Shown piece after piece: positions 1 to 64,000 of a stretch of DNA of 64,000 bases. Under the pieces are notes generated by a model. That model saw only the letters and a program-made list of their open reading frames with translations. It ran no database searches and had not been told where the DNA came from. The first letter of the stretch is position 1. Each line of letters begins with the position of its first letter. The translations under genes were made by a program, and so were the position numbers. This DNA comes from Metabacillus halosaccharovorans. Its GTDB lineage: Bacteria > Bacillota > Bacilli > Bacillales > Bacillaceae. Where the stretch lies: NCBI RefSeq assembly GCF_002019635.1, contig NZ_KV917371.1, forward strand, positions 124,001-188,000, read 5' to 3'.

Positions 1-342
1 CTTATGGCAGCATCGCAAATGACAGAAAAAGATTGCGCGGTATTTATCTCCCATTCTGGATCATCTAAAGATATTCTTCATATTTTGAATATCGTCAAAT
101 CAACAGGAGCGAAAATGATTGCTATTACAAACTATGCAAAATCACCATTAAGCGCAGCAGTTGATATCCCCCTTTATACCGTGTCAGATGAAACAGAGTA
201 TCGTTCTGAGGCATTATCATCACGAATTGCACAGTTAACAATCATTGATGTGTTATATGTAAATATCTTGATGAAGCGCGGCACGGAAGGAAAAGAAGCG
301 TTAAAGAAAATGCGTGAGGCGATTATGGTTAAAAGAATTTAA
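1..342 (+). CDS. RpiR/MurR-family transcriptional regulator, C-terminal SIS domain (5' partial)
   Basis: Only the last 113 codons are inside the window; the reading frame is open to the left edge. The visible part is a sugar isomerase (SIS) domain with the phosphosugar-binding loop ISHSGSSKD near the start and a second loop AITNYAKSPL. RpiR-type regulators carry an N-terminal helix-turn-helix and use this domain to sense sugar phosphates. The helix-turn-helix would lie outside the window, so a free-standing SIS isomerase cannot be excluded, but the length and the ending fit the regulator. A terminator follows three bases after the stop. Confidence 0.8.
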   Translation, partial: LMAASQMTEKDCAVFISHSGSSKDILHILNIVKSTGAKMIAITNYAKSPLSAAVDIPLYTVSDETEYRSEALSSRIAQLTIIDVLYVNILMKRGTEGKEALKKMREAIMVKRI

Positions 343-344
343 AC

Positions 345-383
345 AAAAAGCAGAGACGAATCTAAACATCGCCTCTGCTTTTT
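345..383. terminator. Bidirectional intrinsic terminator
   Basis: A 15-bp stem with one mismatch (arms 345-359 and 369-383) ends in a T run on both strands. It separates the convergent regulator and pepF genes. Confidence 0.85.
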
Positions 384-385
384 GT

Positions 386-2182
386 TTAATTTAATAATTG
401 TGAAAGCTCATCCACTAATTCTGTAAACTTTCTAAGTGAATTTTCAATAGGCTCTGATGATCTTAAGTCTACACCCGTTTTCTTTAGTAACTCTAGAGGA
501 TAATCAGAACTTCCGCTTTTCAGGAACTCTAAATAGGATGTTAGTGTTTCTTGATCACCTTCAAGTATTTTTGTGGCAATATGAATGGCTGATGCAAAAC
601 CTGTTGCATACTTATACACATAAAACGGACGATAAAAATGAGGAATTCTTGACCAGCCGTATTTTACCTCTTTATCAAATACAACTTCATCACCATAATA
701 CTCTCTAAACAATGATTCATATGTTTCATTGAAGACATCAACATTTAACGGACGGCCTTGTTCAGCTAATTCATGTGTTTTCATTTCAAACTCTGCAAAC
801 ATAACTTGTGTAAAAAATGTCCCTTTAAATTGATCAATAAAATGATTGACTAAATGTTTGCGAATTTCTACATCTGTTTCGGTGTTTAATAAGTAATTAA
901 TCAGCAATACTTCATTTACTGTTGATGCTACTTCAGCGACAAAAATACTATATCTTGCTGTAATTTGCGGCTGATGCAAAGAGCTTAATTTACTATGTAC
1001 ACCATGTCCGCATTCATGTGCCAATGTAAACAAGCTGTCAAGATCATCCTGATGATTCAAAAGAATGAAAGGATGAACTCCGTAAACACCTAAATTATAT
1101 GCGCCTGAACGTTTACCAGGTGTTTCTCTTACATCAAGATAACGTAATTGCTTAAATTCCTTTAAGGTGTTGAGATAATCTTCTCCTAGAGGCGATAGTG
1201 CCTTACACATGGTCTCATAAGCTTCATCATATGTAATGATTTGCTTAACACCACTTACCAGTGGAACACTCATATCATATTGCCTTAATTCGTCCAGCTT
1301 CAATATTTGTTTACGTACTTTTGAATATTGATGCAGGGATGATAGGTTTGCCTTCGTTGACTTTATCAAGTTGACATAGACTTCTTTCGGCACATTATCT
1401 CCAAATAGCGCTTTTTCCAACGCCGAAGGATAATGACGCAGCTTTGACATTGTCACATTGTTCTTGATCGCAGCTGAAAGTGTAGAAGCGATAGAGTTTT
1501 TCAACTGAACATATGGTTGGTAATATGCTTTATATGCTTCTTTTCGTTTGTTTCGGTCTTCATCTTCAATTAATTTTGCATACATGCCTCTTGTTAGTTC
1601 AACTGACTCTCCGTCATCATTTGAAATGTCACCAAACTTAATATCTGCATTATTCAACATACCAAATGTGTTACTTGGAGCAGAAAGTGCCTCCCCCAGT
1701 TTAGAGACAATTTCTTCTTGCTCTTTACTTAATACATGTTTTTTATAGCGAAAAGCTTCCCATAAATCTTCTTCAAAGTAATGAAGTTTCTCCTCTGATG
1801 TGATGTACTCTTTTAACGTGCCTTCTTTCAAACTTAAAAGAAACGGCATAAAAAACGAGGTAGCAGCCCCAACCTTAACACTTAGTTGTTTTGCTTGATC
1901 TAATAATGATTGTGAACTTGTCTGTCTTGTATCTTCATCTACTTTTAACATTGCATAAGCATACAATTTATTAAACGTAAAAGATAATTCTTCCTTTTGT
2001 TTTAAAAAGGAATATAAAGAAGCGCCATCATGAATGTTGCCATCGAAGTTTTTTAATTCTTCAGCTTTTATGGCCACTGTTTCTAGATCTCTATCCCAAT
2101 CTTGTATGTTTGAATAAAGGTCTGACAAATCCCATTTTTCATGATCTGGCACTTCTTTTCTTGATTTATATGTAGTTGTCAT
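386..2182 (-). CDS. pepF: Oligoendopeptidase F (M3B zinc metallopeptidase)
   Basis: A cytoplasmic zinc peptidase of 598 residues that cleaves short peptides. The M3 zinc motif HECGH lies near residue 388, with the downstream zinc-ligand glutamate region (VAEVAST) following it. Length and N-terminal helical region match PepF/YjbG of Bacillus. The start at 2182 is chosen because AAAGGGGAG sits 7-8 bases upstream; an in-frame ATG 12 codons earlier has no such site. It is transcribed alone, convergent with the preceding regulator. There is no signal peptide. Confidence 0.93.
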   Translation of the reverse strand: MTTTYKSRKEVPDHEKWDLSDLYSNIQDWDRDLETVAIKAEELKNFDGNIHDGASLYSFLKQKEELSFTFNKLYAYAMLKVDEDTRQTSSQSLLDQAKQLSVKVGAATSFFMPFLLSLKEGTLKEYITSEEKLHYFEEDLWEAFRYKKHVLSKEQEEIVSKLGEALSAPSNTFGMLNNADIKFGDISNDDGESVELTRGMYAKLIEDEDRNKRKEAYKAYYQPYVQLKNSIASTLSAAIKNNVTMSKLRHYPSALEKALFGDNVPKEVYVNLIKSTKANLSSLHQYSKVRKQILKLDELRQYDMSVPLVSGVKQIITYDEAYETMCKALSPLGEDYLNTLKEFKQLRYLDVRETPGKRSGAYNLGVYGVHPFILLNHQDDLDSLFTLAHECGHGVHSKLSSLHQPQITARYSIFVAEVASTVNEVLLINYLLNTETDVEIRKHLVNHFIDQFKGTFFTQVMFAEFEMKTHELAEQGRPLNVDVFNETYESLFREYYGDEVVFDKEVKYGWSRIPHFYRPFYVYKYATGFASAIHIATKILEGDQETLTSYLEFLKSGSSDYPLELLKKTGVDLRSSEPIENSLRKFTELVDELSQLLN

Positions 2183-2373
2183 GTCACACTCCCCTTTCTT
2201 TACGTGTACTCCTATCAATACACTATATTCGATAAAAATTCAATTAAGCCTTCTTATAAATAGACTCGTTTTAAAAAAGAACAATTCTAGAAATCGCTTT
2301 CATATATTGATAGACATTCTTCTCTTTCGTCATTAAAATAAAGGAGATACCTTCTGAAAGCAGGGATATGTGT

Positions 2374-3738
2374 ATGATGAAAGATTGGAAAAAGATTTTG
2401 CTGTTAGCTATACCTTCGATCGCGTCGTTTGCTTCTATGACGCTGACAGGAACAATCAATCTTATTATGGTTGGGCAATTAGGCGCTCTTGCTATTGCCA
2501 TTGTCGGGGTTTCCAACATTATTATGTATAATGCTTGGGCGATTTTCTCAGGAATAGGTCACACCGTCAATTATTTGGTTGCACAAAACTATGGTTCCAA
2601 TCAGATGAAAAAAGGTGTAGAACGAACTTATATTGCATTTTATTTATGTATTATAGCCAGTGTGTTTCTCCTTTTAGTAGGATTTTTGTTTCCAGCTGAC
2701 ATATTTCGGGTGATGGGAAGTTCTGCTGACATGATTACTGAAGGAGAAAACTATTTGCAAATCCGCTTTTTTGCAATGATTTTTTCTGTTTTCGTCTTTG
2801 TTTTTCATGGTTTTTTACGTGGAATTGGTGATACGAAAACCCCGATGGTTAGTGCAATTATTGGGAATCTCATAATGATCTTTCTTACATATGGATTAAC
2901 ATATGGCCATCTTGGTATGCCGGATTTAGGGCTGACAGGTGCTGGTATTGCCTTTTTAACCGGGGAAGTAGTGACATTTCTTATTTGTGCGTATTTTTAT
3001 TTTGTTAAGTTGCATGCAAAATTTGGAACACGGACGATTGTCCCTTTTAACCGTTTGGAGTCTAAATTGATTTTTAAAGAAAGCTCAAAGCTGGGTTTTC
3101 AGGAGTTTTCGATGAGTATGGCTATGTTTGTTTTTACAGCATTTGTTACCAGATTAGGAACTCATGCTCTTGCAGCAAATGAAGTAGCTCTTAGTGTCAT
3201 GAGTCTCGGGTTTATGCCGGCCTTTGCTTTTGGATCTACCGCCACCATTTTAGTCGGTCAAGAAATCGGAAGAGGTGATCCAACGGCCGGTAGAAAAGCA
3301 GGTACGAACACCGCTATTTTAGGTTGTATTTTTCTTCTTATACTTGGTGTTGTACAGTTTTTCCTTTCTGAGCCAATCGCAAGAGTTTATTCGGGAGATC
3401 CAATGGTGTATGAACTTGCCGGAAAGCTCATTATGATTTCCGCCTTTCTTCAATTGTTCGACGGACTGCTGAACTTCTATGCTGGAGGTTTAAGAGGAAT
3501 CGGTGATACGTCATTCTTATTAAAAACATCACTTGTGTTAGGGTGGGTATTTTTTATCCCTTTAAGCTATATCCTTACCTTTACCCTTCAATTATCAAGT
3601 GTGGGTGCTTGGATATCGTTGTATTCATATTTAGCTTTATTTGGAATTACGGTGATGATCCGTTTTTATCGCACAAACTGGTCAACAATTAAGATAAAAG
3701 TTGTTTCAGATGAAGTAAAGCACAGTATTAGCTCATAA
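2374..3738 (+). CDS. MATE-family multidrug/cation efflux transporter
   Basis: About 454 residues with twelve predicted membrane segments in two similar halves. This is the MATE (NorM/DinF-like) layout of a Na+- or H+-coupled drug exporter. The repeated element RGIGDTKTPM near residue 150 and RGIGDTSFLL near residue 375 marks equivalent loops of the two halves. The start is ambiguous: ATG codons lie at 2368, 2374 and 2377. I prefer 2374 because AGGGA at 2362-2366 is then 7 bases upstream. It is a single-gene unit between two terminators, and the substrate cannot be told from the sequence. Confidence 0.9.
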   Translation: MMKDWKKILLLAIPSIASFASMTLTGTINLIMVGQLGALAIAIVGVSNIIMYNAWAIFSGIGHTVNYLVAQNYGSNQMKKGVERTYIAFYLCIIASVFLLLVGFLFPADIFRVMGSSADMITEGENYLQIRFFAMIFSVFVFVFHGFLRGIGDTKTPMVSAIIGNLIMIFLTYGLTYGHLGMPDLGLTGAGIAFLTGEVVTFLICAYFYFVKLHAKFGTRTIVPFNRLESKLIFKESSKLGFQEFSMSMAMFVFTAFVTRLGTHALAANEVALSVMSLGFMPAFAFGSTATILVGQEIGRGDPTAGRKAGTNTAILGCIFLLILGVVQFFLSEPIARVYSGDPMVYELAGKLIMISAFLQLFDGLLNFYAGGLRGIGDTSFLLKTSLVLGWVFFIPLSYILTFTLQLSSVGAWISLYSYLALFGITVMIRFYRTNWSTIKIKVVSDEVKHSISS

Positions 3739-3742
3739 TAGA

Positions 3743-3789
3743 AAAAGGTGAATGTGAAATGTAAGTTAAACCATTTCCATTCACCTTAT
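3743..3789. terminator. Intrinsic terminator between convergent genes
   Basis: Arms AAGGTGAATGTGAAATG (from 3745) and its near-complement ending at 3787 form a long stem between the MATE gene and the zinc-finger gene. Confidence 0.75.
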
Positions 3790-3810
3790 TGTTTATTAAC
3801 GAGCTACTAG

Positions 3811-3990
3811 TTAACTAGATTTTAGCCATTTAAAAAAACCAACTTTTCCCTGTCCCTCACAAGTTGCACATGCGATAACCCCTTGACCGTCACATGTAAT
3901 ACACGGTTGGTTACCTACAAGCCTAAACCCCTCTCCGGAACAGTCTTTGCAATTGAAATGTTTACTACCATCACAGCTTTTACACTTCAT
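3811..3990 (-). CDS. Small DnaJ-type zinc-finger protein
   Basis: A 59-residue protein with four CxxC pairs, three of them followed by GxG (CKDCSGEG, CDGQG, CEGQG). This is the cysteine-rich zinc-binding pattern of DnaJ and of small Bacillus proteins such as anti-TRAP and YuiA. The start at 3990 has CAGGAGGG 7 bases upstream; an upstream ATG giving 83 residues has no site. The zinc ligands are clear. Role and partner are unknown; protein or RNA binding is a guess from the family. Confidence 0.75.
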   Translation of the reverse strand: MKCKSCDGSKHFNCKDCSGEGFRLVGNQPCITCDGQGVIACATCEGQGKVGFFKWLKSS

Positions 3991-4192
3991 ATGATTGCCC
4001 TCCTGTTTCAATATTGGAGCTTGATAAGATATAAATATACAGCTACAGGGATATGCTTCCACTATTACTTTGTAAGATTTGCTCTCAGTTATAATATATT
4101 TAAATCATTGAGGTCTTATGATTGTGTAAGAATACAAAAAGATATCCTTTTTATGACACATATTACAGTTTATCTACAAATCCTGTTACGTT

Positions 4193-4975
4193 TTATTCTC
4201 CCTTATAGAAGGGAGTTCTCTTTTCTTTAAAAGCGTTTAATCCCTCCTGCCGATCTTTTGTTGGAATGGTAATTTCATATGCTTTTCGTTCAAGAGCCAG
4301 TCCAGTTAATAAATCAAATTCACTACCTTTGTCGATGGCGAATTTTGCTTGTGTTACGGCAATTGGAGCATTTTTTACAATTTTTCCTGCCAAATGAACG
4401 GCATCTTTTTCAAGTTCTTCTGCCTTTGAGACATGCTCAACTAAACCAATTTTTAGTGCTTCTTGTGCTGTTACTTTTCTTGCCGTATAAATTAGTTCTT
4501 TAGCTCTTCCCTTTCCGACCAACCGTGGTAATCGCTGGGTTCCTCCAGCTCCGGGAATGATTCCAAGAGATGTTTCTGTTAGCCCAAGATATGCGTGTTC
4601 TGACACAATTCTTATGTCACAAGCTAAAGCAAGCTCTGTCCCGCCTCCAAGTGCTGCACCATTAATGGCTGCTATAACCGGTTGAGGCAATGACGCAATA
4701 CGTTCTATCATCTGGCGAATTCCATCCAGTGTTTGCCTCACCTCTTTTTCATTCATTGAGGCTCGCTCCTTCAAATCAGCTCCGGCACAAAATGCTTTTG
4801 TCCCTTGTCCAGTTATAATCACACATCGGACAGTTGGGTCGTTCTTTATTTCAGATACTATGTGATCAAGTTCACTTACCATTTGTATAGACAAGGAGTT
4901 AGCCGCATTCGGTCGTTTTAGTGTAATTTTGGTGATATATTCTTCAATTTTATCGAATGAAGCAGCATGAACCAT
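4193..4975 (-). CDS. yngF: Enoyl-CoA hydratase/isomerase family protein, probable methylglutaconyl-CoA hydratase
   Basis: A 260-residue crotonase-fold enzyme. The oxyanion-hole segment AAINGAALGGGTELALACD lies near residues 104-122, and LTETSLGIIPGAGGTQRL carries the second catalytic glutamate region. As last gene of the leucine operon it should hydrate 3-methylglutaconyl-CoA to HMG-CoA, like YngF. It follows the biotin carboxylase gene by 14 bases with AGGAGGA as ribosome binding site. General short-chain enoyl-CoA hydratase activity is an alternative. Confidence 0.88.
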   Translation of the reverse strand: MVHAASFDKIEEYITKITLKRPNAANSLSIQMVSELDHIVSEIKNDPTVRCVIITGQGTKAFCAGADLKERASMNEKEVRQTLDGIRQMIERIASLPQPVIAAINGAALGGGTELALACDIRIVSEHAYLGLTETSLGIIPGAGGTQRLPRLVGKGRAKELIYTARKVTAQEALKIGLVEHVSKAEELEKDAVHLAGKIVKNAPIAVTQAKFAIDKGSEFDLLTGLALERKAYEITIPTKDRQEGLNAFKEKRTPFYKGE

Positions 4976-4989
4976 TTTATAAAATCCTC

Positions 4990-6330
4990 CTACTTTTTTA
5001 TATGTCTATCAATAAAATCTGTCGTTGTCTCACCTTTATGAAAGGCAGTATGTGTTGTTATTTTTCTTAATAACGGGATATTTGTTTTGATTCCTTCTAC
5101 TATATAGTTGGAAAGGGCAATTTCAAGCTTTGTAATGGCCTCTTCTCTACTCTTTCCCTTAACTATAAGCTTGGCAATCATAGGGTCATAAAATGGTGAT
5201 ACAATTGACTCTTCATGAACCCCAAGCTCATGTCTAACCCCTTCCCCTTCAGGAAGACTAAGCGTTGAAATCTTTCCTGGTGAAGGAAAAAATGTGATTG
5301 GATCTTCCGCGTAAATCCTTGTTTCTATGGCATGACCGTTACACTTTATATCACTTTGATCAAATGGTAATGGTTCTCCTGCTGCAATTCTCAGCTGCTG
5401 TTCCACTAAATCAATACCTGTAGTCTCCTCTGTCACAGGGTGCTCCACTTGTAATCTTGTGTTCATTTCTAAAAAATAGAATGTTTCGTTTTCATCAACT
5501 AAATACTCTATCGTCCCGGCATTTGTATAGCCAATCGCCTTTGCAGCTTGAATGGATGCTTCCCCCATTTTTCTTCGTAGATGATCATCAAGAAATGGTG
5601 ATGGTGCTTCTTCGACTACTTTTTGATGTCTTCGTTGTACTGAACATTCCCTTTCCCCTAAGTACACTGTATGACCATATGAATCAGCCAAAATCTGAAC
5701 CTCAATATGCCTTGGCCTTTCAATATATTTTTCAAGATACATCTCTTCATTTCCAAAAAAAGATTTTACCCGCTTTTGATTTCCCTCAAATGCTTTTATC
5801 ATGTCCTGATCAGTTCTTACAACTTGCATCCCAATTCCCCCACCACCTGCAGATGCTTTTAACATAATTGGATATCCGATTTTATTCGCAGTGGCTACAG
5901 CATCATCTGTATTGTTGATAGAAGTTTGGATGCCCGGTACAATCGGAACTCCGGCTCGTTCCATCGTAAGTCGAGCTTCAATTTTACTTCCCATTGAAGA
6001 AATGACTTCGGGTGAGGGTCCTATAAACACAAGTCCCTCCTCTTGACACCTTGTTGCAAATTGAGGATTTTCAGATAGGAAGCCATACCCGGGATGGATG
6101 GCTTCCACTTTGGAGGATTTTGCAATTTCTATTATTTTATCAATTTTCAAATAACTGTCTGTTACACGGGGACCTCCTACAAGATAGGCTTCATCTGCCA
6201 GTTTTACATGTGGTGCAACTTGATCGGCTTCTGAAAAAATCGCAACGGTCTTAATGTCCATCTTTTTACATGTCCTGATGACTCGTACGGCAATTTCCCC
6301 TCGGTTGGCTATAAGGATTTTTTTGAACAT
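4990..6330 (-). CDS. yngH: Biotin carboxylase subunit of an acyl-CoA carboxylase (methylcrotonyl-CoA carboxylase type)
   Basis: A 446-residue ATP-grasp enzyme that carboxylates biotin with bicarbonate and ATP. It shows the N-terminal KILIANRGEIAVRVIR segment, the glycine-rich ATP loop KASAGGGGIGM at residues 158-168 and the EMNTRLQVEHPVTE active-site segment near residue 290. It lacks a fused biotin carrier, which is encoded separately at the head of the operon (10001-10213). Together with the carboxyltransferase (7529-9058) it would form the carboxylase for 3-methylcrotonyl-CoA. Operon context supports this over AccC for fatty-acid synthesis. Confidence 0.9.
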   Translation of the reverse strand: MFKKILIANRGEIAVRVIRTCKKMDIKTVAIFSEADQVAPHVKLADEAYLVGGPRVTDSYLKIDKIIEIAKSSKVEAIHPGYGFLSENPQFATRCQEEGLVFIGPSPEVISSMGSKIEARLTMERAGVPIVPGIQTSINNTDDAVATANKIGYPIMLKASAGGGGIGMQVVRTDQDMIKAFEGNQKRVKSFFGNEEMYLEKYIERPRHIEVQILADSYGHTVYLGERECSVQRRHQKVVEEAPSPFLDDHLRRKMGEASIQAAKAIGYTNAGTIEYLVDENETFYFLEMNTRLQVEHPVTEETTGIDLVEQQLRIAAGEPLPFDQSDIKCNGHAIETRIYAEDPITFFPSPGKISTLSLPEGEGVRHELGVHEESIVSPFYDPMIAKLIVKGKSREEAITKLEIALSNYIVEGIKTNIPLLRKITTHTAFHKGETTTDFIDRHIKK

Positions 6331-6359
6331 AACATCAGCTCACTTTCGCTATCACTTTG

Positions 6360-7499
6360 CTAACAACCTATTTGGCGGGCAATGACCATTCTTTGTACTT
6401 CTGAAGTCCCTTCCCCGATTTCTAATAATTTGGCATCTCGGAAAAATCTTTCTACTTGATATTCCTTCATATATCCATATCCGCCATGAATTTGAATGGC
6501 CTGGTCACAAACTCTCATACACATTTCAGAAGCAAATAATTTGGCCATGGCAGCTTCCTTTTTAAAGATCTTTCCTTGATCTTTCAACCATGCAGCTTTA
6601 TATACCATATTTCTTGCAACTTCAATATTCATCGCCATATCGGCAAGCTTAAATTGAATCGCTTGAAATGTTGATAAACTTTTTCCAAACTGTTTCCGCT
6701 CTTTCGCATATTGTAGTGACTTATCATAAGCACCTTGCGCAATACCAACGGCCATCGCTGCAATTCCAATTCTTCCGCCATCAAGTGTAGCTAAAAATTG
6801 CTTATAGCCCTTTCCTTCCTCACCAAGAAGATTTTCCTTTGGAATCGTCACATCTTCTAAAACAAGTTCCGTTGTATTTGATGCATTCAAGCCCAACTTT
6901 TCATAATTTGCATTAATGGTAAATCCAGTTGCATCGGTTGGCACTAAAAAGGCACTTATGCCATTTGTCCCTTTGGATTGTTCTGTCACAGCTGTAACAG
7001 CTAAATGTTTAGCGAAGCTTCCATTAGTAATAAAACATTTGGATCCGGTTAACACCCATTGATCTTCTTTTAATATAGCTGTCGTTTGGGTCCCGCCCGC
7101 ATCAGAACCCGCATTTGGTTCGGTTAATCCAAAAGCCCCTAAATACTCCCCTTTACATAAAGGTGTGAGAAACATTTCTTTTTGCTTTTCCGTCCCAAAT
7201 AAGTATATTGGTGCTGCTCCTAGCGAAATATGTGCAGAATATGTAATGCCTGTAGAACCACAAACCCTGCTCAATTCTTCAACAACAATCGCAAAACAAG
7301 TTGTATCTGCATCAGCTCCTCCGTACTTCTCTGGAAAAGGCAGCCCCAGCATACCAAGTTCAGCTAATTTTGCAAATACATCTGTTGGAAATGTGCCCGT
7401 TTTATCTCTTTCATTTGCACCCGGTGCAACTTCAGCATCAGCAAAATCACGTATGACCTTTCGAATCATGTCTTGTTCCTTTGTTAATTGAAAATCCAT
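6360..7499 (-). CDS. yngJ: Acyl-CoA dehydrogenase, probable isovaleryl-CoA dehydrogenase
   Basis: A 379-residue FAD enzyme of the acyl-CoA dehydrogenase family. FAD-binding and signature regions include AFGLTEPNAGSDAGG and the C-terminal IHGGYGYMKEY...RDAKLLEIGEGTSEVQR. Its place in the leucine operon predicts oxidation of isovaleryl-CoA to 3-methylcrotonyl-CoA. Glu363 in IGEGTSE sits where short-chain enzymes have their catalytic base, whereas characterised isovaleryl-CoA dehydrogenases use a different glutamate. A short-chain or broader specificity is therefore possible. It is 29 bases upstream of the biotin carboxylase gene. Confidence 0.88.
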   Translation of the reverse strand: MDFQLTKEQDMIRKVIRDFADAEVAPGANERDKTGTFPTDVFAKLAELGMLGLPFPEKYGGADADTTCFAIVVEELSRVCGSTGITYSAHISLGAAPIYLFGTEKQKEMFLTPLCKGEYLGAFGLTEPNAGSDAGGTQTTAILKEDQWVLTGSKCFITNGSFAKHLAVTAVTEQSKGTNGISAFLVPTDATGFTINANYEKLGLNASNTTELVLEDVTIPKENLLGEEGKGYKQFLATLDGGRIGIAAMAVGIAQGAYDKSLQYAKERKQFGKSLSTFQAIQFKLADMAMNIEVARNMVYKAAWLKDQGKIFKKEAAMAKLFASEMCMRVCDQAIQIHGGYGYMKEYQVERFFRDAKLLEIGEGTSEVQRMVIARQIGC

Positions 7500-7528
7500 C
7501 CTCTCAAACCCTTTCTTTACAGATGTTT

Positions 7529-9058
7529 TTATACAGGGTGAACAGGGTGTTTTTTTTCAGAAAAGATTACGTACTTGGACATATACGCTTGGAACCGGAC
7601 TTCTAATTCATTTCGTAAAGAGTTTGCGGGAATGACCCCATCGATAATCATCTCAGATGCTAGCCGGTATATATCAATATCTTCCCGATATTCTTCACGC
7701 ATTTGTTGAATAAAACGCGGACGCTCTTCAGGTGGAAGCTCTGCAATTTTATTTGCGTAAACTGCATTCACAGCTGCTTCCGGACCCATTACGGCAATTG
7801 ATGCACTTGGCAAAGCCAAGCAACAATCCGGCTCAAAAGCTGGACCTGCCATTGCATATAAGCCTGCGCCATACGCCTTTCTGACAATAATCGATATTTT
7901 TGGTACAGTCGCTTCTGCCATGCTTGAGATCATCTTAGCTCCATGACGGATAATACCAGCACGTTCGACTTTTGTCCCAATCATAAAGCCCGGAATGTCT
8001 GCTAAAAACAGCAACGGAATATGGAATGCATCACATAATGAAATGAATTTCGCTGCTTTATCGGCTGAATCGTGAAAAAGCACTCCACCTTTGACTCGAG
8101 GCTGATTGGCGATAATCCCAATCGATTGGCCGTTTATCCGACTAAGTCCGGTAATAAGCTCTTGGGCAAATAATGATTTGATTTCAAAAAAAGAATCTTC
8201 ATCTACGACTCTCTCAATGAGGTCGTACATATTAAAAGGTGCATTTTGGTTTTTTGGAATGATCTGTTCGATTGATTGATCAACTATTTTAGGAGAAACG
8301 GCTTCAATGATTGGTGGTTTATCTAGATAACTTGCAGGAAAATATGAGAGGTATTGTTGCGCCAAAGAGATTGCCTCAGCTTCAGATGTTGCTAAAATAT
8401 CTCCACATCCTGAGACAGAACAGTGCATTCTTGCGCCTCCCATTTCTTCAAGGGAGACTTTCTCACCAATAACCATTTCAGCCATTCGCGGTGACCCCAA
8501 ATACATGGAAGAGTTTCCATCAACCATGATTACGATGTCACAAAAAGCAGGAATATAGGCACCGCCAGCTGCAGAAGGACCGAACAACAAACATATTTGA
8601 GGTACTTTTCCTGACAGCTTTACTTGATTATAAAAAATTCTCCCTGCTCCGCGACGCCCGGGAAACATTTCAACCTGATCTGTAATTCTTGCGCCTGCGG
8701 AATCGACAAGATAAAGCATTGGAACAAGCAGCTTTTCTGCTGTTTCTTGAATTCGTATGATTTTTTCGACTGTTTTAGCTCCCCACGATCCTGCTTTGAT
8801 TGTAGAATCATTCGCCATGACACAAACGGTTTGCCCGTTGATTTTTCCGATTCCTGTCACAACGCCATCAGCAGGGAGGTTTTCTTGTTGACAGCTGGCC
8901 AATAGACCATCTTCCAGCTCCAATCCTTCGTCAAGCAATAATTGAAGTCGTTCCCGCACAAATAGTTTTCCCTTGTCTTTGTTTTTTTCATGATACTTGC
9001 TTGGTCCGCCTTTTTTTATTTGGTGAATGCGTTCATGTAATGTATCATCAGTAGACAA
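7529..9058 (-). CDS. yngE: Acyl-CoA carboxylase carboxyltransferase subunit (methylcrotonyl-CoA carboxylase type)
   Basis: A 509-residue crotonase-type carboxyltransferase that moves the carboxyl group from biotin to the acyl-CoA. It has both carboxyltransferase halves: an N-terminal acyl-CoA-binding half with GPSAAGGAYIPA, and a C-terminal half with FLADIPGFMIGTKVE and RKAYGAGLYAMAGPAFEPD. The start is TTG at 9058, with GGAGGG 7 bases upstream. The operon suggests 3-methylcrotonyl-CoA as substrate; propionyl-CoA carboxylase subunits are close relatives. Confidence 0.9.
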   Translation of the reverse strand: MSTDDTLHERIHQIKKGGPSKYHEKNKDKGKLFVRERLQLLLDEGLELEDGLLASCQQENLPADGVVTGIGKINGQTVCVMANDSTIKAGSWGAKTVEKIIRIQETAEKLLVPMLYLVDSAGARITDQVEMFPGRRGAGRIFYNQVKLSGKVPQICLLFGPSAAGGAYIPAFCDIVIMVDGNSSMYLGSPRMAEMVIGEKVSLEEMGGARMHCSVSGCGDILATSEAEAISLAQQYLSYFPASYLDKPPIIEAVSPKIVDQSIEQIIPKNQNAPFNMYDLIERVVDEDSFFEIKSLFAQELITGLSRINGQSIGIIANQPRVKGGVLFHDSADKAAKFISLCDAFHIPLLFLADIPGFMIGTKVERAGIIRHGAKMISSMAEATVPKISIIVRKAYGAGLYAMAGPAFEPDCCLALPSASIAVMGPEAAVNAVYANKIAELPPEERPRFIQQMREEYREDIDIYRLASEMIIDGVIPANSLRNELEVRFQAYMSKYVIFSEKKHPVHPV

Positions 9059-9082
9059 TGACCATCCCTCCTTTTAATGTCC

Positions 9083-9985
9083 TCATTTCTTATTTGATTC
9101 AACTAGTAAACTATGACTTGATAATGGTCTCCCGATTTTTTCTTGAATAAAAGCTGCAGCTTTGTGGAGTTCTTTTAAGTCAACTCCTGTATGAATATCC
9201 ATCTTATGGAGCATATATAAAAGGTCGTCTGTTGCGACATTTCCTGATGCACCTGGTGCATACGGGCAGCCGCCAAGTCCGCCTAGAGAACTATCAAAAA
9301 TAGTAACCCCCGCCTCTAAGGAAGCGATTACATTTGCGAGCGCTGTTCCTCTTGTATTATGAAAATGCATAGCAAATTGCTCTGCAGGAAAACTCTTAAG
9401 TAATAGAGTTAATAAATCATCCACCTGTTTTGGTGTTGCTACACCGATCGTATCACCTAATGAAAGTTCATAGACACCCATATCAAATAACTCATCACAC
9501 AGTTTCAGGACATCCCCATTAGATATATCTCCCTCATATGGACAACCAAATACAGTAGAAAGATACCCACGAACAGATTTTCCTGAACATTTCGCATCAT
9601 CAATGACAGATTTCAAGATTGGCAGAGTGTCATGAATTGATTTATTGATATTTTTCTTATTATGAGTCTCACTTACAGAAAGAAAAACAGACACTTCATC
9701 AATGTTTGATTCTATGACCTTTTCCAGTCCCTTTTGATTTGGTACCAGTGCTGCATATGTGACACCCTTTTCTCGCGATATATTTTTGGCAACCTGTTCT
9801 GAATCTGCTAAGGCTGGTATCCACTTCGGATGCACAAAAGAGGTAACTTCAATATAAGATAAACCTGTACGAGACAATTGATCAATCCACTTTACTTTAT
9901 CTTTTGTGGATATAAATGTTTTTTCATTTTGTAATCCATCACGCGGCCCAACCTCTTTAATTGTCACAGCTTGCGGCCATTTCAA
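9083..9985 (-). CDS. yngG: Hydroxymethylglutaryl-CoA lyase
   Basis: A 300-residue TIM-barrel lyase that splits HMG-CoA into acetoacetate and acetyl-CoA, the last step of leucine breakdown. The opening KEVGPRDGLQNE (residues 10-21) provides catalytic Arg and Asp, and LGGLGGCPYAPGA near residue 237 contains the family's active-site cysteine signature. GGGAGGAG lies upstream of the ATG. It is the second gene of the operon, between the biotin carrier and the carboxyltransferase. Confidence 0.93.
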   Translation of the reverse strand: MKWPQAVTIKEVGPRDGLQNEKTFISTKDKVKWIDQLSRTGLSYIEVTSFVHPKWIPALADSEQVAKNISREKGVTYAALVPNQKGLEKVIESNIDEVSVFLSVSETHNKKNINKSIHDTLPILKSVIDDAKCSGKSVRGYLSTVFGCPYEGDISNGDVLKLCDELFDMGVYELSLGDTIGVATPKQVDDLLTLLLKSFPAEQFAMHFHNTRGTALANVIASLEAGVTIFDSSLGGLGGCPYAPGASGNVATDDLLYMLHKMDIHTGVDLKELHKAAAFIQEKIGRPLSSHSLLVESNKK

Positions 9986-10000
9986 ACCTTCTCCTCCCTT

Positions 10001-10213
10001 CTAGTCAATTTCAATTAATTTGTCTCCTTCATTCACAAAATCTCCTTCATTGAATAGAATCTTTTTGACACAACCTTTTGTATCTGCTGTAATTGGAATC
10101 TCCATCTTCATTGATTCCAATATGACAACCTCTTGACCTGCCTCTACTTTTTCATCAATATCCACAAGAATCTTCCATATATTTCCTGCCATATTCGCTT
10201 GTATATAACTCAT
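10001..10213 (-). CDS. yngHB: Biotin/lipoyl carrier protein (biotin carboxyl carrier)
   Basis: A free-standing 70-residue biotinyl domain. The biotinylation motif ESMKMEIP carries the modified lysine near residue 36, and the flanking VEAGQEV and VNEGDKLIEID strands complete the fold. It is the first gene of the leucine operon and supplies the carrier that the single-domain biotin carboxylase at 4990-6330 lacks. GAGGGGGAAATC precedes the ATG. I could not assign the operon promoter between here and 10336 with confidence. Confidence 0.9.
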   Translation of the reverse strand: MSYIQANMAGNIWKILVDIDEKVEAGQEVVILESMKMEIPITADTKGCVKKILFNEGDFVNEGDKLIEID

Positions 10214-10336
10214 GATTTCCCCCTCACTTTCTTAAAACTAAACATTTATGGCTTATTACTATCTTATTCGGGGAAATGAACGTTATAATCGAAATATAGT
10301 ATTTTGATTATTTAGATAAATGAAGTTGTAGAAATA

Positions 10337-10372
10337 ATAAAGAAAACTCGCCGAGTGGCGAGTTTTCTTTAT
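10337..10372 (-). terminator. Intrinsic terminator of the yueI/zinc-ribbon unit
   Basis: The perfect stem GAAAACTCGCC/GGCGAGTTTTC with a GAGT loop overlaps the stop of the 52-residue gene. On the minus strand it is followed by TTTATTATT. Confidence 0.85.
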
Positions 10373-10527
10373 TTACTCCTGCAAAATTTACAAACACTTA
10401 TTAGCTCATTCGTTTCTGTTCGATGCGGATATACGAGCTTAATTCTTGTTTTTCCGCATAAGGGACATGTTCCTCTCCCCTTTGATGGCAATGACTTTAA
10501 TGTTTTACCTCGATATCTTTTTGCCAT
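10369..10527 (-). CDS. Small zinc-ribbon protein (52 residues), unrecognised family
   Basis: A reading frame of 52 codons starts at ATG 10527, with GGAG about ten bases upstream, and stops at 10369-10371. The protein has a very basic N-terminus (MAKRYRGKTLKS) followed by CPLCG, about 21 residues, then CKFC, a typical four-cysteine zinc ribbon. It lies 102 bases after yueI on the same strand and its stop runs straight into a strong terminator, so the two are probably one transcript. The basic arm plus zinc ribbon suggests nucleic-acid or ribosome contact, which is only an inference. Confidence 0.65.
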   Translation of the reverse strand: MAKRYRGKTLKSLPSKGRGTCPLCGKTRIKLVYPHRTETNELISVCKFCRSK

Positions 10528-10629
10528 TTTCTTTCAGCTCCATCCATAGGTTGTTTCCATATATTACGGATGGATCTGACGAAATGATCTGGGACAAACG
10601 TGGTTTTTTGATTCAAATTTATAACTTTC

Positions 10630-11067
10630 CTAAAATAATTTTTTAAAAAACCGAATAACACTATTTTCGTTGTGCTCTTCTTTTTCTTTTTGTTCTGTTT
10701 TCTCCTGTTTTGATATGTATATATCCTCAATGTTTACGGCATGATCATATGCTAATACCAGCCCCAAGTCACTATCATGTTCTTTATTTGTTGAAAGTGA
10801 AAATTTATTTCCAACTTTATTGGCTAATTTGATATAGTCGGAAAGATAGGAGTAGTTCATATTTCCATTGAGAAAAAGTGTGGCCTGCTTGTTATTTTGC
10901 ATTAGGTATTCCACTTCTTTATATGTTCCAGGCTCTCTGACTTGTGATTTCGTAAGAACGACGACAACTCTTTCACGCAACGTCCCTAAAAACTTTTTTC
11001 GTTCATCGGGATTTATTTCTCGTGGTCCGTGAATTCCTTGTTGAATATACTCATCTAAACGATCCAT
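10630..11067 (-). CDS. yueI: YueI-family protein (DUF1694)
   Basis: A 145-residue soluble protein whose N-terminus (IQQGIHGPREINPDERKKFLGTLRERV) and central LFLNGNMNYSYLSDYIKLANK match the YueI/DUF1694 family of Firmicutes, which has a pelota-like fold. The C-terminal 25 residues are charged and poorly conserved. Function is not established. It is divergent from the YetF-like gene and probably cotranscribed with the small zinc-ribbon gene downstream. Confidence 0.8.
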   Translation of the reverse strand: MDRLDEYIQQGIHGPREINPDERKKFLGTLRERVVVVLTKSQVREPGTYKEVEYLMQNNKQATLFLNGNMNYSYLSDYIKLANKVGNKFSLSTNKEHDSDLGLVLAYDHAVNIEDIYISKQEKTEQKEKEEHNENSVIRFFKKLF

Positions 11068-11197
11068 ATTCTCCCTCCAATTATTTATAGTCTATCCCTA
11101 TTTAAAATTTTTTTACAGAAATACGCACTTCACTATCCTCGATATTTATCAAAGTTAAGTTATGTTAACTAATTTTTTATCATGAGTTACTCAAATA

Positions 11198-11968
11198 ATG
11201 GTTTATTGCTCCATAACGAGGAACAATAAAAGAAAAGTTTCTGTGAATAGGATGTGTAGAAAGTTGGATTTTTTCAGCAGCCAAGAAAGTCTTGCCTGGT
11301 TCGAATGGGTTTTACGTGCCGTAATAGGTTTTGTTTTTTTACTAATCGTCGCAAGAGCTTTAGGTCAGCGAACAATATCACAATTAAGAATTCTTGATTT
11401 TGTTATCGCTCTTGTTATAGGAAACATCATTGCACATCCCTTATCAGATGAGCATCTTGGGCTGAAGGGATCGATCATCACAACAACTGTCTTAATGGTA
11501 TTATATATTAGCGGAGTTTTTATGATTTTGAAGTGGCCATGGTTTCGAAAATTAGTGAATAATCCACCTGTTACGATAGTAAAAGACGGTGAAATTCTCT
11601 ATGAAGGATTAAAAAAGGCAAGAATCTCCCTAGATGTTCTCCTGGAAGAGTTACGGGAAAATCAGATTGATGATATAAAAAAAGTCGTGTTGGCAACATG
11701 GGAAGCAGATGGTAAGGTTTCATATTTCCTTGATCCTAAATATCAAAACATAACACCGGAAACCTTAGGAATAAAAACAGATCCCTTTAAACATCCGCGG
11801 ACAGTCATAAAAGAAGGCACTATTCTGACTAATGAATTAATGGAAGTTCAAAAAGATGAAGAGTGGATTACGTATCAACTAGAGAAACTGTATCAAACAA
11901 ATGTAAAGGAAGTCCTTTTGGCAACCCTAGATAATAAAGATCAATTAAATGTATTTTTGTATAGATAA
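11198..11968 (+). CDS. YetF/DUF421-family membrane protein
   Basis: Up to 256 residues. Three membrane segments lie in the first half, with the family hallmark GQRTISQLRILDFVIALVIGN near residues 51-71. Two cytoplasmic YetF-type domains follow, of which ...ENQIDDIKKVVLATWEADGKVSYF is typical. The start is unsure: no good ribosome site precedes ATG 11198, GTG 11243 or ATG 11252, and the first 18 residues may not be translated. The family is widespread in spore formers and includes germination-associated members. The exact role is unknown. Confidence 0.82.
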   Translation: MVYCSITRNNKRKVSVNRMCRKLDFFSSQESLAWFEWVLRAVIGFVFLLIVARALGQRTISQLRILDFVIALVIGNIIAHPLSDEHLGLKGSIITTTVLMVLYISGVFMILKWPWFRKLVNNPPVTIVKDGEILYEGLKKARISLDVLLEELRENQIDDIKKVVLATWEADGKVSYFLDPKYQNITPETLGIKTDPFKHPRTVIKEGTILTNELMEVQKDEEWITYQLEKLYQTNVKEVLLATLDNKDQLNVFLYR

Positions 11969-11970
11969 TA

Positions 11971-12017
11971 AAAATACGCCACACCCCCTTTTTCACAAAG
12001 GTATTGTGGCGTATTAT
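11971..12017. terminator. Intrinsic terminator between convergent genes
   Basis: The 11-bp stem AATACGCCACA/TGTGGCGTATT (11973-11983, 12005-12015) gives a T run on the minus strand, ending the flippase-like gene. It may serve the plus-strand gene too. Confidence 0.8.
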
Positions 12018-12034
12018 GTCGATTTCATAGGTGA

Positions 12035-13324
12035 TCATCCATTCACAAAATTCTTTTCCGTGTGACGAAGCTGATTTTTCTTTCCTCTGCTGAACAAAAT
12101 AAAGGCTAATATACCAAGTTCAGAAAGCATTCCGACAGATTGAGCTATAGCACCGATTCTTCCATTCCATTGCGGAAAAACGCTTGAGATAATAAGTAGG
12201 ACGAGGAATGTAAAAATAAGATTTGTAGATTGTGAGTAAACCATTATTTTAGTCTGTTTTTTTACCATTAGTAAACCATTACAGTAATCAATAAACGGAA
12301 AAGCCAGTGTCATCAGCATAAAGACATAAAGACAGTCAAGACTTGATGTAACAAGACGATCATTTGCTCCTAAAACATGTTCAATAAAAAATGGCCCGAT
12401 TGGTGACATACAAAAGACAGCTAATATTAATGTCGGAATAAATCCAATCATAAACGTAAATTGCTGCACCTTTTGAGGATGGTCTTTGTGAAAAGTCAAA
12501 ACGATTTGATGTGTATATGTAAAAAAGCTTAAAAATAATTGCGTAATGCTTAGGGCAATCGCATAAGACGCAATGGCTAATTCAATTTCATTCGTTTTCC
12601 CTAAAAAGGAATTGATCACCGGTCCAACCATGACGATAATTAACGAAGAAAGAATAAGAGGTTGATAAAATTGAAATATCTGTTTCTTTGTTCGGATCGA
12701 ATGTGTTGGGTCTTTATCGACCATTTTTTTCACAAGTACTCTGCCTTCCAGAAAACTAATTAAACTCTCAACCATCATTCCTGATAAGAAGATAATCGCC
12801 CCTGTTCGGGCATTGATATTCCCGGTTTTTATAAAATATAAAGACAAAAGATACATAACAATCAAACGGATGATCATCCCAATCGTTAACCATTTTGTTT
12901 GTCTATTCAAAATAATAACACCTTGAAATAAGCACCTTATTGCAGAAAAAAACGTGACAAAGATGAGAACTTGGTACACACTAATTATTTCCGATATCAT
13001 GCTTTGATCTGCTCCAAAAAATGTTGAGAATATCCACTTTCCTATAGGAGTAAAAGCAATTGAAGCAGCAGCCAGCATTAATCCTACTACAACATAAGCG
13101 CTTACAGTCGACATAGCATGAAACGAAACTTTGTCGCGCACTAAGGCAGAGCAGGCATTTCGCAGCAATACTCCCAAGCGTTCTGTAATGCCAAACAAGC
13201 TCATCGCTACGACATAACTTGCAATAATAATTTCTGCGTTATTCCCTCTCGTTAATGTTCCGTTAATAATCATATGGGAAAACGTAACTAAGCTCGCTGA
13301 CAATCCTAAAGGTACAAAGAACAT
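12035..13324 (-). CDS. Polytopic membrane protein of the MATE/flippase (MVF) superfamily
   Basis: At least 429 residues with about twelve hydrophobic segments, and loops resembling lipid-flippase or MATE-like carriers (FFVPLGLSASLVTFSH at the start, SFLGKTNEIELAIASYAIALS in the second half). The annotated ATG has only a weak site, yet the frame stays open 16 codons further and reads like a genuine N-terminus (SQDDTLSTKKIL). A strong AAAGGGAG stands 7 bases before an ATT codon at 13367-13369, so initiation at ATT is possible. An unusual 20-bp repeat array lies upstream. Substrate unknown. Confidence 0.7.
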   Translation of the reverse strand: MFFVPLGLSASLVTFSHMIINGTLTRGNNAEIIIASYVVAMSLFGITERLGVLLRNACSALVRDKVSFHAMSTVSAYVVVGLMLAAASIAFTPIGKWIFSTFFGADQSMISEIISVYQVLIFVTFFSAIRCLFQGVIILNRQTKWLTIGMIIRLIVMYLLSLYFIKTGNINARTGAIIFLSGMMVESLISFLEGRVLVKKMVDKDPTHSIRTKKQIFQFYQPLILSSLIIVMVGPVINSFLGKTNEIELAIASYAIALSITQLFLSFFTYTHQIVLTFHKDHPQKVQQFTFMIGFIPTLILAVFCMSPIGPFFIEHVLGANDRLVTSSLDCLYVFMLMTLAFPFIDYCNGLLMVKKQTKIMVYSQSTNLIFTFLVLLIISSVFPQWNGRIGAIAQSVGMLSELGILAFILFSRGKKNQLRHTEKNFVNG

Positions 13325-13390
13325 GAGAATCTTCTTGGTCGATAACGTGTCATCTTGAGAATTAATAATGGTTCATCTCCCTTTTTAATG

Positions 13391-13510
13391 GTTCGATCAT
13401 TTTATCTTCGATTTTTTAGATTTATCTTCGATTTTACCATTATATCAACGATTATAAAGATTTATTTTCGATTTCCGAAATATATTTTCGATTAGACATT
13501 TTTCGACATA
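13391..13510. repeat. Phased array of about six degenerate 20-bp direct repeats
   Basis: The tetranucleotide CGAT recurs at 13409, 13429, 13449, 13469 and 13489, exactly every 20 bases. Flanking partial units begin at 13391 and 13491. Read on the minus strand the units resemble CGAARATAAATCTWWAAAAT. The array lies 22 bases upstream of the possible ATT start of the flippase-like gene and downstream of the sugar operon. Spacing of about two helical turns suggests binding sites on one face of DNA, which is an inference. Confidence 0.75.
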
Positions 13511-13536
13511 AAGACTCCGACCAACGTACTGCAATA

Positions 13537-13570
13537 GCAAAGAGAGAAAGATCTCTCTTTCTCTCTTTGC
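13537..13570 (-). terminator. Long hairpin at the end of the sugar operon
   Basis: A perfect 15-bp stem (13537-13551 and 13556-13570) with loop TCTC lies 5 bases after the operon's last stop. It lacks a T run, so it may act as an RNA-stabilising or processing hairpin rather than a full terminator. Confidence 0.6.
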
Positions 13571-13575
13571 TCCAT

Positions 13576-14664
13576 CTAATTGAAATTTGGAATTTCGATT
13601 GAAACCTCTCTACCTTCATCTGAAGATCGTAGAATTCCATCAATAATTGCCTGATTAATGACAATCTGTTCACCAGGTATTGGAGCAGACCTGCTTTCTT
13701 TTATGCTCACAACAAAATCCCGGACTTTTTCATAAAAAATGTCAAGCTGATGTTGTTTAACTGGAATCTCTGTTTCAACGTGGTGGCCTTTTATATCATG
13801 AAACATGCTAATTTCACCAATACCACCGTCCCAAACCCCGCTCCATGGTCCACTTCCGGCTGGTGTTAATTTTAACCCGGCATCTGTTCCTAAAAATAGT
13901 GTTGGTCCAAGAGAATCCATATGCATGGCCCAGGAAATTTTAAAATTCAGAACAATCCCACCTTCTAATCGAATAAAGGCGGTACCAAAATCTTCTACAT
14001 CGAACCGATCAGCCTCTTGATGATAAAGAGGATTTGTTCCAAAATGATTTGACGTGTAAGCAGAAACGGTAAGCGGCTTTGGATAATCAAGTGTATTTAA
14101 TGCTAAATCCAACGAATAGCATCCTATGTCTGCCATTGCCCCTGCGCCTGCAAGCTTTTTATTAATAAACGTTCCACCAGGCATACCGCGGCGGCGCCCT
14201 CCACCAGCTTGAACATAATAAACATTTCCTAGTTCTCCTGATTGAACAAGCTCTTTTACCGCCTGCATATTAGGGTCATATCTTGGTTGAAATCCAACCG
14301 ATAACATACGATCAGCTTTTTTAGATGCTTCGACCATTTCGATTGCCTGTTGTAATGTAACAGCCATCGGTTTTTCTACTAAGACATGTTTTCCAGCTGA
14401 TAAAGAATCAACTGTTGTTAGATGATGGGCAACATTTGGAGTACAAATGCTGACTCCATCGAGATCTAAATGTAAAAGTTCCTGATGATCATCAAATGGT
14501 ATTGCATCTTTAAGCTCGAGATTTTGAATAAATTCCTTTGCTTTACCTGGAATCACATCGGCAACAGCAACGATCTTCACATCCGGCATTTTCTTATAGG
14601 CTCGTGCATGTGCTGCAGCGATTCCTCCGCTTCCAATGATACCAATTTCGATTACTTGTGTCAT
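13576..14664 (-). CDS. Gfo/Idh/MocA-family oxidoreductase (sugar locus, paralogue A)
   Basis: A 362-residue NAD(P)-dependent sugar dehydrogenase. The Rossmann motif IGIIGSGGIAAAHA is at the N-terminus and VEKPMA (the family's EKP lysine) near residue 97. The second active-site segment reads DIGCYSLDL, with tyrosine where the other paralogues have histidine, so its chemistry or substrate may differ. It is the last gene of the operon, has GAGGGATC upstream and overlaps the preceding gene by 71 bases in another frame. Oxidation of a sugar hydroxyl is expected; the substrate is unknown. Confidence 0.88.
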   Translation of the reverse strand: MTQVIEIGIIGSGGIAAAHARAYKKMPDVKIVAVADVIPGKAKEFIQNLELKDAIPFDDHQELLHLDLDGVSICTPNVAHHLTTVDSLSAGKHVLVEKPMAVTLQQAIEMVEASKKADRMLSVGFQPRYDPNMQAVKELVQSGELGNVYYVQAGGGRRRGMPGGTFINKKLAGAGAMADIGCYSLDLALNTLDYPKPLTVSAYTSNHFGTNPLYHQEADRFDVEDFGTAFIRLEGGIVLNFKISWAMHMDSLGPTLFLGTDAGLKLTPAGSGPWSGVWDGGIGEISMFHDIKGHHVETEIPVKQHQLDIFYEKVRDFVVSIKESRSAPIPGEQIVINQAIIDGILRSSDEGREVSIEIPNFN

Positions 14665-15646
14665 AAAGATCCCTCTTTCTGAGCTGAATGAGGTTGAAGC
14701 CAGAAGATTGATAGATTTTTTCTGTCAATCTTACAACTTCTTTTGCGAAATCCCCAGGTACCATTACCTCATGTTCTCCTATTATTGAACGAATAAAGCT
14801 TTGATCGGAATTTGTTGTTTTTTCCGGAAGTACAGGTAGAATCGGCTCTTCTCCTAGTTTTCGAATCATTAATTTCCCATTATCATAAAAGATCGCTCCC
14901 TGCTCTCCGCAAAAAACATAGGTTTCATGCCAACAAGGAGCATTTCCAATAATGGTGAGCCCTGCAATAACATTATTTTCAAATCTTATTGTTGAAACCG
15001 AATCCAATTCAACCGGACTTCCATGTGTTTCTAAAGTTGACTTTATCTCCAGCGGTTTTAACCCAGTTGTCCATAAAAGTACATCTATAATATGACTACC
15101 AGAATCCATCAGCATCCCTCCACCGGATAGATCAGGATTCTGTCTCCACGTATTTTTTGAAAGTTGCCCCCACTCTTGGTAAAGGTTGGCAGAAACTGAG
15201 GTAAGCTTCCCGATGACACCTTCTGAGATAGCATTTCGTATATACAAGAATGAAGGTTCAAAATGCCTTTGATAGGATACTTGCAGTATTCTCCCTTTCA
15301 CTTTTGCCAATTCAATCAAATGAGTTGACTCTTCAACAGAACATGCCATTGGTTTTTCTACTAACACATGACATTGATGTTCTAATGAATCAACAACATG
15401 CTGCCTATGAAGAGTGTGTGGAGAGCAAATGATTACAGCATCCAATGCAATGTTCTCTAACATTTCTTGATGATTAGCAAACTGTTCCACCTCTGATAGA
15501 TTGAATGTTGTGAGAAAGTGTTTTCTATTATGTGCACTTGGATCAGCTATTGCTTCAATTTTCACATTTTTTTCAGCGAGCATTTGCTTTGCATGCAAAT
15601 GTGCGATGCCACCTGTACCGATAAAACCGAGTTTGATTCGTTTCAT
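14594..15646 (-). CDS. Gfo/Idh/MocA-family oxidoreductase (sugar locus, paralogue B)
   Basis: A 350-residue paralogue with LGFIGTGGIAHLHA at the N-terminus, VEKPMACS near residue 97 and the active-site segment MDSGSHIIDVLLW near residue 179. AAGGGGAAATC precedes the start at 15646, 15 bases after the previous gene. The last 23 codons (from RKRDLYDTSN on) run into the start of the next gene and do not look like a family C-terminus. Loss of an earlier stop, or a small frameshift near 14664, is plausible. Confidence 0.87.
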   Translation of the reverse strand: MKRIKLGFIGTGGIAHLHAKQMLAEKNVKIEAIADPSAHNRKHFLTTFNLSEVEQFANHQEMLENIALDAVIICSPHTLHRQHVVDSLEHQCHVLVEKPMACSVEESTHLIELAKVKGRILQVSYQRHFEPSFLYIRNAISEGVIGKLTSVSANLYQEWGQLSKNTWRQNPDLSGGGMLMDSGSHIIDVLLWTTGLKPLEIKSTLETHGSPVELDSVSTIRFENNVIAGLTIIGNAPCWHETYVFCGEQGAIFYDNGKLMIRKLGEEPILPVLPEKTTNSDQSFIRSIIGEHEVMVPGDFAKEVVRLTEKIYQSSGFNLIQLRKRDLYDTSNRNWYHWKRRNRCSTCTSL

Positions 15647-15660
15647 AAGATTTCCCCTTC

Positions 15661-16770
15661 TTATGAGTTTGACAAAAGAGCTGCTTTTTCATCAAAATAT
15701 ACCGCTTTACCCGTTTTAGCAGATTCATAGATTGCTTCTAAAATTTGTGTGACAACATATGCCTCTTCCGGCTTTACAACCGGTTCTGTATCATGAAGGA
15801 TATTATCAATCCACATCCGTGCTTCTAAATCTGCATCAGATTCCACGCTGCCATCGTAAAATGCTACTCCACCAGGTCCCAGATCGACATTTGTCGTATA
15901 TAGCTTCCCGAAGTTTTCTCCATTAATCCTTAACCCATCCTTCATATCTGCTCCACCTTCTGTTCCACTTAGTGAACATTTGGCTTCATCCACATCTAAG
16001 GAATTTAGTGCCCAGCTAGCCTCTAATACGATCGTAGCCCCATTTTCCATTGTGATAAAACCAAAAGCAGAATCTTCAACTGTGAATTTCTCAGGATCCC
16101 AAGGTCCCCAAGCATTAGCTGCATTTCTTTTTTGGCTTAGCTTATGGAATGATGAGCCCATAACAGATTTTGGCTTGTAGTTATTCATCATCCATAATGT
16201 TAAATCAAGCGCATGTGTACCAATGTCAATTAAAGGACCTCCACCTTGCTTCTCTTCATCGAGGAATACCCCCCATGTAGGAACAGCGCGACGGCGAATG
16301 GCATGTGCCTTAGCATAATAAACTTCTCCAAGATCTCCACGTTCACATAGTCTATGTAAGTGCTGGCTATCAGGACGGAATCGGTTATTATACCCGATTG
16401 TAAGCTTCTTACCTGAACGCTTTGCCGCTTCCAGCATCGCATGTGCCTCTTGGGACGTTTTTGCCATTGGCTTTTCACACATTACATGCTTTCCAGCATC
16501 TAAAGCAGCGATCGAAATTTCTGCATGTGAATCATTAGGTGTTAACACGTGAACGACTTCAATCGTTCCATCTTCAAGCAAGTCTTGATAATTTTCATAC
16601 ACTTTTGCATCCTTTATTCCATATTCTTGTGCTGCTTTTTCAGCTCGTTCAACAATCACATCACAAAATGCAACAAGCTCAACTGCATCTACTTTTTTCA
16701 AACTTGGCATATGCTTTCCATTTGCAATTCCACCACAACCAATAATCGCTACTTTAACTGTTTTTGACAT
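15661..16770 (-). CDS. Gfo/Idh/MocA-family oxidoreductase (sugar locus, paralogue C)
   Basis: A 369-residue dehydrogenase with IIGCGGIANGKHMPSL at the N-terminus, CEKPMAKTSQEA near residue 97 and DIGTHALDLTLW carrying the usual active-site histidine. GAGGAGGATTTTAAT precedes the ATG. It lies between the TIM-barrel isomerase gene and paralogue B, all on one transcript. Full length and intact motifs suggest the main dehydrogenase of the pathway; NAD versus NADP preference cannot be read here. Confidence 0.9.
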   Translation of the reverse strand: MSKTVKVAIIGCGGIANGKHMPSLKKVDAVELVAFCDVIVERAEKAAQEYGIKDAKVYENYQDLLEDGTIEVVHVLTPNDSHAEISIAALDAGKHVMCEKPMAKTSQEAHAMLEAAKRSGKKLTIGYNNRFRPDSQHLHRLCERGDLGEVYYAKAHAIRRRAVPTWGVFLDEEKQGGGPLIDIGTHALDLTLWMMNNYKPKSVMGSSFHKLSQKRNAANAWGPWDPEKFTVEDSAFGFITMENGATIVLEASWALNSLDVDEAKCSLSGTEGGADMKDGLRINGENFGKLYTTNVDLGPGGVAFYDGSVESDADLEARMWIDNILHDTEPVVKPEEAYVVTQILEAIYESAKTGKAVYFDEKAALLSNS

Positions 16771-16790
16771 ATTAAAATCCTCCTCAAATT

Positions 16791-17669
16791 TTATTTAAAA
16801 TAGATAGATAGATGTTCTTTTGCTTTTATAATTCCTTGACGTTCTGCTTCAAGCGATCCCCAATATCGATGGTCTTCCAACTCAATACTTACTGGACCTT
16901 GGTAACCAATTTTATCCAAACGAACAGCAACCTTCCCCCAATCAACTTCTCCTTGGCCCGGTATTGTGTAACGCCATGATCCTTCAGAGAAATCATACTT
17001 TGCCCCAAATGTTGCAGCTAAAATGCCATGTTCGTAAAGATCATCATGAAGGATTTCTGTGTCTTTTCCATGACAATAATTCACTCGATCTCCAAACTCG
17101 GTTAATACTCTCAAGTGATCAATCCCAAGTCTTACCAGGTGTGAAGGATCATAGTTTAGCCCGAAATGCTTGGACGGAATTTCATTAAACATTGCTCTTA
17201 ACATTTCTGGTGTTGTGCCTAATGTTGGATAATACGGTGCAGGTCCAGGCCATCCTTCAAGGGCAATATAGAGATTTTCTTTTTCAGCTTTTTTAACAAT
17301 GGCTGGAAATGTTTCTTTCCAAATTGAGAACGCTTCCCTTCGATCCGTCATGACATCTTCAGGAACCAAACACATAAAGATAACACGGCCACCTAAGCTT
17401 GCAATCTCGCTAAATTGTGCATTTATTGACTCAACTGCTTGCAAGCGCACCTTTTCATCTGTGCTTAATATTTTTGTTTGCCCTACCGCTCCAAGACCAT
17501 CAATTGAACCTACTTCTAATCCGTTTGTTTCTAGTGCTGTTTTAACCTCTTCATTGAAATATGGCACATCAATCACATCGATCCCTACGCTTGATGCCCA
17601 TTTTGCTAATGATTCAATACCTTCTGCTCCAAGTTTTGGTGGGATCCTCATTCCGATTTGTCTGTTCAT
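16791..17669 (-). CDS. Sugar phosphate isomerase/epimerase-like TIM-barrel protein
   Basis: A 292-residue xylose-isomerase-like TIM barrel (IolE/YcjR type). Probable metal ligands are Glu in ALEGWPGP, Asp and His in LNYDPSHL, His in NYCHGKD and Glu in SIELED. Such proteins epimerise, hydrate or eliminate keto-sugars. Between an ABC importer and Gfo/Idh enzymes it would act on a keto intermediate made by the dehydrogenases, as YcjR does on 3-keto-glycosides in E. coli. GGAGGCGATG precedes the start. Exact reaction unproven. Confidence 0.85.
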   Translation of the reverse strand: MNRQIGMRIPPKLGAEGIESLAKWASSVGIDVIDVPYFNEEVKTALETNGLEVGSIDGLGAVGQTKILSTDEKVRLQAVESINAQFSEIASLGGRVIFMCLVPEDVMTDRREAFSIWKETFPAIVKKAEKENLYIALEGWPGPAPYYPTLGTTPEMLRAMFNEIPSKHFGLNYDPSHLVRLGIDHLRVLTEFGDRVNYCHGKDTEILHDDLYEHGILAATFGAKYDFSEGSWRYTIPGQGEVDWGKVAVRLDKIGYQGPVSIELEDHRYWGSLEAERQGIIKAKEHLSIYFK

Positions 17670-17700
17670 TTACATCGCCTCCAACTGAGTCTCTATTATT

Positions 17701-18534
17701 TTATTTAATACCACTGAATGTAATGCCTTTAATAAATGTCTTCTGTAAAAAGAAGAATAATATAATGACAGGAACGGTCATCATCGTTGAAACTGCCATC
17801 ATTAATCCCCACTCAGAACCTTTTTGACTTTGGAATTGTTGAAGTCCGAGTGATAACGTGTATTGAATCGAATCAGTTAAATAGAGTAATGGACCGATAA
17901 AATCTGTCCAACTGGCCATAAACTGGAATAAGCCGACTGCCAAGACAGCAGGTTTTGCAAGCGGCAGCATAATTTGCCAATAGATTCTAAATTCACCCGC
18001 TCCATCAATTTTCGCCGCTTCTCTTAAACTATCAGGCAAGCCCATAAAGAATTGTCTTAATAGAAAGATATAAAACGGAATGCCAAAAAATGCTGGTATG
18101 ATTAAAGGGTAAGGTGTTCCAACTAAACCCAACTTCTCAAATAATAGGAAAAGTGGAATCATTGTGACCTGCCCTGGTATCATCATGACACCTATAGTGA
18201 TAATAAAAAGTATATTTCTGCCCGGCCACTTTAGTTTTGCGAAGCTATAGGCTACAAGCGGACAAGATAATACAGCACCAATTGTACTAAATAACGTGAT
18301 GATGATCGTGTTTTTCAAATAAGTGAAGAAAGGAATATAGTTCATTGCATCAATATAATTACTCCATTGAAAAGGCTTTGGAATCCACTCAGGCGGAAAC
18401 GTAAACACTTGGTCCAGCGGCTTCAATGAGGTTGATACCATCCAAATAAACGGAATTAAAAAAAAGAAAGATGCGACAATTAAGATTATATGTGCCAGAC
18501 TTTTGGAAACAGTTTTTTTCGTTGTTCCATCCAT
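17701..18534 (-). CDS. ABC sugar transporter permease, MalG type
   Basis: A 277-residue inner-membrane permease with six membrane segments. The cytoplasmic EAA loop reads LREAAKIDGAGEFRIYWQIMLPLAKPAVLA near residues 177-206 and docks to the ATPase. GGGGGG lies upstream of the ATG, and the gene follows the MalF-type permease by 11 bases. No ATPase is encoded nearby; a shared MsmX-type ATPase encoded elsewhere is the usual Bacillus solution. Confidence 0.93.
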   Translation of the reverse strand: MDGTTKKTVSKSLAHIILIVASFFFLIPFIWMVSTSLKPLDQVFTFPPEWIPKPFQWSNYIDAMNYIPFFTYLKNTIIITLFSTIGAVLSCPLVAYSFAKLKWPGRNILFIITIGVMMIPGQVTMIPLFLLFEKLGLVGTPYPLIIPAFFGIPFYIFLLRQFFMGLPDSLREAAKIDGAGEFRIYWQIMLPLAKPAVLAVGLFQFMASWTDFIGPLLYLTDSIQYTLSLGLQQFQSQKGSEWGLMMAVSTMMTVPVIILFFFLQKTFIKGITFSGIK

Positions 18535-18545
18535 ATTCTTCCCCC

Positions 18546-19496
18546 CTATTTTCCTTGATAATGAACCCAGCGCTTAGATGTAATAAATACAACCGCTGTT
18601 AAAGCCATGATAATGATAAACAAAATCCAAGCCATGGCTGATGCGTAGCCCATCTTAAAGAATTTAAATCCATTGTCATATAAATACATAACATAGAAAG
18701 TTAATGAATTCGCTGGTGTCCCTTGACCTTGAGTTAATGTGTAAGGTAAGGTAAATTGCTGGAACGCCCCAATAATTCCCATAACCAAGTTAAAAAAGAT
18801 TACAGGTGTTAATAGAGGCAGGGTAATATGAAAGGTTTTCTGAAACCAATTTGCCCCATCTACATCTGCCGCATCATAGTAATCATCAGGTATATCACCT
18901 AACCCGGCAAGATAAATTACCACCGCCTGCCCAATTCCCCATAAAGACATGAGTATGAGGGAAGGTTTTGACCATGTTTCACTCCCAAGCCATGCCGGCC
19001 CTTCAATTCCAATCGTATTTAATAATCCATTTACAAGTCCGAATCCAGGATTTAGGAGCCACATCCATAACACAGCAAGTGCTACGTGCGGAACAAGTGT
19101 TGGTAAGAAAAAGATTGTTCTGTAAACAGCCATACCCTTTACTTTCATATTCAACATCATCGCCAATGCAACACCAAAGATAATACTTAATGGGACAAAA
19201 AAGACGGTAAAGTAGATTGTATTGTATACTGATTTCCAGAACAAAGGATCATGAAATAAATCTTTATAATTTTGAAGTCCTATAAACTCACCGGGTTGAA
19301 GAATACTGTATGTTGTAAAACTAAAGTAGATTGATGAAAATAACGGAATTGCGTAAAAGATAATAAGTCCTATAATCCATGGCAAAGCAAATAAAATTCC
19401 ATATTTATATTCTGAAAAATTAGTTAATAAGTTTTTGCGCTTTGGACGAATTTGAACATGTTGTGATGTAGTTTCATTAATCGGATTGCTTTTCAT
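18546..19496 (-). CDS. ABC sugar transporter permease, MalF type
   Basis: A 316-residue permease: a cytoplasmic N-terminal tail, then six membrane segments with the EAA-like loop YDAADVDGANWFQKTFHITLPLLTPV near residues 222-247. The start at ATG 19496 has AGGAGG nine bases upstream; a TTG two codons earlier is too close to the site. It pairs with the MalG-type permease and the lipoprotein encoded on either side to form an importer of the carbohydrate uptake-1 class. Confidence 0.92.
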   Translation of the reverse strand: MKSNPINETTSQHVQIRPKRKNLLTNFSEYKYGILFALPWIIGLIIFYAIPLFSSIYFSFTTYSILQPGEFIGLQNYKDLFHDPLFWKSVYNTIYFTVFFVPLSIIFGVALAMMLNMKVKGMAVYRTIFFLPTLVPHVALAVLWMWLLNPGFGLVNGLLNTIGIEGPAWLGSETWSKPSLILMSLWGIGQAVVIYLAGLGDIPDDYYDAADVDGANWFQKTFHITLPLLTPVIFFNLVMGIIGAFQQFTLPYTLTQGQGTPANSLTFYVMYLYDNGFKFFKMGYASAMAWILFIIIMALTAVVFITSKRWVHYQGK

Positions 19497-19552
19497 CTTC
19501 AATTACCTCCTGTTAGTTTAAAGGCAAGGGAGAAAAACATCTCCCCCGCTTC

Positions 19553-20854
19553 TTATTTATTGAGCTCTTTGTTAACCTTGTCAGTGACTTTTGTTAACAG
19601 CTCTTCAGGAGTGCCATTTCCTCTTGTTGCGTTTTCCACTGCACTTGCTAATTCATTCCAATATAATGATCCTTGTGTCATAACAGGTCGATGATGTGAA
19701 ACAGGTAATATGTCAACAAATTCCTTTAGGATAGGGTCTTCTTTATATCCAAGCTCTTCATTAACTGAATCAATAACAGAAAAGTCTCTTGAAATGCCGC
19801 TGAATATTTTTTGACCTTCTTCACCACTAAAGAACTTGAGAAATTCCCAGGCTGCGTCTTTATTTTTCGCTCCTTTTGGAATGACTACCGACCAGCCGCC
19901 TGACCATGTTGTATGATTTTCACCAGTTGGCGTTGGCATTGGAAATACACCATAGTTCAAGTCCGGCTTAAACTTTTTGATCGCGGAAACTTCCCATGGG
20001 CCACTAACTTTCATACTAAGTTGCCCTGTCAGGAATGGATCCATTGCACCTGTACCCTGTGAATCCGTAAAGCCGGCAATATCTTCTACATCATATTTCT
20101 GAGCGTAATCTGTCATCCATTGTAATGCTTCCACTACTTTTGAATCGTTTGCAGTTGCTGTATTTGTTTCAGGATTGAAAAACTCTCCACCAAATGCCCA
20201 GCCCCATCCATATAACCAGCCTTGGCCAAACCAAGGGATAAATCCGATTCGTTGGAATCTACTGCCCTCTTTAATGGTTAACTTTTCAGCTGCCGCTTCT
20301 AGTTCAGCAATCGTTTTAGGCGGGTTATTTGGATCTAAGCCCACTTCTTCAAAATGATCAACGTTAAAATAGACTAAACGAGAGTCGGTTGAAGTAGGTA
20401 AGCCATATAGCTTTCCTTCATAGCTTGCTTCTTCCCATGCAAATGGATAATACATATCCTTGGTTACTCCGCTTCCTTCAGCAAGTTCAGTCAAGTCCTC
20501 TAATGATCCTTGAGCAGCCCAAGATCCAATTTCAAATCTATCAAAATAAGCAACATCTGGCGGATTTCCTCCAGACACAGCTGTTAATAATTTTTCGTTC
20601 TGTCCTTCCCCTTGATTCGCAGTATAAACTGCATTAATTTTTATATCCGGATGCTTTTCTTCAAAAGCTTTTATAACTTCGTCAACAGCCTCACCTGTAA
20701 CATCTGTCATGGAGTGCCAGAACGTAACCGTCGTTTTCCCATCTTTTTCTTTACCATCAGATGAACTAGAGTTTGATGAGCAGCCTGAGATAATAAGTGA
20801 AAAAGTCATCAATAAGATCAATGTTAAAAATCCAACTTTTCTTTTCTTTTTCAT
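19553..20854 (-). CDS. ABC sugar transporter substrate-binding lipoprotein
   Basis: A 433-residue extracellular solute-binding protein (family 1). A basic signal peptide ends in the lipobox ISGC, so it should be lipid-anchored. The mature region starts with the motif TTVTFWHSMTDVTGEAVDEV and contains the usual GGWSVVIPKGAKNKDAAWEFLKF segment. ATG 20854 is chosen over 20869 because GAGGGGGATTGG precedes it. It is the first gene of the sugar operon, downstream of the palindrome and cre-like site. Confidence 0.93.
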   Translation of the reverse strand: MKKKRKVGFLTLILLMTFSLIISGCSSNSSSSDGKEKDGKTTVTFWHSMTDVTGEAVDEVIKAFEEKHPDIKINAVYTANQGEGQNEKLLTAVSGGNPPDVAYFDRFEIGSWAAQGSLEDLTELAEGSGVTKDMYYPFAWEEASYEGKLYGLPTSTDSRLVYFNVDHFEEVGLDPNNPPKTIAELEAAAEKLTIKEGSRFQRIGFIPWFGQGWLYGWGWAFGGEFFNPETNTATANDSKVVEALQWMTDYAQKYDVEDIAGFTDSQGTGAMDPFLTGQLSMKVSGPWEVSAIKKFKPDLNYGVFPMPTPTGENHTTWSGGWSVVIPKGAKNKDAAWEFLKFFSGEEGQKIFSGISRDFSVIDSVNEELGYKEDPILKEFVDILPVSHHRPVMTQGSLYWNELASAVENATRGNGTPEELLTKVTDKVNKELNK

Positions 20855-20968
20855 TCCAATCCCCCTCAAAATTGTGATGAAAATGCTAAATCATTAGAAA
20901 AACATCGGTCCTCCCTTCCCCTTCACATTTCTGTGCTGCAGAACAAGGCTGTATGTACCACCAATAAA

Positions 20969-20982
20969 TAATAGCGCTTACA
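20969..20982 (-). promoter_or_regulatory. CcpA (cre)-like site
   Basis: On the minus strand this reads TGTAAGCGCTATTA, one base away from the Bacillus cre consensus TGWNANCGNTNWCA. It lies within the leader of the sugar operon, about 115 bases before the lipoprotein start, where CcpA could act as a roadblock. Confidence 0.5.
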
Positions 20983-21025
20983 TTATCACTTAAAAAAATA
21001 TCTCAAAATGTTATAACAACTAAAG

Positions 21026-21080
21026 CAACATATCATTAATGGTATGTTGTTAGATTATCAAGTTAATATTAATATGTCAA
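21026..21080 (-). promoter_or_regulatory. Promoter and palindromic operator of the sugar operon
   Basis: Minus strand: -35 TTGACA at 21075-21080 and -10 GATAAT at 21054-21059 (spacer 15, slightly short). Directly after the -10 lies a 24-base palindrome, 21026-21049, with outer arms CAACATA/TATGTTG and inner CATTAATG. It is the natural target for the GntR/LacI-hybrid regulator encoded next door, which would block transcription there. Confidence 0.6.
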
Positions 21081-21108
21081 TATGATTTTAAAAGATTTTA
21101 AAATTAAA

Positions 21109-21146
21109 ATAAGGAGCTGTCCCAGGTTCAGGCAGCTCCTTATTTC
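21109..21146. terminator. Intrinsic terminator of the regulator gene
   Basis: The stem AAGGAGCTG/CAGCTCCTT (21111-21119, 21133-21141) is followed on the minus strand by TATTTTAATTTT. It separates the regulator from the sugar operon. Confidence 0.85.
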
Positions 21147-21162
21147 TATCTATCGTATGTGT

Positions 21163-22296
21163 TTACTGGGGTTTAGTTGAATTCCCTTCTAGGAATGTGA
21201 AATCAATAACAGTATGTTGAGGTTCTTTTTCTCCCTTTAAGATATGTTCAGATAATATATCAACTGCTTTATTTGCTATATCTATTTCATTCTGTTTGAT
21301 ATGAGTGTAATCCGGGCGTTTATACGGATGTGTTGGTGAATCAAAACATACAATTGAATAATCTTCAGGTATTTTATGACCTAAGTCCTGTAATACTTTT
21401 GATATCAATAAAGCCCAGTCATACTCACATGCTACAAATGCTGAGATTGTTGGGTTAGATTGAACAAACTTTTTTATGATTTCATAGTTTGTTTCGAATA
21501 GACTTTGTTCTACTTGTGTTTGTTCAAGGCTATTCAGTAAGGTTAACAACATAAATTCTTGTTTTAATTGAATCCCCTGTTTTGAATAAGCCAGTTGAAA
21601 TCCTTGCACTCTTTCTTCAATCGCAGAAGTCCCAACTGGTGAAGATGAAATAAAGCCTATGTTTTGGTGACCTAATGTAAATAAATAATTTGTAAGCTGT
21701 TCACCGGCTAGTCGATTATCTGTACAAACCGAGCTTGCAGGAATTCCTCTTAGATAGCGGTCTACCAAGACAAGTGGAAAGTTTTTTAGACTTAATTTAA
21801 GCAGTTCAACATTGTAATTTTCACCATGGACAGGAAAAATAATGAGACCGTCAACTGAGTCATTTACTAATTGTTTAATTGCTTTTTCTTCCTCTTCTAT
21901 TTTTCCATGTGTTTGTCTAATAATTAGATTTGTATTCTTTTGTGCACATGCCTTTTCAATCGCTTTTACTAAAATTGTCCCAAAGTTGTCAGAAAAGCCA
22001 GGTATAATGAGAGCAAATGTATACCTTTTTTCACTTCCATTTGTCACGGTTGTGTTTTTGGATTCATGATCTTTCTCGTTATATAGCTTAGAAACAAATG
22101 AACCTTTTCCTCTTATTCTTTCAATAATCAGATTTTGTGCCAGTAAATCCAACGCTTTTTTAGAGGTAATTCGACTAACGTTAAATTTATCTGAAAGTTC
22201 TTTTTCTGAAGGAACTCGATCACCATGGTTTAATAAACCCTTATTTACTTGATCAATTATATAATCATAAATTTGCTCATAAAGTGGAGTCTTCAT
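21163..22296 (-). CDS. GntR-type DNA-binding / LacI-type sensor hybrid regulator (AraR-like)
   Basis: A 377-residue repressor. Residues 1-75 are a GntR winged helix (LYEQIYDYIIDQVNKG...LPSEKELSDKFNVSRITSKKALDLL in outline). The rest is a periplasmic-binding-protein-like sensor starting FALIIPGFSDNFG, as in AraR. It sits just upstream of the ABC/Gfo-Idh operon on the same strand, with its own terminator. Control of that operon through the palindrome at 21026-21049 is inferred; the inducer should be the imported sugar or a derivative. Confidence 0.88.
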   Translation of the reverse strand: MKTPLYEQIYDYIIDQVNKGLLNHGDRVPSEKELSDKFNVSRITSKKALDLLAQNLIIERIRGKGSFVSKLYNEKDHESKNTTVTNGSEKRYTFALIIPGFSDNFGTILVKAIEKACAQKNTNLIIRQTHGKIEEEEKAIKQLVNDSVDGLIIFPVHGENYNVELLKLSLKNFPLVLVDRYLRGIPASSVCTDNRLAGEQLTNYLFTLGHQNIGFISSSPVGTSAIEERVQGFQLAYSKQGIQLKQEFMLLTLLNSLEQTQVEQSLFETNYEIIKKFVQSNPTISAFVACEYDWALLISKVLQDLGHKIPEDYSIVCFDSPTHPYKRPDYTHIKQNEIDIANKAVDILSEHILKGEKEPQHTVIDFTFLEGNSTKPQ

Positions 22297-22430
22297 ATGT
22301 TAGTCACCTTTTAGTATAGTTGTTATGTCTAATATATCATCCTATGAATGATAAAACAATAAATAAGTCCTATGTATTTTTCAGGAGACTTGGTTGGGTA
22401 TAGTTCTTGAAACACTTTTATTACAAAAAT

Positions 22431-22467
22431 AAAAAAGCCTAATCATCCCAAAAAGATGTTTAGGCTA
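22431..22467 (-). terminator. Intrinsic terminator
   Basis: The stem AGCCTAA-CATC/GATG-TTAGGCT is followed on the minus strand by TTTTTTATTTT, just after the stop of the fourth Gfo/Idh gene. Confidence 0.85.
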
Positions 22468-22474
22468 CAGTCAA

Positions 22475-23467
22475 CTATTCTACTTCCATCTTAGCGTTAT
22501 TATGATTTGATATTGTTGAGAGCTGGTTTATTAACGTTAAGCTTTCCATATCCTCTAAAGTAATGGAAGGTGATTTGTCAAAAAGAATATATTCCACCCA
22601 TTGTTCTAACGGCATTGGCAATGATGTGGGCATATCTTTTACACTGATTTGTCTTTCACCTAGCTTCTTACAATTAATATATGCTTTTGATTCTTCAAGC
22701 AATAAGCACCCTTCCGTCCCATACAATTCAAGTTTGAATGGTGAACCATATGAAACGAAACTCGTTTCAATTATCCCTAAGGCACCTGATACATATTCAA
22801 CTAGAACAACTGCATTGTCATCAACCTCATGTCCTAATGTCTTTTGCAATCTTGCTGTCACTGCTTTTGCTTCCCCCGCTAATCTGTTTGTTAAGTAAAT
22901 AGGGTGTGCTCCCAAATCGATCAATGTTCCTCCTCCACATTGTTCTTTATTAAAGAAATGTTCTGGCAACCAGCCATGAGGATGTTCATCAGATGGAACA
23001 GCCCCATTATGTGCACATCGACATCTGATAGAAGTTAATTGACCTAATAACCCCTGGTCTATTACCTGTTGTGCATATAAATAATAATTTGTTGTAAGTC
23101 TAGGCAGTGATAGCATCAACTTAACTTTATGTTCCTTTACTGCCGCAAAAATATCACGGCAATCATCTACACTAAGAGCTAATACTTTTTCAGAAAAAAT
23201 ATGTTTTTTATGTTGAGCTGCAAGGACTATCACTTCTTTATGTAAGTTTGTCGGTGTATCAACAATAACTGCGTCTATAGTCTCATCCTTTAGAACTCTA
23301 CTTAAATCAGGTTCAAAAGCAACTCCTAATTCAATTGCCCATTTTTCACCTCGTTCAGGCTTTTCATCCCAAACTACTTTTAAATTTATATGTTTATTTT
23401 CTCTTGCTTCTCTTGCATAATCTACCGCATGAACATGCCATTTACTTAACATTGCTACATTTATCAT
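22475..23467 (-). CDS. Gfo/Idh/MocA-family oxidoreductase (paralogue D, divergent active site)
   Basis: A 330-residue member with an atypical N-terminus (MINVAMLSKWHVHAVDYA) in place of the usual GxGxxA loop. Its lysine motif reads SEKVLALS instead of EKP, and its second segment LIDLGAHPIYLTNRL lacks the usual final Asp. ATG 23467 is chosen because GGAGGAG lies 7 bases upstream. It has its own terminator and lies upstream of the regulator gene. Altered motifs suggest a different substrate or a non-redox role. Confidence 0.85.
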   Translation of the reverse strand: MINVAMLSKWHVHAVDYAREARENKHINLKVVWDEKPERGEKWAIELGVAFEPDLSRVLKDETIDAVIVDTPTNLHKEVIVLAAQHKKHIFSEKVLALSVDDCRDIFAAVKEHKVKLMLSLPRLTTNYYLYAQQVIDQGLLGQLTSIRCRCAHNGAVPSDEHPHGWLPEHFFNKEQCGGGTLIDLGAHPIYLTNRLAGEAKAVTARLQKTLGHEVDDNAVVLVEYVSGALGIIETSFVSYGSPFKLELYGTEGCLLLEESKAYINCKKLGERQISVKDMPTSLPMPLEQWVEYILFDKSPSITLEDMESLTLINQLSTISNHNNAKMEVE

Positions 23468-23645
23468 AACTAACTCCTCCATATGCTTTATTTGATAACG
23501 CATACATTATAAACGTGTATTATTCTATCAATCAATTATATTTTCTATCTTTTTGCATTATTCTTTTTAATCAAGTAAACATAGCTTTTCTTTAAGTTCT
23601 TATTAACACCTTTTAATATCTTACACTATTTTCTGGTGTATAAAG

Positions 23646-23674
23646 TAAAAAGACAAACCCTCGATAGTTTGTCT
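23646..23674 (-). terminator. Intrinsic terminator of the M20 peptidase gene
   Basis: The stem AGACAAAC/GTTTGTCT precedes TTTTTACTTT on the minus strand. Confidence 0.8.
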
Positions 23675-23677
23675 CTT

Positions 23678-24823
23678 CTACATATTTTGTTTTTCAACCA
23701 ATCGTTTTATGATTGTTGCCAGTAAATAGGTTCTTTCCACAAGACTAGGAATTTCCAAATATTCTTTGTCACTATGTGCGTTTCCACCTATCGGACCCAA
23801 ACCATCAATTGTGGCAATTCCCAGGGAAGATGTAAAGGAGGCATCAGAGCCGCCGCCTGTTGCTGTATCTTCTATTTCGATACCAATTTCGTCTCCAACA
23901 GCTTGTATTATTCTTAGCAATGCACGTGTTTTTTTATTTTTCTCCATTGGGGGACGATTCATTTCCCCTTCAAGAACGATTTTTGTACCTGCTACTTCTG
24001 TAGTCGAACAAATTTCCTCAAGCTTTTCTTCAATTAATTCAACTTGGTCGATTCCCTTCATTCTTACATCGATCTGTGCTTCTGCATGGTCTGAAACTGT
24101 ATTGGCACTTGAACCACCCTCAATTAGACCGACATTAACACTAATTCCATTTTCATGGTCAGAAAGCTCATGCAATTGAATAATTTTATGAGCTAATTCT
24201 TCAATTGCACTTCTACCCTTCTCAGGTTCAATACCAGAATGTGCTGCTTTGCCCTCTACAATAAGCGTGTAGTTCCCTTTTCCTCTTCGTGCCGAGACTA
24301 AAGAACCATCCTTGCGGGCCGGTTCCATGACAAGGGCATATTTTGTGTTTTTTGCTTCTTTTTCAATAAGAGATTTTGAGGTAGGTGACCCAATTTCTTC
24401 TTCACTGTTAAGGATAATTTTTATGTGCTTGTACGCTTCATCTCTCTCATTGATTAAAGCTTTTATCGCAAATAAAACCGCAGCATGGCTTGATTTCATA
24501 TCTATAACACCTGGTCCATATGCACGCTGCCCCTCAATCCTGAACGCTCTTTCCAGTACTGTTCCTTTTGGAAAGACGGTATCCATATGGGCAAGAATAA
24601 CGATACTTGGATTTATCGACTCTTTATGTTCAATTACTAAATGATTTCCATACTCTTTTTGAGGAATAACCTTGACATGAAACCCCAAATTTTCATAGCA
24701 ATTTCTTAAAATCTCCCCTATTTGATCTACACCTTTTTTATTGTATGATCCACTATCAATATTGACTAATTTTTCTATAAAGTTTAGCATTTTCTCACTA
24801 TGCTGTTGTAAAAATGTTTCCAT
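23678..24823 (-). CDS. M20-family metallopeptidase (carboxypeptidase G2-like)
   Basis: A 381-residue dizinc amidohydrolase/exopeptidase. Metal ligands are His79 and Asp81 in LAHMDTVFPKG, Asp108 in GPGVIDMKSS, Glu141-Glu142 in NSEEEIGSP and the C-terminal GNAHSDKEYL. A dimerisation domain (around GKAAHSGIEPEKGRSAIEEL) splits the catalytic domain. There is no signal peptide, unlike secreted CPG2. It probably trims an N-acyl or peptide bond at glutamate or a similar residue. It is a single gene with its own terminator. Confidence 0.88.
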   Translation of the reverse strand: METFLQQHSEKMLNFIEKLVNIDSGSYNKKGVDQIGEILRNCYENLGFHVKVIPQKEYGNHLVIEHKESINPSIVILAHMDTVFPKGTVLERAFRIEGQRAYGPGVIDMKSSHAAVLFAIKALINERDEAYKHIKIILNSEEEIGSPTSKSLIEKEAKNTKYALVMEPARKDGSLVSARRGKGNYTLIVEGKAAHSGIEPEKGRSAIEELAHKIIQLHELSDHENGISVNVGLIEGGSSANTVSDHAEAQIDVRMKGIDQVELIEEKLEEICSTTEVAGTKIVLEGEMNRPPMEKNKKTRALLRIIQAVGDEIGIEIEDTATGGGSDASFTSSLGIATIDGLGPIGGNAHSDKEYLEIPSLVERTYLLATIIKRLVEKQNM

Positions 24824-24892
24824 GGAGCCTTTCCTTCTTTCTCTCTTACAGTTCCTAAAAAGATTTTACCAGAATAAAGTCCTAAAGGTAAG

Positions 24893-25807
24893 TCATCCTA
24901 TAAAAAGATTCGCTAATACCCAAAGCAAAATAAAGCTAATAATTATCGTTAAATTTGACAAAGTTCCAACAAATTTTTGATTATACTCAAATTCTACTGA
25001 ATATGGTAATACAGACATAGAGGTTGGCAATAAAAAGCCTAGCAATACTGTATATTTAAACATTTCATCAAAAGGGAAAACAAAGAAACATAGAACACCT
25101 AATAGCAAACCAACACCATATCTCAGTCCAAGATATTGCAGCATCAGTTTTACATAACTTTTTTCAAAAGAAAAATTCAAATAGATTCCTAAAAGCAATA
25201 ATGATAACGGCATATTAGCACCAGAAATTATATCTGCAACATCCACAATGACAGATGGTAAAGTTAAGCCTATTAAATTGATAATAACCACTATAATATA
25301 GGTCATAAGAGGGATCGACTTTGACATCTTTGTTACAACTGTCTTAAAGTCTAATTTCACATCTTCTTTTGAGTAAAAACTGCCAATTAAATAACTTAGA
25401 CCAAAAACAATAAAGGCATTGCCTACATCAAGCATACCAAAATAGGTGATCCCCTCTTTTCCAAAAATAGCTTCAACGAGCGGATACGCAAAAAGTCCGA
25501 TATTCAAGCCCGGTACCATCATACCGAGCATTCCCTTTATATTTCTTTGCTTTTTCCGAAAGACAAAAAGACCGAAAAATCCGATTAGGACACCATAAAG
25601 AAAACCTATAAATATGAGTAAAAATAGTGATGATTCTAATGTTATATCAGAAAAAGTAACAATGATAATTGAAGGTAATGTGAGATTGAATATAATTCTT
25701 GATAAGCCTTCCCCATCTTTCTCCTTAATAATATTACCTCTTTTTAGGATATAACCTAGTGAAATAATTAAAATACAATACAAAAATTGCATATTGAAAC
25801 TATCCAA
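24893..25807 (-). CDS. AEC-family (auxin efflux carrier-like) transporter
   Basis: A 304-residue protein with about ten membrane segments and the AEC features: an N-terminal helix with ISLGYILKRG, ...ANMPLSLLLLGIYL in the sixth segment region and a C-terminal LPTSMSVLPYSVEF bundle. Bacterial members carry small carboxylates such as malate or malonate. The start is TTG at 25807, supported by AGGAGAAGG; ATG 25792 is an alternative. It is transcribed towards the M20 peptidase gene, 70 bases away, possibly as one unit. Confidence 0.82.
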   Translation of the reverse strand: MDSFNMQFLYCILIISLGYILKRGNIIKEKDGEGLSRIIFNLTLPSIIIVTFSDITLESSLFLLIFIGFLYGVLIGFFGLFVFRKKQRNIKGMLGMMVPGLNIGLFAYPLVEAIFGKEGITYFGMLDVGNAFIVFGLSYLIGSFYSKEDVKLDFKTVVTKMSKSIPLMTYIIVVIINLIGLTLPSVIVDVADIISGANMPLSLLLLGIYLNFSFEKSYVKLMLQYLGLRYGVGLLLGVLCFFVFPFDEMFKYTVLLGFLLPTSMSVLPYSVEFEYNQKFVGTLSNLTIIISFILLWVLANLFIG

Positions 25808-25984
25808 CTTTACCTTCTCCTAACCGCTCAATTCTTCACCTAATTAACAATACTGTTCATTTTACCTAATATCTATCTCTTAAGCAAACTGGTACATTAC
25901 TATTCTCCATAAATACAAATCTCTATTCCACTATTCTAAATTTTGTGATAAATTAGACTAAATGATCTTGAGAGGATGTCGTTT

Positions 25985-26299
25985 ATGTCAAAATTTGAAA
26001 ATATTACGATTGAAAAGAAAGCAAATCTTTATTTTGAGGGGAAAGTTTCTAGTCGAACAATTTTATTTAGTAATGGTACGAAGAAAACACTAGGGGTCAT
26101 GCAGCCTGGTGAATATGAATTTTCAACAAGTGTAATAGAAGAAATGGATATTGTATCTGGACAGTTAGAATATAAATTAGCTGGAGAAGATTGGAAATCA
26201 ATTGATGGACAAGGTGTTTTTTATGTGCCGGCAAACGAAACGTTCCAAGTAAAAGCACAAACAGTTGTTGATTATTGTTGTTCATATTTAAATGAATAA
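25985..26299 (+). CDS. ppnP: Pyrimidine/purine nucleoside phosphorylase PpnP
   Basis: A 104-residue single-domain cupin of the YaiE/UPF0345 family, which phosphorolyses several nucleosides. Diagnostic segments are GTKKTLGVMQPGEYEF, the VSGQLEYKL region and the end FYVPANETFQVKAQTVVDYCCSYL. ATG 25985 is preferred since AGAGG is nine bases upstream; ATG 25976 abuts the site. It is a lone gene followed by a terminator, presumably for nucleoside salvage. Confidence 0.9.
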   Translation: MSKFENITIEKKANLYFEGKVSSRTILFSNGTKKTLGVMQPGEYEFSTSVIEEMDIVSGQLEYKLAGEDWKSIDGQGVFYVPANETFQVKAQTVVDYCCSYLNE

Positions 26300-26331
26300 A
26301 TAACAAACAAGGCTTTATTAACAAAAGAATG

Positions 26332-26367
26332 AAAAGGAAATGCTCAGATACAAGAACATTTCCTTTT
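26332..26367. terminator. Bidirectional intrinsic terminator
   Basis: The stem AAAAGGAAATG/CATTTCCTTTT lies between convergent ppnP and the 195-codon unknown gene. Confidence 0.85.
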
Positions 26368-26372
26368 AACAT

Positions 26373-26960
26373 CTACTTTTTTTCTGTTTTTTCAACCAAT
26401 TGAAATAGATACTTATATAAATATCGAAGTACTTCTCCAATTGACATGTTTTCATCAAAACCTTTAATATCATTTAGGGTAAGATTCATATCCCATAACC
26501 CATCTTGCTGATTAAACATGAGGTTATATTTCGGTGTTTCCCCTATTCCCTTTTCTTTCACATATTCTCTAATCTTTGTTTCTACATTTTTCTTAAGTTT
26601 AAGACCAAACATTGCTTCATAAGTGCCAAATACATCATCTACTTCCAAAGAAATAGCATCTATTCCGATCACGTCAAACCACTTTGATTCTATATATAGA
26701 AATTCAGCCATGTTTTCTTTAAGAATGTTTACTGACTTGTCCAAAAAGCTCTCTGCCTCAGTGCTGATCAGTTCATCGGTTTCCTTCAGACTTCTCTCAA
26801 TATACACATCCGAAAATCTAGCCGACGGCTCATTTACCTTTAAATCCGAAATCTGTTTATTGTTAGGAAGTAATCCGTTTTTTTCGATATATTCTTTTTC
26901 TTCCTCAAATATTTCGCCATCTATTTGTTCTAGTAATTTCTGTATCCGTTCCTTTAACAA
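26373..26960 (-). CDS. Uncharacterised protein, 195 residues
   Basis: An acidic, helical, soluble protein with no signal peptide or membrane segment and no motif I recognise. It begins MLKERIQKLLEQIDGEIFEEEKEY and has an aromatic stretch WFDVIGIDAISLEVDDVFGTYEAMFGL near the middle. The start is TTG at 26960 with GGAGGAAGAG eight bases upstream, which makes it convincing as a real gene. It follows exoA by 60 bases on the same strand, so cotranscription is possible. Confidence 0.7.
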   Translation of the reverse strand: MLKERIQKLLEQIDGEIFEEEKEYIEKNGLLPNNKQISDLKVNEPSARFSDVYIERSLKETDELISTEAESFLDKSVNILKENMAEFLYIESKWFDVIGIDAISLEVDDVFGTYEAMFGLKLKKNVETKIREYVKEKGIGETPKYNLMFNQQDGLWDMNLTLNDIKGFDENMSIGEVLRYLYKYLFQLVEKTEKK

Positions 26961-27020
26961 TGCTCTTCCTCCATTTACTTCATTCTCTATGACAATAGTA
27001 TATCCAAATTACATCGGTTT

Positions 27021-27776
27021 CTACAGATTTATCTCTATAAAAACAGGACAGTGATCACTTCCCAGTATGTCACAATGAACTTGTGAATCGATCAATCGAT
27101 CCTTCAGCATATCAGATATGATAAAATAGTCAATTCTCCAGCCAATATTTCTTTCCCTAACCTTACTCATGTATGACCACCATGAATAGACATCGATTTT
27201 ATCCGGATACAAATGTCTAAAACTATCAACGAAGCCATCCTTTAATAGAAGGGACATTTTTTCTCTTTCTTCATCTGTAAATCCTGAATTTCCTTTATTT
27301 GATTTCGGGTTTTTTAAGTCAATTTCTTGATGTGCAACATTTAAATCGCCACATAAGATAACAGGTTTTACTCGATCTAGCTTGGTTATATATGCTCGAA
27401 CATCATCTTCCCAAACCAGTCTTTCCCCAAGTCTTGAAAGATCCCGTTTAGAATTTGGAGTATACATAGTGATTAGATAAAACTCTTCAAACTCTAACGT
27501 AATGATTCTTCCTTCAGCTTCTTCTACGTTTTCTCCGACACCATAAGAAACGCTCAAAGGTTTTTTCTTTGTAAAAACAGCTGTGCCGGAATATCCTTTA
27601 CGGATGGCATAATTCCAATATTGATCATATCCCTCAAGTTCTAAAGCTAATTGCCCTTCTTGCATTTTTGTTTCTTGGATACAAAATATATCTGCATCAA
27701 CTTCTTGAAAATAATCTAAAAACCCTTTTTTTACACAAGCTCTAATTCCATTTACATTCCATGATACAATTTTCAT
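27021..27776 (-). CDS. exoA: Exodeoxyribonuclease III / AP endonuclease
   Basis: A 251-residue member of the Exo III family of DNA-repair nucleases. It shows WNVNGIRA at the start, the metal-binding Glu in FCIQETKM, MYTPNSKRDLSRLGER, the Asp-Asn pair in LCGDLNVAH and the closing GSDHCPVFIEI with the catalytic Asp-His. Length and motifs match ExoA of B. subtilis, which cuts at abasic sites in base-excision repair and in spores. AAGGAGAT lies 12 bases upstream of the start. Confidence 0.95.
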   Translation of the reverse strand: MKIVSWNVNGIRACVKKGFLDYFQEVDADIFCIQETKMQEGQLALELEGYDQYWNYAIRKGYSGTAVFTKKKPLSVSYGVGENVEEAEGRIITLEFEEFYLITMYTPNSKRDLSRLGERLVWEDDVRAYITKLDRVKPVILCGDLNVAHQEIDLKNPKSNKGNSGFTDEEREKMSLLLKDGFVDSFRHLYPDKIDVYSWWSYMSKVRERNIGWRIDYFIISDMLKDRLIDSQVHCDILGSDHCPVFIEINL

Positions 27777-27862
27777 AGGAAATAAAATCTCCTTATTTCA
27801 GTTTATCTTATAAATATTTATCATATATTATTTCTCTGAAATAATCTAAGGTTTTGCGTAAA

Positions 27863-27892
27863 GAAAAAACTGCAGAACGTTTCATTCTGCAG
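27863..27892 (-). terminator. Intrinsic terminator overlapping the cysteine dioxygenase stop
   Basis: The stem CTGCAGAA/TTCTGCAG includes the last codons of the gene and is followed by TTTTTTC on the minus strand. Confidence 0.85.
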
Positions 27893-28445
27893 CTTTTGCC
27901 AGTTTAATCTCTCTCACCTTCTGTCTTGTTTCCTCTGGCCACCACGCCCCACAGTCGTCAGACACAATACAGGCGGCACATTTTTTCAAATCATAGACCT
28001 TCATCCCGGTAATTGGCGGAGAATAAAGATGTAGTGTCACTAATTTGAGTTCATCTGCAACAGACATTTTATGAACACCATTTTTAGGTGCAAAAAAAAC
28101 ATTTCCCTGTTCTTGAAATTCAGTAAAAAGTTCGTTAGGGAGTGTATCACCTTTTACTTCATACACAGTGTTTTGGGCTGTTCCATCAATAACTTGAATC
28201 CATCCAAAAGAGTGTCCATGATCATGTGGAGCACATTCCAATTCAGACCAATTCATTACAAGTAGTTCTACATGTTTATTTTGATAAATTAATTTCCGGA
28301 AATATGGTTTCCCCTTTGAAGTTTTCAGTTCAGGTAGTAATTCTTTAAGCTGTACATTAGCCTCCAGCAATGCTTCTTTTAACTGTTCACTTGAAGGATT
28401 TTGCAACTCACCTAATATTCCTTCAAGTCGTTTTTGATAATGCAT
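27882..28445 (-). CDS. Cysteine dioxygenase (cupin)
   Basis: A 187-residue non-haem iron enzyme that oxidises cysteine to cysteine sulfinate. Iron ligands are His74 and His76 in CAPHDHGHSFGW and His139 in TLHLYSPP, at the expected spacing for bacterial CDO (YubC type). ATG 28445 is supported by AAGGAGG eight bases upstream. A C-terminal tail with CAACIVSDDCGAWW is longer than I expect and could bind metal. It follows a DMT transporter gene by 68 bases on the same strand. Confidence 0.88.
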   Translation of the reverse strand: MHYQKRLEGILGELQNPSSEQLKEALLEANVQLKELLPELKTSKGKPYFRKLIYQNKHVELLVMNWSELECAPHDHGHSFGWIQVIDGTAQNTVYEVKGDTLPNELFTEFQEQGNVFFAPKNGVHKMSVADELKLVTLHLYSPPITGMKVYDLKKCAACIVSDDCGAWWPEETRQKVREIKLAKAAE

Positions 28446-28513
28446 CACGCTAACCTCCTTATACTGAAACGTCCAATTCTGTCTGATCATTACTAAGGAG
28501 TATGGATGATTAA

Positions 28514-29440
28514 TTAATGTTTATTTCTTCCATAGAACCAATTCAAGACATGGTGCAGCTGACCATTTACAAATATAACTCCAATAATAATTATGATGCC
28601 TCCTATTACACTTATGAGAATAATTTTTTCATGAAGTAAAACCACTGCAGCAATCAATGTTGCTAATGGCTCTAAATAGAGAAATACAGACACTTGTGTA
28701 GCCTCTAACACGTGAAGTGCTTTTGCCCAATACCAATAAGCTACTCCCGAGACAAAGATGCCTAAAAAAAATAAATGAGCCCACTCTCCTGTTTGTAAAT
28801 GTGAAAGTGATTCCCACCCTTTGTTTCTTATTAAAAATGGAAAAGTTAGTATAAACCCGATGGTACTCATATAAAACGTAATCACAAGAGGAGATAATGG
28901 TATACTTAATTTCTTTAGGAGAACCGAATAGATCGCCCAATTTAATGTGCTTAATAACATGAGTAAATAACCTATATTTAAAACAGGTTCAAATGTTTGT
29001 TCACTTCCAGCAGTTGTCACCAAAAATACACCGAATAAGGCCAGTATCATCCCGATAGCTTTGAACAGTGTCATTTTTTCATGAAGAAAAATCATTGACA
29101 AAATGACGGTGAAAATGGGTGACAATGAAATCATCCACCCTGCAGAGGAAGCATCTATTGTAAGAAGTGCACTAGCTTGTATAACTTGATGAATAAAAAC
29201 TCCTAATATACCTAAAACAATTAAATGAGGAATATATGTTATATTGATGGTCAATTTTTCGTTTAAAATCAACAAAAGAATGCAAAGAAATACAGCACCA
29301 ATCCCAAATCTAATTACTAATAATGTAAAAGGATCCAGTTTATCTAACACAGCTTTTGTTGAAACAAATGATACACCCCAAAACGTTATTGACATGGTTG
29401 CATATAATGAAGCTGCATACTTATTCCCACTAGTTATCAT
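28514..29440 (-). CDS. EamA/DMT-family transporter
   Basis: A 308-residue protein with ten membrane segments in two EamA repeats (FWGVSFVSTKAVLDK in the first; NWAIYSVLLKKLSIPLSPLV opening the second). Members export amino acids or metabolites. It precedes cysteine dioxygenase on the same strand with no terminator between them, so export of cysteine or a related thiol is an attractive but unproven role. GGATGTGAG is its weak ribosome site. Confidence 0.85.
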   Translation of the reverse strand: MITSGNKYAASLYATMSITFWGVSFVSTKAVLDKLDPFTLLVIRFGIGAVFLCILLLILNEKLTINITYIPHLIVLGILGVFIHQVIQASALLTIDASSAGWMISLSPIFTVILSMIFLHEKMTLFKAIGMILALFGVFLVTTAGSEQTFEPVLNIGYLLMLLSTLNWAIYSVLLKKLSIPLSPLVITFYMSTIGFILTFPFLIRNKGWESLSHLQTGEWAHLFFLGIFVSGVAYWYWAKALHVLEATQVSVFLYLEPLATLIAAVVLLHEKIILISVIGGIIIIIGVIFVNGQLHHVLNWFYGRNKH

Positions 29441-29513
29441 ATAAATTAACTCACATCCTTTTGTCCTCTTCTTATCATATGCTTGTCCTTTTTAGTGAAT
29501 GTATAAAAGTTCA

Positions 29514-29559
29514 TTCTCATTTCCTTTTAGATGTGGTAAAATGAATGAGTATTCATTCA
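29514..29559 (+). promoter_or_regulatory. Promoter with FadR-like (TetR-family) operator
   Basis: -35 TTCTCA at 29514-29519 and -10 TAAAAT at 29537-29542 (17-base spacer). The palindrome TGAATGAGTATTCATTCA at 29542-29559 overlaps the -10 end and the expected start point. It matches the B. subtilis FadR (YsiA) box TGAATGAMTANTCATTCA at all but one base. Long-chain acyl-CoA would relieve repression if the same regulator binds. Confidence 0.65.
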
Positions 29560-29581
29560 TAACTTATCAGAGGTGATGTAA

Positions 29582-30478
29582 GTGCAACAAATCGGTCCTG
29601 TAAAAATAATTGAAGGCCCTAACAAAAGTAAGGTTCCTTATTCAAGAAGCTTGTACATTGATGGCTCAAGTGAAAAGGTATTAATTGATACTGGTGCGGA
29701 TCCATCTCTTTTAAAGCAGCTTCAACTTGATTCGGGTATTGATTTGATCATCAATACACACTATCATCCTGATCATACTTGTCATAATACACTTTTTTCT
29801 GATACTGAAAAATGGATAAATCGAATTGAATATCATATGCCCTTAACTATTGAAGGAATTTCAAAAGCTAATGGAATTTTTCAAGAATGGGGGCATGAAG
29901 GTGTTAAGAAATGGGGACAAGAAATACCTGAAGAGTGGATAAAAAGCTTAACTGAGATTAATGGATATTATGAATATGAAAAACAATATTCACTCGGAAA
30001 TGTTCATGTTCATTTCTTACATACCCCTGGTCACACAAAAGGGCTTAGCTGTCCTTATTTCCCTGATTTAGGAATTGTGTTTACCAGTGATTATGATATG
30101 ACCTCTTTTGGTCCTTGGTATAATGGTACTGATGGATGTATCGAAGAATTTATTTGCTCTGCTAAGCGACTTCTCTCACTAGATGCAAAATACTATATAA
30201 CAGGACATCAAAAAGGAATATTTAATAAAAAGCAATTTCATGCGGCTATGATTAATTATCTTGATATAATTGATCAACGTGATGAAATGATTGAAAATTA
30301 TGTCCAAAAAGGATATTCATTTGACGAGTTAACAACAATTGGGATTTTTTATCCGAAACACTCATTAAAGCATTCACTTTTTCTAACATGGGAACGCAGT
30401 GGTATTCGAAAACATCTTCATCGACTTGGCTATACGGTTGTCAATTCTGATATGTCACGAATAATGGTGAAAAAATAA
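29582..30478 (+). CDS. Metallo-beta-lactamase-fold hydrolase
   Basis: A 298-residue cytoplasmic zinc hydrolase. The signature THYHPDH (His60, His62, Asp64, His65) is followed by His in HTPGHTKG, Asp in FTSDYD and His in YITGHQ, so both metal sites are complete. The start is GTG 29582 with GAGGTGAT upstream. The FadR-like box in its promoter hints at a thioesterase or other fatty-acid role; within this very broad fold the substrate cannot be read from the sequence. Confidence 0.88.
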   Translation: MQQIGPVKIIEGPNKSKVPYSRSLYIDGSSEKVLIDTGADPSLLKQLQLDSGIDLIINTHYHPDHTCHNTLFSDTEKWINRIEYHMPLTIEGISKANGIFQEWGHEGVKKWGQEIPEEWIKSLTEINGYYEYEKQYSLGNVHVHFLHTPGHTKGLSCPYFPDLGIVFTSDYDMTSFGPWYNGTDGCIEEFICSAKRLLSLDAKYYITGHQKGIFNKKQFHAAMINYLDIIDQRDEMIENYVQKGYSFDELTTIGIFYPKHSLKHSLFLTWERSGIRKHLHRLGYTVVNSDMSRIMVKK

Positions 30479-30479
30479 C

Positions 30480-30511
30480 TGGAATAGAGAGATCCCTCCT
30501 CCCTATTCCAA
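30480..30511 (-). terminator. Intrinsic terminator of the DUF1292 gene
   Basis: The arms GGAATAG(G)GAG/CTC(T)CTATTCC pair over 11 positions with one G-U. A T run follows four bases later on the minus strand. Confidence 0.65.
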
Positions 30512-30515
30512 GTCA

Positions 30516-30785
30516 TTACTCCTCTTCGTTCAGAATATCATCGAAAACAGACGAGATCTTCTCAAACTCTTCATCACTTTCAATTGGAGCTAAATCTCCC
30601 TCTTGATCCAATTTCATAAAAAACACATCAATATCTTCATCCGTTTCATCACGGATATCATCGACAAACCCTACGGCAACATAGTCAGTGCCCTCTATTG
30701 TAATGGCAGCAAGCACCTCAACCTCATTTTCTTCATTGTTTTCATCTGTAATAGAAAATATTTCTCCAACTTCAATCTTGTCCAT
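30516..30785 (-). CDS. DUF1292-family acidic protein (YrzB-like)
   Basis: An 89-residue, very acidic protein with the DUF1292 pattern (FSITDENNEENEVEVLAAITIEGTDYVAV...FFMKLDQEG). Relatives in Bacillus include YrzB, of unknown function. It is a single gene with its own terminator, convergent with the metallo-beta-lactamase gene. AAAGGGGC lies about eight bases upstream of the ATG. Confidence 0.8.
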   Translation of the reverse strand: MDKIEVGEIFSITDENNEENEVEVLAAITIEGTDYVAVGFVDDIRDETDEDIDVFFMKLDQEGDLAPIESDEEFEKISSVFDDILNEEE

Positions 30786-30929
30786 GAATAAATGCCCCTT
30801 TCACGCGTACATATATTACGATTACTTCTTTATCTTACCAATAATAGGTAACTTCATACAAATTTTAAATGAAAATTTATCGATTTAGTTATCTCTAATT
30901 AGTACCTTTTAAATGAAAGGGTGATATAC

Positions 30930-31616
30930 ATGTCCTATTATACACCTCATTACTTTCAATCCCCTGTTTCAATGACTAGAATGACATCAACAGAGCGTGG
31001 AAGGTTGACTGTTGAAGGCAATGGAAAAATAACTGCTTCACCCGACCAGGCGATTATTCAAATTGGAATTGTAACCGAATCAAAAGATGCAGAGTCTGCT
31101 CAATCGCAAAACGCCCTTATTTCAAACAATGTCATTTCAAGCTTAAAAAAAATAAGTATTTCTAGTGATGATATCAACACCATTTCTTATACAATCCAGC
31201 CAGTCTATGAATTTACTGAAGGAGCTTCAATCCTGACTGGATATAGAGTTCAACATTTTCTGGAAATAACAGTAAACGATTTAAAAAAACTTGGATCTGT
31301 CTTTGAAGCTGCTGTTACAGCAGGAGCAAATATTGCGGAAAACATTCGCTTTGATGTTTCAACTCGTGAAATTCTATATCAGCAAGCTTTACAACAAGCG
31401 ATGAAAAACGCAACAGAAAAAGCTATAAAGCTGGGAGAACAAATTGGTGTACTAATAAATAACATTCCCGTAAAAGTAACTGAAATATCAGGTACACTCT
31501 CACCTCGGCCACTTTCAATGGCATTTTCAACAGAATCAATATCACAAGGAGCTCCACCCATCCAAAGCAACAAAATTGAAATCGAAGCAAAAGTATTGGC
31601 AGTGTTTCAATACTAA
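30930..31616 (+). CDS. SIMPL-domain (DUF541) protein
   Basis: A 228-residue protein with the SIMPL/DUF541 core: GNGKITASPDQAIIQIGIVTESKDAESAQ opens it and GYRVQHFLEITVNDLKKLG follows in the middle. ATG 30930 is preceded by AAAGGGTG at eight bases. There is no signal peptide, unlike the periplasmic Gram-negative members. Bacillus relatives (YkvR/YyaB-type annotations vary) have no firm role; oligomeric shell or stress functions have been proposed for the family. Confidence 0.8.
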   Translation: MSYYTPHYFQSPVSMTRMTSTERGRLTVEGNGKITASPDQAIIQIGIVTESKDAESAQSQNALISNNVISSLKKISISSDDINTISYTIQPVYEFTEGASILTGYRVQHFLEITVNDLKKLGSVFEAAVTAGANIAENIRFDVSTREILYQQALQQAMKNATEKAIKLGEQIGVLINNIPVKVTEISGTLSPRPLSMAFSTESISQGAPPIQSNKIEIEAKVLAVFQY

Positions 31617-31618
31617 AG

Positions 31619-31643
31619 AGGACAGTCTCAAAGAGGCTGTCCC
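31619..31643. terminator. Hairpin between convergent genes
   Basis: The stem GGACAG-CTC/GAG-CTGTCC sits three bases after the SIMPL stop. It has no clear T run, so termination is only likely. Confidence 0.5.
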
Positions 31644-31650
31644 TATCAGA

Positions 31651-32748
31651 TTATTTATCTGAAATAAATAACTCTATTTTATTCATAATTTCCCTTGTGA
31701 TTTGGATAACTTTATTAAAATCCATTGCCTCAATATAGTAGGCTTCCAATTGATCGCGTAATTGTTTGGCTTCAGCTAAATATGAAATCGCTTCTTTCAT
31801 TTTATCTTTATATGCTTTCGTTGTTCTTTCAATATCAGAGGCATATTTTTCATCCGTCCCTGGTGTTATACATGTTTCATACATATCAATGACTTCATCT
31901 GTTTCGCGATCAGGAAAATATTCATGAGGAGCGGTGCTATCAAAAATTGCTATACCTAATTCACGAAGTATGACCATATCAAGGCTATTAGGATCAAATC
32001 CGCAATGGTAGACTTCGACATCAAATCCACGCTCTTCACCTGCAGCGACAATTTTTTTCAACATGGTTGATTTTCCAGATCCTGCTCTCCCTTTAATAAA
32101 ATACCGTTTTTCAATATCAGCAGTTAAATTTTGAATAAAATCAACAGCCCCATCCGGCGTTGCTGCTCCTAAAAAACGATGCTGTATGTTTGGTTCCTTT
32201 TCAAGTGATTGCTCTTCATAAAAATTTGAAATAATATCTTCTGTTAATTGATTTGCTTTTGAAAAGTCCATATTGGATATATAAATCTCTTCTATATCAT
32301 CATGTGCACGTAATGAAGCAGCAAATGTATCATATGCTTTATTAAATTTTTCAGAGATTTTTTGGTTAAGAGCTAAAATTTCATCCTTATGTTCGACTAG
32401 TTTGCTCGAGTCCCACGCAACACCCAGGTTCACGTATTCCTCAATCACACCTGGTGCTTTTGGCTCTATGACGTGTGGTGCAGTTCCATCAACGATTCCA
32501 ATCTTCCATTCTGGTAAAATAACTCCATCAATTGAGTTGTTATCTGAAGCACAATGCAAATATTCTACATCAAGCTTTTTTCCTTCCATAAGACGACCTA
32601 TCTTCTTCATTAAAGAAGATTTACCTGTTCCCGGACCACCTTTTAAGATATATATCCGCTCTAATCTTTCTAAAACAGAATCATATAAACTATAGAAGCC
32701 TTTTGCAGTATTTCCGCCTGCATAATAATGACGAACTGTACTTGTCAT
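31651..32748 (-). CDS. Tandem P-loop ATPase (PRK06851-like), internally duplicated
   Basis: A 365-residue cytoplasmic protein made of two similar halves. Each has a Walker A motif (GGPGTGKSS near residue 37, GRAGSGKST near residue 222) followed by a matching segment: EYLHCASDNNSIDGVILPE in the first half, EVYHCGFDPNSLDMVILRE in the second, then IVDGTAPH and IFDSTAPH. The repeat unit is about 185 residues. The conserved His-Cys after each P-loop is unusual. The start has AAAGGGTGG upstream. Function unknown; it is widely conserved in spore formers. Confidence 0.78.
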   Translation of the reverse strand: MTSTVRHYYAGGNTAKGFYSLYDSVLERLERIYILKGGPGTGKSSLMKKIGRLMEGKKLDVEYLHCASDNNSIDGVILPEWKIGIVDGTAPHVIEPKAPGVIEEYVNLGVAWDSSKLVEHKDEILALNQKISEKFNKAYDTFAASLRAHDDIEEIYISNMDFSKANQLTEDIISNFYEEQSLEKEPNIQHRFLGAATPDGAVDFIQNLTADIEKRYFIKGRAGSGKSTMLKKIVAAGEERGFDVEVYHCGFDPNSLDMVILRELGIAIFDSTAPHEYFPDRETDEVIDMYETCITPGTDEKYASDIERTTKAYKDKMKEAISYLAEAKQLRDQLEAYYIEAMDFNKVIQITREIMNKIELFISDK

Positions 32749-32893
32749 CTAACCACCCTTTCACACACCTTTACCCTTACTTTATGTAGATAATCTCACA
32801 GGGGTGAATGCCTATTTTAAAAAGGATCGAAAGTAGGAATTCAACCGTCAATTCGTTATAATGTTTGTATATCTGACAAAGGAGTTTTATAAA

Positions 32894-33199
32894 GTGAATT
32901 CTAAAGAAATAGAACAGAAAATTATTGAAAACTATCAAAAAGATGAACAAATGATGATTCTCATCTTTGCTCAATGGTGTGTGAACCATGACCTTGATCC
33001 AACAGAAGTCTATTTCAGAGCATATCCTCATCAAAGTGCTAATTATGCATTAAAGCAAACGATTGATTTAACGGTACCTAAAGACGAATCTGAACATATT
33101 CCAGACCAAACTCTTCTTAATGTATTATCTTTATACGACAATGAGGAACTTGCTTTTGTAGTTACAGAAGAAATAAAGAAAAGGAAAAAGGATCGATAG
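32894..33199 (+). CDS. Uncharacterised protein, 101 residues
   Basis: A small soluble helical protein starting at GTG 32894, with AAAGGAG nine bases upstream. The ATG at 32861 lacks a site and lies upstream of it. The sequence contains FAQWCVNHDLDPTEVYFRAYPHQ and a basic tail EEIKKRKKDR. I do not recognise a domain. It stands alone, divergent from the tandem P-loop ATPase and convergent with fabF. Confidence 0.65.
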   Translation: MNSKEIEQKIIENYQKDEQMMILIFAQWCVNHDLDPTEVYFRAYPHQSANYALKQTIDLTVPKDESEHIPDQTLLNVLSLYDNEELAFVVTEEIKKRKKDR

Positions 33200-33201
33200 A
33201 A

Positions 33202-33234
33202 TTAAAAACGAGCACGCCATTTTTATGGCGTACT
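33202..33234 (-). terminator. Intrinsic terminator of fabF
   Basis: The stem GAG-ACGCCAT/ATGGCGT-CTC with a four-base loop is followed on the minus strand by GTTTTTAATT. Confidence 0.85.
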
Positions 33235-33247
33235 CTAATATAGGTAT

Positions 33248-34486
33248 TTATTCATATTTCCTAAATAATAATGTTGCATTATGTCCGCCGAATCCAAGTG
33301 AGTTTGATAAAACAACTTCAACATTAGCTTTTTTAGCATGATTAGGCACATAATCTAAGTCTAATTCAGGGTCAGGTGTTGTATAGTTAATTGTTGGCGG
33401 GATAATTCCATCTCTCATAGATAATAAAGAAAAAATGGCTTCTACAGCCCCCGCTGCACCTAGTAGATGTCCTGTCATAGATTTGGTGGAACTCACCGAA
33501 AGACGATATGCATGATCTCCAAAAACAGTCTTTATCGCTTTTGTTTCATACAAATCATTATAATACGTGCTCGTACCATGCGCATTGATATAATCCACTT
33601 GATCTGGTGAAAGATTCGCATCTTCTAATGCCAGGTTCATCGCTCGTTGCCCGCCTTCTCCTCCCGGCGCTGGAGTAGTGATATGATATGCATCACCTGT
33701 TGCACCATATCCTATTATTTCACCATAAATGTTGGCTCCACGTGCTAATGCATGTCCCAGCTCTTCTAAAATAAGGATTCCCGATCCTTCTCCGATAACA
33801 AAACCATCACGGTTTTGATCAAATGGACGGCTTGCACTAGCTGGATCATGATTTGTGGATAATGCAGTCATATTTGAAAATCCTGCAATCGTCATCTCTG
33901 TAATTGATGCTTCAGAACCTCCTGTCACCATCATATCTGCTCCACCATTTTGTATGACCCTGAAGGCATCCCCAATAGAGTTTGCACCTGAAGCACATGC
34001 GGTAACTGAACAGTTATTAATTCCTTTTGCACCTAACTCAATTGACACTCGGCCTGAAGCCATATCAGGTATAAACATAGGAATAATAAACGGGCTAACC
34101 CGTTTGGGTCCTTTACTCAAATAACGCTTATGCTGTTCCTCAAATTCATCAAGTCCCCCAATACCTGAACCGATCCATACTCCTACTCTTTCTGCTGATA
34201 CATCCTTCCCAATATCTACCCCAGCATCTTTAATAGCCATTTTACTGGCTGCAATAGCAAGATGAGTAAATCTGGCCATTCTGCGAACCTCTTTATGATC
34301 AATAAAGTCCTGTGGTGAAAAATCCTTTACTTCAGCAGCTACTTTTACATTAAAAGATTCCGAATTAACTCTTGTCAATTCTGCAATTCCCGAAACTCCT
34401 TTTTTGGCATTGTCCCAGGTTGTTTGAACATCATTTCCTAATGGAGTAACAGCCCCAATTCCTGTTATAACTACTCTTTTTCTCAT
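33248..34486 (-). CDS. fabF: Beta-ketoacyl-ACP synthase II
   Basis: A 412-residue condensing enzyme that elongates acyl-ACP with malonyl-ACP in fatty-acid synthesis. Cys164 in [10 protein letters not shown], His in [11 protein letters not shown] and His in [10 protein letters not shown] form the Cys-His-His triad. It is not next to fabH as in B. subtilis, and may be a second copy (YjaY-like paralogues exist). GGGGAGAC precedes the start. A palindrome TATGAC-N3-GTCATA stands 77-91 bases upstream. Confidence 0.93.
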
Positions 34487-34562
34487 GATAAGTCTCCCCT
34501 TGTGAAAAATAGTTCTCTGTATATAAAAATGCTTTGATTTAATGATGAGAATTCATATAAAT

Positions 34563-34577
34563 TATGACTTGGTCATA
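34563..34577. promoter_or_regulatory. Short palindrome upstream of fabF
   Basis: TATGACTTGGTCATA has perfect six-base arms around three bases. It does not match the FapR consensus as I know it. It may be an operator, but the support is only its symmetry and position. Confidence 0.25.
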
Positions 34578-34636
34578 GTATCACATGAATATATCTTATA
34601 CTAAAAATAAAAAAAAGAAAAGTTAAGCAACCTCTT

Positions 34637-34696
34637 AACAAAAAGTTAGAGCTAGGCCTCCTGCTCATATACAATGTGCAGCATAAGACCCAGCCC
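34637..34696 (-). terminator. Long structured terminator after the lipoprotein gene
   Basis: On the minus strand GCUGGGUCU (34695-34687) pairs along its whole length, with two wobbles, with AGGCCUAGC (34659-34651). An inner UGCU/AGCA helix can also form. A TAACTTTTTG run follows. It is longer than an ordinary terminator. Confidence 0.6.
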
Positions 34697-34712
34697 CGGA
34701 ATATCATTTTAT

Positions 34713-35150
34713 TTATATTTCTAAGCTTTGTACGGTATTCATAAGAGAACTTATGTCTTCTAGGGTTTGAACAATTTCAGAGTTTTGCAGCTCTTCCACC
34801 ACGAGCTCTCCATCCTTGTAAAGTTGATCAATCTTCTCTAAAGCTGCTTCATTTTGAGTCACAATATCCTGATGGACATCCTCAGCAATCGTTGGAGCTT
34901 CAAGGTTATTAAATTCTTCCATTTGTTGACGTAACGACTGTAGTTGGTTTTCAAGTTCGTCTCTTGAAGTTTCATCTGTCACCGCAGTCTGTATTAAATC
35001 TGGTGCTTGTTCAGCAAAATCACTTACTGATGTTAAATAACTAGTGGACTCATCAACATAATTCACCGATTTATTTATCTCATCTACTACAGAACAAGCT
35101 GAACTGATCATTAATGTAAAAATGGCAAACATCATAAAAAATCTTTTCAA
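34713..35150 (-). CDS. Lipoprotein, DUF6376-like
   Basis: A 145-residue secreted lipoprotein. The signal peptide ends in the lipobox ISSAC at residues 15-19. The mature part is acidic and helical with a coiled-coil-like centre (SRDELENQLQSLRQQMEEFNNLEAP). The start is TTG at 35150 with GGAGGGAG upstream. It resembles a small Bacillus lipoprotein family of unknown function; the family name is from memory and uncertain. Confidence 0.7.
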   Translation of the reverse strand: MKRFFMMFAIFTLMISSACSVVDEINKSVNYVDESTSYLTSVSDFAEQAPDLIQTAVTDETSRDELENQLQSLRQQMEEFNNLEAPTIAEDVHQDIVTQNEAALEKIDQLYKDGELVVEELQNSEIVQTLEDISSLMNTVQSLEI

Positions 35151-35237
35151 AAATCTCCCTCCAAATATACCAGTGTATATAATCTTATACGGATGAAGTG
35201 TAAAAAAGGTTTCATTTTACGTTTAATAGTCCATAGT

Positions 35238-35266
35238 AAAAAGGCTAACACCTTGTATTGTTAACC
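35238..35266 (-). terminator. Intrinsic terminator of the 38-residue gene
   Basis: The stem GG-TAACA/TGTTA-CC around eight bases is followed on the minus strand by TTTTTACT. Confidence 0.7.
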
Positions 35267-35281
35267 CTCTCATTTTAGAGC

Positions 35282-35398
35282 TTATTCATTTGATACAAGC
35301 CATTTTAAAAATTCCTGTTCAGGCTCAGTTAGAAACCTGCCTAAGTCTTCAGAAAAATAAAGATATAATTCTATGTATCTTTTGGCTAGAGCGTCCAT
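35282..35398 (-). CDS. Very small soluble protein, 38 residues
   Basis: A 38-codon frame starts at ATG 35398 with a strong AGGAGG seven bases upstream and ends 16 bases before a terminator. It begins MDALAKRYIELYLYFSEDLG and ends FLKWLVSNE, two likely amphipathic helices. Size, site and terminator together make it a convincing gene, probably missed by length cut-offs. I do not recognise the family. A regulatory or adaptor peptide is a guess. Confidence 0.6.
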   Translation of the reverse strand: MDALAKRYIELYLYFSEDLGRFLTEPEQEFLKWLVSNE

Positions 35399-35575
35399 TC
35401 TCTTCCTCCTGTTATGTATAAGAACTTCTTTATTTTATCATGATAGTCGATAAATGCATATGAAAATATGTAAGCATTCACAACATGTAAACTAAAAAAA
35501 ATACATAAACAAAACCACTCAAGGAAAAAATAATTGTTGATTATTAAGTCATTGTGAAATGAGGTGAACCACAAA

Positions 35576-35692
35576 ATGAAAAAACTTTTTGCAATTTTAC
35601 TTGCAGCTCTTCTTGCTACATCTGTTGTTGCATGTGACGATGCACCTGGGGAAGATGAGATTGGTGATGGTGAAATTAATGATGAAGAATAA
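35576..35692 (+). CDS. Tiny acidic lipoprotein, 38 residues
   Basis: A 38-codon frame starts at ATG 35576 with GAGGTGA nine bases upstream. It encodes a signal peptide (MKKLFAILLAALLATS) and lipobox VVAC; cleavage would leave a 19-residue lipopeptide beginning Cys-Asp-Asp and holding nine Asp/Glu residues and no basic one. A large hairpin terminator follows the stop. The family is unknown to me. Metal binding or a surface-charge role would fit but is speculation. Confidence 0.65.
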   Translation: MKKLFAILLAALLATSVVACDDAPGEDEIGDGEINDEE

Positions 35693-35708
35693 AAATATGT
35701 AGTAATAT

Positions 35709-35770
35709 GCCGTTCAGCACGGTTTTATGATCCTAATTGGATGTAAGACGATCTGAACGGTCTTTATTCT
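35709..35770 (+). terminator. Composite intrinsic terminator of the tiny lipoprotein gene
   Basis: The outer stem CCGTTCAG/CTGAACGG (35710-35717, 35753-35760) encloses GTTTTA/TAAGAC and ATCC/GGAT helices, then TCTTTATTCTT. Confidence 0.7.
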
Positions 35771-35835
35771 TGACCCCTTTGTCTCACACTTTCCAAACTA
35801 CTGAATGTCAAATCCCTTGAGATTCCACACAACTC

Positions 35836-35890
35836 CTCAATTAAATTGCCCACAATTATTTTTGAAAACATTCATATTGTGTACTATAAT
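35836..35890 (+). promoter_or_regulatory. ohrR promoter with OhrR-type operator
   Basis: -35 TTGAAA at 35862-35867 and -10 TATAAT at 35885-35890 with a 17-base spacer. Just upstream, CAATTAAATTG (35838-35848) is followed by a second CAATT copy starting 15 bases later (35853). This is the same unit and spacing as the tandem inverted repeats bound by B. subtilis OhrR. Overlap with the -35 predicts autorepression. Confidence 0.75.
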
Positions 35891-35922
35891 ACTTGTATAA
35901 ACTTTGAAAGGAACCATTGCAA

Positions 35923-36360
35923 ATGAGTGAAATGTTAAAATTAGAAAATCAAATTTGTTTTAAAATATATACAGCTGAAAGAGAAATCACCAGACTTTAC
36001 CGTGATTTACTTGGAGACTTAGACATTACTTATCCTCAATATCTTGTTTTATTGGTTTTATGGGAAGCTGATTCCATAACCGTTAAGGAGCTCGGCAAGA
36101 AATTATTCTTAGATTCAGGTACTTTAACCCCGATGCTAAAAAGGATGGAAGCAAATTATATTATTAGACGCCAGAGGTCTCTAGAAGATGAAAGAAGTGT
36201 TATTATCTCTCTTACAGATAAAGGGAAAGAAATGAAAGAAAAAGCAACATGCATTCCATCAAAGTTACTTGATAATTTATCTATGAATACGGATGAGTTA
36301 ATAAGTTTTGACAAAGCTCTGCAGACTATATTAATTCGTCTTAGAAACGAAAATAGCTAA
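35923..36360 (+). CDS. ohrR: OhrR, organic-hydroperoxide-sensing MarR-family repressor
   Basis: A 145-residue winged-helix repressor. The N-terminal LENQICFKIYTAEREITRLYRDLL carries the redox-sensing Cys12, and ITYPQYLVLLVLWE and LDSGTLTPMLKRME are near identical to B. subtilis OhrR. Oxidation of the cysteine by organic peroxides releases it from DNA. ATG 35923 is chosen with AAAGGA ten bases upstream; TTG 35917 is too close. No ohrA or ohrB peroxidase gene lies beside it, which is unusual. Confidence 0.92.
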   Translation: MSEMLKLENQICFKIYTAEREITRLYRDLLGDLDITYPQYLVLLVLWEADSITVKELGKKLFLDSGTLTPMLKRMEANYIIRRQRSLEDERSVIISLTDKGKEMKEKATCIPSKLLDNLSMNTDELISFDKALQTILIRLRNENS

Positions 36361-36392
36361 AAAAGACTCCTTTAAAAAAGAGTCTTTTTTGT
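36359..36392 (+). terminator. Intrinsic terminator of ohrR
   Basis: The stem AAAAGACTC/GAGTCTTTT begins at the stop codon, then TT. Confidence 0.85.
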
Positions 36393-36414
36393 TATGTTAT
36401 TTTTAATTGCCATC

Positions 36415-37368
36415 TTAACTGAAAAATTGATATCTGTTCTTTCCTTTTGATTTTGCAAGGTATAAGGCTTGATCCGCATTTTTCAAAAGGGAATTTACAT
36501 CGACCTTCTCTTTTGAAGTGTAGGTATCAATTCCAATACTAACGGATAATTGAGACTTATGCATATTTTGATCCCATGTAGATAAAAGTGTGAGTATGCT
36601 TTTTGAAACTTCTGTTAAAATCTCTTTTGAAGTCACATCTTCTATCACAACGATGAATTCGTCACCACCTAATCTTACCGCATAACCTGTTTGTTGTTGC
36701 TTTAGGAATAATTCAAGCCTTGAAGCAGTTTCTTTTAATATAAGGTCACCTTTTTCATGCCCATATTTATCGTTAATCGTTTTAAATCCATCTAAGTCCA
36801 AAAAGAAAATAGCTCCATCCTTGACTGAATAATGATCAAAATATTTATACAAAAAATATCGATTATAAAGCCCTGTTAAAAAATCCCGAAATGCGAGACG
36901 CTCTAATTCTAAATAGTATGAGAACATTCGGGCGATTCTTTGTAACATTCTAACACTTTTATTTGAAAACTCACTTTCCTGATGATGAACAGCACATAAT
37001 GTCCCAAACGCTTCACCAGTTCCTACAGTAATAGGGACTCCAACATATGAATGAATGTTTGCTTCCTCAAGCATATCTCTTAAATCAACAAGGACTGGTT
37101 CATTCTTTACATCCTCAATCATTAGTGGTTTGTTTTGTTTAAAATCAATTCTTTTACAGACAGTTTGATTAAGTTCGATAGACATCCCTTCACTTAGAGA
37201 GATATCTGTATCTTTATCAGATAGCTTAAGGATAATTTGTTTGTTATTAGAAAAATTCGAGAGAAAGAGCAACTTCCCAGGGAAAAACTCTTGGGCCATC
37301 TCTAAGATATCCTGTGCTAACTCATCAAAATTTTTATACATATTTATTTCATTCAAACTTATCCCCAT
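36415..37368 (-). CDS. GAF-GGDEF protein, probable diguanylate cyclase
   Basis: A 317-residue cytoplasmic protein. A GAF sensor occupies about residues 10-145 (VGVPITVGTGEAFGTLCAVHH), followed by a GGDEF domain (DFLTGLYNRYFLYKYF, FFLDLDGFKTIND, RLGGDEFIVVIED). The intact GGDEF signature predicts synthesis of cyclic di-GMP. I see no clear RxxD inhibitory site in the expected place. ATG 37368 has GGAG eight bases upstream; a GTG three codons earlier lacks spacing. The GAF ligand is unknown. Confidence 0.9.
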   Translation of the reverse strand: MGISLNEINMYKNFDELAQDILEMAQEFFPGKLLFLSNFSNNKQIILKLSDKDTDISLSEGMSIELNQTVCKRIDFKQNKPLMIEDVKNEPVLVDLRDMLEEANIHSYVGVPITVGTGEAFGTLCAVHHQESEFSNKSVRMLQRIARMFSYYLELERLAFRDFLTGLYNRYFLYKYFDHYSVKDGAIFFLDLDGFKTINDKYGHEKGDLILKETASRLELFLKQQQTGYAVRLGGDEFIVVIEDVTSKEILTEVSKSILTLLSTWDQNMHKSQLSVSIGIDTYTSKEKVDVNSLLKNADQALYLAKSKGKNRYQFFS

Positions 37369-37465
37369 AAAAAACACTCCATTTTAATAAAAGAATCCTC
37401 TCCAACCTTTTTCTTATAAGATACATCTTATATTTATCTTTCATTATATCTTATCCCGAAAAAAA

Positions 37466-37504
37466 TAAAAGAAGCCCTTTTCATTCAAAAAGAAAAGAGG
37501 CTTA
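37466..37504 (-). terminator. Intrinsic terminator of the GH115-like gene
   Basis: The stem formed by GAAGCC-TTTTC and GAAAA-GGCTT, then TTTTATTTTTTTC on the minus strand. Confidence 0.8.
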
Positions 37505-37521
37505 CAGCCATAATATACTTA

Positions 37522-39597
37522 TTAAAATCCCATTATATCCTGAAACTTTTCAGATAATTTTCTTGCTAGTTCATCATCAGATAAAGGCTTGCGATGTGTA
37601 TTTTCTAAATAAATGTATTTTTCAGTTTCAGGCATCACATATTCTTTATACCATAAGAAGAAGTCAGGGCTATCTCCTTGCATTCTAATATATTTTCGCA
37701 ATGCTTCAAGTGAATATAGTGTACTTTTTACATTTGTCAGCCAATCAGCACGATAAAAATGGTTCCACTTTCCATGTTCTGACTTTTTAAATGCCTGCAA
37801 ACTTTCTTGATAAGCCCAAATGGATTCCGACACCTGGACAAATGCAAGTGGATAATGCTGAATAGTGAAACTTTTGTATCCCTTACACAACGAAATAAAA
37901 CCTTTGCAGCCACTTACATGCAATTCTACTTGAGAAACAAAAAGATCATAAAACCTTTGCTTTTCAGAGGTTGAAAGTTTTAATGAAAGTTTATGACATT
38001 TATTTAATAGATTTTCCCAGCCTATTAATCCATCTTGACATTTTTCATAAAACCAATTTACTTGATCAATAAATGGAATTTCACCCGTTGCCCAAAATAA
38101 CTTTTCATTAACAGAGTTCTCTCTATTTTGCAGCCAATGACTAATGATTTTTCTTGCATTGTGATGATAAAATCCCTCACCTGCTCGGTCATCCTCATTT
38201 TGACCATACTTAATTGTTTTTTCAAAGTAGCTTTTGTAGAGCTTGGTCATTTGATCATGATAGCTTAAATAAAATCGCTTTATAAACTGTTGAAGATGTA
38301 CTTCAACATCAACAGTACCATATCTCCATAATTGACTGACTAGATCTAAAGGATAAAGATGCTGACGGATATTACCACTGTTTAATAAAAGATAAGATGT
38401 AGCTCCTGAAGCAAATGATTTTTCAATTTCCTCTTTTATTAATTGAGGTGGAGATGGAAACATGGTTAAATGATTTGATGCCTGAAGATCATGAAATGTA
38501 ACATGATAATAAATTCCATGCTCTCCTGAATCATTTTCGGTTGGCAAAGAAGGAATTCGATAATTTTCGTTTCCCTGTCTCCTTGAAACCATCTTTCCAT
38601 ATCCATTATCTGCCCATATTTTCATTATTTGATCAGGCACATGAATATGTCCTTGTTTATATAACTCCGCGATCTCACCATAAAGAGCCATACTGCAAAC
38701 CGGCTGTTCGATTGCATCACATAACATTTCATATTGCCTGTGAACGACTTTAGAAATCATCGCTCCTCTTTTTTCCGGTGTATCGAATTCCGGGTCATAC
38801 TGCCAAAAAGGTGCATCTCCTTGCCCCCGAAAGGAAAGTACCCAAACAATGTTTTGGTCCTTTTGTTTTTGAATGGCTTCAGTCCATAATGCTTCAAACA
38901 AATCAGGATGTTCTTTATAGCTTGGTTTTTTACCGGTATATGCACGCAAAAACATTTCTGCGCCTAGTGGCTCAGCATGATGATGTGTGACCCATAAACC
39001 CATCTCTGCAGCTAACTCTGCATGAATTCCTGCTTTAGGAAGATCAGTTCCGGGTATCACCATATTCCCTCCACATCGTAATAAGGCTTCAAATACGGGA
39101 TACCAAACCTCTTTAGAAGGTGGGTATTCTTCTTTCCATCCAATTAAACAGACCTCATCATTTACAAACCAGCCTCTATATTTTACTAGATGTTCCTTAG
39201 ATACATAATCTATGGTAGGAATAAGGACTTCCGATTTTTGCTCAACATCCAAATCTCCCCAAAACCAAAAAGGATCTATATTTAAATATTGTTGGCTATA
39301 ATGTAGTAAGCCATAAACTAGTCCAAGATCGTCATACCCGATTATGTTTAGTATCCATTTTTCATTAATTTGTTGGAAGCGAAAACAAAATGCTTCAGGT
39401 CTTGTAGGACACTCTTTTCCACCTTTTGCATAGTTAATAATAATTGTTGCCTCTTGTTCTGCTGCTGTTTTTAGTATTGGCTGACAGCCAAATATCTTTT
39501 TGTGATCTCTTTTGATCATATCAAGGGCATGTTGGACAGGAGTTGATATTTTCTGAGGAACAGAAATAATACAATTTGCTTTCACGACTACATGCAT
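37522..39597 (-). CDS. GH115-like glycoside hydrolase (alpha-glucuronidase family)
   Basis: A 691-residue cytoplasmic enzyme. An N-terminal alpha/beta domain with YDDLGLVYGLLHYSQQYLNIDPFWFWGD leads into a TIM barrel (YRGWFVNDEVCLIGW, GGNMVIPGTDLPKAG, GLWVTHHHAEPLG, VWVLSFRGQGDAPFW) and an all-helical region. This order resembles family GH115, which removes glucuronic acid from xylan. It lacks a signal peptide and is shorter than most GH115 proteins, apparently missing the C-terminal domain, so it may act on imported oligosaccharides. No other xylan gene is adjacent. Confidence 0.75.
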   Translation of the reverse strand: MHVVVKANCIISVPQKISTPVQHALDMIKRDHKKIFGCQPILKTAAEQEATIIINYAKGGKECPTRPEAFCFRFQQINEKWILNIIGYDDLGLVYGLLHYSQQYLNIDPFWFWGDLDVEQKSEVLIPTIDYVSKEHLVKYRGWFVNDEVCLIGWKEEYPPSKEVWYPVFEALLRCGGNMVIPGTDLPKAGIHAELAAEMGLWVTHHHAEPLGAEMFLRAYTGKKPSYKEHPDLFEALWTEAIQKQKDQNIVWVLSFRGQGDAPFWQYDPEFDTPEKRGAMISKVVHRQYEMLCDAIEQPVCSMALYGEIAELYKQGHIHVPDQIMKIWADNGYGKMVSRRQGNENYRIPSLPTENDSGEHGIYYHVTFHDLQASNHLTMFPSPPQLIKEEIEKSFASGATSYLLLNSGNIRQHLYPLDLVSQLWRYGTVDVEVHLQQFIKRFYLSYHDQMTKLYKSYFEKTIKYGQNEDDRAGEGFYHHNARKIISHWLQNRENSVNEKLFWATGEIPFIDQVNWFYEKCQDGLIGWENLLNKCHKLSLKLSTSEKQRFYDLFVSQVELHVSGCKGFISLCKGYKSFTIQHYPLAFVQVSESIWAYQESLQAFKKSEHGKWNHFYRADWLTNVKSTLYSLEALRKYIRMQGDSPDFFLWYKEYVMPETEKYIYLENTHRKPLSDDELARKLSEKFQDIMGF

Positions 39598-39964
39598 AAA
39601 TTCACCTTCTCCTTTCCTCTGTTAGGAACTTTAAACTATACTCAACCTTGCTTTTCATTTCTTTCCTATTTTAATAGAAATTTTGCAGATTCCATATTTA
39701 ATAAACAGTGTCTTTGTGTTAGAAAACAGATGTAAAGTTAAATAACTGTTTAATATAGGTATTTAAGAGTATTCGAATAATATGAAAAGGAGTTAAAGGA
39801 TATTTTATCCAAATGTAGAATGATAGGGATAGAGGATAATTGACAAAAAATGTCTCATATTGTGTTAAAGACATTGTCTCTTTGAATGGTTGGTATAGGA
39901 TTTATATCATTTTGTGTTACAAAGTAATGTCATACTTTAAACTTTTACATTTAAAGGAGAACAA
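39598..39964. other. 367-bp divergent intergenic region
   Basis: This AT-rich gap separates two divergent genes and no credible small gene is visible. TTGACA at 39840-39845 lacks a good -10 at 17 bases. An imperfect direct repeat beginning TTGTGTTA occurs at 39860 and 39912. Promoters for both genes must lie here, but I cannot place them. Confidence 0.5.
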
Positions 39965-40183
39965 ATGAATAGCCAACAAAAGTTCGATAAAATTAATCTA
40001 ATTCTAAAACATAATGAAGTGACACAATTATTTATTTCTGTTCTTCAAGAACTGGATAAGTTAAAAACAACTGATGTTGAAGATCAACTTCTTAAAGTTA
40101 AAATGAGACAAAACTTGCTTATTATCCAAGAAAAGTTAATCTCACTTCAACTATCGATTCTTGGTGATGAGCATGAATCATGA
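39965..40183 (+). CDS. Small helical protein, 72 residues, unknown
   Basis: A 72-residue soluble protein with a regular heptad-like pattern of leucine and isoleucine (INLILKHNEVTQLFISVLQEL...LLIIQEKLISLQLSIL), probably forming helical hairpins or coiled coils. AAAGGAGAACAA precedes the ATG, and a perfect terminator follows the stop. I do not recognise a family. Its isolated position gives no functional clue. Confidence 0.65.
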   Translation: MNSQQKFDKINLILKHNEVTQLFISVLQELDKLKTTDVEDQLLKVKMRQNLLIIQEKLISLQLSILGDEHES

Positions 40184-40186
40184 AAA

Positions 40187-40216
40187 CAGGCAGAACAAGA
40201 TCGTTCTGCCTGTATG
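40187..40216. terminator. Bidirectional hairpin terminator
   Basis: The perfect stem ACAGGCAGAAC/GTTCTGCCTGT lies between convergent genes, with TTTTC on the minus strand. Confidence 0.8.
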
Positions 40217-40220
40217 TTCC

Positions 40221-42581
40221 TTATAATGGTGCATTTACTTCTAAATCATCTATTTGTTTTTCTACATATTGAACATCTTTACGTGCATTATATCGATCCG
40301 CTTTTTCAACTGTTACAGTAATATTATAATCCGGTATGCCGGCATATTTTTCATATCTGCCTCTTGGGAGTAAAAAGTTCCCTTCAGGAAAGTGTACTTC
40401 AAGGTTTCCGCTAGCAATGTCAACAAATTTCGCTCTACCTTGAAAAACACCAAATCCATTGTAGACAACAATGCCTTCTCCTTCTGCAATACTTATTTGT
40501 TTTGCATCTTCAGCATTCATTAAGACATCATAACGATCAGCTCCGTTGAATGGATCTGTTTCTTTATAAACCATTGAGTTAAATTGTTTACCACGTCGTG
40601 AAGTAACAACAAATTGTCCTTCTTTCTTTCCTAATTCAGGGATCTCCACAGAAATCAAGTTCCCTTTTCCATCAGACGTTGGGCACACTCCGCCTTCACA
40701 AAGCCAGGCTCCACCCCATTGAAATACATCACCTTGTTTTTTTAAGTGTTGAATTCCATTATAGTCACGATTTGCGATTGCAATTTCATCCCTAATTTCC
40801 TGTCCTGATGTAAATTCTACAAGATGAGCTGTTTCAGGCTTAACCCGCTTCGCTAAATCAATATAAATCTTCCATTCTGCACGCGCTTCTTCAATTTCAT
40901 TTTTGTTTCCTTCAATTTGTGGTGAAAAATACACCATACGTTCTGTCGAGGTTGATGTTCCCCCTCCTTCTTGCTCATACCTCGTTTTTGCAGGGAGAAC
41001 AATAACAGCTTCTTTCGCATCAACAAGTGTAGATGTATTCAAAATAATATCCTGGTGCACACGTATATCCAGTTCAGATAAAGCTTTTTCTACAAAATCC
41101 GGATCAGGCATTGTTTCCAAGAAATTACCGCCTGATAAATAATAGAGCTTAATTTTTCGTTCGTGATCATCGGGCAGTACGATGTTTTCTAAGGTAACTC
41201 CTACAATATCTCCCTGCCATTTTGGTAATTCAAAACCCCAAATTTGTTCCATTCGTTTCGCATTCTCTTCGTCAAACCCGCTTCCTGGCAGAACAAATGG
41301 GTCTGCCCCCATCTCTCCTGATCCTTGTACAGAAGAATGACCTCGGAATGGCATTAAACCACTGTTCTTACGTCCAAGATATCCGCGTAAAAGGGCGAGA
41401 TTTGCCACTTGTGAAATATTATCTGTTGCAAACGAATGCATGGTTAGTCCTAAAGCCCAAGCAAAGACTGCATTTTTACTTCTTGCTAATAACTCTGCCA
41501 GCTCTATGATTCTCTCTTTTGAAATACCGGAAGACTTGATGATATCATCCCATGATTGTTGTTTCACATGGTTTACTAAATCTTCATATCCATTTACATG
41601 TTGTTGCACAAACTCATGGTTAATTGCTGATCCATAATGTCTATCTTCCATCTCAAACCAATGTTTCATAATACCATGCATAAAGGCAATGTCCCCGCCA
41701 ATATTGACTTGATAGAAATCATCAGCTAATTTGGTACCAAAAAGGGCTGATTCCATATTTGATGGGATCCAATACTTATCCATTGCCGGTTCGCTATATG
41801 GGTTAACCACGATAATTTTCGTTCCTCTTTTTTTGGCTTCCAGCATATATTTTGTTGATACTGGTGAAGCATTTGAGGCTACACTTCCCCAAAACAGTAA
41901 TACATCAGTGCCAAACCAATCTTGATAATTTGCTGTTGAAGCTCCTACACCAATTGAACGCTTTAACGCTGTTTTACTTGGTGAGTGGCAAATGCGTGAA
42001 GCATTGTCAATATTATTTGTCCCAAGGAATCTAGCTACTTTCCCAGCAACATAATATGATTCATTCGTAATTCCTCTTGAGGTTAAATAAAATGCATATT
42101 GCTTTGGATCCAATTGCTTCATTTTATTTGCAATGATCTCCATCGCTTCGTCCCATGTTAGCCGAGAGAACTTTCTCTCACCTTTACGACGAATAAGCGG
42201 GTATGGAATACGTCCCAATTTTCTTAAGTCTGTGCTACTATATTTTCGTAGTTCATCGATGTCAGCATGAACAACTTCTTCTTTTAAAGCTGGCATTGTG
42301 TTGAGTCTTAATACATTCATTCTCGTTGTACACATATGCGGACCTTTTAACGTCTGATCTTGTAGCCCTGAAACGCCTAAAGCACAGCCATCACAAACAC
42401 CCTGTGTTAGAATACGTGTTGCATATCCAATATTGTCTTTGTTATCCCAAGCAACTTTCATTGTATCTCTAAAATGATGAGGCTTCACCTTGCCTAGTCC
42501 AAATGGAATTGGACTAACCCAGTGCTTTGGCTGAGGTGTTTTTGTCGCTTTTATTGGTCCTTGATGTTTTGTCTCTCCCAT
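40221..42581 (-). CDS. FdhF/YdeP-family molybdopterin oxidoreductase
   Basis: A 786-residue relative of formate dehydrogenase alpha subunits. It has an N-terminal cysteine cluster (GVCDGCALGVSGLQ...MCTTRMN) in place of the classical 4Fe-4S box, then molybdopterin-binding segments (SNMESALFG, GRKNSGLMPFRGHSSVQGSGEMG) and a C-terminal domain with RRGKQFNSMVYKETDPFNGADR. YdeP-type enzymes are cytoplasmic and of unsettled substrate; formate is often assumed. The neighbouring fdhD, moaA and OFA carrier fit. Expression is probably set by the leader at 42690-42765. Confidence 0.87.
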   Translation of the reverse strand: MGETKHQGPIKATKTPQPKHWVSPIPFGLGKVKPHHFRDTMKVAWDNKDNIGYATRILTQGVCDGCALGVSGLQDQTLKGPHMCTTRMNVLRLNTMPALKEEVVHADIDELRKYSSTDLRKLGRIPYPLIRRKGERKFSRLTWDEAMEIIANKMKQLDPKQYAFYLTSRGITNESYYVAGKVARFLGTNNIDNASRICHSPSKTALKRSIGVGASTANYQDWFGTDVLLFWGSVASNASPVSTKYMLEAKKRGTKIIVVNPYSEPAMDKYWIPSNMESALFGTKLADDFYQVNIGGDIAFMHGIMKHWFEMEDRHYGSAINHEFVQQHVNGYEDLVNHVKQQSWDDIIKSSGISKERIIELAELLARSKNAVFAWALGLTMHSFATDNISQVANLALLRGYLGRKNSGLMPFRGHSSVQGSGEMGADPFVLPGSGFDEENAKRMEQIWGFELPKWQGDIVGVTLENIVLPDDHERKIKLYYLSGGNFLETMPDPDFVEKALSELDIRVHQDIILNTSTLVDAKEAVIVLPAKTRYEQEGGGTSTSTERMVYFSPQIEGNKNEIEEARAEWKIYIDLAKRVKPETAHLVEFTSGQEIRDEIAIANRDYNGIQHLKKQGDVFQWGGAWLCEGGVCPTSDGKGNLISVEIPELGKKEGQFVVTSRRGKQFNSMVYKETDPFNGADRYDVLMNAEDAKQISIAEGEGIVVYNGFGVFQGRAKFVDIASGNLEVHFPEGNFLLPRGRYEKYAGIPDYNITVTVEKADRYNARKDVQYVEKQIDDLEVNAPL

Positions 42582-42689
42582 TTGAAATCACTCCTCGTTA
42601 TAAAATTTATTTAATAAGTTACATTGTAATAAAGTTTCGGAAAGGTCCTCTATGCAAAGTTTATTAATTGATTTTAGTTTGTATAAAGA

Positions 42690-42765
42690 AAAAACCACCG
42701 TAGACTCTTATCTTAAAAGGTGCAGAGTATCACGGTGGTTAGTCTTTTGCAGGATCGCTACCAAG
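42690..42765 (-). promoter_or_regulatory. Putative leader RNA with attenuator, upstream of the FdhF/YdeP gene
   Basis: On the minus strand the block GTAGCGATCCTGC plus GACTAACC (42762-42737) runs straight into a terminator: arms 42740-42725 and 42707-42692 (ACCACCGT/ACGGTGGT outer stem), then TTTTTTC. The gene starts about 105 bases later. The same block precedes the terminator in the leader of the OFA carrier (44757-44922), which suggests ligand- or protein-controlled attenuation. The rest of 42582-42905 shows nothing further I can name. Confidence 0.6.
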
Positions 42766-42905
42766 TGCCATACCAGTTATTTTATTTTAATACATACTTA
42801 AGGTTTGGTCATATTATTCAGCTCTTAAACTATTTGTTATATAGTTAGATGAGCTTACGGCGATTATTTTAGAAAACTGTTATTCTATAGCATTCCTCAT
42901 GACCC

Positions 42906-43265
42906 TTATTTAATAAACTTTTGCTGCAGGTCTTCATCAAAAACAAAGATGGACATCCCAAAGTCTCTGTCAATATCGATATCTACAAATAAGTCAACGA
43001 ATTTACAACCTAAAAACTCTTCCATCTCTAGAGGAGGGTTCTTTCTGTAAATTTGTTTTACCATTTCAGTTCTTGCAGATCGTAACGCCTGTTTCCCTTC
43101 ATCTGCACTAGCAATAAATCTTTCGACTGGTGATAGATTGCCTTCCATTTCACAGATTGCCCAGTTTTTACAAAACGTTGTTGTAATTTTACTAGGACCT
43201 TTACCCATGTGCTTTTTTCGGAAAGAGCGAACGATATTACTAAATTCTGCTTCGTACTTGTTCAT
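42906..43265 (-). CDS. DUF2294 / MpsC-domain protein
   Basis: A 119-residue soluble protein of the PF10057 family (DUF2294, named after MpsC of an alkaliphile Na+-translocating system). Typical segments are IVRSFRKKHMGKGPSKITTTFCKNWAICEMEGNLSPVERF and RTEMVKQIYRK. TAGGAGGATATT precedes the ATG. It lies between the OFA carrier and the oxidoreductase on the same strand. Such genes often accompany formate dehydrogenases in Bacilli, and the molecular role is unknown. Confidence 0.8.
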   Translation of the reverse strand: MNKYEAEFSNIVRSFRKKHMGKGPSKITTTFCKNWAICEMEGNLSPVERFIASADEGKQALRSARTEMVKQIYRKNPPLEMEEFLGCKFVDLFVDIDIDRDFGMSIFVFDEDLQQKFIK

Positions 43266-43337
43266 AATATCCTCCTACCCACTAGAGGTTTTAGCATGAG
43301 GTATTTTACCATACCTTATGCATTTGTGGAAGTATTA

Positions 43338-44606
43338 TTATCCTGCTATGGAGTTTTTGGCGTTAGTGTTTTGTTGCTGACGAAGCCGGTTTATATCTTT
43401 ACGAATCACAATAGATACAAGGAAGGCAATGACAAATAATCCTGAGAAAAATGTTAAACTTGTTCCGTAGCTTCCCGTTGTATCCTTCATCCATGCTGCG
43501 AACATTGGACCAGCTAAACCTGCTGCAGCCCATGCAGTAAGGATATAACCATGTATGGCTCCTAATTGCTTAGTTCCAAATATATCTCCGATAAAAGCAG
43601 GAATTGCAGAGAATCCTCCACCATAACAAGTATAAACAACCGCTAACATAACCTGGAATAAAAATGCTTCTGTTGTATGAGGTAACAGAGCGAATAACAC
43701 AATTTGCAAGACGAAGAATGTAGTATACGTATTTGGTCGGCCAATATAATCTGAAATAGAAGCCCAACCTAAACGACCTAAACCATTAAAAATCCCTAAA
43801 ATACCAACAAGTGTTGCTGCTTCTGCTGTAGTAAGTCCAATACTTTCTTCCGCTAACGGCTTTGCAGCAGATAAGATGGCTATTCCACACGTTACATTGA
43901 TGAATAACATTACCCATAAATAATAGAATCGAGATGTTTTAATCGCTTCATTTGCGGTTAATTGTGCTAAATCTTCTTTAATTCGAGAATTTCCCGATTT
44001 CAACTTTGCTTCAAATCCCTTAGGAGCCCAATCAGCAGCAGGCTTTTCTAAATAAAGGGAAGACAAGGTCATAATAATTAAGTAAGATATCCCGAGAATA
44101 TAAAATGTGTTTGCTGTTCCTACAGAATTAATTAACCATTCCATCACAGGACTGGCGATTGCAGCAGCAAATCCAAATCCCATTATCGCAAGACCTGTAG
44201 CAAGTCCCCTCCTATCCGGAAACCACTTAACTAAGGTTGATACAGGTGCAATATATCCTACACCAAGCCCAATACCTCCAAGTACTCCATATGAAACATA
44301 AAGAAAAGGAAGCGATCCTAAATTAATAGCTAATCCAGATCCAATGACCCCTGCTCCAAAGAATCCTGCTGCCAGTAAACCAGCTGCTCTTGGACCGTAC
44401 TTTTCAACAAAATGTCCTAAAAATGCTGCAGATAACCCTAGAAATAATATTGCAATACTAAATGTTAATTGTACTTGAGAAGCACTCCATCCAAACTCCT
44501 CCATTAATGGATTTGTAAAATTACTCCATGCATAAACAGATCCTATGGAAATGTGGATCCCAACTGCCGAAGCGGCAATTAACCAGCGATTTTTTGTTTT
44601 TTTCAT
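43338..44606 (-). CDS. MFS carrier of the oxalate/formate antiporter (OFA) family
   Basis: A 422-residue protein with twelve membrane segments. OFA features are the start GIHISIGSVYAWSNFTNPL, GGIGLGVGYIAPVSTLVKWFPDRRGLATG after segment 4 and YTCYGGGFSAIPAFIGDIFG in the second half. Family members move oxalate, formate and other small carboxylates. Next to formate-linked genes it probably imports formate or oxalate, though substrate is not shown. AGGGGATG precedes the start, and a 340-base leader contains the conserved RNA block. Confidence 0.87.
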   Translation of the reverse strand: MKKTKNRWLIAASAVGIHISIGSVYAWSNFTNPLMEEFGWSASQVQLTFSIAILFLGLSAAFLGHFVEKYGPRAAGLLAAGFFGAGVIGSGLAINLGSLPFLYVSYGVLGGIGLGVGYIAPVSTLVKWFPDRRGLATGLAIMGFGFAAAIASPVMEWLINSVGTANTFYILGISYLIIMTLSSLYLEKPAADWAPKGFEAKLKSGNSRIKEDLAQLTANEAIKTSRFYYLWVMLFINVTCGIAILSAAKPLAEESIGLTTAEAATLVGILGIFNGLGRLGWASISDYIGRPNTYTTFFVLQIVLFALLPHTTEAFLFQVMLAVVYTCYGGGFSAIPAFIGDIFGTKQLGAIHGYILTAWAAAGLAGPMFAAWMKDTTGSYGTSLTFFSGLFVIAFLVSIVIRKDINRLRQQQNTNAKNSIAG

Positions 44607-44756
44607 GTAGTCATCCCCTCATTATATAAAGCCTTATCTATAAATTATTGTAAAGCTTGTGTTTCTACTATTTAAAGATTATTTCAATAATTAAAATGTA
44701 GTTTTTAACATGGATTAAGCCATCTGAAAACATAAAGTACATCATTAAAACAAAGA

Positions 44757-44922
44757 AAACCGTCAATCCCCTAAATAGATAGAAAACAAGGTAACTTCCC
44801 TATCTAAATGGTGATTGACGGTTAGTTTCAAGCAGGATTCGCTACTATTGGACCAACAGTTAATCGCTTTCAATTTTGGAACAATTTGAATCGACGACAG
44901 GGTCGCTATCTCGAATTCAAAA
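44757..44922 (-). promoter_or_regulatory. Putative structured leader RNA with attenuator, upstream of the OFA carrier
   Basis: Minus strand, 5' to 3': a hairpin with outer arms TTGAAT-CGA/TCGATTCAA (44920-44885) enclosing TAGCGACCCTGTCG; a hairpin ACTGTTGG/CCAATAGT near 44860-44845; the block GTAGCGAATCCTGC and AACTAACC (44845-44820); then a terminator stem (44823-44813 with 44768-44758) and TTTTCTTT. A possible extended -10, TGTTACTAT, is at about 44952-44960. The block matches the FdhF/YdeP leader. The carrier starts 150 bases further on. Confidence 0.6.
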
Positions 44923-45096
44923 TGTTACAATATCATGAACTTTGTATCGAAATAGTAACATGTATTCTATTATTCTGCAACAATATTTTTCGATTTTCAA
45001 AGCTTATGCTGTCACAATTGACAAACTTTCATACTTGTTAATGACATAATAATATGATTATATGTAATGTATCTTATAATATAGGTGAGATGGTAA

Positions 45097-45888
45097 ATGG
45101 ACATGAAAATGAGCATCAATCAAAAAATTCGTAAATACTCAAATGGAAATTTAATTGATACGACCGACAACATTGTAACCGAATTTCCAATAACAATATT
45201 CGTCAACAATGTGGAATTTGCAACAATGGTTTGCACCCCTACCCACTTTAAAGAAATGGTCGTTGGCTTTTTAGCATCTGAGGGTGTTATTCGCTTTTAT
45301 CGTGAAGTTGAATCTATATCCATAGATGATGCTGCCGGCTATGCCTATGTAAAACTTTATGCTGAAGTAACAACAAACCAACAATATTACTCTAAAAGAT
45401 TTATCGGATCATGCTGTGGTAAAAGCAGACAGTTTTATTTTCAAAATGATGTTAAAACATCAAAAACCTCTATGAGCAAACAAACTCTTACACCTTCACA
45501 ATGCATCTCTCTAATGAAAGAAATGCAGGAAAGCAGCATAGTTTTTCAGGAAACAGGTGGAGTTCATAATGCAGCTTTATGTACACCTGAAAAAATGATT
45601 ATTTGCAGGTCTGACATAGGTAGACATAACGCATTAGATAAATTATACGGATATAGTATTTTGAACGACATCCCTGTACGTGATAAAATTATTGTATTCA
45701 GTGGTAGAATTTCTTCTGAAGTCCTAGTAAAAGCGTCAAAAATTGGTGTTGGTATTGTCTTATCAAAATCTGCTCCAACTGACCTTGCCATCAAACTTGC
45801 AGATGATTTAAACATCACAGCAGTTGGCTTTATTAGAGGAACTTCATTTAATGTCTATTCCCATCCAGAACGGATTATTGAAAGATAA
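45097..45888 (+). CDS. fdhD: Formate dehydrogenase accessory sulfurtransferase FdhD
   Basis: A 263-residue cytoplasmic protein needed to sulfurate the molybdenum cofactor of formate dehydrogenases. It carries the cysteine pair in GSCCGKSRQ (Cys106-Cys107), [24 protein letters not shown] and the C-terminal [15 protein letters not shown]...[17 protein letters not shown] lies 7 bases before ATG 45097. It is divergent from the OFA carrier and followed after 19 bases by moaA, so the two are one operon serving the oxidoreductase at 40221-42581. Confidence 0.94.
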
Positions 45889-45907
45889 ATGTAAGGGAGG
45901 AATCGTA

Positions 45908-46927
45908 TTGAGCAATAGTCATACTACTTATGATTACTTTGATCGCCCCCTGCGCGACTTGCGTATTTCTGTTACAGATAAATGTAATTTCCGCTGTACT
46001 TATTGCATGCCGGCAGAAATATTCGGACCGGACTATCCTTTTTTAAAGAGAAATGAATTGCTTTCTTATGAAGAAATAGAACGTGTAACGTCTATTTTTG
46101 TTCAATCTCTAGGTGTTAAAAAGATTCGGATTACTGGTGGAGAACCGCTAATGCGGAAGGATTTGTCTACTCTTATTGATCAGATAAGCCAAATAAACGG
46201 TGTTGAAGATATCGCTATGACAACAAATGGTTATTTTTTACCTAAATATGCAAAGGAATTAAAAGCTGCGGGGTTAAAACGTGTATCAATCAGCCTTGAT
46301 TCCCTTAATGATGAAGTTTTTGGAAAAATTAACGGACGTGGTGTCTCAGTTCAATCTGTGATCGACGGTATCGACGCCGCAGCAGAGGCTGGAATAAAGG
46401 TAAAAATTAATATGGTTGTTAAACGTGGGATGAACGACCAGGAAATTATCCCTATGGCCAAGTTTTTCAGAGAAAAAGGCCATATTTTAAGATTTATTGA
46501 ATTTATGGATGTTGGAAATACGAATCAATGGAATTTGAAGGATGTTTATTCTAAAAAACAAATCATTGAAGATATTCATGAGGTTATGCCACTTGAGTCT
46601 ATTGATCCAAATTATACTGGTGAGGTAGCAAGTCGTTACCGCTATATTGGTTCTGACGTAGAAATTGGTGTAATTTCATCTGTTTCAGATGCGTTTTGTT
46701 CAACATGTAATCGAGCTCGGTTATCAGCCAGCGGTTCTTTATATACCTGTCTGTTTGCATCTATTGGTCATGATTTGCGTGAACAGATACGTTCAGAAAA
46801 AACAGATGAAGAGCTTGCAGCGCATATTCAGGCAATCTGGCGTGGACGAAAAGACCAATATTCAGTTGAACGAGGAAAAGCAACAACAACGAGGAAAAAA
46901 ATTGAGATGTCACATATTGGAGGTTAA
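45908..46927 (+). CDS. moaA: GTP 3',8-cyclase MoaA
   Basis: A 339-residue radical SAM enzyme for the first step of molybdopterin synthesis. The SAM cluster ligands are Cys26, Cys30 and Cys33 in [10 protein letters not shown]; the second cluster is [18 protein letters not shown]; the chain ends in the required Gly-Gly (SHIGG). The start is TTG 45908 with GGGAGG 7 bases upstream; a longer frame into fdhD has no site. It provides cofactor for the neighbouring oxidoreductase. moaB, moaC and moeA are not in the window. Confidence 0.94.
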
Positions 46928-46936
46928 CGAACAATC

Positions 46937-47167
46937 ATGAGTAATTGTAAAATCGATCACTCTTCTGAAGATGTGAAGAAAAAATTACAAGAACAATCAC
47001 CCTTTCTTAATACTAAATTAGTAGAAAAATGCTTACTATTTTTATCTACAGATACTAGTCAAACTGAACTAAATGAACTATTCCATCTACTAAAGAAGTA
47101 TGATTTATCAACTGATGAAGAGAAAAATGTTCGCAACCGAAAAATCGAAGCATTGATCTCAAATTAA
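46937..47167 (+). CDS. Small unknown protein following moaA, 76 residues
   Basis: A 76-residue helical, charged protein (EDVKKKLQEQSPFLNTKLVEKCLLFLSTDTSQTELNELFHLLKKYDL). It starts nine bases after the moaA stop, and the best ribosome site, GGAGG, lies inside the end of moaA. It shares the fdhD-moaA transcript, which ends in a strong terminator. I do not recognise the family. Position suggests a link to formate or molybdenum metabolism. Confidence 0.65.
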   Translation: MSNCKIDHSSEDVKKKLQEQSPFLNTKLVEKCLLFLSTDTSQTELNELFHLLKKYDLSTDEEKNVRNRKIEALISN

Positions 47168-47203
47168 AATAAACAGGATAGCCTGAGCTATCCTGTTTAT
47201 TTG
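47167..47203 (+). terminator. Intrinsic terminator of the fdhD-moaA operon
   Basis: The 15-bp perfect stem AAATAAACAGGATAG/CTATCCTGTTTATTT overlaps the stop and is followed by GTTG. It may work in both directions. Confidence 0.85.
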
Positions 47204-47231
47204 TTGCTGTCAATATTTTTTTACATTAATT

Positions 47232-47756
47232 TTAATGAACCGGAAGGTGTTCATGATGATGTTTTTCTATTTTATTGTGTTTTTTTCGATTAATAGCTTG
47301 TTTCAATGCTGGTAGGATCCATCTGTCAGCTCCGTAATAGTAACCAGCTGTACCTGCTATTATTAATAAGAATGCAGCAGTATAGAGAATTGGATTTGTG
47401 CTAATTGTTCCTGCCATCATAAAATTGAAGTTCATGAAAGCACCTGCTATTAGTGCTGGGATCGTTGCAGCTCCAATTATTAACCCGATACCGACTAAAA
47501 CTTCCCCCCAAGGTATTAACACATTAAATATTGGTATATTCGGAAGGGCAAATTCTTCAAGAAATGCAGCATACCACCCTTGTACTGCAGGATTTTCTCC
47601 ACCCGCTTTAACTATGGCCCCTTGTATAAATCCTGTTGCATCAAAACCATCTGCTACTTTATGAATCCCCGCTTCCAGCCACTGTACTCCTAACCAAACT
47701 CTTAAAACTGTCCAAATGATCGCCATTTTCGGTCCCTTTAACCAATTCATGGTCAA
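47232..47756 (-). CDS. DoxX-family membrane protein
   Basis: A 174-residue protein with four membrane segments of the DoxX/DoxD family (WTVLRVWLGVQWLEAGIHKV at the start, NVLIPWGEVLVGIGLIIGAAT in the middle) and a His-rich tail (HHHEHLPVH). Relatives in Bacillus include MhqP and CatD, induced by quinones and catechols. GAGGAG is nine bases upstream. Its promoter carries two Rex/Fnr-type palindromes, so redox or oxygen control is likely. Confidence 0.87.
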   Translation of the reverse strand: MTMNWLKGPKMAIIWTVLRVWLGVQWLEAGIHKVADGFDATGFIQGAIVKAGGENPAVQGWYAAFLEEFALPNIPIFNVLIPWGEVLVGIGLIIGAATIPALIAGAFMNFNFMMAGTISTNPILYTAAFLLIIAGTAGYYYGADRWILPALKQAINRKKHNKIEKHHHEHLPVH

Positions 47757-47766
47757 CAGCTCCTCT

Positions 47767-47891
47767 TTGTGAAGTATTTCACATAAACATTTAAATTTTT
47801 TTAAGCTAGCTAGCTTTGCTTGCGAAAGTTTGTGAAGTTTTTCACTAACTTTCTACACTTTTATAATACTCCTTTTTTCTTCAAGTGACAA
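47767..47891 (-). promoter_or_regulatory. doxX promoter with two Rex/Fnr-type palindromes
   Basis: Minus strand: -35 TTGTCA at 47886-47891 and -10 TATTAT at 47863-47868, spacer 17. TTGTGAAGTTTTTCACTA at 47830-47847 lies just after the start point, and TTGTGAAGTATTTCACAT at 47767-47784 lies by the ribosome site. Both fit TTGTGA-N6-TCACAA (Rex) and TGTGA-N6-TCACA (Fnr/Crp type). Their positions imply repression. Confidence 0.7.
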
Positions 47892-47993
47892 TAGACTTCA
47901 CATTTTGTTCAATAAAGAAATTCAGGTGTAACCTAAATTTTTTTACGTTGACTTTCGTTTTAATCCATTATATAATTTATCTCGAAGTTATAA

Positions 47994-48009
47994 ATCTTTA
48001 AATTGAGAT
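47994..48009. promoter_or_regulatory. MhqR-like box between doxX and yceI
   Basis: ATCT-TTAAATTG-AGAT has the same 4-8-4 layout as the ATCT-N8-AGAT palindrome before mhqE (54500-54517). Inner symmetry is weak. A further TATCTCGAA half-site is at 47978-47986. It lies just upstream of the yceI gene. Confidence 0.35.
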
Positions 48010-48044
48010 ATTTTAAATTAAGTTATTTTATTGGAGGAGAAAAA

Positions 48045-48575
48045 ATGACAAAATTGAAATGGAATCTTGACCCAACACACAGTGGTGTAGATTTTTCAGT
48101 TAAACACATGATGTTCGCGACAGTTAAAGGCGGCTTTACAAGCTTTAATGCTGAAATCGATGCTGATCCAACAGATTTAACAACAGCTGATATTAAATTT
48201 ACGGTTGATTTAGCAAGTGTTGATACACGTAACGAAGATCGTGATAATCACTTACGCTCTGCTGACTTTTTCGATGTTGAAAATCATCCTGCAATGACAT
48301 TTACATCAACATCTATCGAAAAAACAGATGAAGATGAATATAACGTTACTGGGGACTTAACATTACACGGAGTAACAAAATCAGAAACATTTGTTGTTAC
48401 TTTTGAAGGAACTGGTATTGACCCATGGGGAAATGAAAAAGCAGGCTTCGGTGTTGAAGGAAAGCTAAAACGAAGCGATTATGGCTTAACTTGGAATGCA
48501 ACATTAGAAGCAGGCGGAGTTCTTGTTGGCGATCAAATCAAAGTTTCTTTACAACTTCAAGCTGCTAAAGCATAA
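48045..48575 (+). CDS. YceI-family lipid-binding-like protein
   Basis: A 176-residue lipocalin-like barrel protein: KWNLDPTHSGVDFSVKHMMFATVKGGF at the start, RNEDRDNHLRSADFFDVENHPAMTF in the middle and KLKRSDYGLTWNATLEAGGVLVGDQIKV at the end are textbook YceI. Relatives bind polyisoprenoids. It has no signal peptide, so it is cytoplasmic here. GGAGGAG precedes ATG 48045. It is divergent from doxX. Confidence 0.93.
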   Translation: MTKLKWNLDPTHSGVDFSVKHMMFATVKGGFTSFNAEIDADPTDLTTADIKFTVDLASVDTRNEDRDNHLRSADFFDVENHPAMTFTSTSIEKTDEDEYNVTGDLTLHGVTKSETFVVTFEGTGIDPWGNEKAGFGVEGKLKRSDYGLTWNATLEAGGVLVGDQIKVSLQLQAAKA

Positions 48576-48584
48576 TAGCACGAT

Positions 48585-48621
48585 AAAAGGGATTGAAGGT
48601 AAAAACTTCAATCCCTTATTT
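48585..48621. terminator. Bidirectional intrinsic terminator
   Basis: The stem AAGGGATTGAAG/CTTCAATCCCTT lies between convergent yceI and speD. Confidence 0.9.
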
Positions 48622-49422
48622 CATGTTCTTACCATAAAAGATTTCGTCCATTTCTTTTGTCAGACTTGCCGTAATTTGCTCTTGCTCTTCTTTGCTAAGC
48701 TTATCTTTCGTATAACCAAACAAATAATTATTTAAGTCAAATTGTTTAAGCTTACATTTTGTATGGAAGATATTTTCTTGATATATGTTCACATCAATCA
48801 TATCAAATTCTTCCTTCACTTCATCAGGTATATAATTTTGAATAGAACTTATATCATGATCGATAAATAGTTTATTTCCACTAATATCTCTAGTAAACCC
48901 CCGGACTTTGTAGTCCATGGTGAGGATGTCCGTATCAAAAGAATGAATCAAATAATTTAATGCCTTTAGTGGCGATATTTCACCACATGTTGAAACATCA
49001 ATATCAGCACGAAATGTGCTAATCCCTTCATTTGGATGGTATTCGGGATATGTATGAACGGTAATGTGACTTTTATCCAATCCCATCACAACTGCTTCTG
49101 GTAATGGACCTGGTGATTCATCATAAGACTCTGTTGGTACTTCTACAACAGGACCTTCTGAAACTAAAATGGTCACGCTGGCCCCTTGTGGAACATAATC
49201 TTGTTTTGCAATATTCAACACATGTGCTCCAATGATTTCAGTCACATTTTTTAAAATATTTGTTAACCGTTCCGCATTATATTGCTCATCTATATATTCA
49301 ATATATGCCTCTCTTTCTTCCCTTGTTTTTGTGTAGCATACATCATACATATTAAAACTTAACGACTTTGTTAAATTATTAAAACCATGCAGCTGTATTC
49401 GTTGTTCTGGAGTCAGTTTCAT
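48616..49422 (-). CDS. speD: S-adenosylmethionine decarboxylase proenzyme (E. coli type)
   Basis: A 268-residue proenzyme that cleaves itself to make the pyruvoyl cofactor and then decarboxylates SAM for spermidine synthesis. The cleavage site is Lys117-Ser118 in [13 protein letters not shown], with catalytic His and Cys segments [20 protein letters not shown] following. It is the long E. coli class, not the short class of about 130 residues usual in B. subtilis SpeH. AAGGGGG precedes the start. No speE is adjacent. Confidence 0.92.
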
Positions 49423-49527
49423 CCTTCTTCCCCCTTAATTTTCAATTATCCGAGACACCATTACACTTTTATATTACCCATTTTTCACAAACACAATCAT
49501 TAGACCGAAATTGCCCAATGAATATAA

Positions 49528-49556
49528 ACAAAAAGCACCTCAAACGAGATGCTTAA
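49528..49556 (-). terminator. Intrinsic terminator
   Basis: The stem AAGCATCTC/GAGGTGCTT (one wobble) is followed by TTTTG on the minus strand, overlapping the stop of the NAD(P)-binding protein gene. Confidence 0.7.
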
Positions 49557-50197
49557 AGTTTGTTTAATGCAACTGAAATCTGATCATCTCCTGCAATTAA
49601 ATCAAAAGAACGTTTTTTTGTATGTTCATTCGATAAGGCCTCTACAATCGTTTGTGCTACATCCTCACGTGGTATATAGCCTCTTTCCAGTTGATTACCT
49701 ACAGAAATTTTTCCTGTTCCTTTTTCATTTAATAGCCCTCCTGGACGAATAATGGTATATGTTAGATTTGACTGCATTAGTACTCGATCCGCATAGTGCT
49801 TTGCAACATAATAAGGCTTTATTGCTTCATTCCAATTTTCACGATTATTAGCCTGAAGGGCACTTACCATAATAAATCGATCAACACCAGCTGCTTCTGC
49901 CGCTTCCATCGTTTTTACAGCTCCATCAAGATCAATTAATAATGTTTTATCCGCACCTGTCCTGCCTCCTGATCCAGCTGTAAAAACAATAGCGTCACAT
50001 CCCTTCATCGCCTGTTTTAAATGAGCAACACTTCCTTCTAAATCGGCAATAACTGTTTCAATTCCCCTCTTAGAAAATGCTTCTATTTGCTCCTGATTTC
50101 TAACCATTGCTAATACAGAGTGTTCATCATGCCTATGTAGCATTTCCGTCAGCTTTTGTCCAATTTGTCCATTAGCTCCTACAACTAATACTTTCAT
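49553..50197 (-). CDS. NAD(P)-binding atypical SDR protein (YhfK-like)
   Basis: A 214-residue Rossmann protein opening KVLVVGANGQIGQKLTEML, with GCDAIVFTAGSGGRTGADKTLLID, MVSALQANNRENW...YYVAKHYAD and YTIIRPGGLLNEKGTG. This is the NmrA-like/atypical SDR group that includes B. subtilis YhfK. ATG 50197 follows AAGGAGGAG; an upstream ATG lacks a site. Substrate unknown; some members act as redox sensors rather than enzymes. Confidence 0.88.
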   Translation of the reverse strand: MKVLVVGANGQIGQKLTEMLHRHDEHSVLAMVRNQEQIEAFSKRGIETVIADLEGSVAHLKQAMKGCDAIVFTAGSGGRTGADKTLLIDLDGAVKTMEAAEAAGVDRFIMVSALQANNRENWNEAIKPYYVAKHYADRVLMQSNLTYTIIRPGGLLNEKGTGKISVGNQLERGYIPREDVAQTIVEALSNEHTKKRSFDLIAGDDQISVALNKL

Positions 50198-50262
50198 AAT
50201 ATTTCTCCTCCTTCTTTTATACAATTATTTCAAAGAATCAAGGTAAGTTCAAAAATTTTGTT

Positions 50263-51741
50263 TTATTCAAGCCAATTTTGCAGGATAGAAAGGATTTTTT
50301 CTTCTATTATTTTACCTTTTTCTTCATCAGCCATATGATTTAATATGATTGAAAAGATTACTACTTCTCCATTCTTCGTTTCCAAAAACCCTGATAAAGA
50401 ACTTACATTCGTCAATGTACCAGTTTTTGCTACTACCTTTTGTTTGAGGGGGGAGTTTATCATTCTTTTACGCAGTGTTCCACCTGTTAATTTATCCTCA
50501 TCACCTGAAACAGGCAAAGCGTTGTATAATTGTGATAACCATTCTTTGGATTGGGCTTTATATAATAACTGTGTAATGGTATTTACCTGTGTCGTATTTA
50601 TATGTGATAATCCTGAACCATCTCTAAGGACTGTGTTGTTCACATCAATTCCTAATTGATCCAATGTACTTATTTCGGTTTCTAACCCTTTTTCCCATGT
50701 ACCTTGATTATGGGTGACCTTCCCCATCTCCTTTACAAGCATTTCTGCTATCGTATTATTACTTAATTTTAAAAATGGAATAAGAATCTCAAACAATGGC
50801 TCTGATTCATGTAAAACGAGCTTTTGAGTAGTAATCGGTGTTATATCAGAATAATAATTCCCTGTGACATGTATCCCCTGTTGAGCAAATTCTTTCTTAA
50901 AGAGCGCAAGTGTATATTTTGTAGGATTCCAAATTGAAATCCATTCTTTCATTATTTTTTTATCTTCAGGGATTGTTCCTTCTATCATCACTTCGTTTTT
51001 ACCATGAACTCGTGTAATTTTTAAAGATTCTTCATTTTCTGCCTCTGTTGTGCTGGCTTTATTATGAATGATCACATAATCGGTAGAAGGAATTAGTTTA
51101 ATTTTAGGTGCCCTGCCTTTTTGGCTCGGTGTAATTTGAATCTGTATTGTTCCTGCATCAAAATCTTCGTCAGGTGATGCTGTTAAGGCTGAAATTTGTG
51201 CTCCATAATATGTTGTTTCATCTGTCCAGGGTAAATCAACAGAATAACGAACCTTATCGTATCTGCTATCATCCCCTATTACATCTCCATCAATTGTATT
51301 GATTCCTTCTTGTCTTAATTGTTTTGCCATCATCTTGATGTCTTTTATTGTAAGTGTAGGGTCTCCCCCGCCTTTTATGTATAGATTTCCTTTTAATACA
51401 CCTTTATTCTTCTTTTTTCCATCTGTTTTTATTTCAGTTTTAAAGGTATAGTCTGAACCAAGTATCGTTAATGCTGCTATGGCTGTGAATAGTTTTAAAC
51501 TGGACGCTGGAGTTAAGCTTGTTTCTCCATTAAAAGAATACAAAATTTCACCTGTAGAAGCTGACCGTACACTTAAACCTGAAATAGCTCCTCTCATCAT
51601 TGGATCATTCATTAAAATAGATTCAAGCTTGGTTATTCCTTCTGCTTTCAGCTCCAGTGAATATGTTGTGCTGCTTGTTAGGATTGATGCTATTAGTGTT
51701 GTTATCACTAATAGCAAAAGATAAAAAGTTTTCTTCATCAT
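50263..51741 (-). CDS. dacC: D-alanyl-D-alanine carboxypeptidase/endopeptidase (PBP4a, S13)
   Basis: A 492-residue class C penicillin-binding protein with an N-terminal signal peptide. Active-site motifs are SSLK (Ser80-Lys83 in LTPASSLKLFTA), SNN in KLSNNTIAE and KTG in VVAKTGTLTN. It trims peptidoglycan stem peptides outside the membrane, as DacC (PBP4a) does in late growth. AAAGGGAG is 13 bases upstream, rather far. It is a single-gene unit. Confidence 0.92.
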   Translation of the reverse strand: MMKKTFYLLLLVITTLIASILTSSTTYSLELKAEGITKLESILMNDPMMRGAISGLSVRSASTGEILYSFNGETSLTPASSLKLFTAIAALTILGSDYTFKTEIKTDGKKKNKGVLKGNLYIKGGGDPTLTIKDIKMMAKQLRQEGINTIDGDVIGDDSRYDKVRYSVDLPWTDETTYYGAQISALTASPDEDFDAGTIQIQITPSQKGRAPKIKLIPSTDYVIIHNKASTTEAENEESLKITRVHGKNEVMIEGTIPEDKKIMKEWISIWNPTKYTLALFKKEFAQQGIHVTGNYYSDITPITTQKLVLHESEPLFEILIPFLKLSNNTIAEMLVKEMGKVTHNQGTWEKGLETEISTLDQLGIDVNNTVLRDGSGLSHINTTQVNTITQLLYKAQSKEWLSQLYNALPVSGDEDKLTGGTLRKRMINSPLKQKVVAKTGTLTNVSSLSGFLETKNGEVVIFSIILNHMADEEKGKIIEEKILSILQNWLE

Positions 51742-51820
51742 TGTTTGACCAAACTCCCTTTTATAGATCTAAACTTTAATTTCTTCAACCTAATGGTTTT
51801 TATCCAATGCAGCTGTAAAA

Positions 51821-51860
51821 AAAGAAAACCCGAGAACATGATCCATGTTCTCGGGTTGCC
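51821..51860 (-). terminator. Strong intrinsic terminator of the YjcZ-like gene
   Basis: The perfect stem AACCCGAGAACATG/CATGTTCTCGGGTT with a three-base loop is followed by TTCTTTTTTT on the minus strand. Confidence 0.9.
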
Positions 51861-51872
51861 CTCTTCTACATT

Positions 51873-51974
51873 TTAATAACCCATATAAGAAGCTCCAATG
51901 ATGATTAAAAGAATAAACAATACAACGATTAGAGCAAATCCTGCTCCATAACCATATCCGCCTGCGCCGCCCAT
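51873..51974 (-). CDS. YjcZ-family sporulation peptide, 33 residues
   Basis: A 33-codon gene starting at ATG 51974 with GGAGGTGATAGT directly upstream. It has a Gly/Tyr-rich start ([14 protein letters not shown]), one membrane segment ([15 protein letters not shown]) and the end YMGY. This is the common YjcZ/sporulation small-protein pattern of Bacillaceae; such peptides appear in the spore or mother-cell membrane. A strong terminator follows, so it is its own unit. Confidence 0.85.
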
Positions 51975-52111
51975 ACTATCACCTCCAGAACCGTTTATAT
52001 ACTATATGTAAAAATCCCCTTCCAGGTTATAGGCAAAATGATTAAGATCTTTGTTATTTCCTTTTTCATCAGATACACTGTATGTATCAATTTTTTATGG
52101 AGGCTATGACC

Positions 52112-52780
52112 ATGTGTGGACGATTCTCGTTAGCAACAGAGCAATCAATTATTGAGGAACAGTTTGATGTATTGGTTCAAGAAGAACTTTCATATCGTTA
52201 TAATATTGCTCCTTCACAAGATGTTTTTGTGATCGGTTCCAACGGACAGGATCGAATTGGGAGATTTATGCGTTGGGGACTTGTACCTCCTTGGTCAAAG
52301 GATTTAAAAATAGGCTATAAAATGATTAATGCCCGTTCTGAAACCATTGATGATAAAGTAAGTTTTAAAACTCCCTTTTTAAAAAAGAGATGCTTGATTA
52401 TTAGCGATGGGTTTTATGAATGGAAAAGGAATGGAAAAGAAAAACATCCGTATAGATTTGTCATGAAAGACCGGCAACCTTTTGCACTTGCAGGTCTTTG
52501 GGAATGTTGGAATAAAGGGGACCAACACTTGTTCACATGTACGATTCTGACAACAGAAGCTAATAAAGTTACGGAAGAGATTCATAATAGAATGCCTGTT
52601 ATTCTTCGTAAAGATGATTTTCATATGTGGCTGGATCCTAATTACCATAAAGTAAGAGAACTAAAATCATTACTTGTACCTTTTGACGAAAGATTAATGG
52701 AAGCTTATGAAGTTTCAAATCTTGTGAATTCCCCTTCCAATGATGTAAAAGAATGCTTGGAACCTATTAATAGTAAATAA
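52112..52780 (+). CDS. SOS response-associated peptidase / HMCES (YedK family)
   Basis: A 222-residue SRAP protein that crosslinks to abasic sites in single-stranded DNA through Cys2. The start must be ATG 52112, because Met removal has to expose that cysteine (MCGRFSLATE); GGAGG lies eight bases before it. Other active-site residues are Asn73 in MINARSET, Glu103 in GFYEWK and His158 in EIHNRMPVIL. It shields abasic DNA during replication. It is a lone gene. Confidence 0.94.
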   Translation: MCGRFSLATEQSIIEEQFDVLVQEELSYRYNIAPSQDVFVIGSNGQDRIGRFMRWGLVPPWSKDLKIGYKMINARSETIDDKVSFKTPFLKKRCLIISDGFYEWKRNGKEKHPYRFVMKDRQPFALAGLWECWNKGDQHLFTCTILTTEANKVTEEIHNRMPVILRKDDFHMWLDPNYHKVRELKSLLVPFDERLMEAYEVSNLVNSPSNDVKECLEPINSK

Positions 52781-52840
52781 AAAGGAGCTGTCTCTACACT
52801 TCTCTCTAAAAGTTGAAGTGAAACGAGATAACTCCTTTTA
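52781..52840. terminator. Bidirectional composite terminator
   Basis: The arms AAAAAGGAG..TCTC and GAGAtAaCTCCTTTT enclose an inner CACTTC/GAAGTG helix, between convergent genes. Confidence 0.8.
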
Positions 52841-52845
52841 ATTGT

Positions 52846-53457
52846 TTACGATTTAAAATTCTTTTCGTACCAAGTTTTTGCCTGCTCAATTTCTTCTCTT
52901 GTTAATTGGTGACCTGCCTGCCCCCAATGTTCAGTAATATTCGCATGTGCATTTCGTAAAGCTTCTGCTAATTCCTTCGTTTCTTCAATAGGAATAATAG
53001 GGTCATTTACACCAGCACCAATAAAGATCGGTATTCCATCTAAATTAGGAATTTCAACCTTTCTTCTAGGTACCATTGCATGAAGTAATATGGCACCTTG
53101 TAAAGCATTTTTATAATGATACATAAGACTTGCTGCAATATTTGCGCCATTTGAATAACCAATTGCTAAGATTCGATCACGATCAAATTGATACTTTTTA
53201 GCACTATCCTCTAAAAACTCGTTTAATTCGTTTGTTCGAAAAATAAGATCCTCTTCATCAAATACGCCTTCTGATATACGACGGAAAAATCGGGGCATTC
53301 CGTTTTCAGAGACATTTCCCTTCACTCCAAGAACTGAAGCATCCGGAGCAATCATTTCAGCAATTGGTAATAAATCTTTTTCATTTCCACCTGTACCATG
53401 TAATAAAAGCAATGTAGGAGCATGCTTGTCTTTTCCTTCAATAAAAATATGTTTCAT
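52846..53457 (-). CDS. mhqD: Phospholipase/carboxylesterase-family alpha/beta hydrolase MhqD
   Basis: A 203-residue alpha/beta hydrolase: LLLHGTGGNEKDLLP oxyanion segment, nucleophile Ser in GYSNGANIAASL, Asp in VNDPIIPIEE and His in GQAGHQLTREE. It is translated 18 bases after MhqE with GGAGG upstream of ATG 53457. The pair matches B. subtilis mhqED (yodED), induced by methylhydroquinone and catechol through MhqR. Confidence 0.88.
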   Translation of the reverse strand: MKHIFIEGKDKHAPTLLLLHGTGGNEKDLLPIAEMIAPDASVLGVKGNVSENGMPRFFRRISEGVFDEEDLIFRTNELNEFLEDSAKKYQFDRDRILAIGYSNGANIAASLMYHYKNALQGAILLHAMVPRRKVEIPNLDGIPIFIGAGVNDPIIPIEETKELAEALRNAHANITEHWGQAGHQLTREEIEQAKTWYEKNFKS

Positions 53458-53475
53458 TCCTTTTACCTCCAATTT

Positions 53476-54456
53476 TTAAAATTCTTTTGTATCTAACGGC
53501 TTTAACTTCGCTTCAATTTCTTCTCGTTGATGTTCAAAATAAGGAGGCAAAGCTAAATTTTCGCCTAGATGCTCGAAGTCTTCATCACCTTCAAATCCCG
53601 GACCATCTGTAGCCAGCTCAAAAAGAATGCCATTAGGTTCTCTAAAGTATAACGAGCGGAAATAATAACGTTCTACAAATCCTGAGTTAGGTAAGTGATT
53701 ATTTTTTAAGAGTTCAACCCATTTTTTTAACTCTTCTTCATCTTCAACCCGAAATGCAACATGATGCACACTCCCTCTTCCAGGTCGCTCGCGGTTATTT
53801 TCAGCATCTTCGATAATATGAACCTCGGCACCTGATCCACCCTCACCTGTTTCAAAGACCCGAACTTCTTTTTGATCATTATTTCTAGTATATCCCTGCT
53901 TTTCTCTAAAGCCCATTAAATTTGTTAATACATTTATTGTTCGTTCGGGACGTGATACTGTTAACACCACAGGTCCTAGCCCTACAATTCCATTTTCTGA
54001 AGACACAGTACTTTTATCCCAAGGTTTTCCACCTTCAACACCGATATTTGTTTCATCAGAAACAAGAATCAATCGTTGACCCTCGTGATCTCGAAATGAA
54101 AGAGTAGCTCGTCCCATTTTTTCTTGTATTTCATCATGATCTACTTCCAGCTTCTCAAAACGATTTTTCCAATAGTGTAGTGCTACATCATTTTTCACAC
54201 GAAGAGATGTTGCTGAAATACTATTTGTTCCCGGGTATGTTCGTCCTGCGCGGGGAATTTCAAAAAAGGTTAAATCTGTTCCAGGATTTCCTCTCTCATC
54301 TGCGTAAAATAAATGGTAAACAGATGTATCATCTTGATTCACTGTTTTCTTTACTAATCTAAGGCCCAACACCTTTGTATAAAATTGATAATTTTCTTTG
54401 GCATTTGCAGTAAGGGCAGAGACATGATGTATTCCTTTTAAAGGTTTAATAGTCAT
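53476..54456 (-). CDS. mhqE: Ring-cleaving (extradiol) dioxygenase MhqE/MhqO type
   Basis: A 326-residue glyoxalase-fold protein with two modules. Iron ligands fit His17 of LKGIHHVSALT, His in GSVHHVAFRV and Glu in GILFELATDGPGF. Family members open quinone-derived rings and protect against electrophiles. ATG 54456 is used, with GGAGAGG nine bases upstream. It is the first gene of the operon with mhqD, under the palindrome at 54500-54517. Confidence 0.9.
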   Translation of the reverse strand: MTIKPLKGIHHVSALTANAKENYQFYTKVLGLRLVKKTVNQDDTSVYHLFYADERGNPGTDLTFFEIPRAGRTYPGTNSISATSLRVKNDVALHYWKNRFEKLEVDHDEIQEKMGRATLSFRDHEGQRLILVSDETNIGVEGGKPWDKSTVSSENGIVGLGPVVLTVSRPERTINVLTNLMGFREKQGYTRNNDQKEVRVFETGEGGSGAEVHIIEDAENNRERPGRGSVHHVAFRVEDEEELKKWVELLKNNHLPNSGFVERYYFRSLYFREPNGILFELATDGPGFEGDEDFEHLGENLALPPYFEHQREEIEAKLKPLDTKEF

Positions 54457-54499
54457 ATAAATCGTCCTCTCCAACTGTTCAGAATCTTCTTATATCAAA

Positions 54500-54517
54500 T
54501 ATCTTGAATTCAAGATA
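54500..54517 (-). promoter_or_regulatory. MhqR-type operator before mhqED
   Basis: TATCTTGAATTCAAGATA is a perfect 18-base palindrome 44 bases upstream of the mhqE start. It follows the MhqR box pattern known from B. subtilis (TATCTCGAA-type arms). MarR-type repression lifted by quinones is expected. No mhqR gene is in the window. Confidence 0.72.
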
Positions 54518-54562
54518 ATTATATATGAACTTTGTTCATCCGTCAAGACATGAACCTTATGT

Positions 54563-54600
54563 AAAAGGGGTTAACGAAATGTTCGCTAACCCCAAGTTTT
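54563..54600 (-). terminator. Intrinsic terminator of the coat-protein operon
   Basis: The stem GGGGTTA-CGAA/TTCG-TAACCCC is followed by TTTTACA on the minus strand. Confidence 0.85.
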
Positions 54601-54991
54601 ACTGTTGAATAAATTGTCTTTGCTGTTGGAAATGACGGTAGCTTGGAATTTGTTGATGTACATGGCTTTGCGTGTGTAATGGTTCATTTTGTATGAATGC
54701 TTGAGAAGAGTTGTATGCTGTACCGGAAATTTCCTGTTGCATTTGATTGCAAATATTTAGGATTTGTTGACATTGTTGTAATGCTTGATTATGTCCTTGC
54801 AAGCTCTGTTGTATCACTTGTGTGGCTTGTTGTTCTTTTTGCATGAGTTGTTGTAGCACTTGTGCATTTTGTTGTTCTTGTTGCAACATTTGTTTGTATA
54901 ATTGTGTACCTTGCTGTGTTTGCTGAATTAACTGTTGAACAATTTGTCGACATTCATTAATTTGTTGCATCGCATGTTGTGGTGTATGCAT
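54599..54991 (-). CDS. Glutamine-rich probable spore coat-associated protein
   Basis: A 130-residue protein of which roughly a third is glutamine, with a long uninterrupted helical pattern (IVQQLIQQTQQGTQLYKQML...QKEQQATQVIQQSL) and a less regular tail. Only three cysteines and no signal peptide. ATG 54991 has GGAGGGATTTAAC upstream and lies 19 bases after the CotF-like gene, so they are cotranscribed. Family not recognised; coat or spore-surface scaffolding is inferred from the partner. Confidence 0.7.
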   Translation of the reverse strand: MHTPQHAMQQINECRQIVQQLIQQTQQGTQLYKQMLQQEQQNAQVLQQLMQKEQQATQVIQQSLQGHNQALQQCQQILNICNQMQQEISGTAYNSSQAFIQNEPLHTQSHVHQQIPSYRHFQQQRQFIQQ

Positions 54992-55010
54992 GTTAAATCC
55001 CTCCAAAGTA

Positions 55011-55601
55011 TTAGAATGTTTGTTGTTGGTTGCTATAGAGTGCGTTTGGTTGGTAGCTCTTAATCATAGCGTTAGTTGTTGCCTGATCAAATGTTGGCAC
55101 TTGATAATATCCTTTTTGATTCATATACATCCATGTTTCATATGCTTGATCCGCACAGTTTTTTGCACTTTGAGTCATCATTTCTCTCATTTGAGAATCT
55201 GTTAATTCCAGAGCAGCATGCATTTTCATAACCGCACCTGATTTGTGTGTGCCCAGCATTAATGATGCTACATCACGGTCATTCAACTGGTTAAGTGATG
55301 CATTAGGAGCTTCAGGTACTCCATTCATTTTTATTCCATATGTTGGTGTTGTTTTCATCGATGTTTGTAAAGATTGAAGCTGACCTTGGTTTCCTTTTTG
55401 CTGTAATGTGTTAACAAAAGCTGTATACTCGTTCGTCATAAATGAAAGCTGGTTTTGAAGAATATTTTGCAAGTTTTGGTCTTGACAATGTTGTTGTAAA
55501 AGCTGGAATTGATTTATCCCATTTATCATACAACTTAACACTTCATGACACTCCATAATTTCATGAGCACCTATGTTTACTTGATTCATTTGGCTTTGCA
55601 A
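55011..55601 (-). CDS. CotF/YhcQ-family spore coat protein
   Basis: A 196-residue CotF-family protein. It has a Gln-rich N-terminal helix bundle (ECHEVLSCMINGINQFQLLQQHCQD...ILQNQLSFMTNEYTAFV) and the typical second half DRDVASLMLGTHKSGAVMKMHAALEL, then AYETWMYMNQKGYYQVP. The start is TTG 55601 with AAGGGGG seven bases upstream. It should assemble on the spore coat or in the forespore. It leads the two-gene operon with the Gln-rich protein. Confidence 0.88.
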   Translation of the reverse strand: MQSQMNQVNIGAHEIMECHEVLSCMINGINQFQLLQQHCQDQNLQNILQNQLSFMTNEYTAFVNTLQQKGNQGQLQSLQTSMKTTPTYGIKMNGVPEAPNASLNQLNDRDVASLMLGTHKSGAVMKMHAALELTDSQMREMMTQSAKNCADQAYETWMYMNQKGYYQVPTFDQATTNAMIKSYQPNALYSNQQQTF

Positions 55602-55695
55602 GGAAATACCCCCTTAAGTCATTTTTTAAAGCCAAATTTAAAATCCCACTAACAAATATGAATTATTCATTTGTTCCTTATTCATGAAAAATTAG

Positions 55696-55742
55696 AAAAA
55701 CACGACTTACCGCCCAACAATGGCGGAAGTCGGTGTTTCTTA
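55696..55742 (-). terminator. Second tandem terminator after the 94-residue gene
   Basis: The long stem AACACGACTT-CCGCC/GGCGG-AGTCG-TGTT is followed by TTTTTCTAATTTTTC on the minus strand. It isolates the coat operon from upstream transcription. Confidence 0.75.
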
Positions 55743-55785
55743 TACTTTAATCCTTTAATATAAGTAAATTTTCTTAAAGTACAAA

Positions 55786-55814
55786 AAAACCTAGAATAAA
55801 TACTAGGTTTTTAA
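55786..55814 (-). terminator. First terminator after the 94-residue gene
   Basis: The stem AAAAACCTAG/CTAGGTTTTT overlaps the stop codon of the 94-residue gene. Confidence 0.85.
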
Positions 55815-56095
55815 GAAAAATAAGATTGTATCGAACCGTTTGGTTTTAATGTCATGGTTATTCTTGCATGATGTTTAATATCTTTTGTTAATGTGAAGTA
55901 GATACCATTCCATCCAAGCTGCCAATCTTTTGGTGCGCAAGCTTGCAAGTGTAACAATTGATATTTATACATTTTATAACGAAGAGACATGGCGAAGTGT
56001 CCTTCAACAATTGCATACCATAATTCTTTTAAATAAGCTTTAGCCTCTTTAAAAGCTTCAGATTGTGAAATTTGATTTACCGTAAGATAATTCAT
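55811..56095 (-). CDS. Uncharacterised protein, 94 residues
   Basis: A 94-residue soluble protein with an N-terminal helical half (QSEAFKEAKAYLKELWYAIVEGHFAMSLRYKMYKYQLLHLQAC) and a beta-rich end (YFTLTKDIKHHARITMTLKPNGSIQSYFS). GAGGGAG precedes the ATG. It is its own unit with two tandem terminators behind it. I do not recognise a family and see no catalytic motif. Confidence 0.65.
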   Translation of the reverse strand: MNYLTVNQISQSEAFKEAKAYLKELWYAIVEGHFAMSLRYKMYKYQLLHLQACAPKDWQLGWNGIYFTLTKDIKHHARITMTLKPNGSIQSYFS

Positions 56096-56168
56096 CTGTC
56101 TCCCTCACCCTCTTTTTACTAGATTAGTTGAGTTCGACCAATATTACTAGTTTTAAATGTTTCCAATC

Positions 56169-56780
56169 TTAAGCATGGCTGTTAATTGTATTTTCTTGAT
56201 CCATTTCTTTTATTGGAGATTTCTTATATCTTCCAATAATATTACTTGCAATAAAGATACATAAAATTGAGAATAGAGCACTGAGCCAGCCTACTAATGC
56301 CAGAGCCAATAAAATAATCATAGAGTCACATACGAACAATACTATCCCTCGATTGATCCTATATTTCATGTCTATATATAATCCTAAAATATGAATCCCG
56401 CCTAATGAAGAACCGTTATTTAATACAAACGTTACACCAATACCAATGAGTAAACCAGAAAGGATAGAAGCAAAAAACATGTTCAATTCCAAAGCCGGAA
56501 TGATTTGGTCAAACCATTCACGAAGTAAGGAGATACCTGTTATTGATAATAAGCTAGAGATCGTAAACCATTTCCCAAGCTCACGAATAGATATAAGAAA
56601 AAAAGGAAGATTCACGATAAAAAAGAGTGTACCCCAGGATAGAGGAGATAGAAATGAGAAGATGGTTGAAATACCTGCTGTCCCACCAAATGTTAGGTGA
56701 TGATCTGATAATATTTTTATACCTAATGAAGTTAAAATAAGTCCCATTAAGACAAAAGAGAGTTTTTTTATTAAATCCAT
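56169..56780 (-). CDS. YitT-family membrane protein
   Basis: A 203-residue protein with about five to six membrane segments of the YitT/DUF161 family (FGGTAGISTIFSFLSPLSWGTLFFIVNLPFF, FVLNNGSSLGGIHILGLYI). It lacks the C-terminal DUF2179 cytoplasmic domain that many YitT proteins carry, ending in a short charged tail. GGGGGC precedes the start. Transported substance unknown. Confidence 0.85.
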   Translation of the reverse strand: MDLIKKLSFVLMGLILTSLGIKILSDHHLTFGGTAGISTIFSFLSPLSWGTLFFIVNLPFFLISIRELGKWFTISSLLSITGISLLREWFDQIIPALELNMFFASILSGLLIGIGVTFVLNNGSSLGGIHILGLYIDMKYRINRGIVLFVCDSMIILLALALVGWLSALFSILCIFIASNIIGRYKKSPIKEMDQENTINSHA

Positions 56781-56880
56781 ATAAAGCCCCCGATCATTGT
56801 TATCCTATTATAACTTATCTCATAGAGTAACCTTGGTCAATATAATGGAAATTATTCGGAATTTTTTATTTATTACGAAC

Positions 56881-56936
56881 AAAAAGACTTTATCACGAAA
56901 ACTCTATAAAGCTGAGTTTCATGTGATAAAGTCTTA
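56881..56936 (-). terminator. Intrinsic terminator of the cyclophilin gene
   Basis: The 11-base arms GACTTTATCAC/GTGATAAAGTC with a further AAACTC/GAGTTT inner helix are followed by TTTTTG on the minus strand. Confidence 0.85.
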
Positions 56937-56967
56937 TTACTTAATGTAAAAAAATTTATTTAGAATC

Positions 56968-57597
56968 TCATTTAACCTTTTCTGGTTCAGCATATTCAAT
57001 GCCAAATGTTTCAACTGTTATGCCTTTTATTTTTTGTTCTTCTAACGGCTTGTCCTGTTCACCCGTTTCTACTTTTACGATTTTATCTACAGCTTCCATT
57101 CCTTCAGATACTTTTCCGAAAGCTGCATAATCTCCGTCAAGATTAGAGGAATCAGCAACCATAATAAAAAACTGTGAACCGGCTGAATTAGGGTCCTGTG
57201 CTCGTGCCATCGAAATGACACCTCTTTCGTGCTTCACCTCATTTTCAAAGCCGTTTGAAGAGAATTCACCTTCTATACTATAGTCAGGTCCACCCATTCC
57301 TGTACCCTCAGGATCTCCACCTTGTATCATAAAGCCGGGAATCACACGATGAAAAATAAGTCCATCATAAAACCCAGAATTGGCTAACGTAATAAAGTTA
57401 TTAACCGTATTGGGAGCTACATTAGGATATAGCTCAACTTTTATGACATCACCATTTTCCATTGTCATTGTGGCAATTGGATTTTCCTCAATGTTTTGAA
57501 GTGGCTTTTTACTTGTTCCTTCCTCCTCATTTGCTCCACAACCCGCTAACAAGATAAGGAACAAGGAAAAGATTAATAGATTAAACCTTTTTTTCAT
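56968..57597 (-). CDS. Cyclophilin-type peptidyl-prolyl isomerase lipoprotein
   Basis: A 209-residue extracytoplasmic foldase. A signal peptide ends in the lipobox LLAGC (Cys20), followed by a short linker and a cyclophilin domain with FHRVIPGFMIQGGDPEGTGMGGP and MARAQDPNSAGSQFFIMV. It is probably anchored to the outer face of the membrane to help folding of secreted proteins. AAAGGAG precedes the ATG. B. subtilis PpiB itself is cytoplasmic, so this is a secreted relative. Confidence 0.92.
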   Translation of the reverse strand: MKKRFNLLIFSLFLILLAGCGANEEEGTSKKPLQNIEENPIATMTMENGDVIKVELYPNVAPNTVNNFITLANSGFYDGLIFHRVIPGFMIQGGDPEGTGMGGPDYSIEGEFSSNGFENEVKHERGVISMARAQDPNSAGSQFFIMVADSSNLDGDYAAFGKVSEGMEAVDKIVKVETGEQDKPLEEQKIKGITVETFGIEYAEPEKVK

Positions 57598-57707
57598 ATA
57601 TTACTCCTTTCTGAACTGGAATGTACGAATACTTCTCATTGCCTTCATAAATGCTGTTATGTATGTTACCGTTAAAGTATACAAGATTTATATAGGTGGT
57701 GTCTAAC

Positions 57708-59624
57708 TTGTCAATGTCTGAACTTAAACATCTTTTGAAGGATTACTACCCTTTTTCACTGTTAACTGAATTTCAACTTCAAGAATTAGCTGATAAGGCC
57801 TCACATAAGCAATTTTCGAAGAACGAATTTATATTTCATGAAGATGAGGCTGTTGATGATATTGATCTCTACTTTCTTGTTTCCGGTTTAGCTAAAAATA
57901 TACTACACCAATCAAATGGAAAACAATTATCTTTAAGATATTATTATCCGGGGGACATTATCGGGTTAATGGTAATGTTTACGAGCGGTGAATTAAATTT
58001 TTCTGTTCAAGCTTTGGAAAATTGCACGGTTTTCAAATTAAATAAACGACATTTCTTTGAAATTATGACAAGGAATAATGATTTTTCAAAGGTTATTTGG
58101 GGAAGTATTGGTGAGCGAACAAAGGCCTTATATGATGAAATGAAAAATAAAGCATCTCATGATGATGATGAAGAAAATGTACATCTCTTAAAGACACGAG
58201 TAAAACTCCTCATGGATCCGCCAATCTTTGTTCCTCCACATTATACGATGAGTGATGCTGCAAAAATTCTAAAAGATCAAAATGCATCAGGATTAATTGT
58301 AAGCAGAGATTCTTCAAAGATGCTCGGCATGATTACTTATGATGAGATATTAACATTTGCATCAACATCTCCGGCAACTAATTTAGTTAGCGATTGGATG
58401 AATCCAATTCCAGCATATGTTGATGCAGATGCTTTTGCGTTCGAGGCTTTATCATTTATAAAAAATAAGTTGAGTAAATGTATTCCTGTATTGAATAACC
58501 AAAAAGTGATCGGTATGTTAACTTCCCGTTCATTTTTAAATCTTGAAAATTCCAGCTATTTAGATCTAACCTATAATGTAAAAAAATCAACATCACTTGA
58601 AGACTTAGTTATACATGGACCTCTAGTGAACAAAACGTTACATGCTTTTGTCCAAGAGCTTGTTGAAAAAGAAAGCTATGCATATGAAGTATCGGAAATG
58701 ATCACAAACCATAATGACAATCTCCACAGACACATGATTAAGCTAACTGAAAATGAAATGAAACAACAAGGATATGGTACACCTCCTATTAATTTCTGTT
58801 TTATTATAATGGGAAGTCAAGCTAGAAATGAACAAGGCTTTCGTACTGACCAAGATAACGGTATGATTCTAGCTGATTATGAGCATTTATCAAATCGGGA
58901 AGAAATTGAAAAGTATTTTAACACTTTTACTCAAAAGTTGAATACATCCCTCCGTCAACTAGGGTTTCCGGAATGTACGGGTGGAATTATGGCAAAAGAA
59001 GATAAATGGAGAAGGTCAGTATCACAATGGAAAAAAGATATTCAGACCTGGAAAGATGAACTTGACGCTCAAGAAATCCAAAATTTTACGATGTTTTACG
59101 ATTTCAGACCTATTTATGGAGATTTTTCGTTAGCAGGTGAAGTAAGAACATTTTTAAATGAAAAAGCACAGCATTCTAAAACGTTACAGCAATTATTAAT
59201 GAAGGACGCTTTGCGTTTTAAAATTTCAGCTCATCCTTTTGGATTAATAAATATAAAGCAAAAAAACAAAAAAATTAATGTCAAAAAAACAGGTCTAACA
59301 CAGATTATTTATTCGACAAGAATTAACGCAATAAAATATGGAGTTAATGAAGTAAGTACAATAAAAAGGCTTAATGCTTTAAAAAACATACAAGCAATGC
59401 ACCCTCGAGATGTTGAAAATGCTAAAACAGCCCTTCATTATTTACATTATTTTAGACTTAGACAAAATCTGAAAGAATTAGAAAACAATGATCATGTTTC
59501 TAACGAAATCCCGATTCATGACCTAACTAAAGAAGACCGAATGAAGCTCAAAGAAGCATTACAGGTTGCTCATCGTATGCAACAAGTAACAAAAATCAGC
59601 TTTAACAGAAACCGGGTGGTGTAG
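57708..59624 (+). CDS. Cyclic-nucleotide-binding / CBS / DUF294 nucleotidyltransferase-like protein
   Basis: A 638-residue signalling protein. In order: a Crp-type cNMP-binding domain (residues ~10-140), a CBS pair (~165-290), a DUF294 nucleotidyltransferase-like domain with GSQARNEQGFRTDQDNG (the G-S...D-x-D signature) near residue 372, and a DUF294 C-terminal helical domain. The likely start is TTG 57708, eight bases after AGGTGG. Such GlnD-like proteins are predicted regulators. It is translated just ahead of a DnaQ-like exonuclease. Confidence 0.85.
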   Translation: MSMSELKHLLKDYYPFSLLTEFQLQELADKASHKQFSKNEFIFHEDEAVDDIDLYFLVSGLAKNILHQSNGKQLSLRYYYPGDIIGLMVMFTSGELNFSVQALENCTVFKLNKRHFFEIMTRNNDFSKVIWGSIGERTKALYDEMKNKASHDDDEENVHLLKTRVKLLMDPPIFVPPHYTMSDAAKILKDQNASGLIVSRDSSKMLGMITYDEILTFASTSPATNLVSDWMNPIPAYVDADAFAFEALSFIKNKLSKCIPVLNNQKVIGMLTSRSFLNLENSSYLDLTYNVKKSTSLEDLVIHGPLVNKTLHAFVQELVEKESYAYEVSEMITNHNDNLHRHMIKLTENEMKQQGYGTPPINFCFIIMGSQARNEQGFRTDQDNGMILADYEHLSNREEIEKYFNTFTQKLNTSLRQLGFPECTGGIMAKEDKWRRSVSQWKKDIQTWKDELDAQEIQNFTMFYDFRPIYGDFSLAGEVRTFLNEKAQHSKTLQQLLMKDALRFKISAHPFGLINIKQKNKKINVKKTGLTQIIYSTRINAIKYGVNEVSTIKRLNALKNIQAMHPRDVENAKTALHYLHYFRLRQNLKELENNDHVSNEIPIHDLTKEDRMKLKEALQVAHRMQQVTKISFNRNRVV

Positions 59625-59629
59625 CCAGT

Positions 59630-60331
59630 TTGCCAGATGATATTAAGATTATAAAGTATTTTCTTTGGGATCATTACTTTCTAAAATACCATATAAAAAA
59701 AATGACGCAATTACCTTCCTTTTCAACAGCTAGACATTCAATCGAGGAATTCCTATCTAGTCAGCAAGGATTGATGAAACAATCGCTGTCATCTTGCACA
59801 TTTACGATTTTTGATTTAGAAACTACGGGATTTTTCCCCACTATGGGTGATGAAATCATTTCAATAGGTGCCATAAAAGTAAAAGATCTCCAAATACAAT
59901 ATAATGAAGCATTTTATACAATCGTCAAACCTATTGGAAGAATACCAAAAGGAATCCAAGAACTTACAGGTTTGCCAGAAGAGATCCTTAGCAAGGCAGA
60001 ACCTTTTCCAGTTGGTTTGTCCAAGTTTCTGGACTTTAGTAAAGGAAGTATATTAGTTGCACATCCTGCTACCTTCGATATTGAATTTTTAAAATCTACA
60101 ATCAAACTATGGAGCCTTCCTCATTTTTCTGTTGAATATTTAGATTCACATCTACTTGCAAATGAAAAGTTCCAAGGAATGCGCAATTACTTAGATGAAC
60201 TAGTTGAACGTTTAGGCATACCTGAAAGAGAAAGGCATCATGCATTAAATGACGCAATTATGACTGCAGAAGTTTTTATAAAGCTAATTGAAAAGTTTGA
60301 TCCATCCAAAATAATTTCAGAATTACAGTAA
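59630..60331 (+). CDS. DnaQ-like 3'-5' exonuclease (DEDDh)
   Basis: A 233-residue exonuclease of the polymerase-III-epsilon type. Exo I is Asp62-Glu64 in FDLETTG, Exo II is the Asp in ATFDIEFL and Exo III is HHALNDAIMTAE with the His-Asp pair. About 55 extra N-terminal residues precede the domain. The start is TTG 59630, six bases after the DUF294 gene stop, so translation is coupled. Adjacent pairing of these two genes in other bacteria is known to me and suggests a shared role. Confidence 0.87.
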   Translation: MPDDIKIIKYFLWDHYFLKYHIKKMTQLPSFSTARHSIEEFLSSQQGLMKQSLSSCTFTIFDLETTGFFPTMGDEIISIGAIKVKDLQIQYNEAFYTIVKPIGRIPKGIQELTGLPEEILSKAEPFPVGLSKFLDFSKGSILVAHPATFDIEFLKSTIKLWSLPHFSVEYLDSHLLANEKFQGMRNYLDELVERLGIPERERHHALNDAIMTAEVFIKLIEKFDPSKIISELQ

Positions 60332-60370
60332 AAAGGAGTGACTTTAGTAAGTCACTCCTCAATTTTTATA
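60332..60370. terminator. Bidirectional intrinsic terminator
   Basis: The perfect stem AGGAGTGACTT/AAGTCACTCCT with a four-base loop lies between convergent genes. Confidence 0.85.
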
Positions 60371-60620
60371 CTTTTTTAAAGACTGCAGCCTGTATGGCCA
60401 TTTCTCCTTGGTTATGATTTGTAATATGTGAGAAAGTGTAAATACATCCACATCCATCTATATCAAATAATGTCATTTCCATAAAATCCTGTGGTAACTC
60501 GTGCAAATGCTTTAAAATAATTTCATTTTCAGATGTGTAATAAAGATCTCCTTTCTGTAAATAGTGAACGAAAGGATTTGTTTCTAGTAGATTTTCTGAC
60601 GGAATGTTGAAATAATTCAT
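60366..60620 (-). CDS. Uncharacterised protein, 84 residues
   Basis: An 84-residue soluble protein with a central FMEMTLFDIDGCGCIYTFSHITNHNQGE and no signal peptide. AGGTGAGG precedes the ATG. The GCGC pair and conserved-looking histidines might bind metal, but no family is recognised. It is a single gene convergent with the exonuclease gene. Confidence 0.6.
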   Translation of the reverse strand: MNYFNIPSENLLETNPFVHYLQKGDLYYTSENEIILKHLHELPQDFMEMTLFDIDGCGCIYTFSHITNHNQGEMAIQAAVFKKV

Positions 60621-60854
60621 TTAAAGCACCTCACCTTTTTCTTTTAATTCAGTATTTTCTGATTATTTATATAATACACGAATCTTTGTACTTTGAAAAC
60701 TATTTTTTAAAAATTTTTTCAAGATTAATCTTCTGCCTTTTTCTACAAAAAATTCTTTTTTTCTCACAACTGTTTCTCCTACATTTCTCTTTATTGACAA
60801 GCAAATGATACCAATTACCTAATCTACTTTTCATGATAAAATAAGCTGAAGGAT

Positions 60855-61856
60855 GTGATAAAAACGATTCGTTTTAACCAAATTTTCATTATATTACTAT
60901 TATCATTCCCTTTTTTAGTCAGCTTTGAAACCACTAATATAGATGATAAGACATTTGCATCTTTTCAATCACCTGAAGGAATAAATTTTACGAGTTATAC
61001 GTCTTCTTGGGATGAAGAAAAATTGAAAGATTTATATAAAGAATTGTTACTAAATAAACATGGGCAAGAGATATCGGAATTAAATGAAGTTAGAATTTTA
61101 GGGGGAACACATTCTAGCACAAACACGAAAGGAAGTTATCATTCTCTTACGAAAACAATTGTCTTATACCAAGGCAATCAATATGAAACGCCTGTTGATT
61201 ACCGTGAAACACTTTCACATGAATATGGGCATCATTTTGCCTATCATTATTTTCCATCACATCACCTTCCATTCTCAGAGTGGCAAAGAATACGTGGAAT
61301 TGATGTTGCTGACATGAGGTGGGACGCTTTTTGGAATTACGATGAACGTTATCACGCATTCTACCCACAAGAAATTTTAGCGGATGATTATGTTCTTTTA
61401 TATGGTGCCACGAGTGAAGTAGAACCTGAAGATGTAATGTCAAATGAGATCTTCTATCTGCGTACACAGCATGAAAATCAAGAAATTCCAAATGTGCTGG
61501 AAAACAAGAAGTTACACTCTTTTTTGGAAGAAAAAACAGGACTATCTATTGATTCGTCACGGATCATTGAATCACCAAGTTTAATCGAGTGGAATGATCA
61601 AACCATTCGTTTCTCAGTTTCATCAAGAGATCATATTGCATACCGCCTAAACCTTGAGCTAATTAATCAAAATGAAAAGCAATTAGTTGAATTGTATGAA
61701 GTTACCTCACATGATACGAATACATTGACTTTTAATTTACATGATCAGGAAATAATTAATTTGGCCGACTATGAATATGCCTTCATTTCGATTGATATTG
61801 TTGACTTAACGACGTCAATTGGATTTGAAACGGACGAAACACGCGTTTCACTTTAG
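60855..61856 (+). CDS. Secreted HExxH zinc metalloprotease-like protein
   Basis: A 333-residue protein with an N-terminal hydrophobic signal (FIILLLSFPFLVSF) and the zinc motif HEYGH at residues 122-126. EILADDYVLLYGA later supplies a likely third ligand glutamate. The C-terminal 100 residues look like an Ig-like beta domain. The start is GTG 60855, but AAGGA lies almost touching it, so initiation is unsure. TTGACA at 60794-60799 could be its -35. Substrate unknown. Confidence 0.78.
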   Translation: MIKTIRFNQIFIILLLSFPFLVSFETTNIDDKTFASFQSPEGINFTSYTSSWDEEKLKDLYKELLLNKHGQEISELNEVRILGGTHSSTNTKGSYHSLTKTIVLYQGNQYETPVDYRETLSHEYGHHFAYHYFPSHHLPFSEWQRIRGIDVADMRWDAFWNYDERYHAFYPQEILADDYVLLYGATSEVEPEDVMSNEIFYLRTQHENQEIPNVLENKKLHSFLEEKTGLSIDSSRIIESPSLIEWNDQTIRFSVSSRDHIAYRLNLELINQNEKQLVELYEVTSHDTNTLTFNLHDQEIINLADYEYAFISIDIVDLTTSIGFETDETRVSL

Positions 61857-61863
61857 TATTTTT

Positions 61864-61910
61864 TTAAAAAAGGATTGAATAACCTAAACAGGTTACTCAA
61901 TCCTTTTTAT
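61864..61910. terminator. Bidirectional intrinsic terminator
   Basis: The long stem AAAAAGGATTGA-TAACCT/AGGTTA-TCAATCCTTTTT lies between convergent genes. Confidence 0.9.
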
Positions 61911-61911
61911 G

Positions 61912-63972
61912 TTACTTTTTCTCATATAAAACTGTTAAGCTAATTAATGTGACGAGAATGGTAGCACCCATATCTGAAAGAATCGCAATCCAAAGGGTTA
62001 ATAGTCCCGGAATTGTAAGGAGCAGTGCAATTAGTTTTAAACCTAATGCTAATGTAATGTTTAATTTAATAATGGAATTTACCTTCTTTGCTGATTTAAT
62101 TGCATTAGGTAATTTCCCGAGATGATTTTGCATTAACACGATATCAGCTGTTTCAATGGCACTATCTGTTCCTTTTCCCATCGCAATTCCTAAATCAGCT
62201 GTTGCAAGTGCAGGCGCATCGTTTATTCCATCACCAACCATCGCCACTTTTTCACGATTTGATAGCTCTTTTATTTTGGCCACTTTTTGATCCGGAAGCA
62301 AACTAGCAAAATAAGATTTTACCCCTACCTTACCTGCTACCTTTTCGGCCGTTTTTTCATGATCACCTGTTAGCATGACCGTATGTTGAATTCCTGCTGC
62401 ATGAAGATTTTTTATCACATTAATACTTTCTTCTCTTATTTCATCAGATATTCCCATAATTCCAAGAATATCCTCGTCTGTTGCTAAAATGACAATTGTC
62501 ATTCCTCTTTCTTTGTATTGCTTAATTTGTTCCATCACATTTTGTTGAAAAGTGAAAGCTTTCATATGTGATTCATTTCCAAGAAAATACGTTACTCCTT
62601 CAATTTGGGCCACCAATCCGCTACCTGTCACTGTTTTTAACTCTTCTACAGGTAGATATGATAGTCCTTCTGCTTTTTTTATGATCGCTTTCGCAATTGG
62701 ATGTGTAGAGTTTTTCTCAATAGAAGCTGCTATTTGCAGAAAGCCGGGATGATATTCAATATAATCTTCTACATAAGGCTCACCTTTTGTTAATGTCCCG
62801 GTTTTATCAAAAGCAATTGTTGTAACCTTTCCTAATTGTTCAAGGAAGACTCCACCTTTTATGAGAATTCCGTTTCGGGCATTTTTCGTTATGCCAGACA
62901 CGATCGCAATTGGTGAAGAAAGGACTAATGCACATGGACAACCAACAATTAAAACAGCTAACCCCTGATAAAACCAATCGCCCCACCTGCCATCCAACAG
63001 TAGTGGAGGGATCAGCATAACAAATGCTGCAATAATCATAATGAGAGGGGTATAATATTTTGCAAATTTATTAATAAATAATTCCGTTGGTGTCTTTGTT
63101 TCCTGTGCCTCTTCTACAAGATGAAGGATCTTGGCCAGTGATGAATCTTCATATGCTTTTGTTATTTTAATTTTTAAGATTCCTTCATTATTTATACTTC
63201 CTCCAAAAACGGGTTCGTTTATTGCTTTTTCAACAGGCATTGCTTCTCCAGTAATGGCAGCTTCGTTAACAGAACTTTTCCCTTCAATCACGATTCCATC
63301 AGAAGGAATTTTTTCTCCTGCTCGAACGAGTACAATGTGATCTACACCCAATGAGGAAATACTGACTATCCTTTCTTCATTGTTTTCTATTACAGTCGCT
63401 TCTTTTGGTGCAATTTCTAGAAGCTTTTCCATGGATTTTCTCGCCTTTTGCATGCCTAGGCCCTCTAAGTACTCGTTCAGCCCAAACAGTATAGCGACTA
63501 ATGCACCTTCTTTCCATTCACCAATACCTAATGCACCAATCAAGGCAATTGTCATTAATGTTTCGATATTGAATTTAAATTTGCTTAAATTTTTTAACCC
63601 CTTTAGAAAGGTTTGATAACCACTTAATACCGTTGCCGCAAGGAACATACCGATTGCGATATATTCATTTAAGAAATTCTCTGTGATAAACCCTGCGACA
63701 TAGAACAAAGCGGATATAGACAGAAGAGCAATCCAATTGATACCTGATTGATGTTGATGATCATGGTGGCTATCATTTCCATCTTCTATAAAAGCTCCGT
63801 CAGAAGATAAGATCTTTTTGACCTTGTTTAAATCTACAGAATGATCTACCTTCAGCTTTCCTGTATTATAACTTAAAGAGGCTGATTCACCCGATGGCAA
63901 TTTGTTAATTTCATCCTGTAGCTCTCTTGTACAATTGGCACAAGTTAATCCTTTTACTTTATATTCATTCAT
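61912..63972 (-). CDS. cadA: Cd/Zn/Co-exporting P1B-type ATPase
   Basis: A 686-residue heavy-metal ATPase. The N-terminal HMA domain has GLTCANC (Cys11, Cys14), followed by a His-rich link (HHDHQHQ), membrane metal motif CPC in VGCPCALVLSSP, phosphorylation site DKTGTLTKG and hinge MVGDGINDAPALA. The CPC motif, His-rich stretch and overall likeness to CadA point to Zn, Cd or Co rather than Cu. ATG 63972 has GGAG nine bases upstream. Any ArsR/CadC-type regulator would lie past the window edge. Confidence 0.92.
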   Translation of the reverse strand: MNEYKVKGLTCANCTRELQDEINKLPSGESASLSYNTGKLKVDHSVDLNKVKKILSSDGAFIEDGNDSHHDHQHQSGINWIALLSISALFYVAGFITENFLNEYIAIGMFLAATVLSGYQTFLKGLKNLSKFKFNIETLMTIALIGALGIGEWKEGALVAILFGLNEYLEGLGMQKARKSMEKLLEIAPKEATVIENNEERIVSISSLGVDHIVLVRAGEKIPSDGIVIEGKSSVNEAAITGEAMPVEKAINEPVFGGSINNEGILKIKITKAYEDSSLAKILHLVEEAQETKTPTELFINKFAKYYTPLIMIIAAFVMLIPPLLLDGRWGDWFYQGLAVLIVGCPCALVLSSPIAIVSGITKNARNGILIKGGVFLEQLGKVTTIAFDKTGTLTKGEPYVEDYIEYHPGFLQIAASIEKNSTHPIAKAIIKKAEGLSYLPVEELKTVTGSGLVAQIEGVTYFLGNESHMKAFTFQQNVMEQIKQYKERGMTIVILATDEDILGIMGISDEIREESINVIKNLHAAGIQHTVMLTGDHEKTAEKVAGKVGVKSYFASLLPDQKVAKIKELSNREKVAMVGDGINDAPALATADLGIAMGKGTDSAIETADIVLMQNHLGKLPNAIKSAKKVNSIIKLNITLALGLKLIALLLTIPGLLTLWIAILSDMGATILVTLISLTVLYEKK

Positions 63973-64000
63973 TTCTCTCAACTCCAATGAGTGCTTAATG

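Follow-up and report, generated by a model that had tools for sequence, protein, structure and literature searches.

We find that the two leaders of a formate locus, one upstream of the gene for an FdhF/YdeP family oxidoreductase and one upstream of the gene for an OFA-family carrier, contain a conserved and covarying RNA of the attenuator type, and that this RNA tracks one small protein, DUF2294, almost perfectly. We consider it probable that the leaders are transcription attenuators under the control of a protein that binds RNA, for which the DUF2294 protein encoded between them is the most likely candidate. The terminator/antiterminator part of this reading is well supported; that DUF2294 is the binder, the direction of control and the signal are inferences. 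The original prediction was an undescribed riboswitch or attenuator, and the second half of it stands, as an attenuator-type RNA before formate genes. The first half, a ligand-binding riboswitch, is not supported, because the conserved residues lie in the loops of small repeated hairpins and the RNA follows a protein; a small-molecule signal such as formate, acid or molybdenum cofactor (Moco) could still act through that protein.

Architecture of the two leaders

The minus strand of the window (the whole stretch of 64,000 nt that was analysed) carries in order the gene for the OFA-family MFS carrier (43338..44606; best NCBIfam match SfMCT L-lactate transporter, with a match also to the oxalate/formate antiport family), the gene for a DUF2294/MpsC-domain protein of 119 aa (42906..43265) and the target gene fdhF (40221..42581; TIGR01701, E = 8.8e-246), while fdhD and moaA are divergent. 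The DUF2294 gene, which did not figure in the original prediction, sits between the two leaders, and its product is a clear member of PF10057 (Pfam E = 8.5e-34; 116.4 bits vs a cut-off of 23). Among named records, M. niabensis EaN21-8 (FdhF 98%, DUF2294 100%) and Bacillus sp. J37 (DUF2294 100%, FdhF 99% over the part covered) match most closely. The window's genome has three more PF10057 matches, in ORFs of ∼230 aa (G000:C1:2866203-2868176). Downstream of fdhF, a glycosyl hydrolase family 115 protein is encoded at 37522-39597 of the window (Pfam E 1.2e-62), with no visible link to the RNA element.

The sequence block said to be shared by the two leaders is present on the minus strand at both places, as GTAGCGATCCTGC..GACTAACC (42737-42761) before fdhF and as GTAGCGAATCCTGC..AACTAACC (44820-44845) before the OFA gene, and in each case it runs into a hairpin and a T tract. 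Each site is a composite hairpin in which the inner stem ends in AG-[CGANC]-CU and is enclosed by a second, outer stem, GGUnUGG/CUnAACC in the fdhF form and GUUGGU/ACUAAC in the OFA form. The fdhF antiterminator (42737..42774, minus strand) is made up of the outer stem GGU(A)UGG/CUAACC, a CUU/AAG stem and GUAG-[CGAUC]-CUGC, and has AACC in common with the intrinsic terminator AACCACCGU...ACGGUGGUUUUUU (42690..42740, minus strand). Similarly, the OFA antiterminator, P2 (44821..44857, minus strand), places its outer stem around the hairpin GUAG-[CGAAUC]-CUGC and has AAC in common with the intrinsic terminator AACCGUCAAUC...GAUUGACGGUU-UU (44755..44823, minus strand). In both leaders, as read from the sequence, the 3' strand of the outer stem includes the first bases of the terminator 5' arm. 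In the fdhF leader the terminator fold is predicted at -24.3 kcal/mol and the antiterminator fold at -6.6 kcal/mol, so that read-through would require help. Folded with their terminators, the leaders have z scores of -2.15 (fdhF) and -3.66 (OFA). A terminator scan of the window reported neither terminator, which we attribute to its loop limit of 3-8 bases.

Further upstream in the OFA leader stands one more copy of the hairpin, P1 (CGA-GAUAG-[CGACC]-CUGUC-G-UCG; 44892..44913, minus strand), which is the third copy in the locus and was absent from the original prediction. A motif search that demanded G2 and C5 in the loop beforehand found P1 in 27 of 27 OFA leaders. We therefore made the search independent of the loop: any AG-N5-CT hairpin of at least five pairs was accepted, and 26 of the 27 leaders were positive, with a CGANC loop in 26/26. 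The distance from the top of P1 to the top of P2 is 61-70 nt in these 26 leaders. A probable promoter, TTGCAG-17-TACTAT (44952..44980, minus strand), is suggested by TTGC and TA.TAT columns that stay the same across 15 OFA leaders of the genus; a promoter consensus scan gave no excess over shuffled sequences. Between P1 and P2 lies a cre-like site, TTGAAAGCGATTAAC (44859..44873, minus strand), conserved in the 15 leaders of the genus and not in all other genera, which by its consensus is a candidate CcpA site.

The loops are similarly constrained at the other sites: 98 of 101 fdhF loops are 5-nt CGNNC, and the P2 loops (n = 56) are CGNNNC, CGNNC or a few variants. Units without OFA can also have a hairpin like P1: in L069 and L070 it precedes the DUF2294 gene, and in L095 the fdhF site. 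In L068 and L082 one lies 68-77 nt before the fdhF site; none was found within 500 nt of the other 35 of 40 fdhF sites.

Distribution of the RNA and of FDH-type DUF2294

In the 5.4-Mb genome the combined block pattern has exactly two occurrences and the reversed control pattern none, and a scan with the 12-base half-block (up to two mismatches) gave 13 matches vs 8.5 expected, which is not clearly above chance. The exact pattern is found in 17 of 21 genomes of the window's genus in the family sample (window counted), and in 0 of 59 genomes from five other genera. We built a covariance model, R1, from the 38-nt core; it matched 72 of the 397 genomes sampled from the order, in 32 of 136 genera. 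In 40 regions from 38 R1-positive genomes and the window, examined at E ≤ 5, all 67 R1 matches are on the same strand as, and 66-597 nt upstream of, a gene for FdhF (40) or OFA (27). The exact DNA pattern of the fdhF form led to 75 named stretches, nearly all titled as Bacillales genera (among them Metabacillus, Mesobacillus, Cytobacillus, Neobacillus, Halobacillus, Pseudalkalibacillus, Alkalihalophilus, Evansella and Jeotgalibacillus). There, R1 gave 121 matches at E ≤ 1. Of these, 119 precede FdhF (70), OFA (45), FdhD (2) or DUF2294 (2), and the remaining two are at fragment ends.

Some of the named stretches have features of their own. An fdhF-form element lies 293-462 nt upstream of fdhD in L242 (Bacillus norwichensis) and in L246/L253; in L242, a stretch of 6.3 kb, no fdhF was found and OFA also has a copy of the fdhF form. 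Elements in these stretches may have been re-used before new genes. Among the named genomes, Alkalihalophilus pseudofirmus OF4 and Cytobacillus oceanisediminis have no DUF2294 gene next to fdhF. The records of Pseudomonas sp. ISL-84 (L212) and Chryseobacterium sp. ISL-80 (L221) contain fdhF loci of the Bacillaceae type and are probably mislabelled.

The PF10057 family as a whole is common, with matches in 289 of the 397 sampled genomes, but the FDH-type subfamily, defined by at least 72% identity to the window protein, is not. FdhF of the window type (at least 67% identity) is encoded in 113 of the 397 genomes, 75 of which also encode FDH-type DUF2294, and the RNA is present in 75 of these 75. 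Viewed from the RNA, FDH-type DUF2294 is found in all 72 R1-positive genomes (33/33 by genome search, 38/38 in fetched loci or by genome search, plus the window). Among the 41 R1-negative genomes with FdhF, three (G104, G206 and G285) have FDH-type DUF2294, and a closer look revealed the RNA in all three, in G104 before OFA only. In the 38 genomes with FdhF and without FDH-type DUF2294, a genome-wide search with model R2 gave no match at E ≤ 0.05; upstream stretches of OFA or FdhF were read in 17 of the 38, and the other 21 are covered by the model search. The element is absent from 13 of the 17 stretches read, in which the few chance AG-N5-CT hairpins never have a CGNNC loop, and six of these 13 genomes have OFA and FdhF in tandem (G215, G332, G001, G042, G029 and G022). 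Because 38 genomes with FdhF have neither FDH-type DUF2294 nor an R2 match, some of them with the OFA-FdhF tandem, neither is needed for the pathway.

The other four of the 17 genomes are individual cases. A metagenome-assembled genome, 91% complete, in which no FDH-type DUF2294 was detected (G441) keeps the architecture, including a hairpin like P1, and its loop reads UAUAC (E = 0.017 with R2 on the locus). G415 has lost the protein and its element is a decayed remnant (R2 on the locus, E = 0.0093), whereas G434, of the same genus, has both. G210 encodes a 43%-identical DUF2294 and has OFA and FdhF each behind a different hairpin and terminator (L148, L283), which suggests subtype-specific recognition. 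The sequence of G413 ends 106 nt upstream and is uninformative. Presence of both RNA and protein and absence of both occur within five genera, or six with g31 (G104 with, G256 without); four element-free genomes of the window's genus are also without the FDH-type protein. An unlinked FDH-type DUF2294 is retained in G375, G394 and G396. By eye, the G210 leader hairpins have hexaloops, AGGAAA and UCGUGA, of a common leader type before terminators, and in G118 (L144/L123), where OFA adjoins a 41%-identical DUF2294, the long OFA leader is of another type than that of the window and contains hairpins and a terminator.

The same antitermination could depend on a protein encoded elsewhere, with DUF2294 as a formate-pathway accessory that is gained and lost with the regulon. 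In favour of this, DUF2294 has a place in the operon that would also suit an enzyme accessory, and G441 keeps an element-like leader with no FDH-type DUF2294 detected; moreover, DUF2294 is not known to bind RNA, and its high-confidence AlphaFold prediction (pLDDT 93.4) had no clear relative among solved structures in a fold comparison. We nevertheless think a separate binder unlikely, since FDH-type DUF2294 and the R2 match are lost together in 38 genomes that have the same FdhF, and since differently looped leaders accompany another DUF2294 subtype.

The same co-occurrence bears on a riboswitch that binds a metabolite (Moco, molybdate, formate or oxalate), a possibility raised by the leader position, the terminator and the metabolic context, and by a competition between antiterminator and terminator that is typical of riboswitches. 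We prefer protein-dependent antitermination because the RNA tracks DUF2294 among genomes with the same FdhF. The conserved core is also only a 13-nt stem-loop, of which a locus has up to three copies, and there is no aptamer-like junction. Rfam covariance models run on the window gave 0 hits at gathering thresholds, and the permissive hits were far below gathering scores; the search included the Moco family RF01055. We consider direct binding of a metabolite by these leaders quite improbable.

Covariation of the stems and the proposed mechanism

In the aligned leaders, 94.4% of cells are paired in the fdhF antiterminator (40 sequences), 95.7% in P2 (27) and 98.1% in P1 (27), vs at most 66% when the alignment is slid. 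P2 has 16 cells with two-sided changes in 27 sequences, and the outer stem of the OFA form has natural replacements, AUUGGU/ACUAAU, UUUGGU/ACUAAA and, in L087, a swap of the entire stem to GUUAAUUU/AAAUUAAC. We compared 101 distinct fdhF, 56 P2 and 57 P1 sequences, which were collected with R1 and are thus biased towards its core, with a null that keeps the tree and the per-column rate. The stems of the element covary under this tree-aware null. The observed summed G was reached in 27 (fdhF), 4 (P2) and 1 (P1) of 1000 nulls, the fraction paired in 5, 2 and 0 of 1000, and the number of two-sided-change cells in 133, 3 and 6 of 1000, respectively. The alternative pairing of UUGG with CUAA, proposed in the original prediction, is conserved, and in the OFA form its stem covaries. 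An R-scape-like scan without prior pairs found one significant pair only, in P1 (E = 0.005); its top pair in OFA is an outer-stem pair that is not significant (E = 1.5), and fdhF had zero significant pairs. A cruder null, which shifts changes between columns and in which some OFA inner pairs were misassigned, showed no excess of summed G.

That the terminators are constitutive and the block a DNA operator for a transcription factor, with incidental hairpin potential, is very improbable: the block is strongly conserved in sequence and the OFA leader has a cre-like DNA site, but the two-sided compensatory changes (including the whole-stem swap in L087), the fixed position of the block relative to the terminator arm, and the fdhF copy that frequently follows the DUF2294 stop codon directly, inside the operon, all point to RNA.

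Protein-dependent antitermination is the best reading because the hairpins are repeated and conserved in their loops and a small protein travels with them. In the mechanism that we propose, the strong terminator would form in the absence of active DUF2294 and transcription would stop before OFA and before fdhF. Upon an inducing signal, for which formate, weak-acid stress and cofactor status are candidates, DUF2294 would bind the CGANC-loop hairpins and stabilise the composite hairpin with its outer stem (GGUnUGG/CUAACC or GUUGGU/ACUAAC); the outer stem would use up the start of the terminator 5' arm and the polymerase would read through. P1, which lies early in the OFA leader, may be a second binding site for DUF2294. 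More generally, we see about even chances that the DUF2294 (MpsC) proteins are a family of RNA-binding transcription antiterminators that has so far gone unrecognised, with a different hairpin loop recognised by each subtype (CGANC by the FDH type). The reading offers a testable function for PF10057, a widespread family with no assigned role. It also adds an RNA class that is probably protein-responsive and is missing from Rfam 15.

YrhF-like proteins and comparison with known systems

A genus of 44 sampled species, presumably Bacillus sensu stricto, encodes YrhF-like DUF2294 proteins 40-45% identical to the window protein (42% beside formate-transporter and formate dehydrogenase-like genes). 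We take YrhF to be the B. subtilis member of the DUF2294/MpsC family; the PF10057 profile has matches in the B. subtilis control genome. In one such locus (L117), the next gene, presumably yrhG, encodes a transporter of the formate/nitrite type (PF01226, E = 2e-81). The divergent gene, presumably yrhE, encodes a molybdopterin oxidoreductase that carries a 2Fe-2S domain at its N terminus. The transporter leader has a P1-like hairpin, with NGNNC loops in 11 of 11 distinct forms tallied (L190, outside the tally, reads AGUUG), and then a possible CUGCUUGAU/GUUAGGCAG antiterminator followed by a terminator; model R3 of this leader matched 21 of the 44 genomes of that genus and four of six of another. 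The oxidoreductase leader has GGAnUGG/CUAnUCC around UAGYA-[AGACU, AGGCU, AGAUC or AGAAC]-UGCUA, plus a terminator. With this layout, the leaders beside the 40-45%-identical proteins appear to be related to those of the window. If the yrhE/yrhG relationship holds, the reading can be examined in B. subtilis 168.

In an Hfq co-purification study, the first row of Table 2 is a 139-nt ‘new sRNA or yrhE leader region’ from the B. subtilis yrhF-yrhE gap, with an enrichment ratio of 170 (PMC3574147). Recovery of this RNA suggests that a short leader RNA accumulates in B. subtilis cells, and by gene names it may be the element described here. Other sources state that yrhEFG is up at low pH and with benzoate (PMC2788229), that YrhE is a formate dehydrogenase subunit (PMC8808070), and that yrhF mRNA is a target of the sRNA RoxS, its product being termed of ‘unknown function’ (PMC8216469). 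MpsC is named after the MpsAB bicarbonate transporter, and deletion of S. aureus mpsC had no phenotypic effect, nor was mpsC required for complementation (PMC6689103). The portions available of PMC6689103 and PMC8216469 do not describe RNA binding by MpsC or YrhF. At the level of search listings, DUF2294 appears by name in the open literature only in fungal secretome work, titles and abstracts of open, non-subscription literature describe no riboswitch, antiterminator or nearby RNA motif for formate dehydrogenase, and a word search of the main text of three genome-wide ncRNA papers found no mention of fdhF, fdhD or yrhE.

The window leaders share features with three known systems. The Moco riboswitch, RF01055, is similarly found upstream of molybdoenzyme genes, but the element described here is much smaller and did not match it at any threshold used. 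In the ANTAR target RNAs (EutV, NasR, AmiR), the loops are hexanucleotides with A at position 1 and G at position 4, and the linkers in eut measure 5-12 nt (PMC3369931). Like these targets, the OFA leader has two small hairpins, the second of which excludes the terminator (here by sequence only), and recognition of the terminal loops by a protein, established for ANTAR targets, is what we propose for the window leaders. Unlike the ANTAR hexaloops, window-type loops are CGANC pentaloops or CGANNC, with hairpin tops 61-70 nt apart: all 26 P1 loops are CGANC, and no P2 loop (n = 56) is a hexaloop with A1 and G4. The linked protein is DUF2294 rather than an ANTAR protein, and NCBIfam models found no ANTAR domain in the eight proteins of the locus that were scanned. 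In RAT antiterminators (BglG/SacY/LicT), an imperfect hairpin interrupted by asymmetric internal loops overlaps, with its 3' strand, the 5' arm of the terminator. The window hairpins overlap the terminator 5' arm in the same way, with RAT sequences compared via the Rfam scan only, but differ in the extra stand-alone P1 copy; no BglG-type or CAT-RBD/PRD protein was found among the locus proteins scanned. The closest mechanism would be that of the ANTAR or RAT systems, carried out with another RNA and with DUF2294 as the probable binder.
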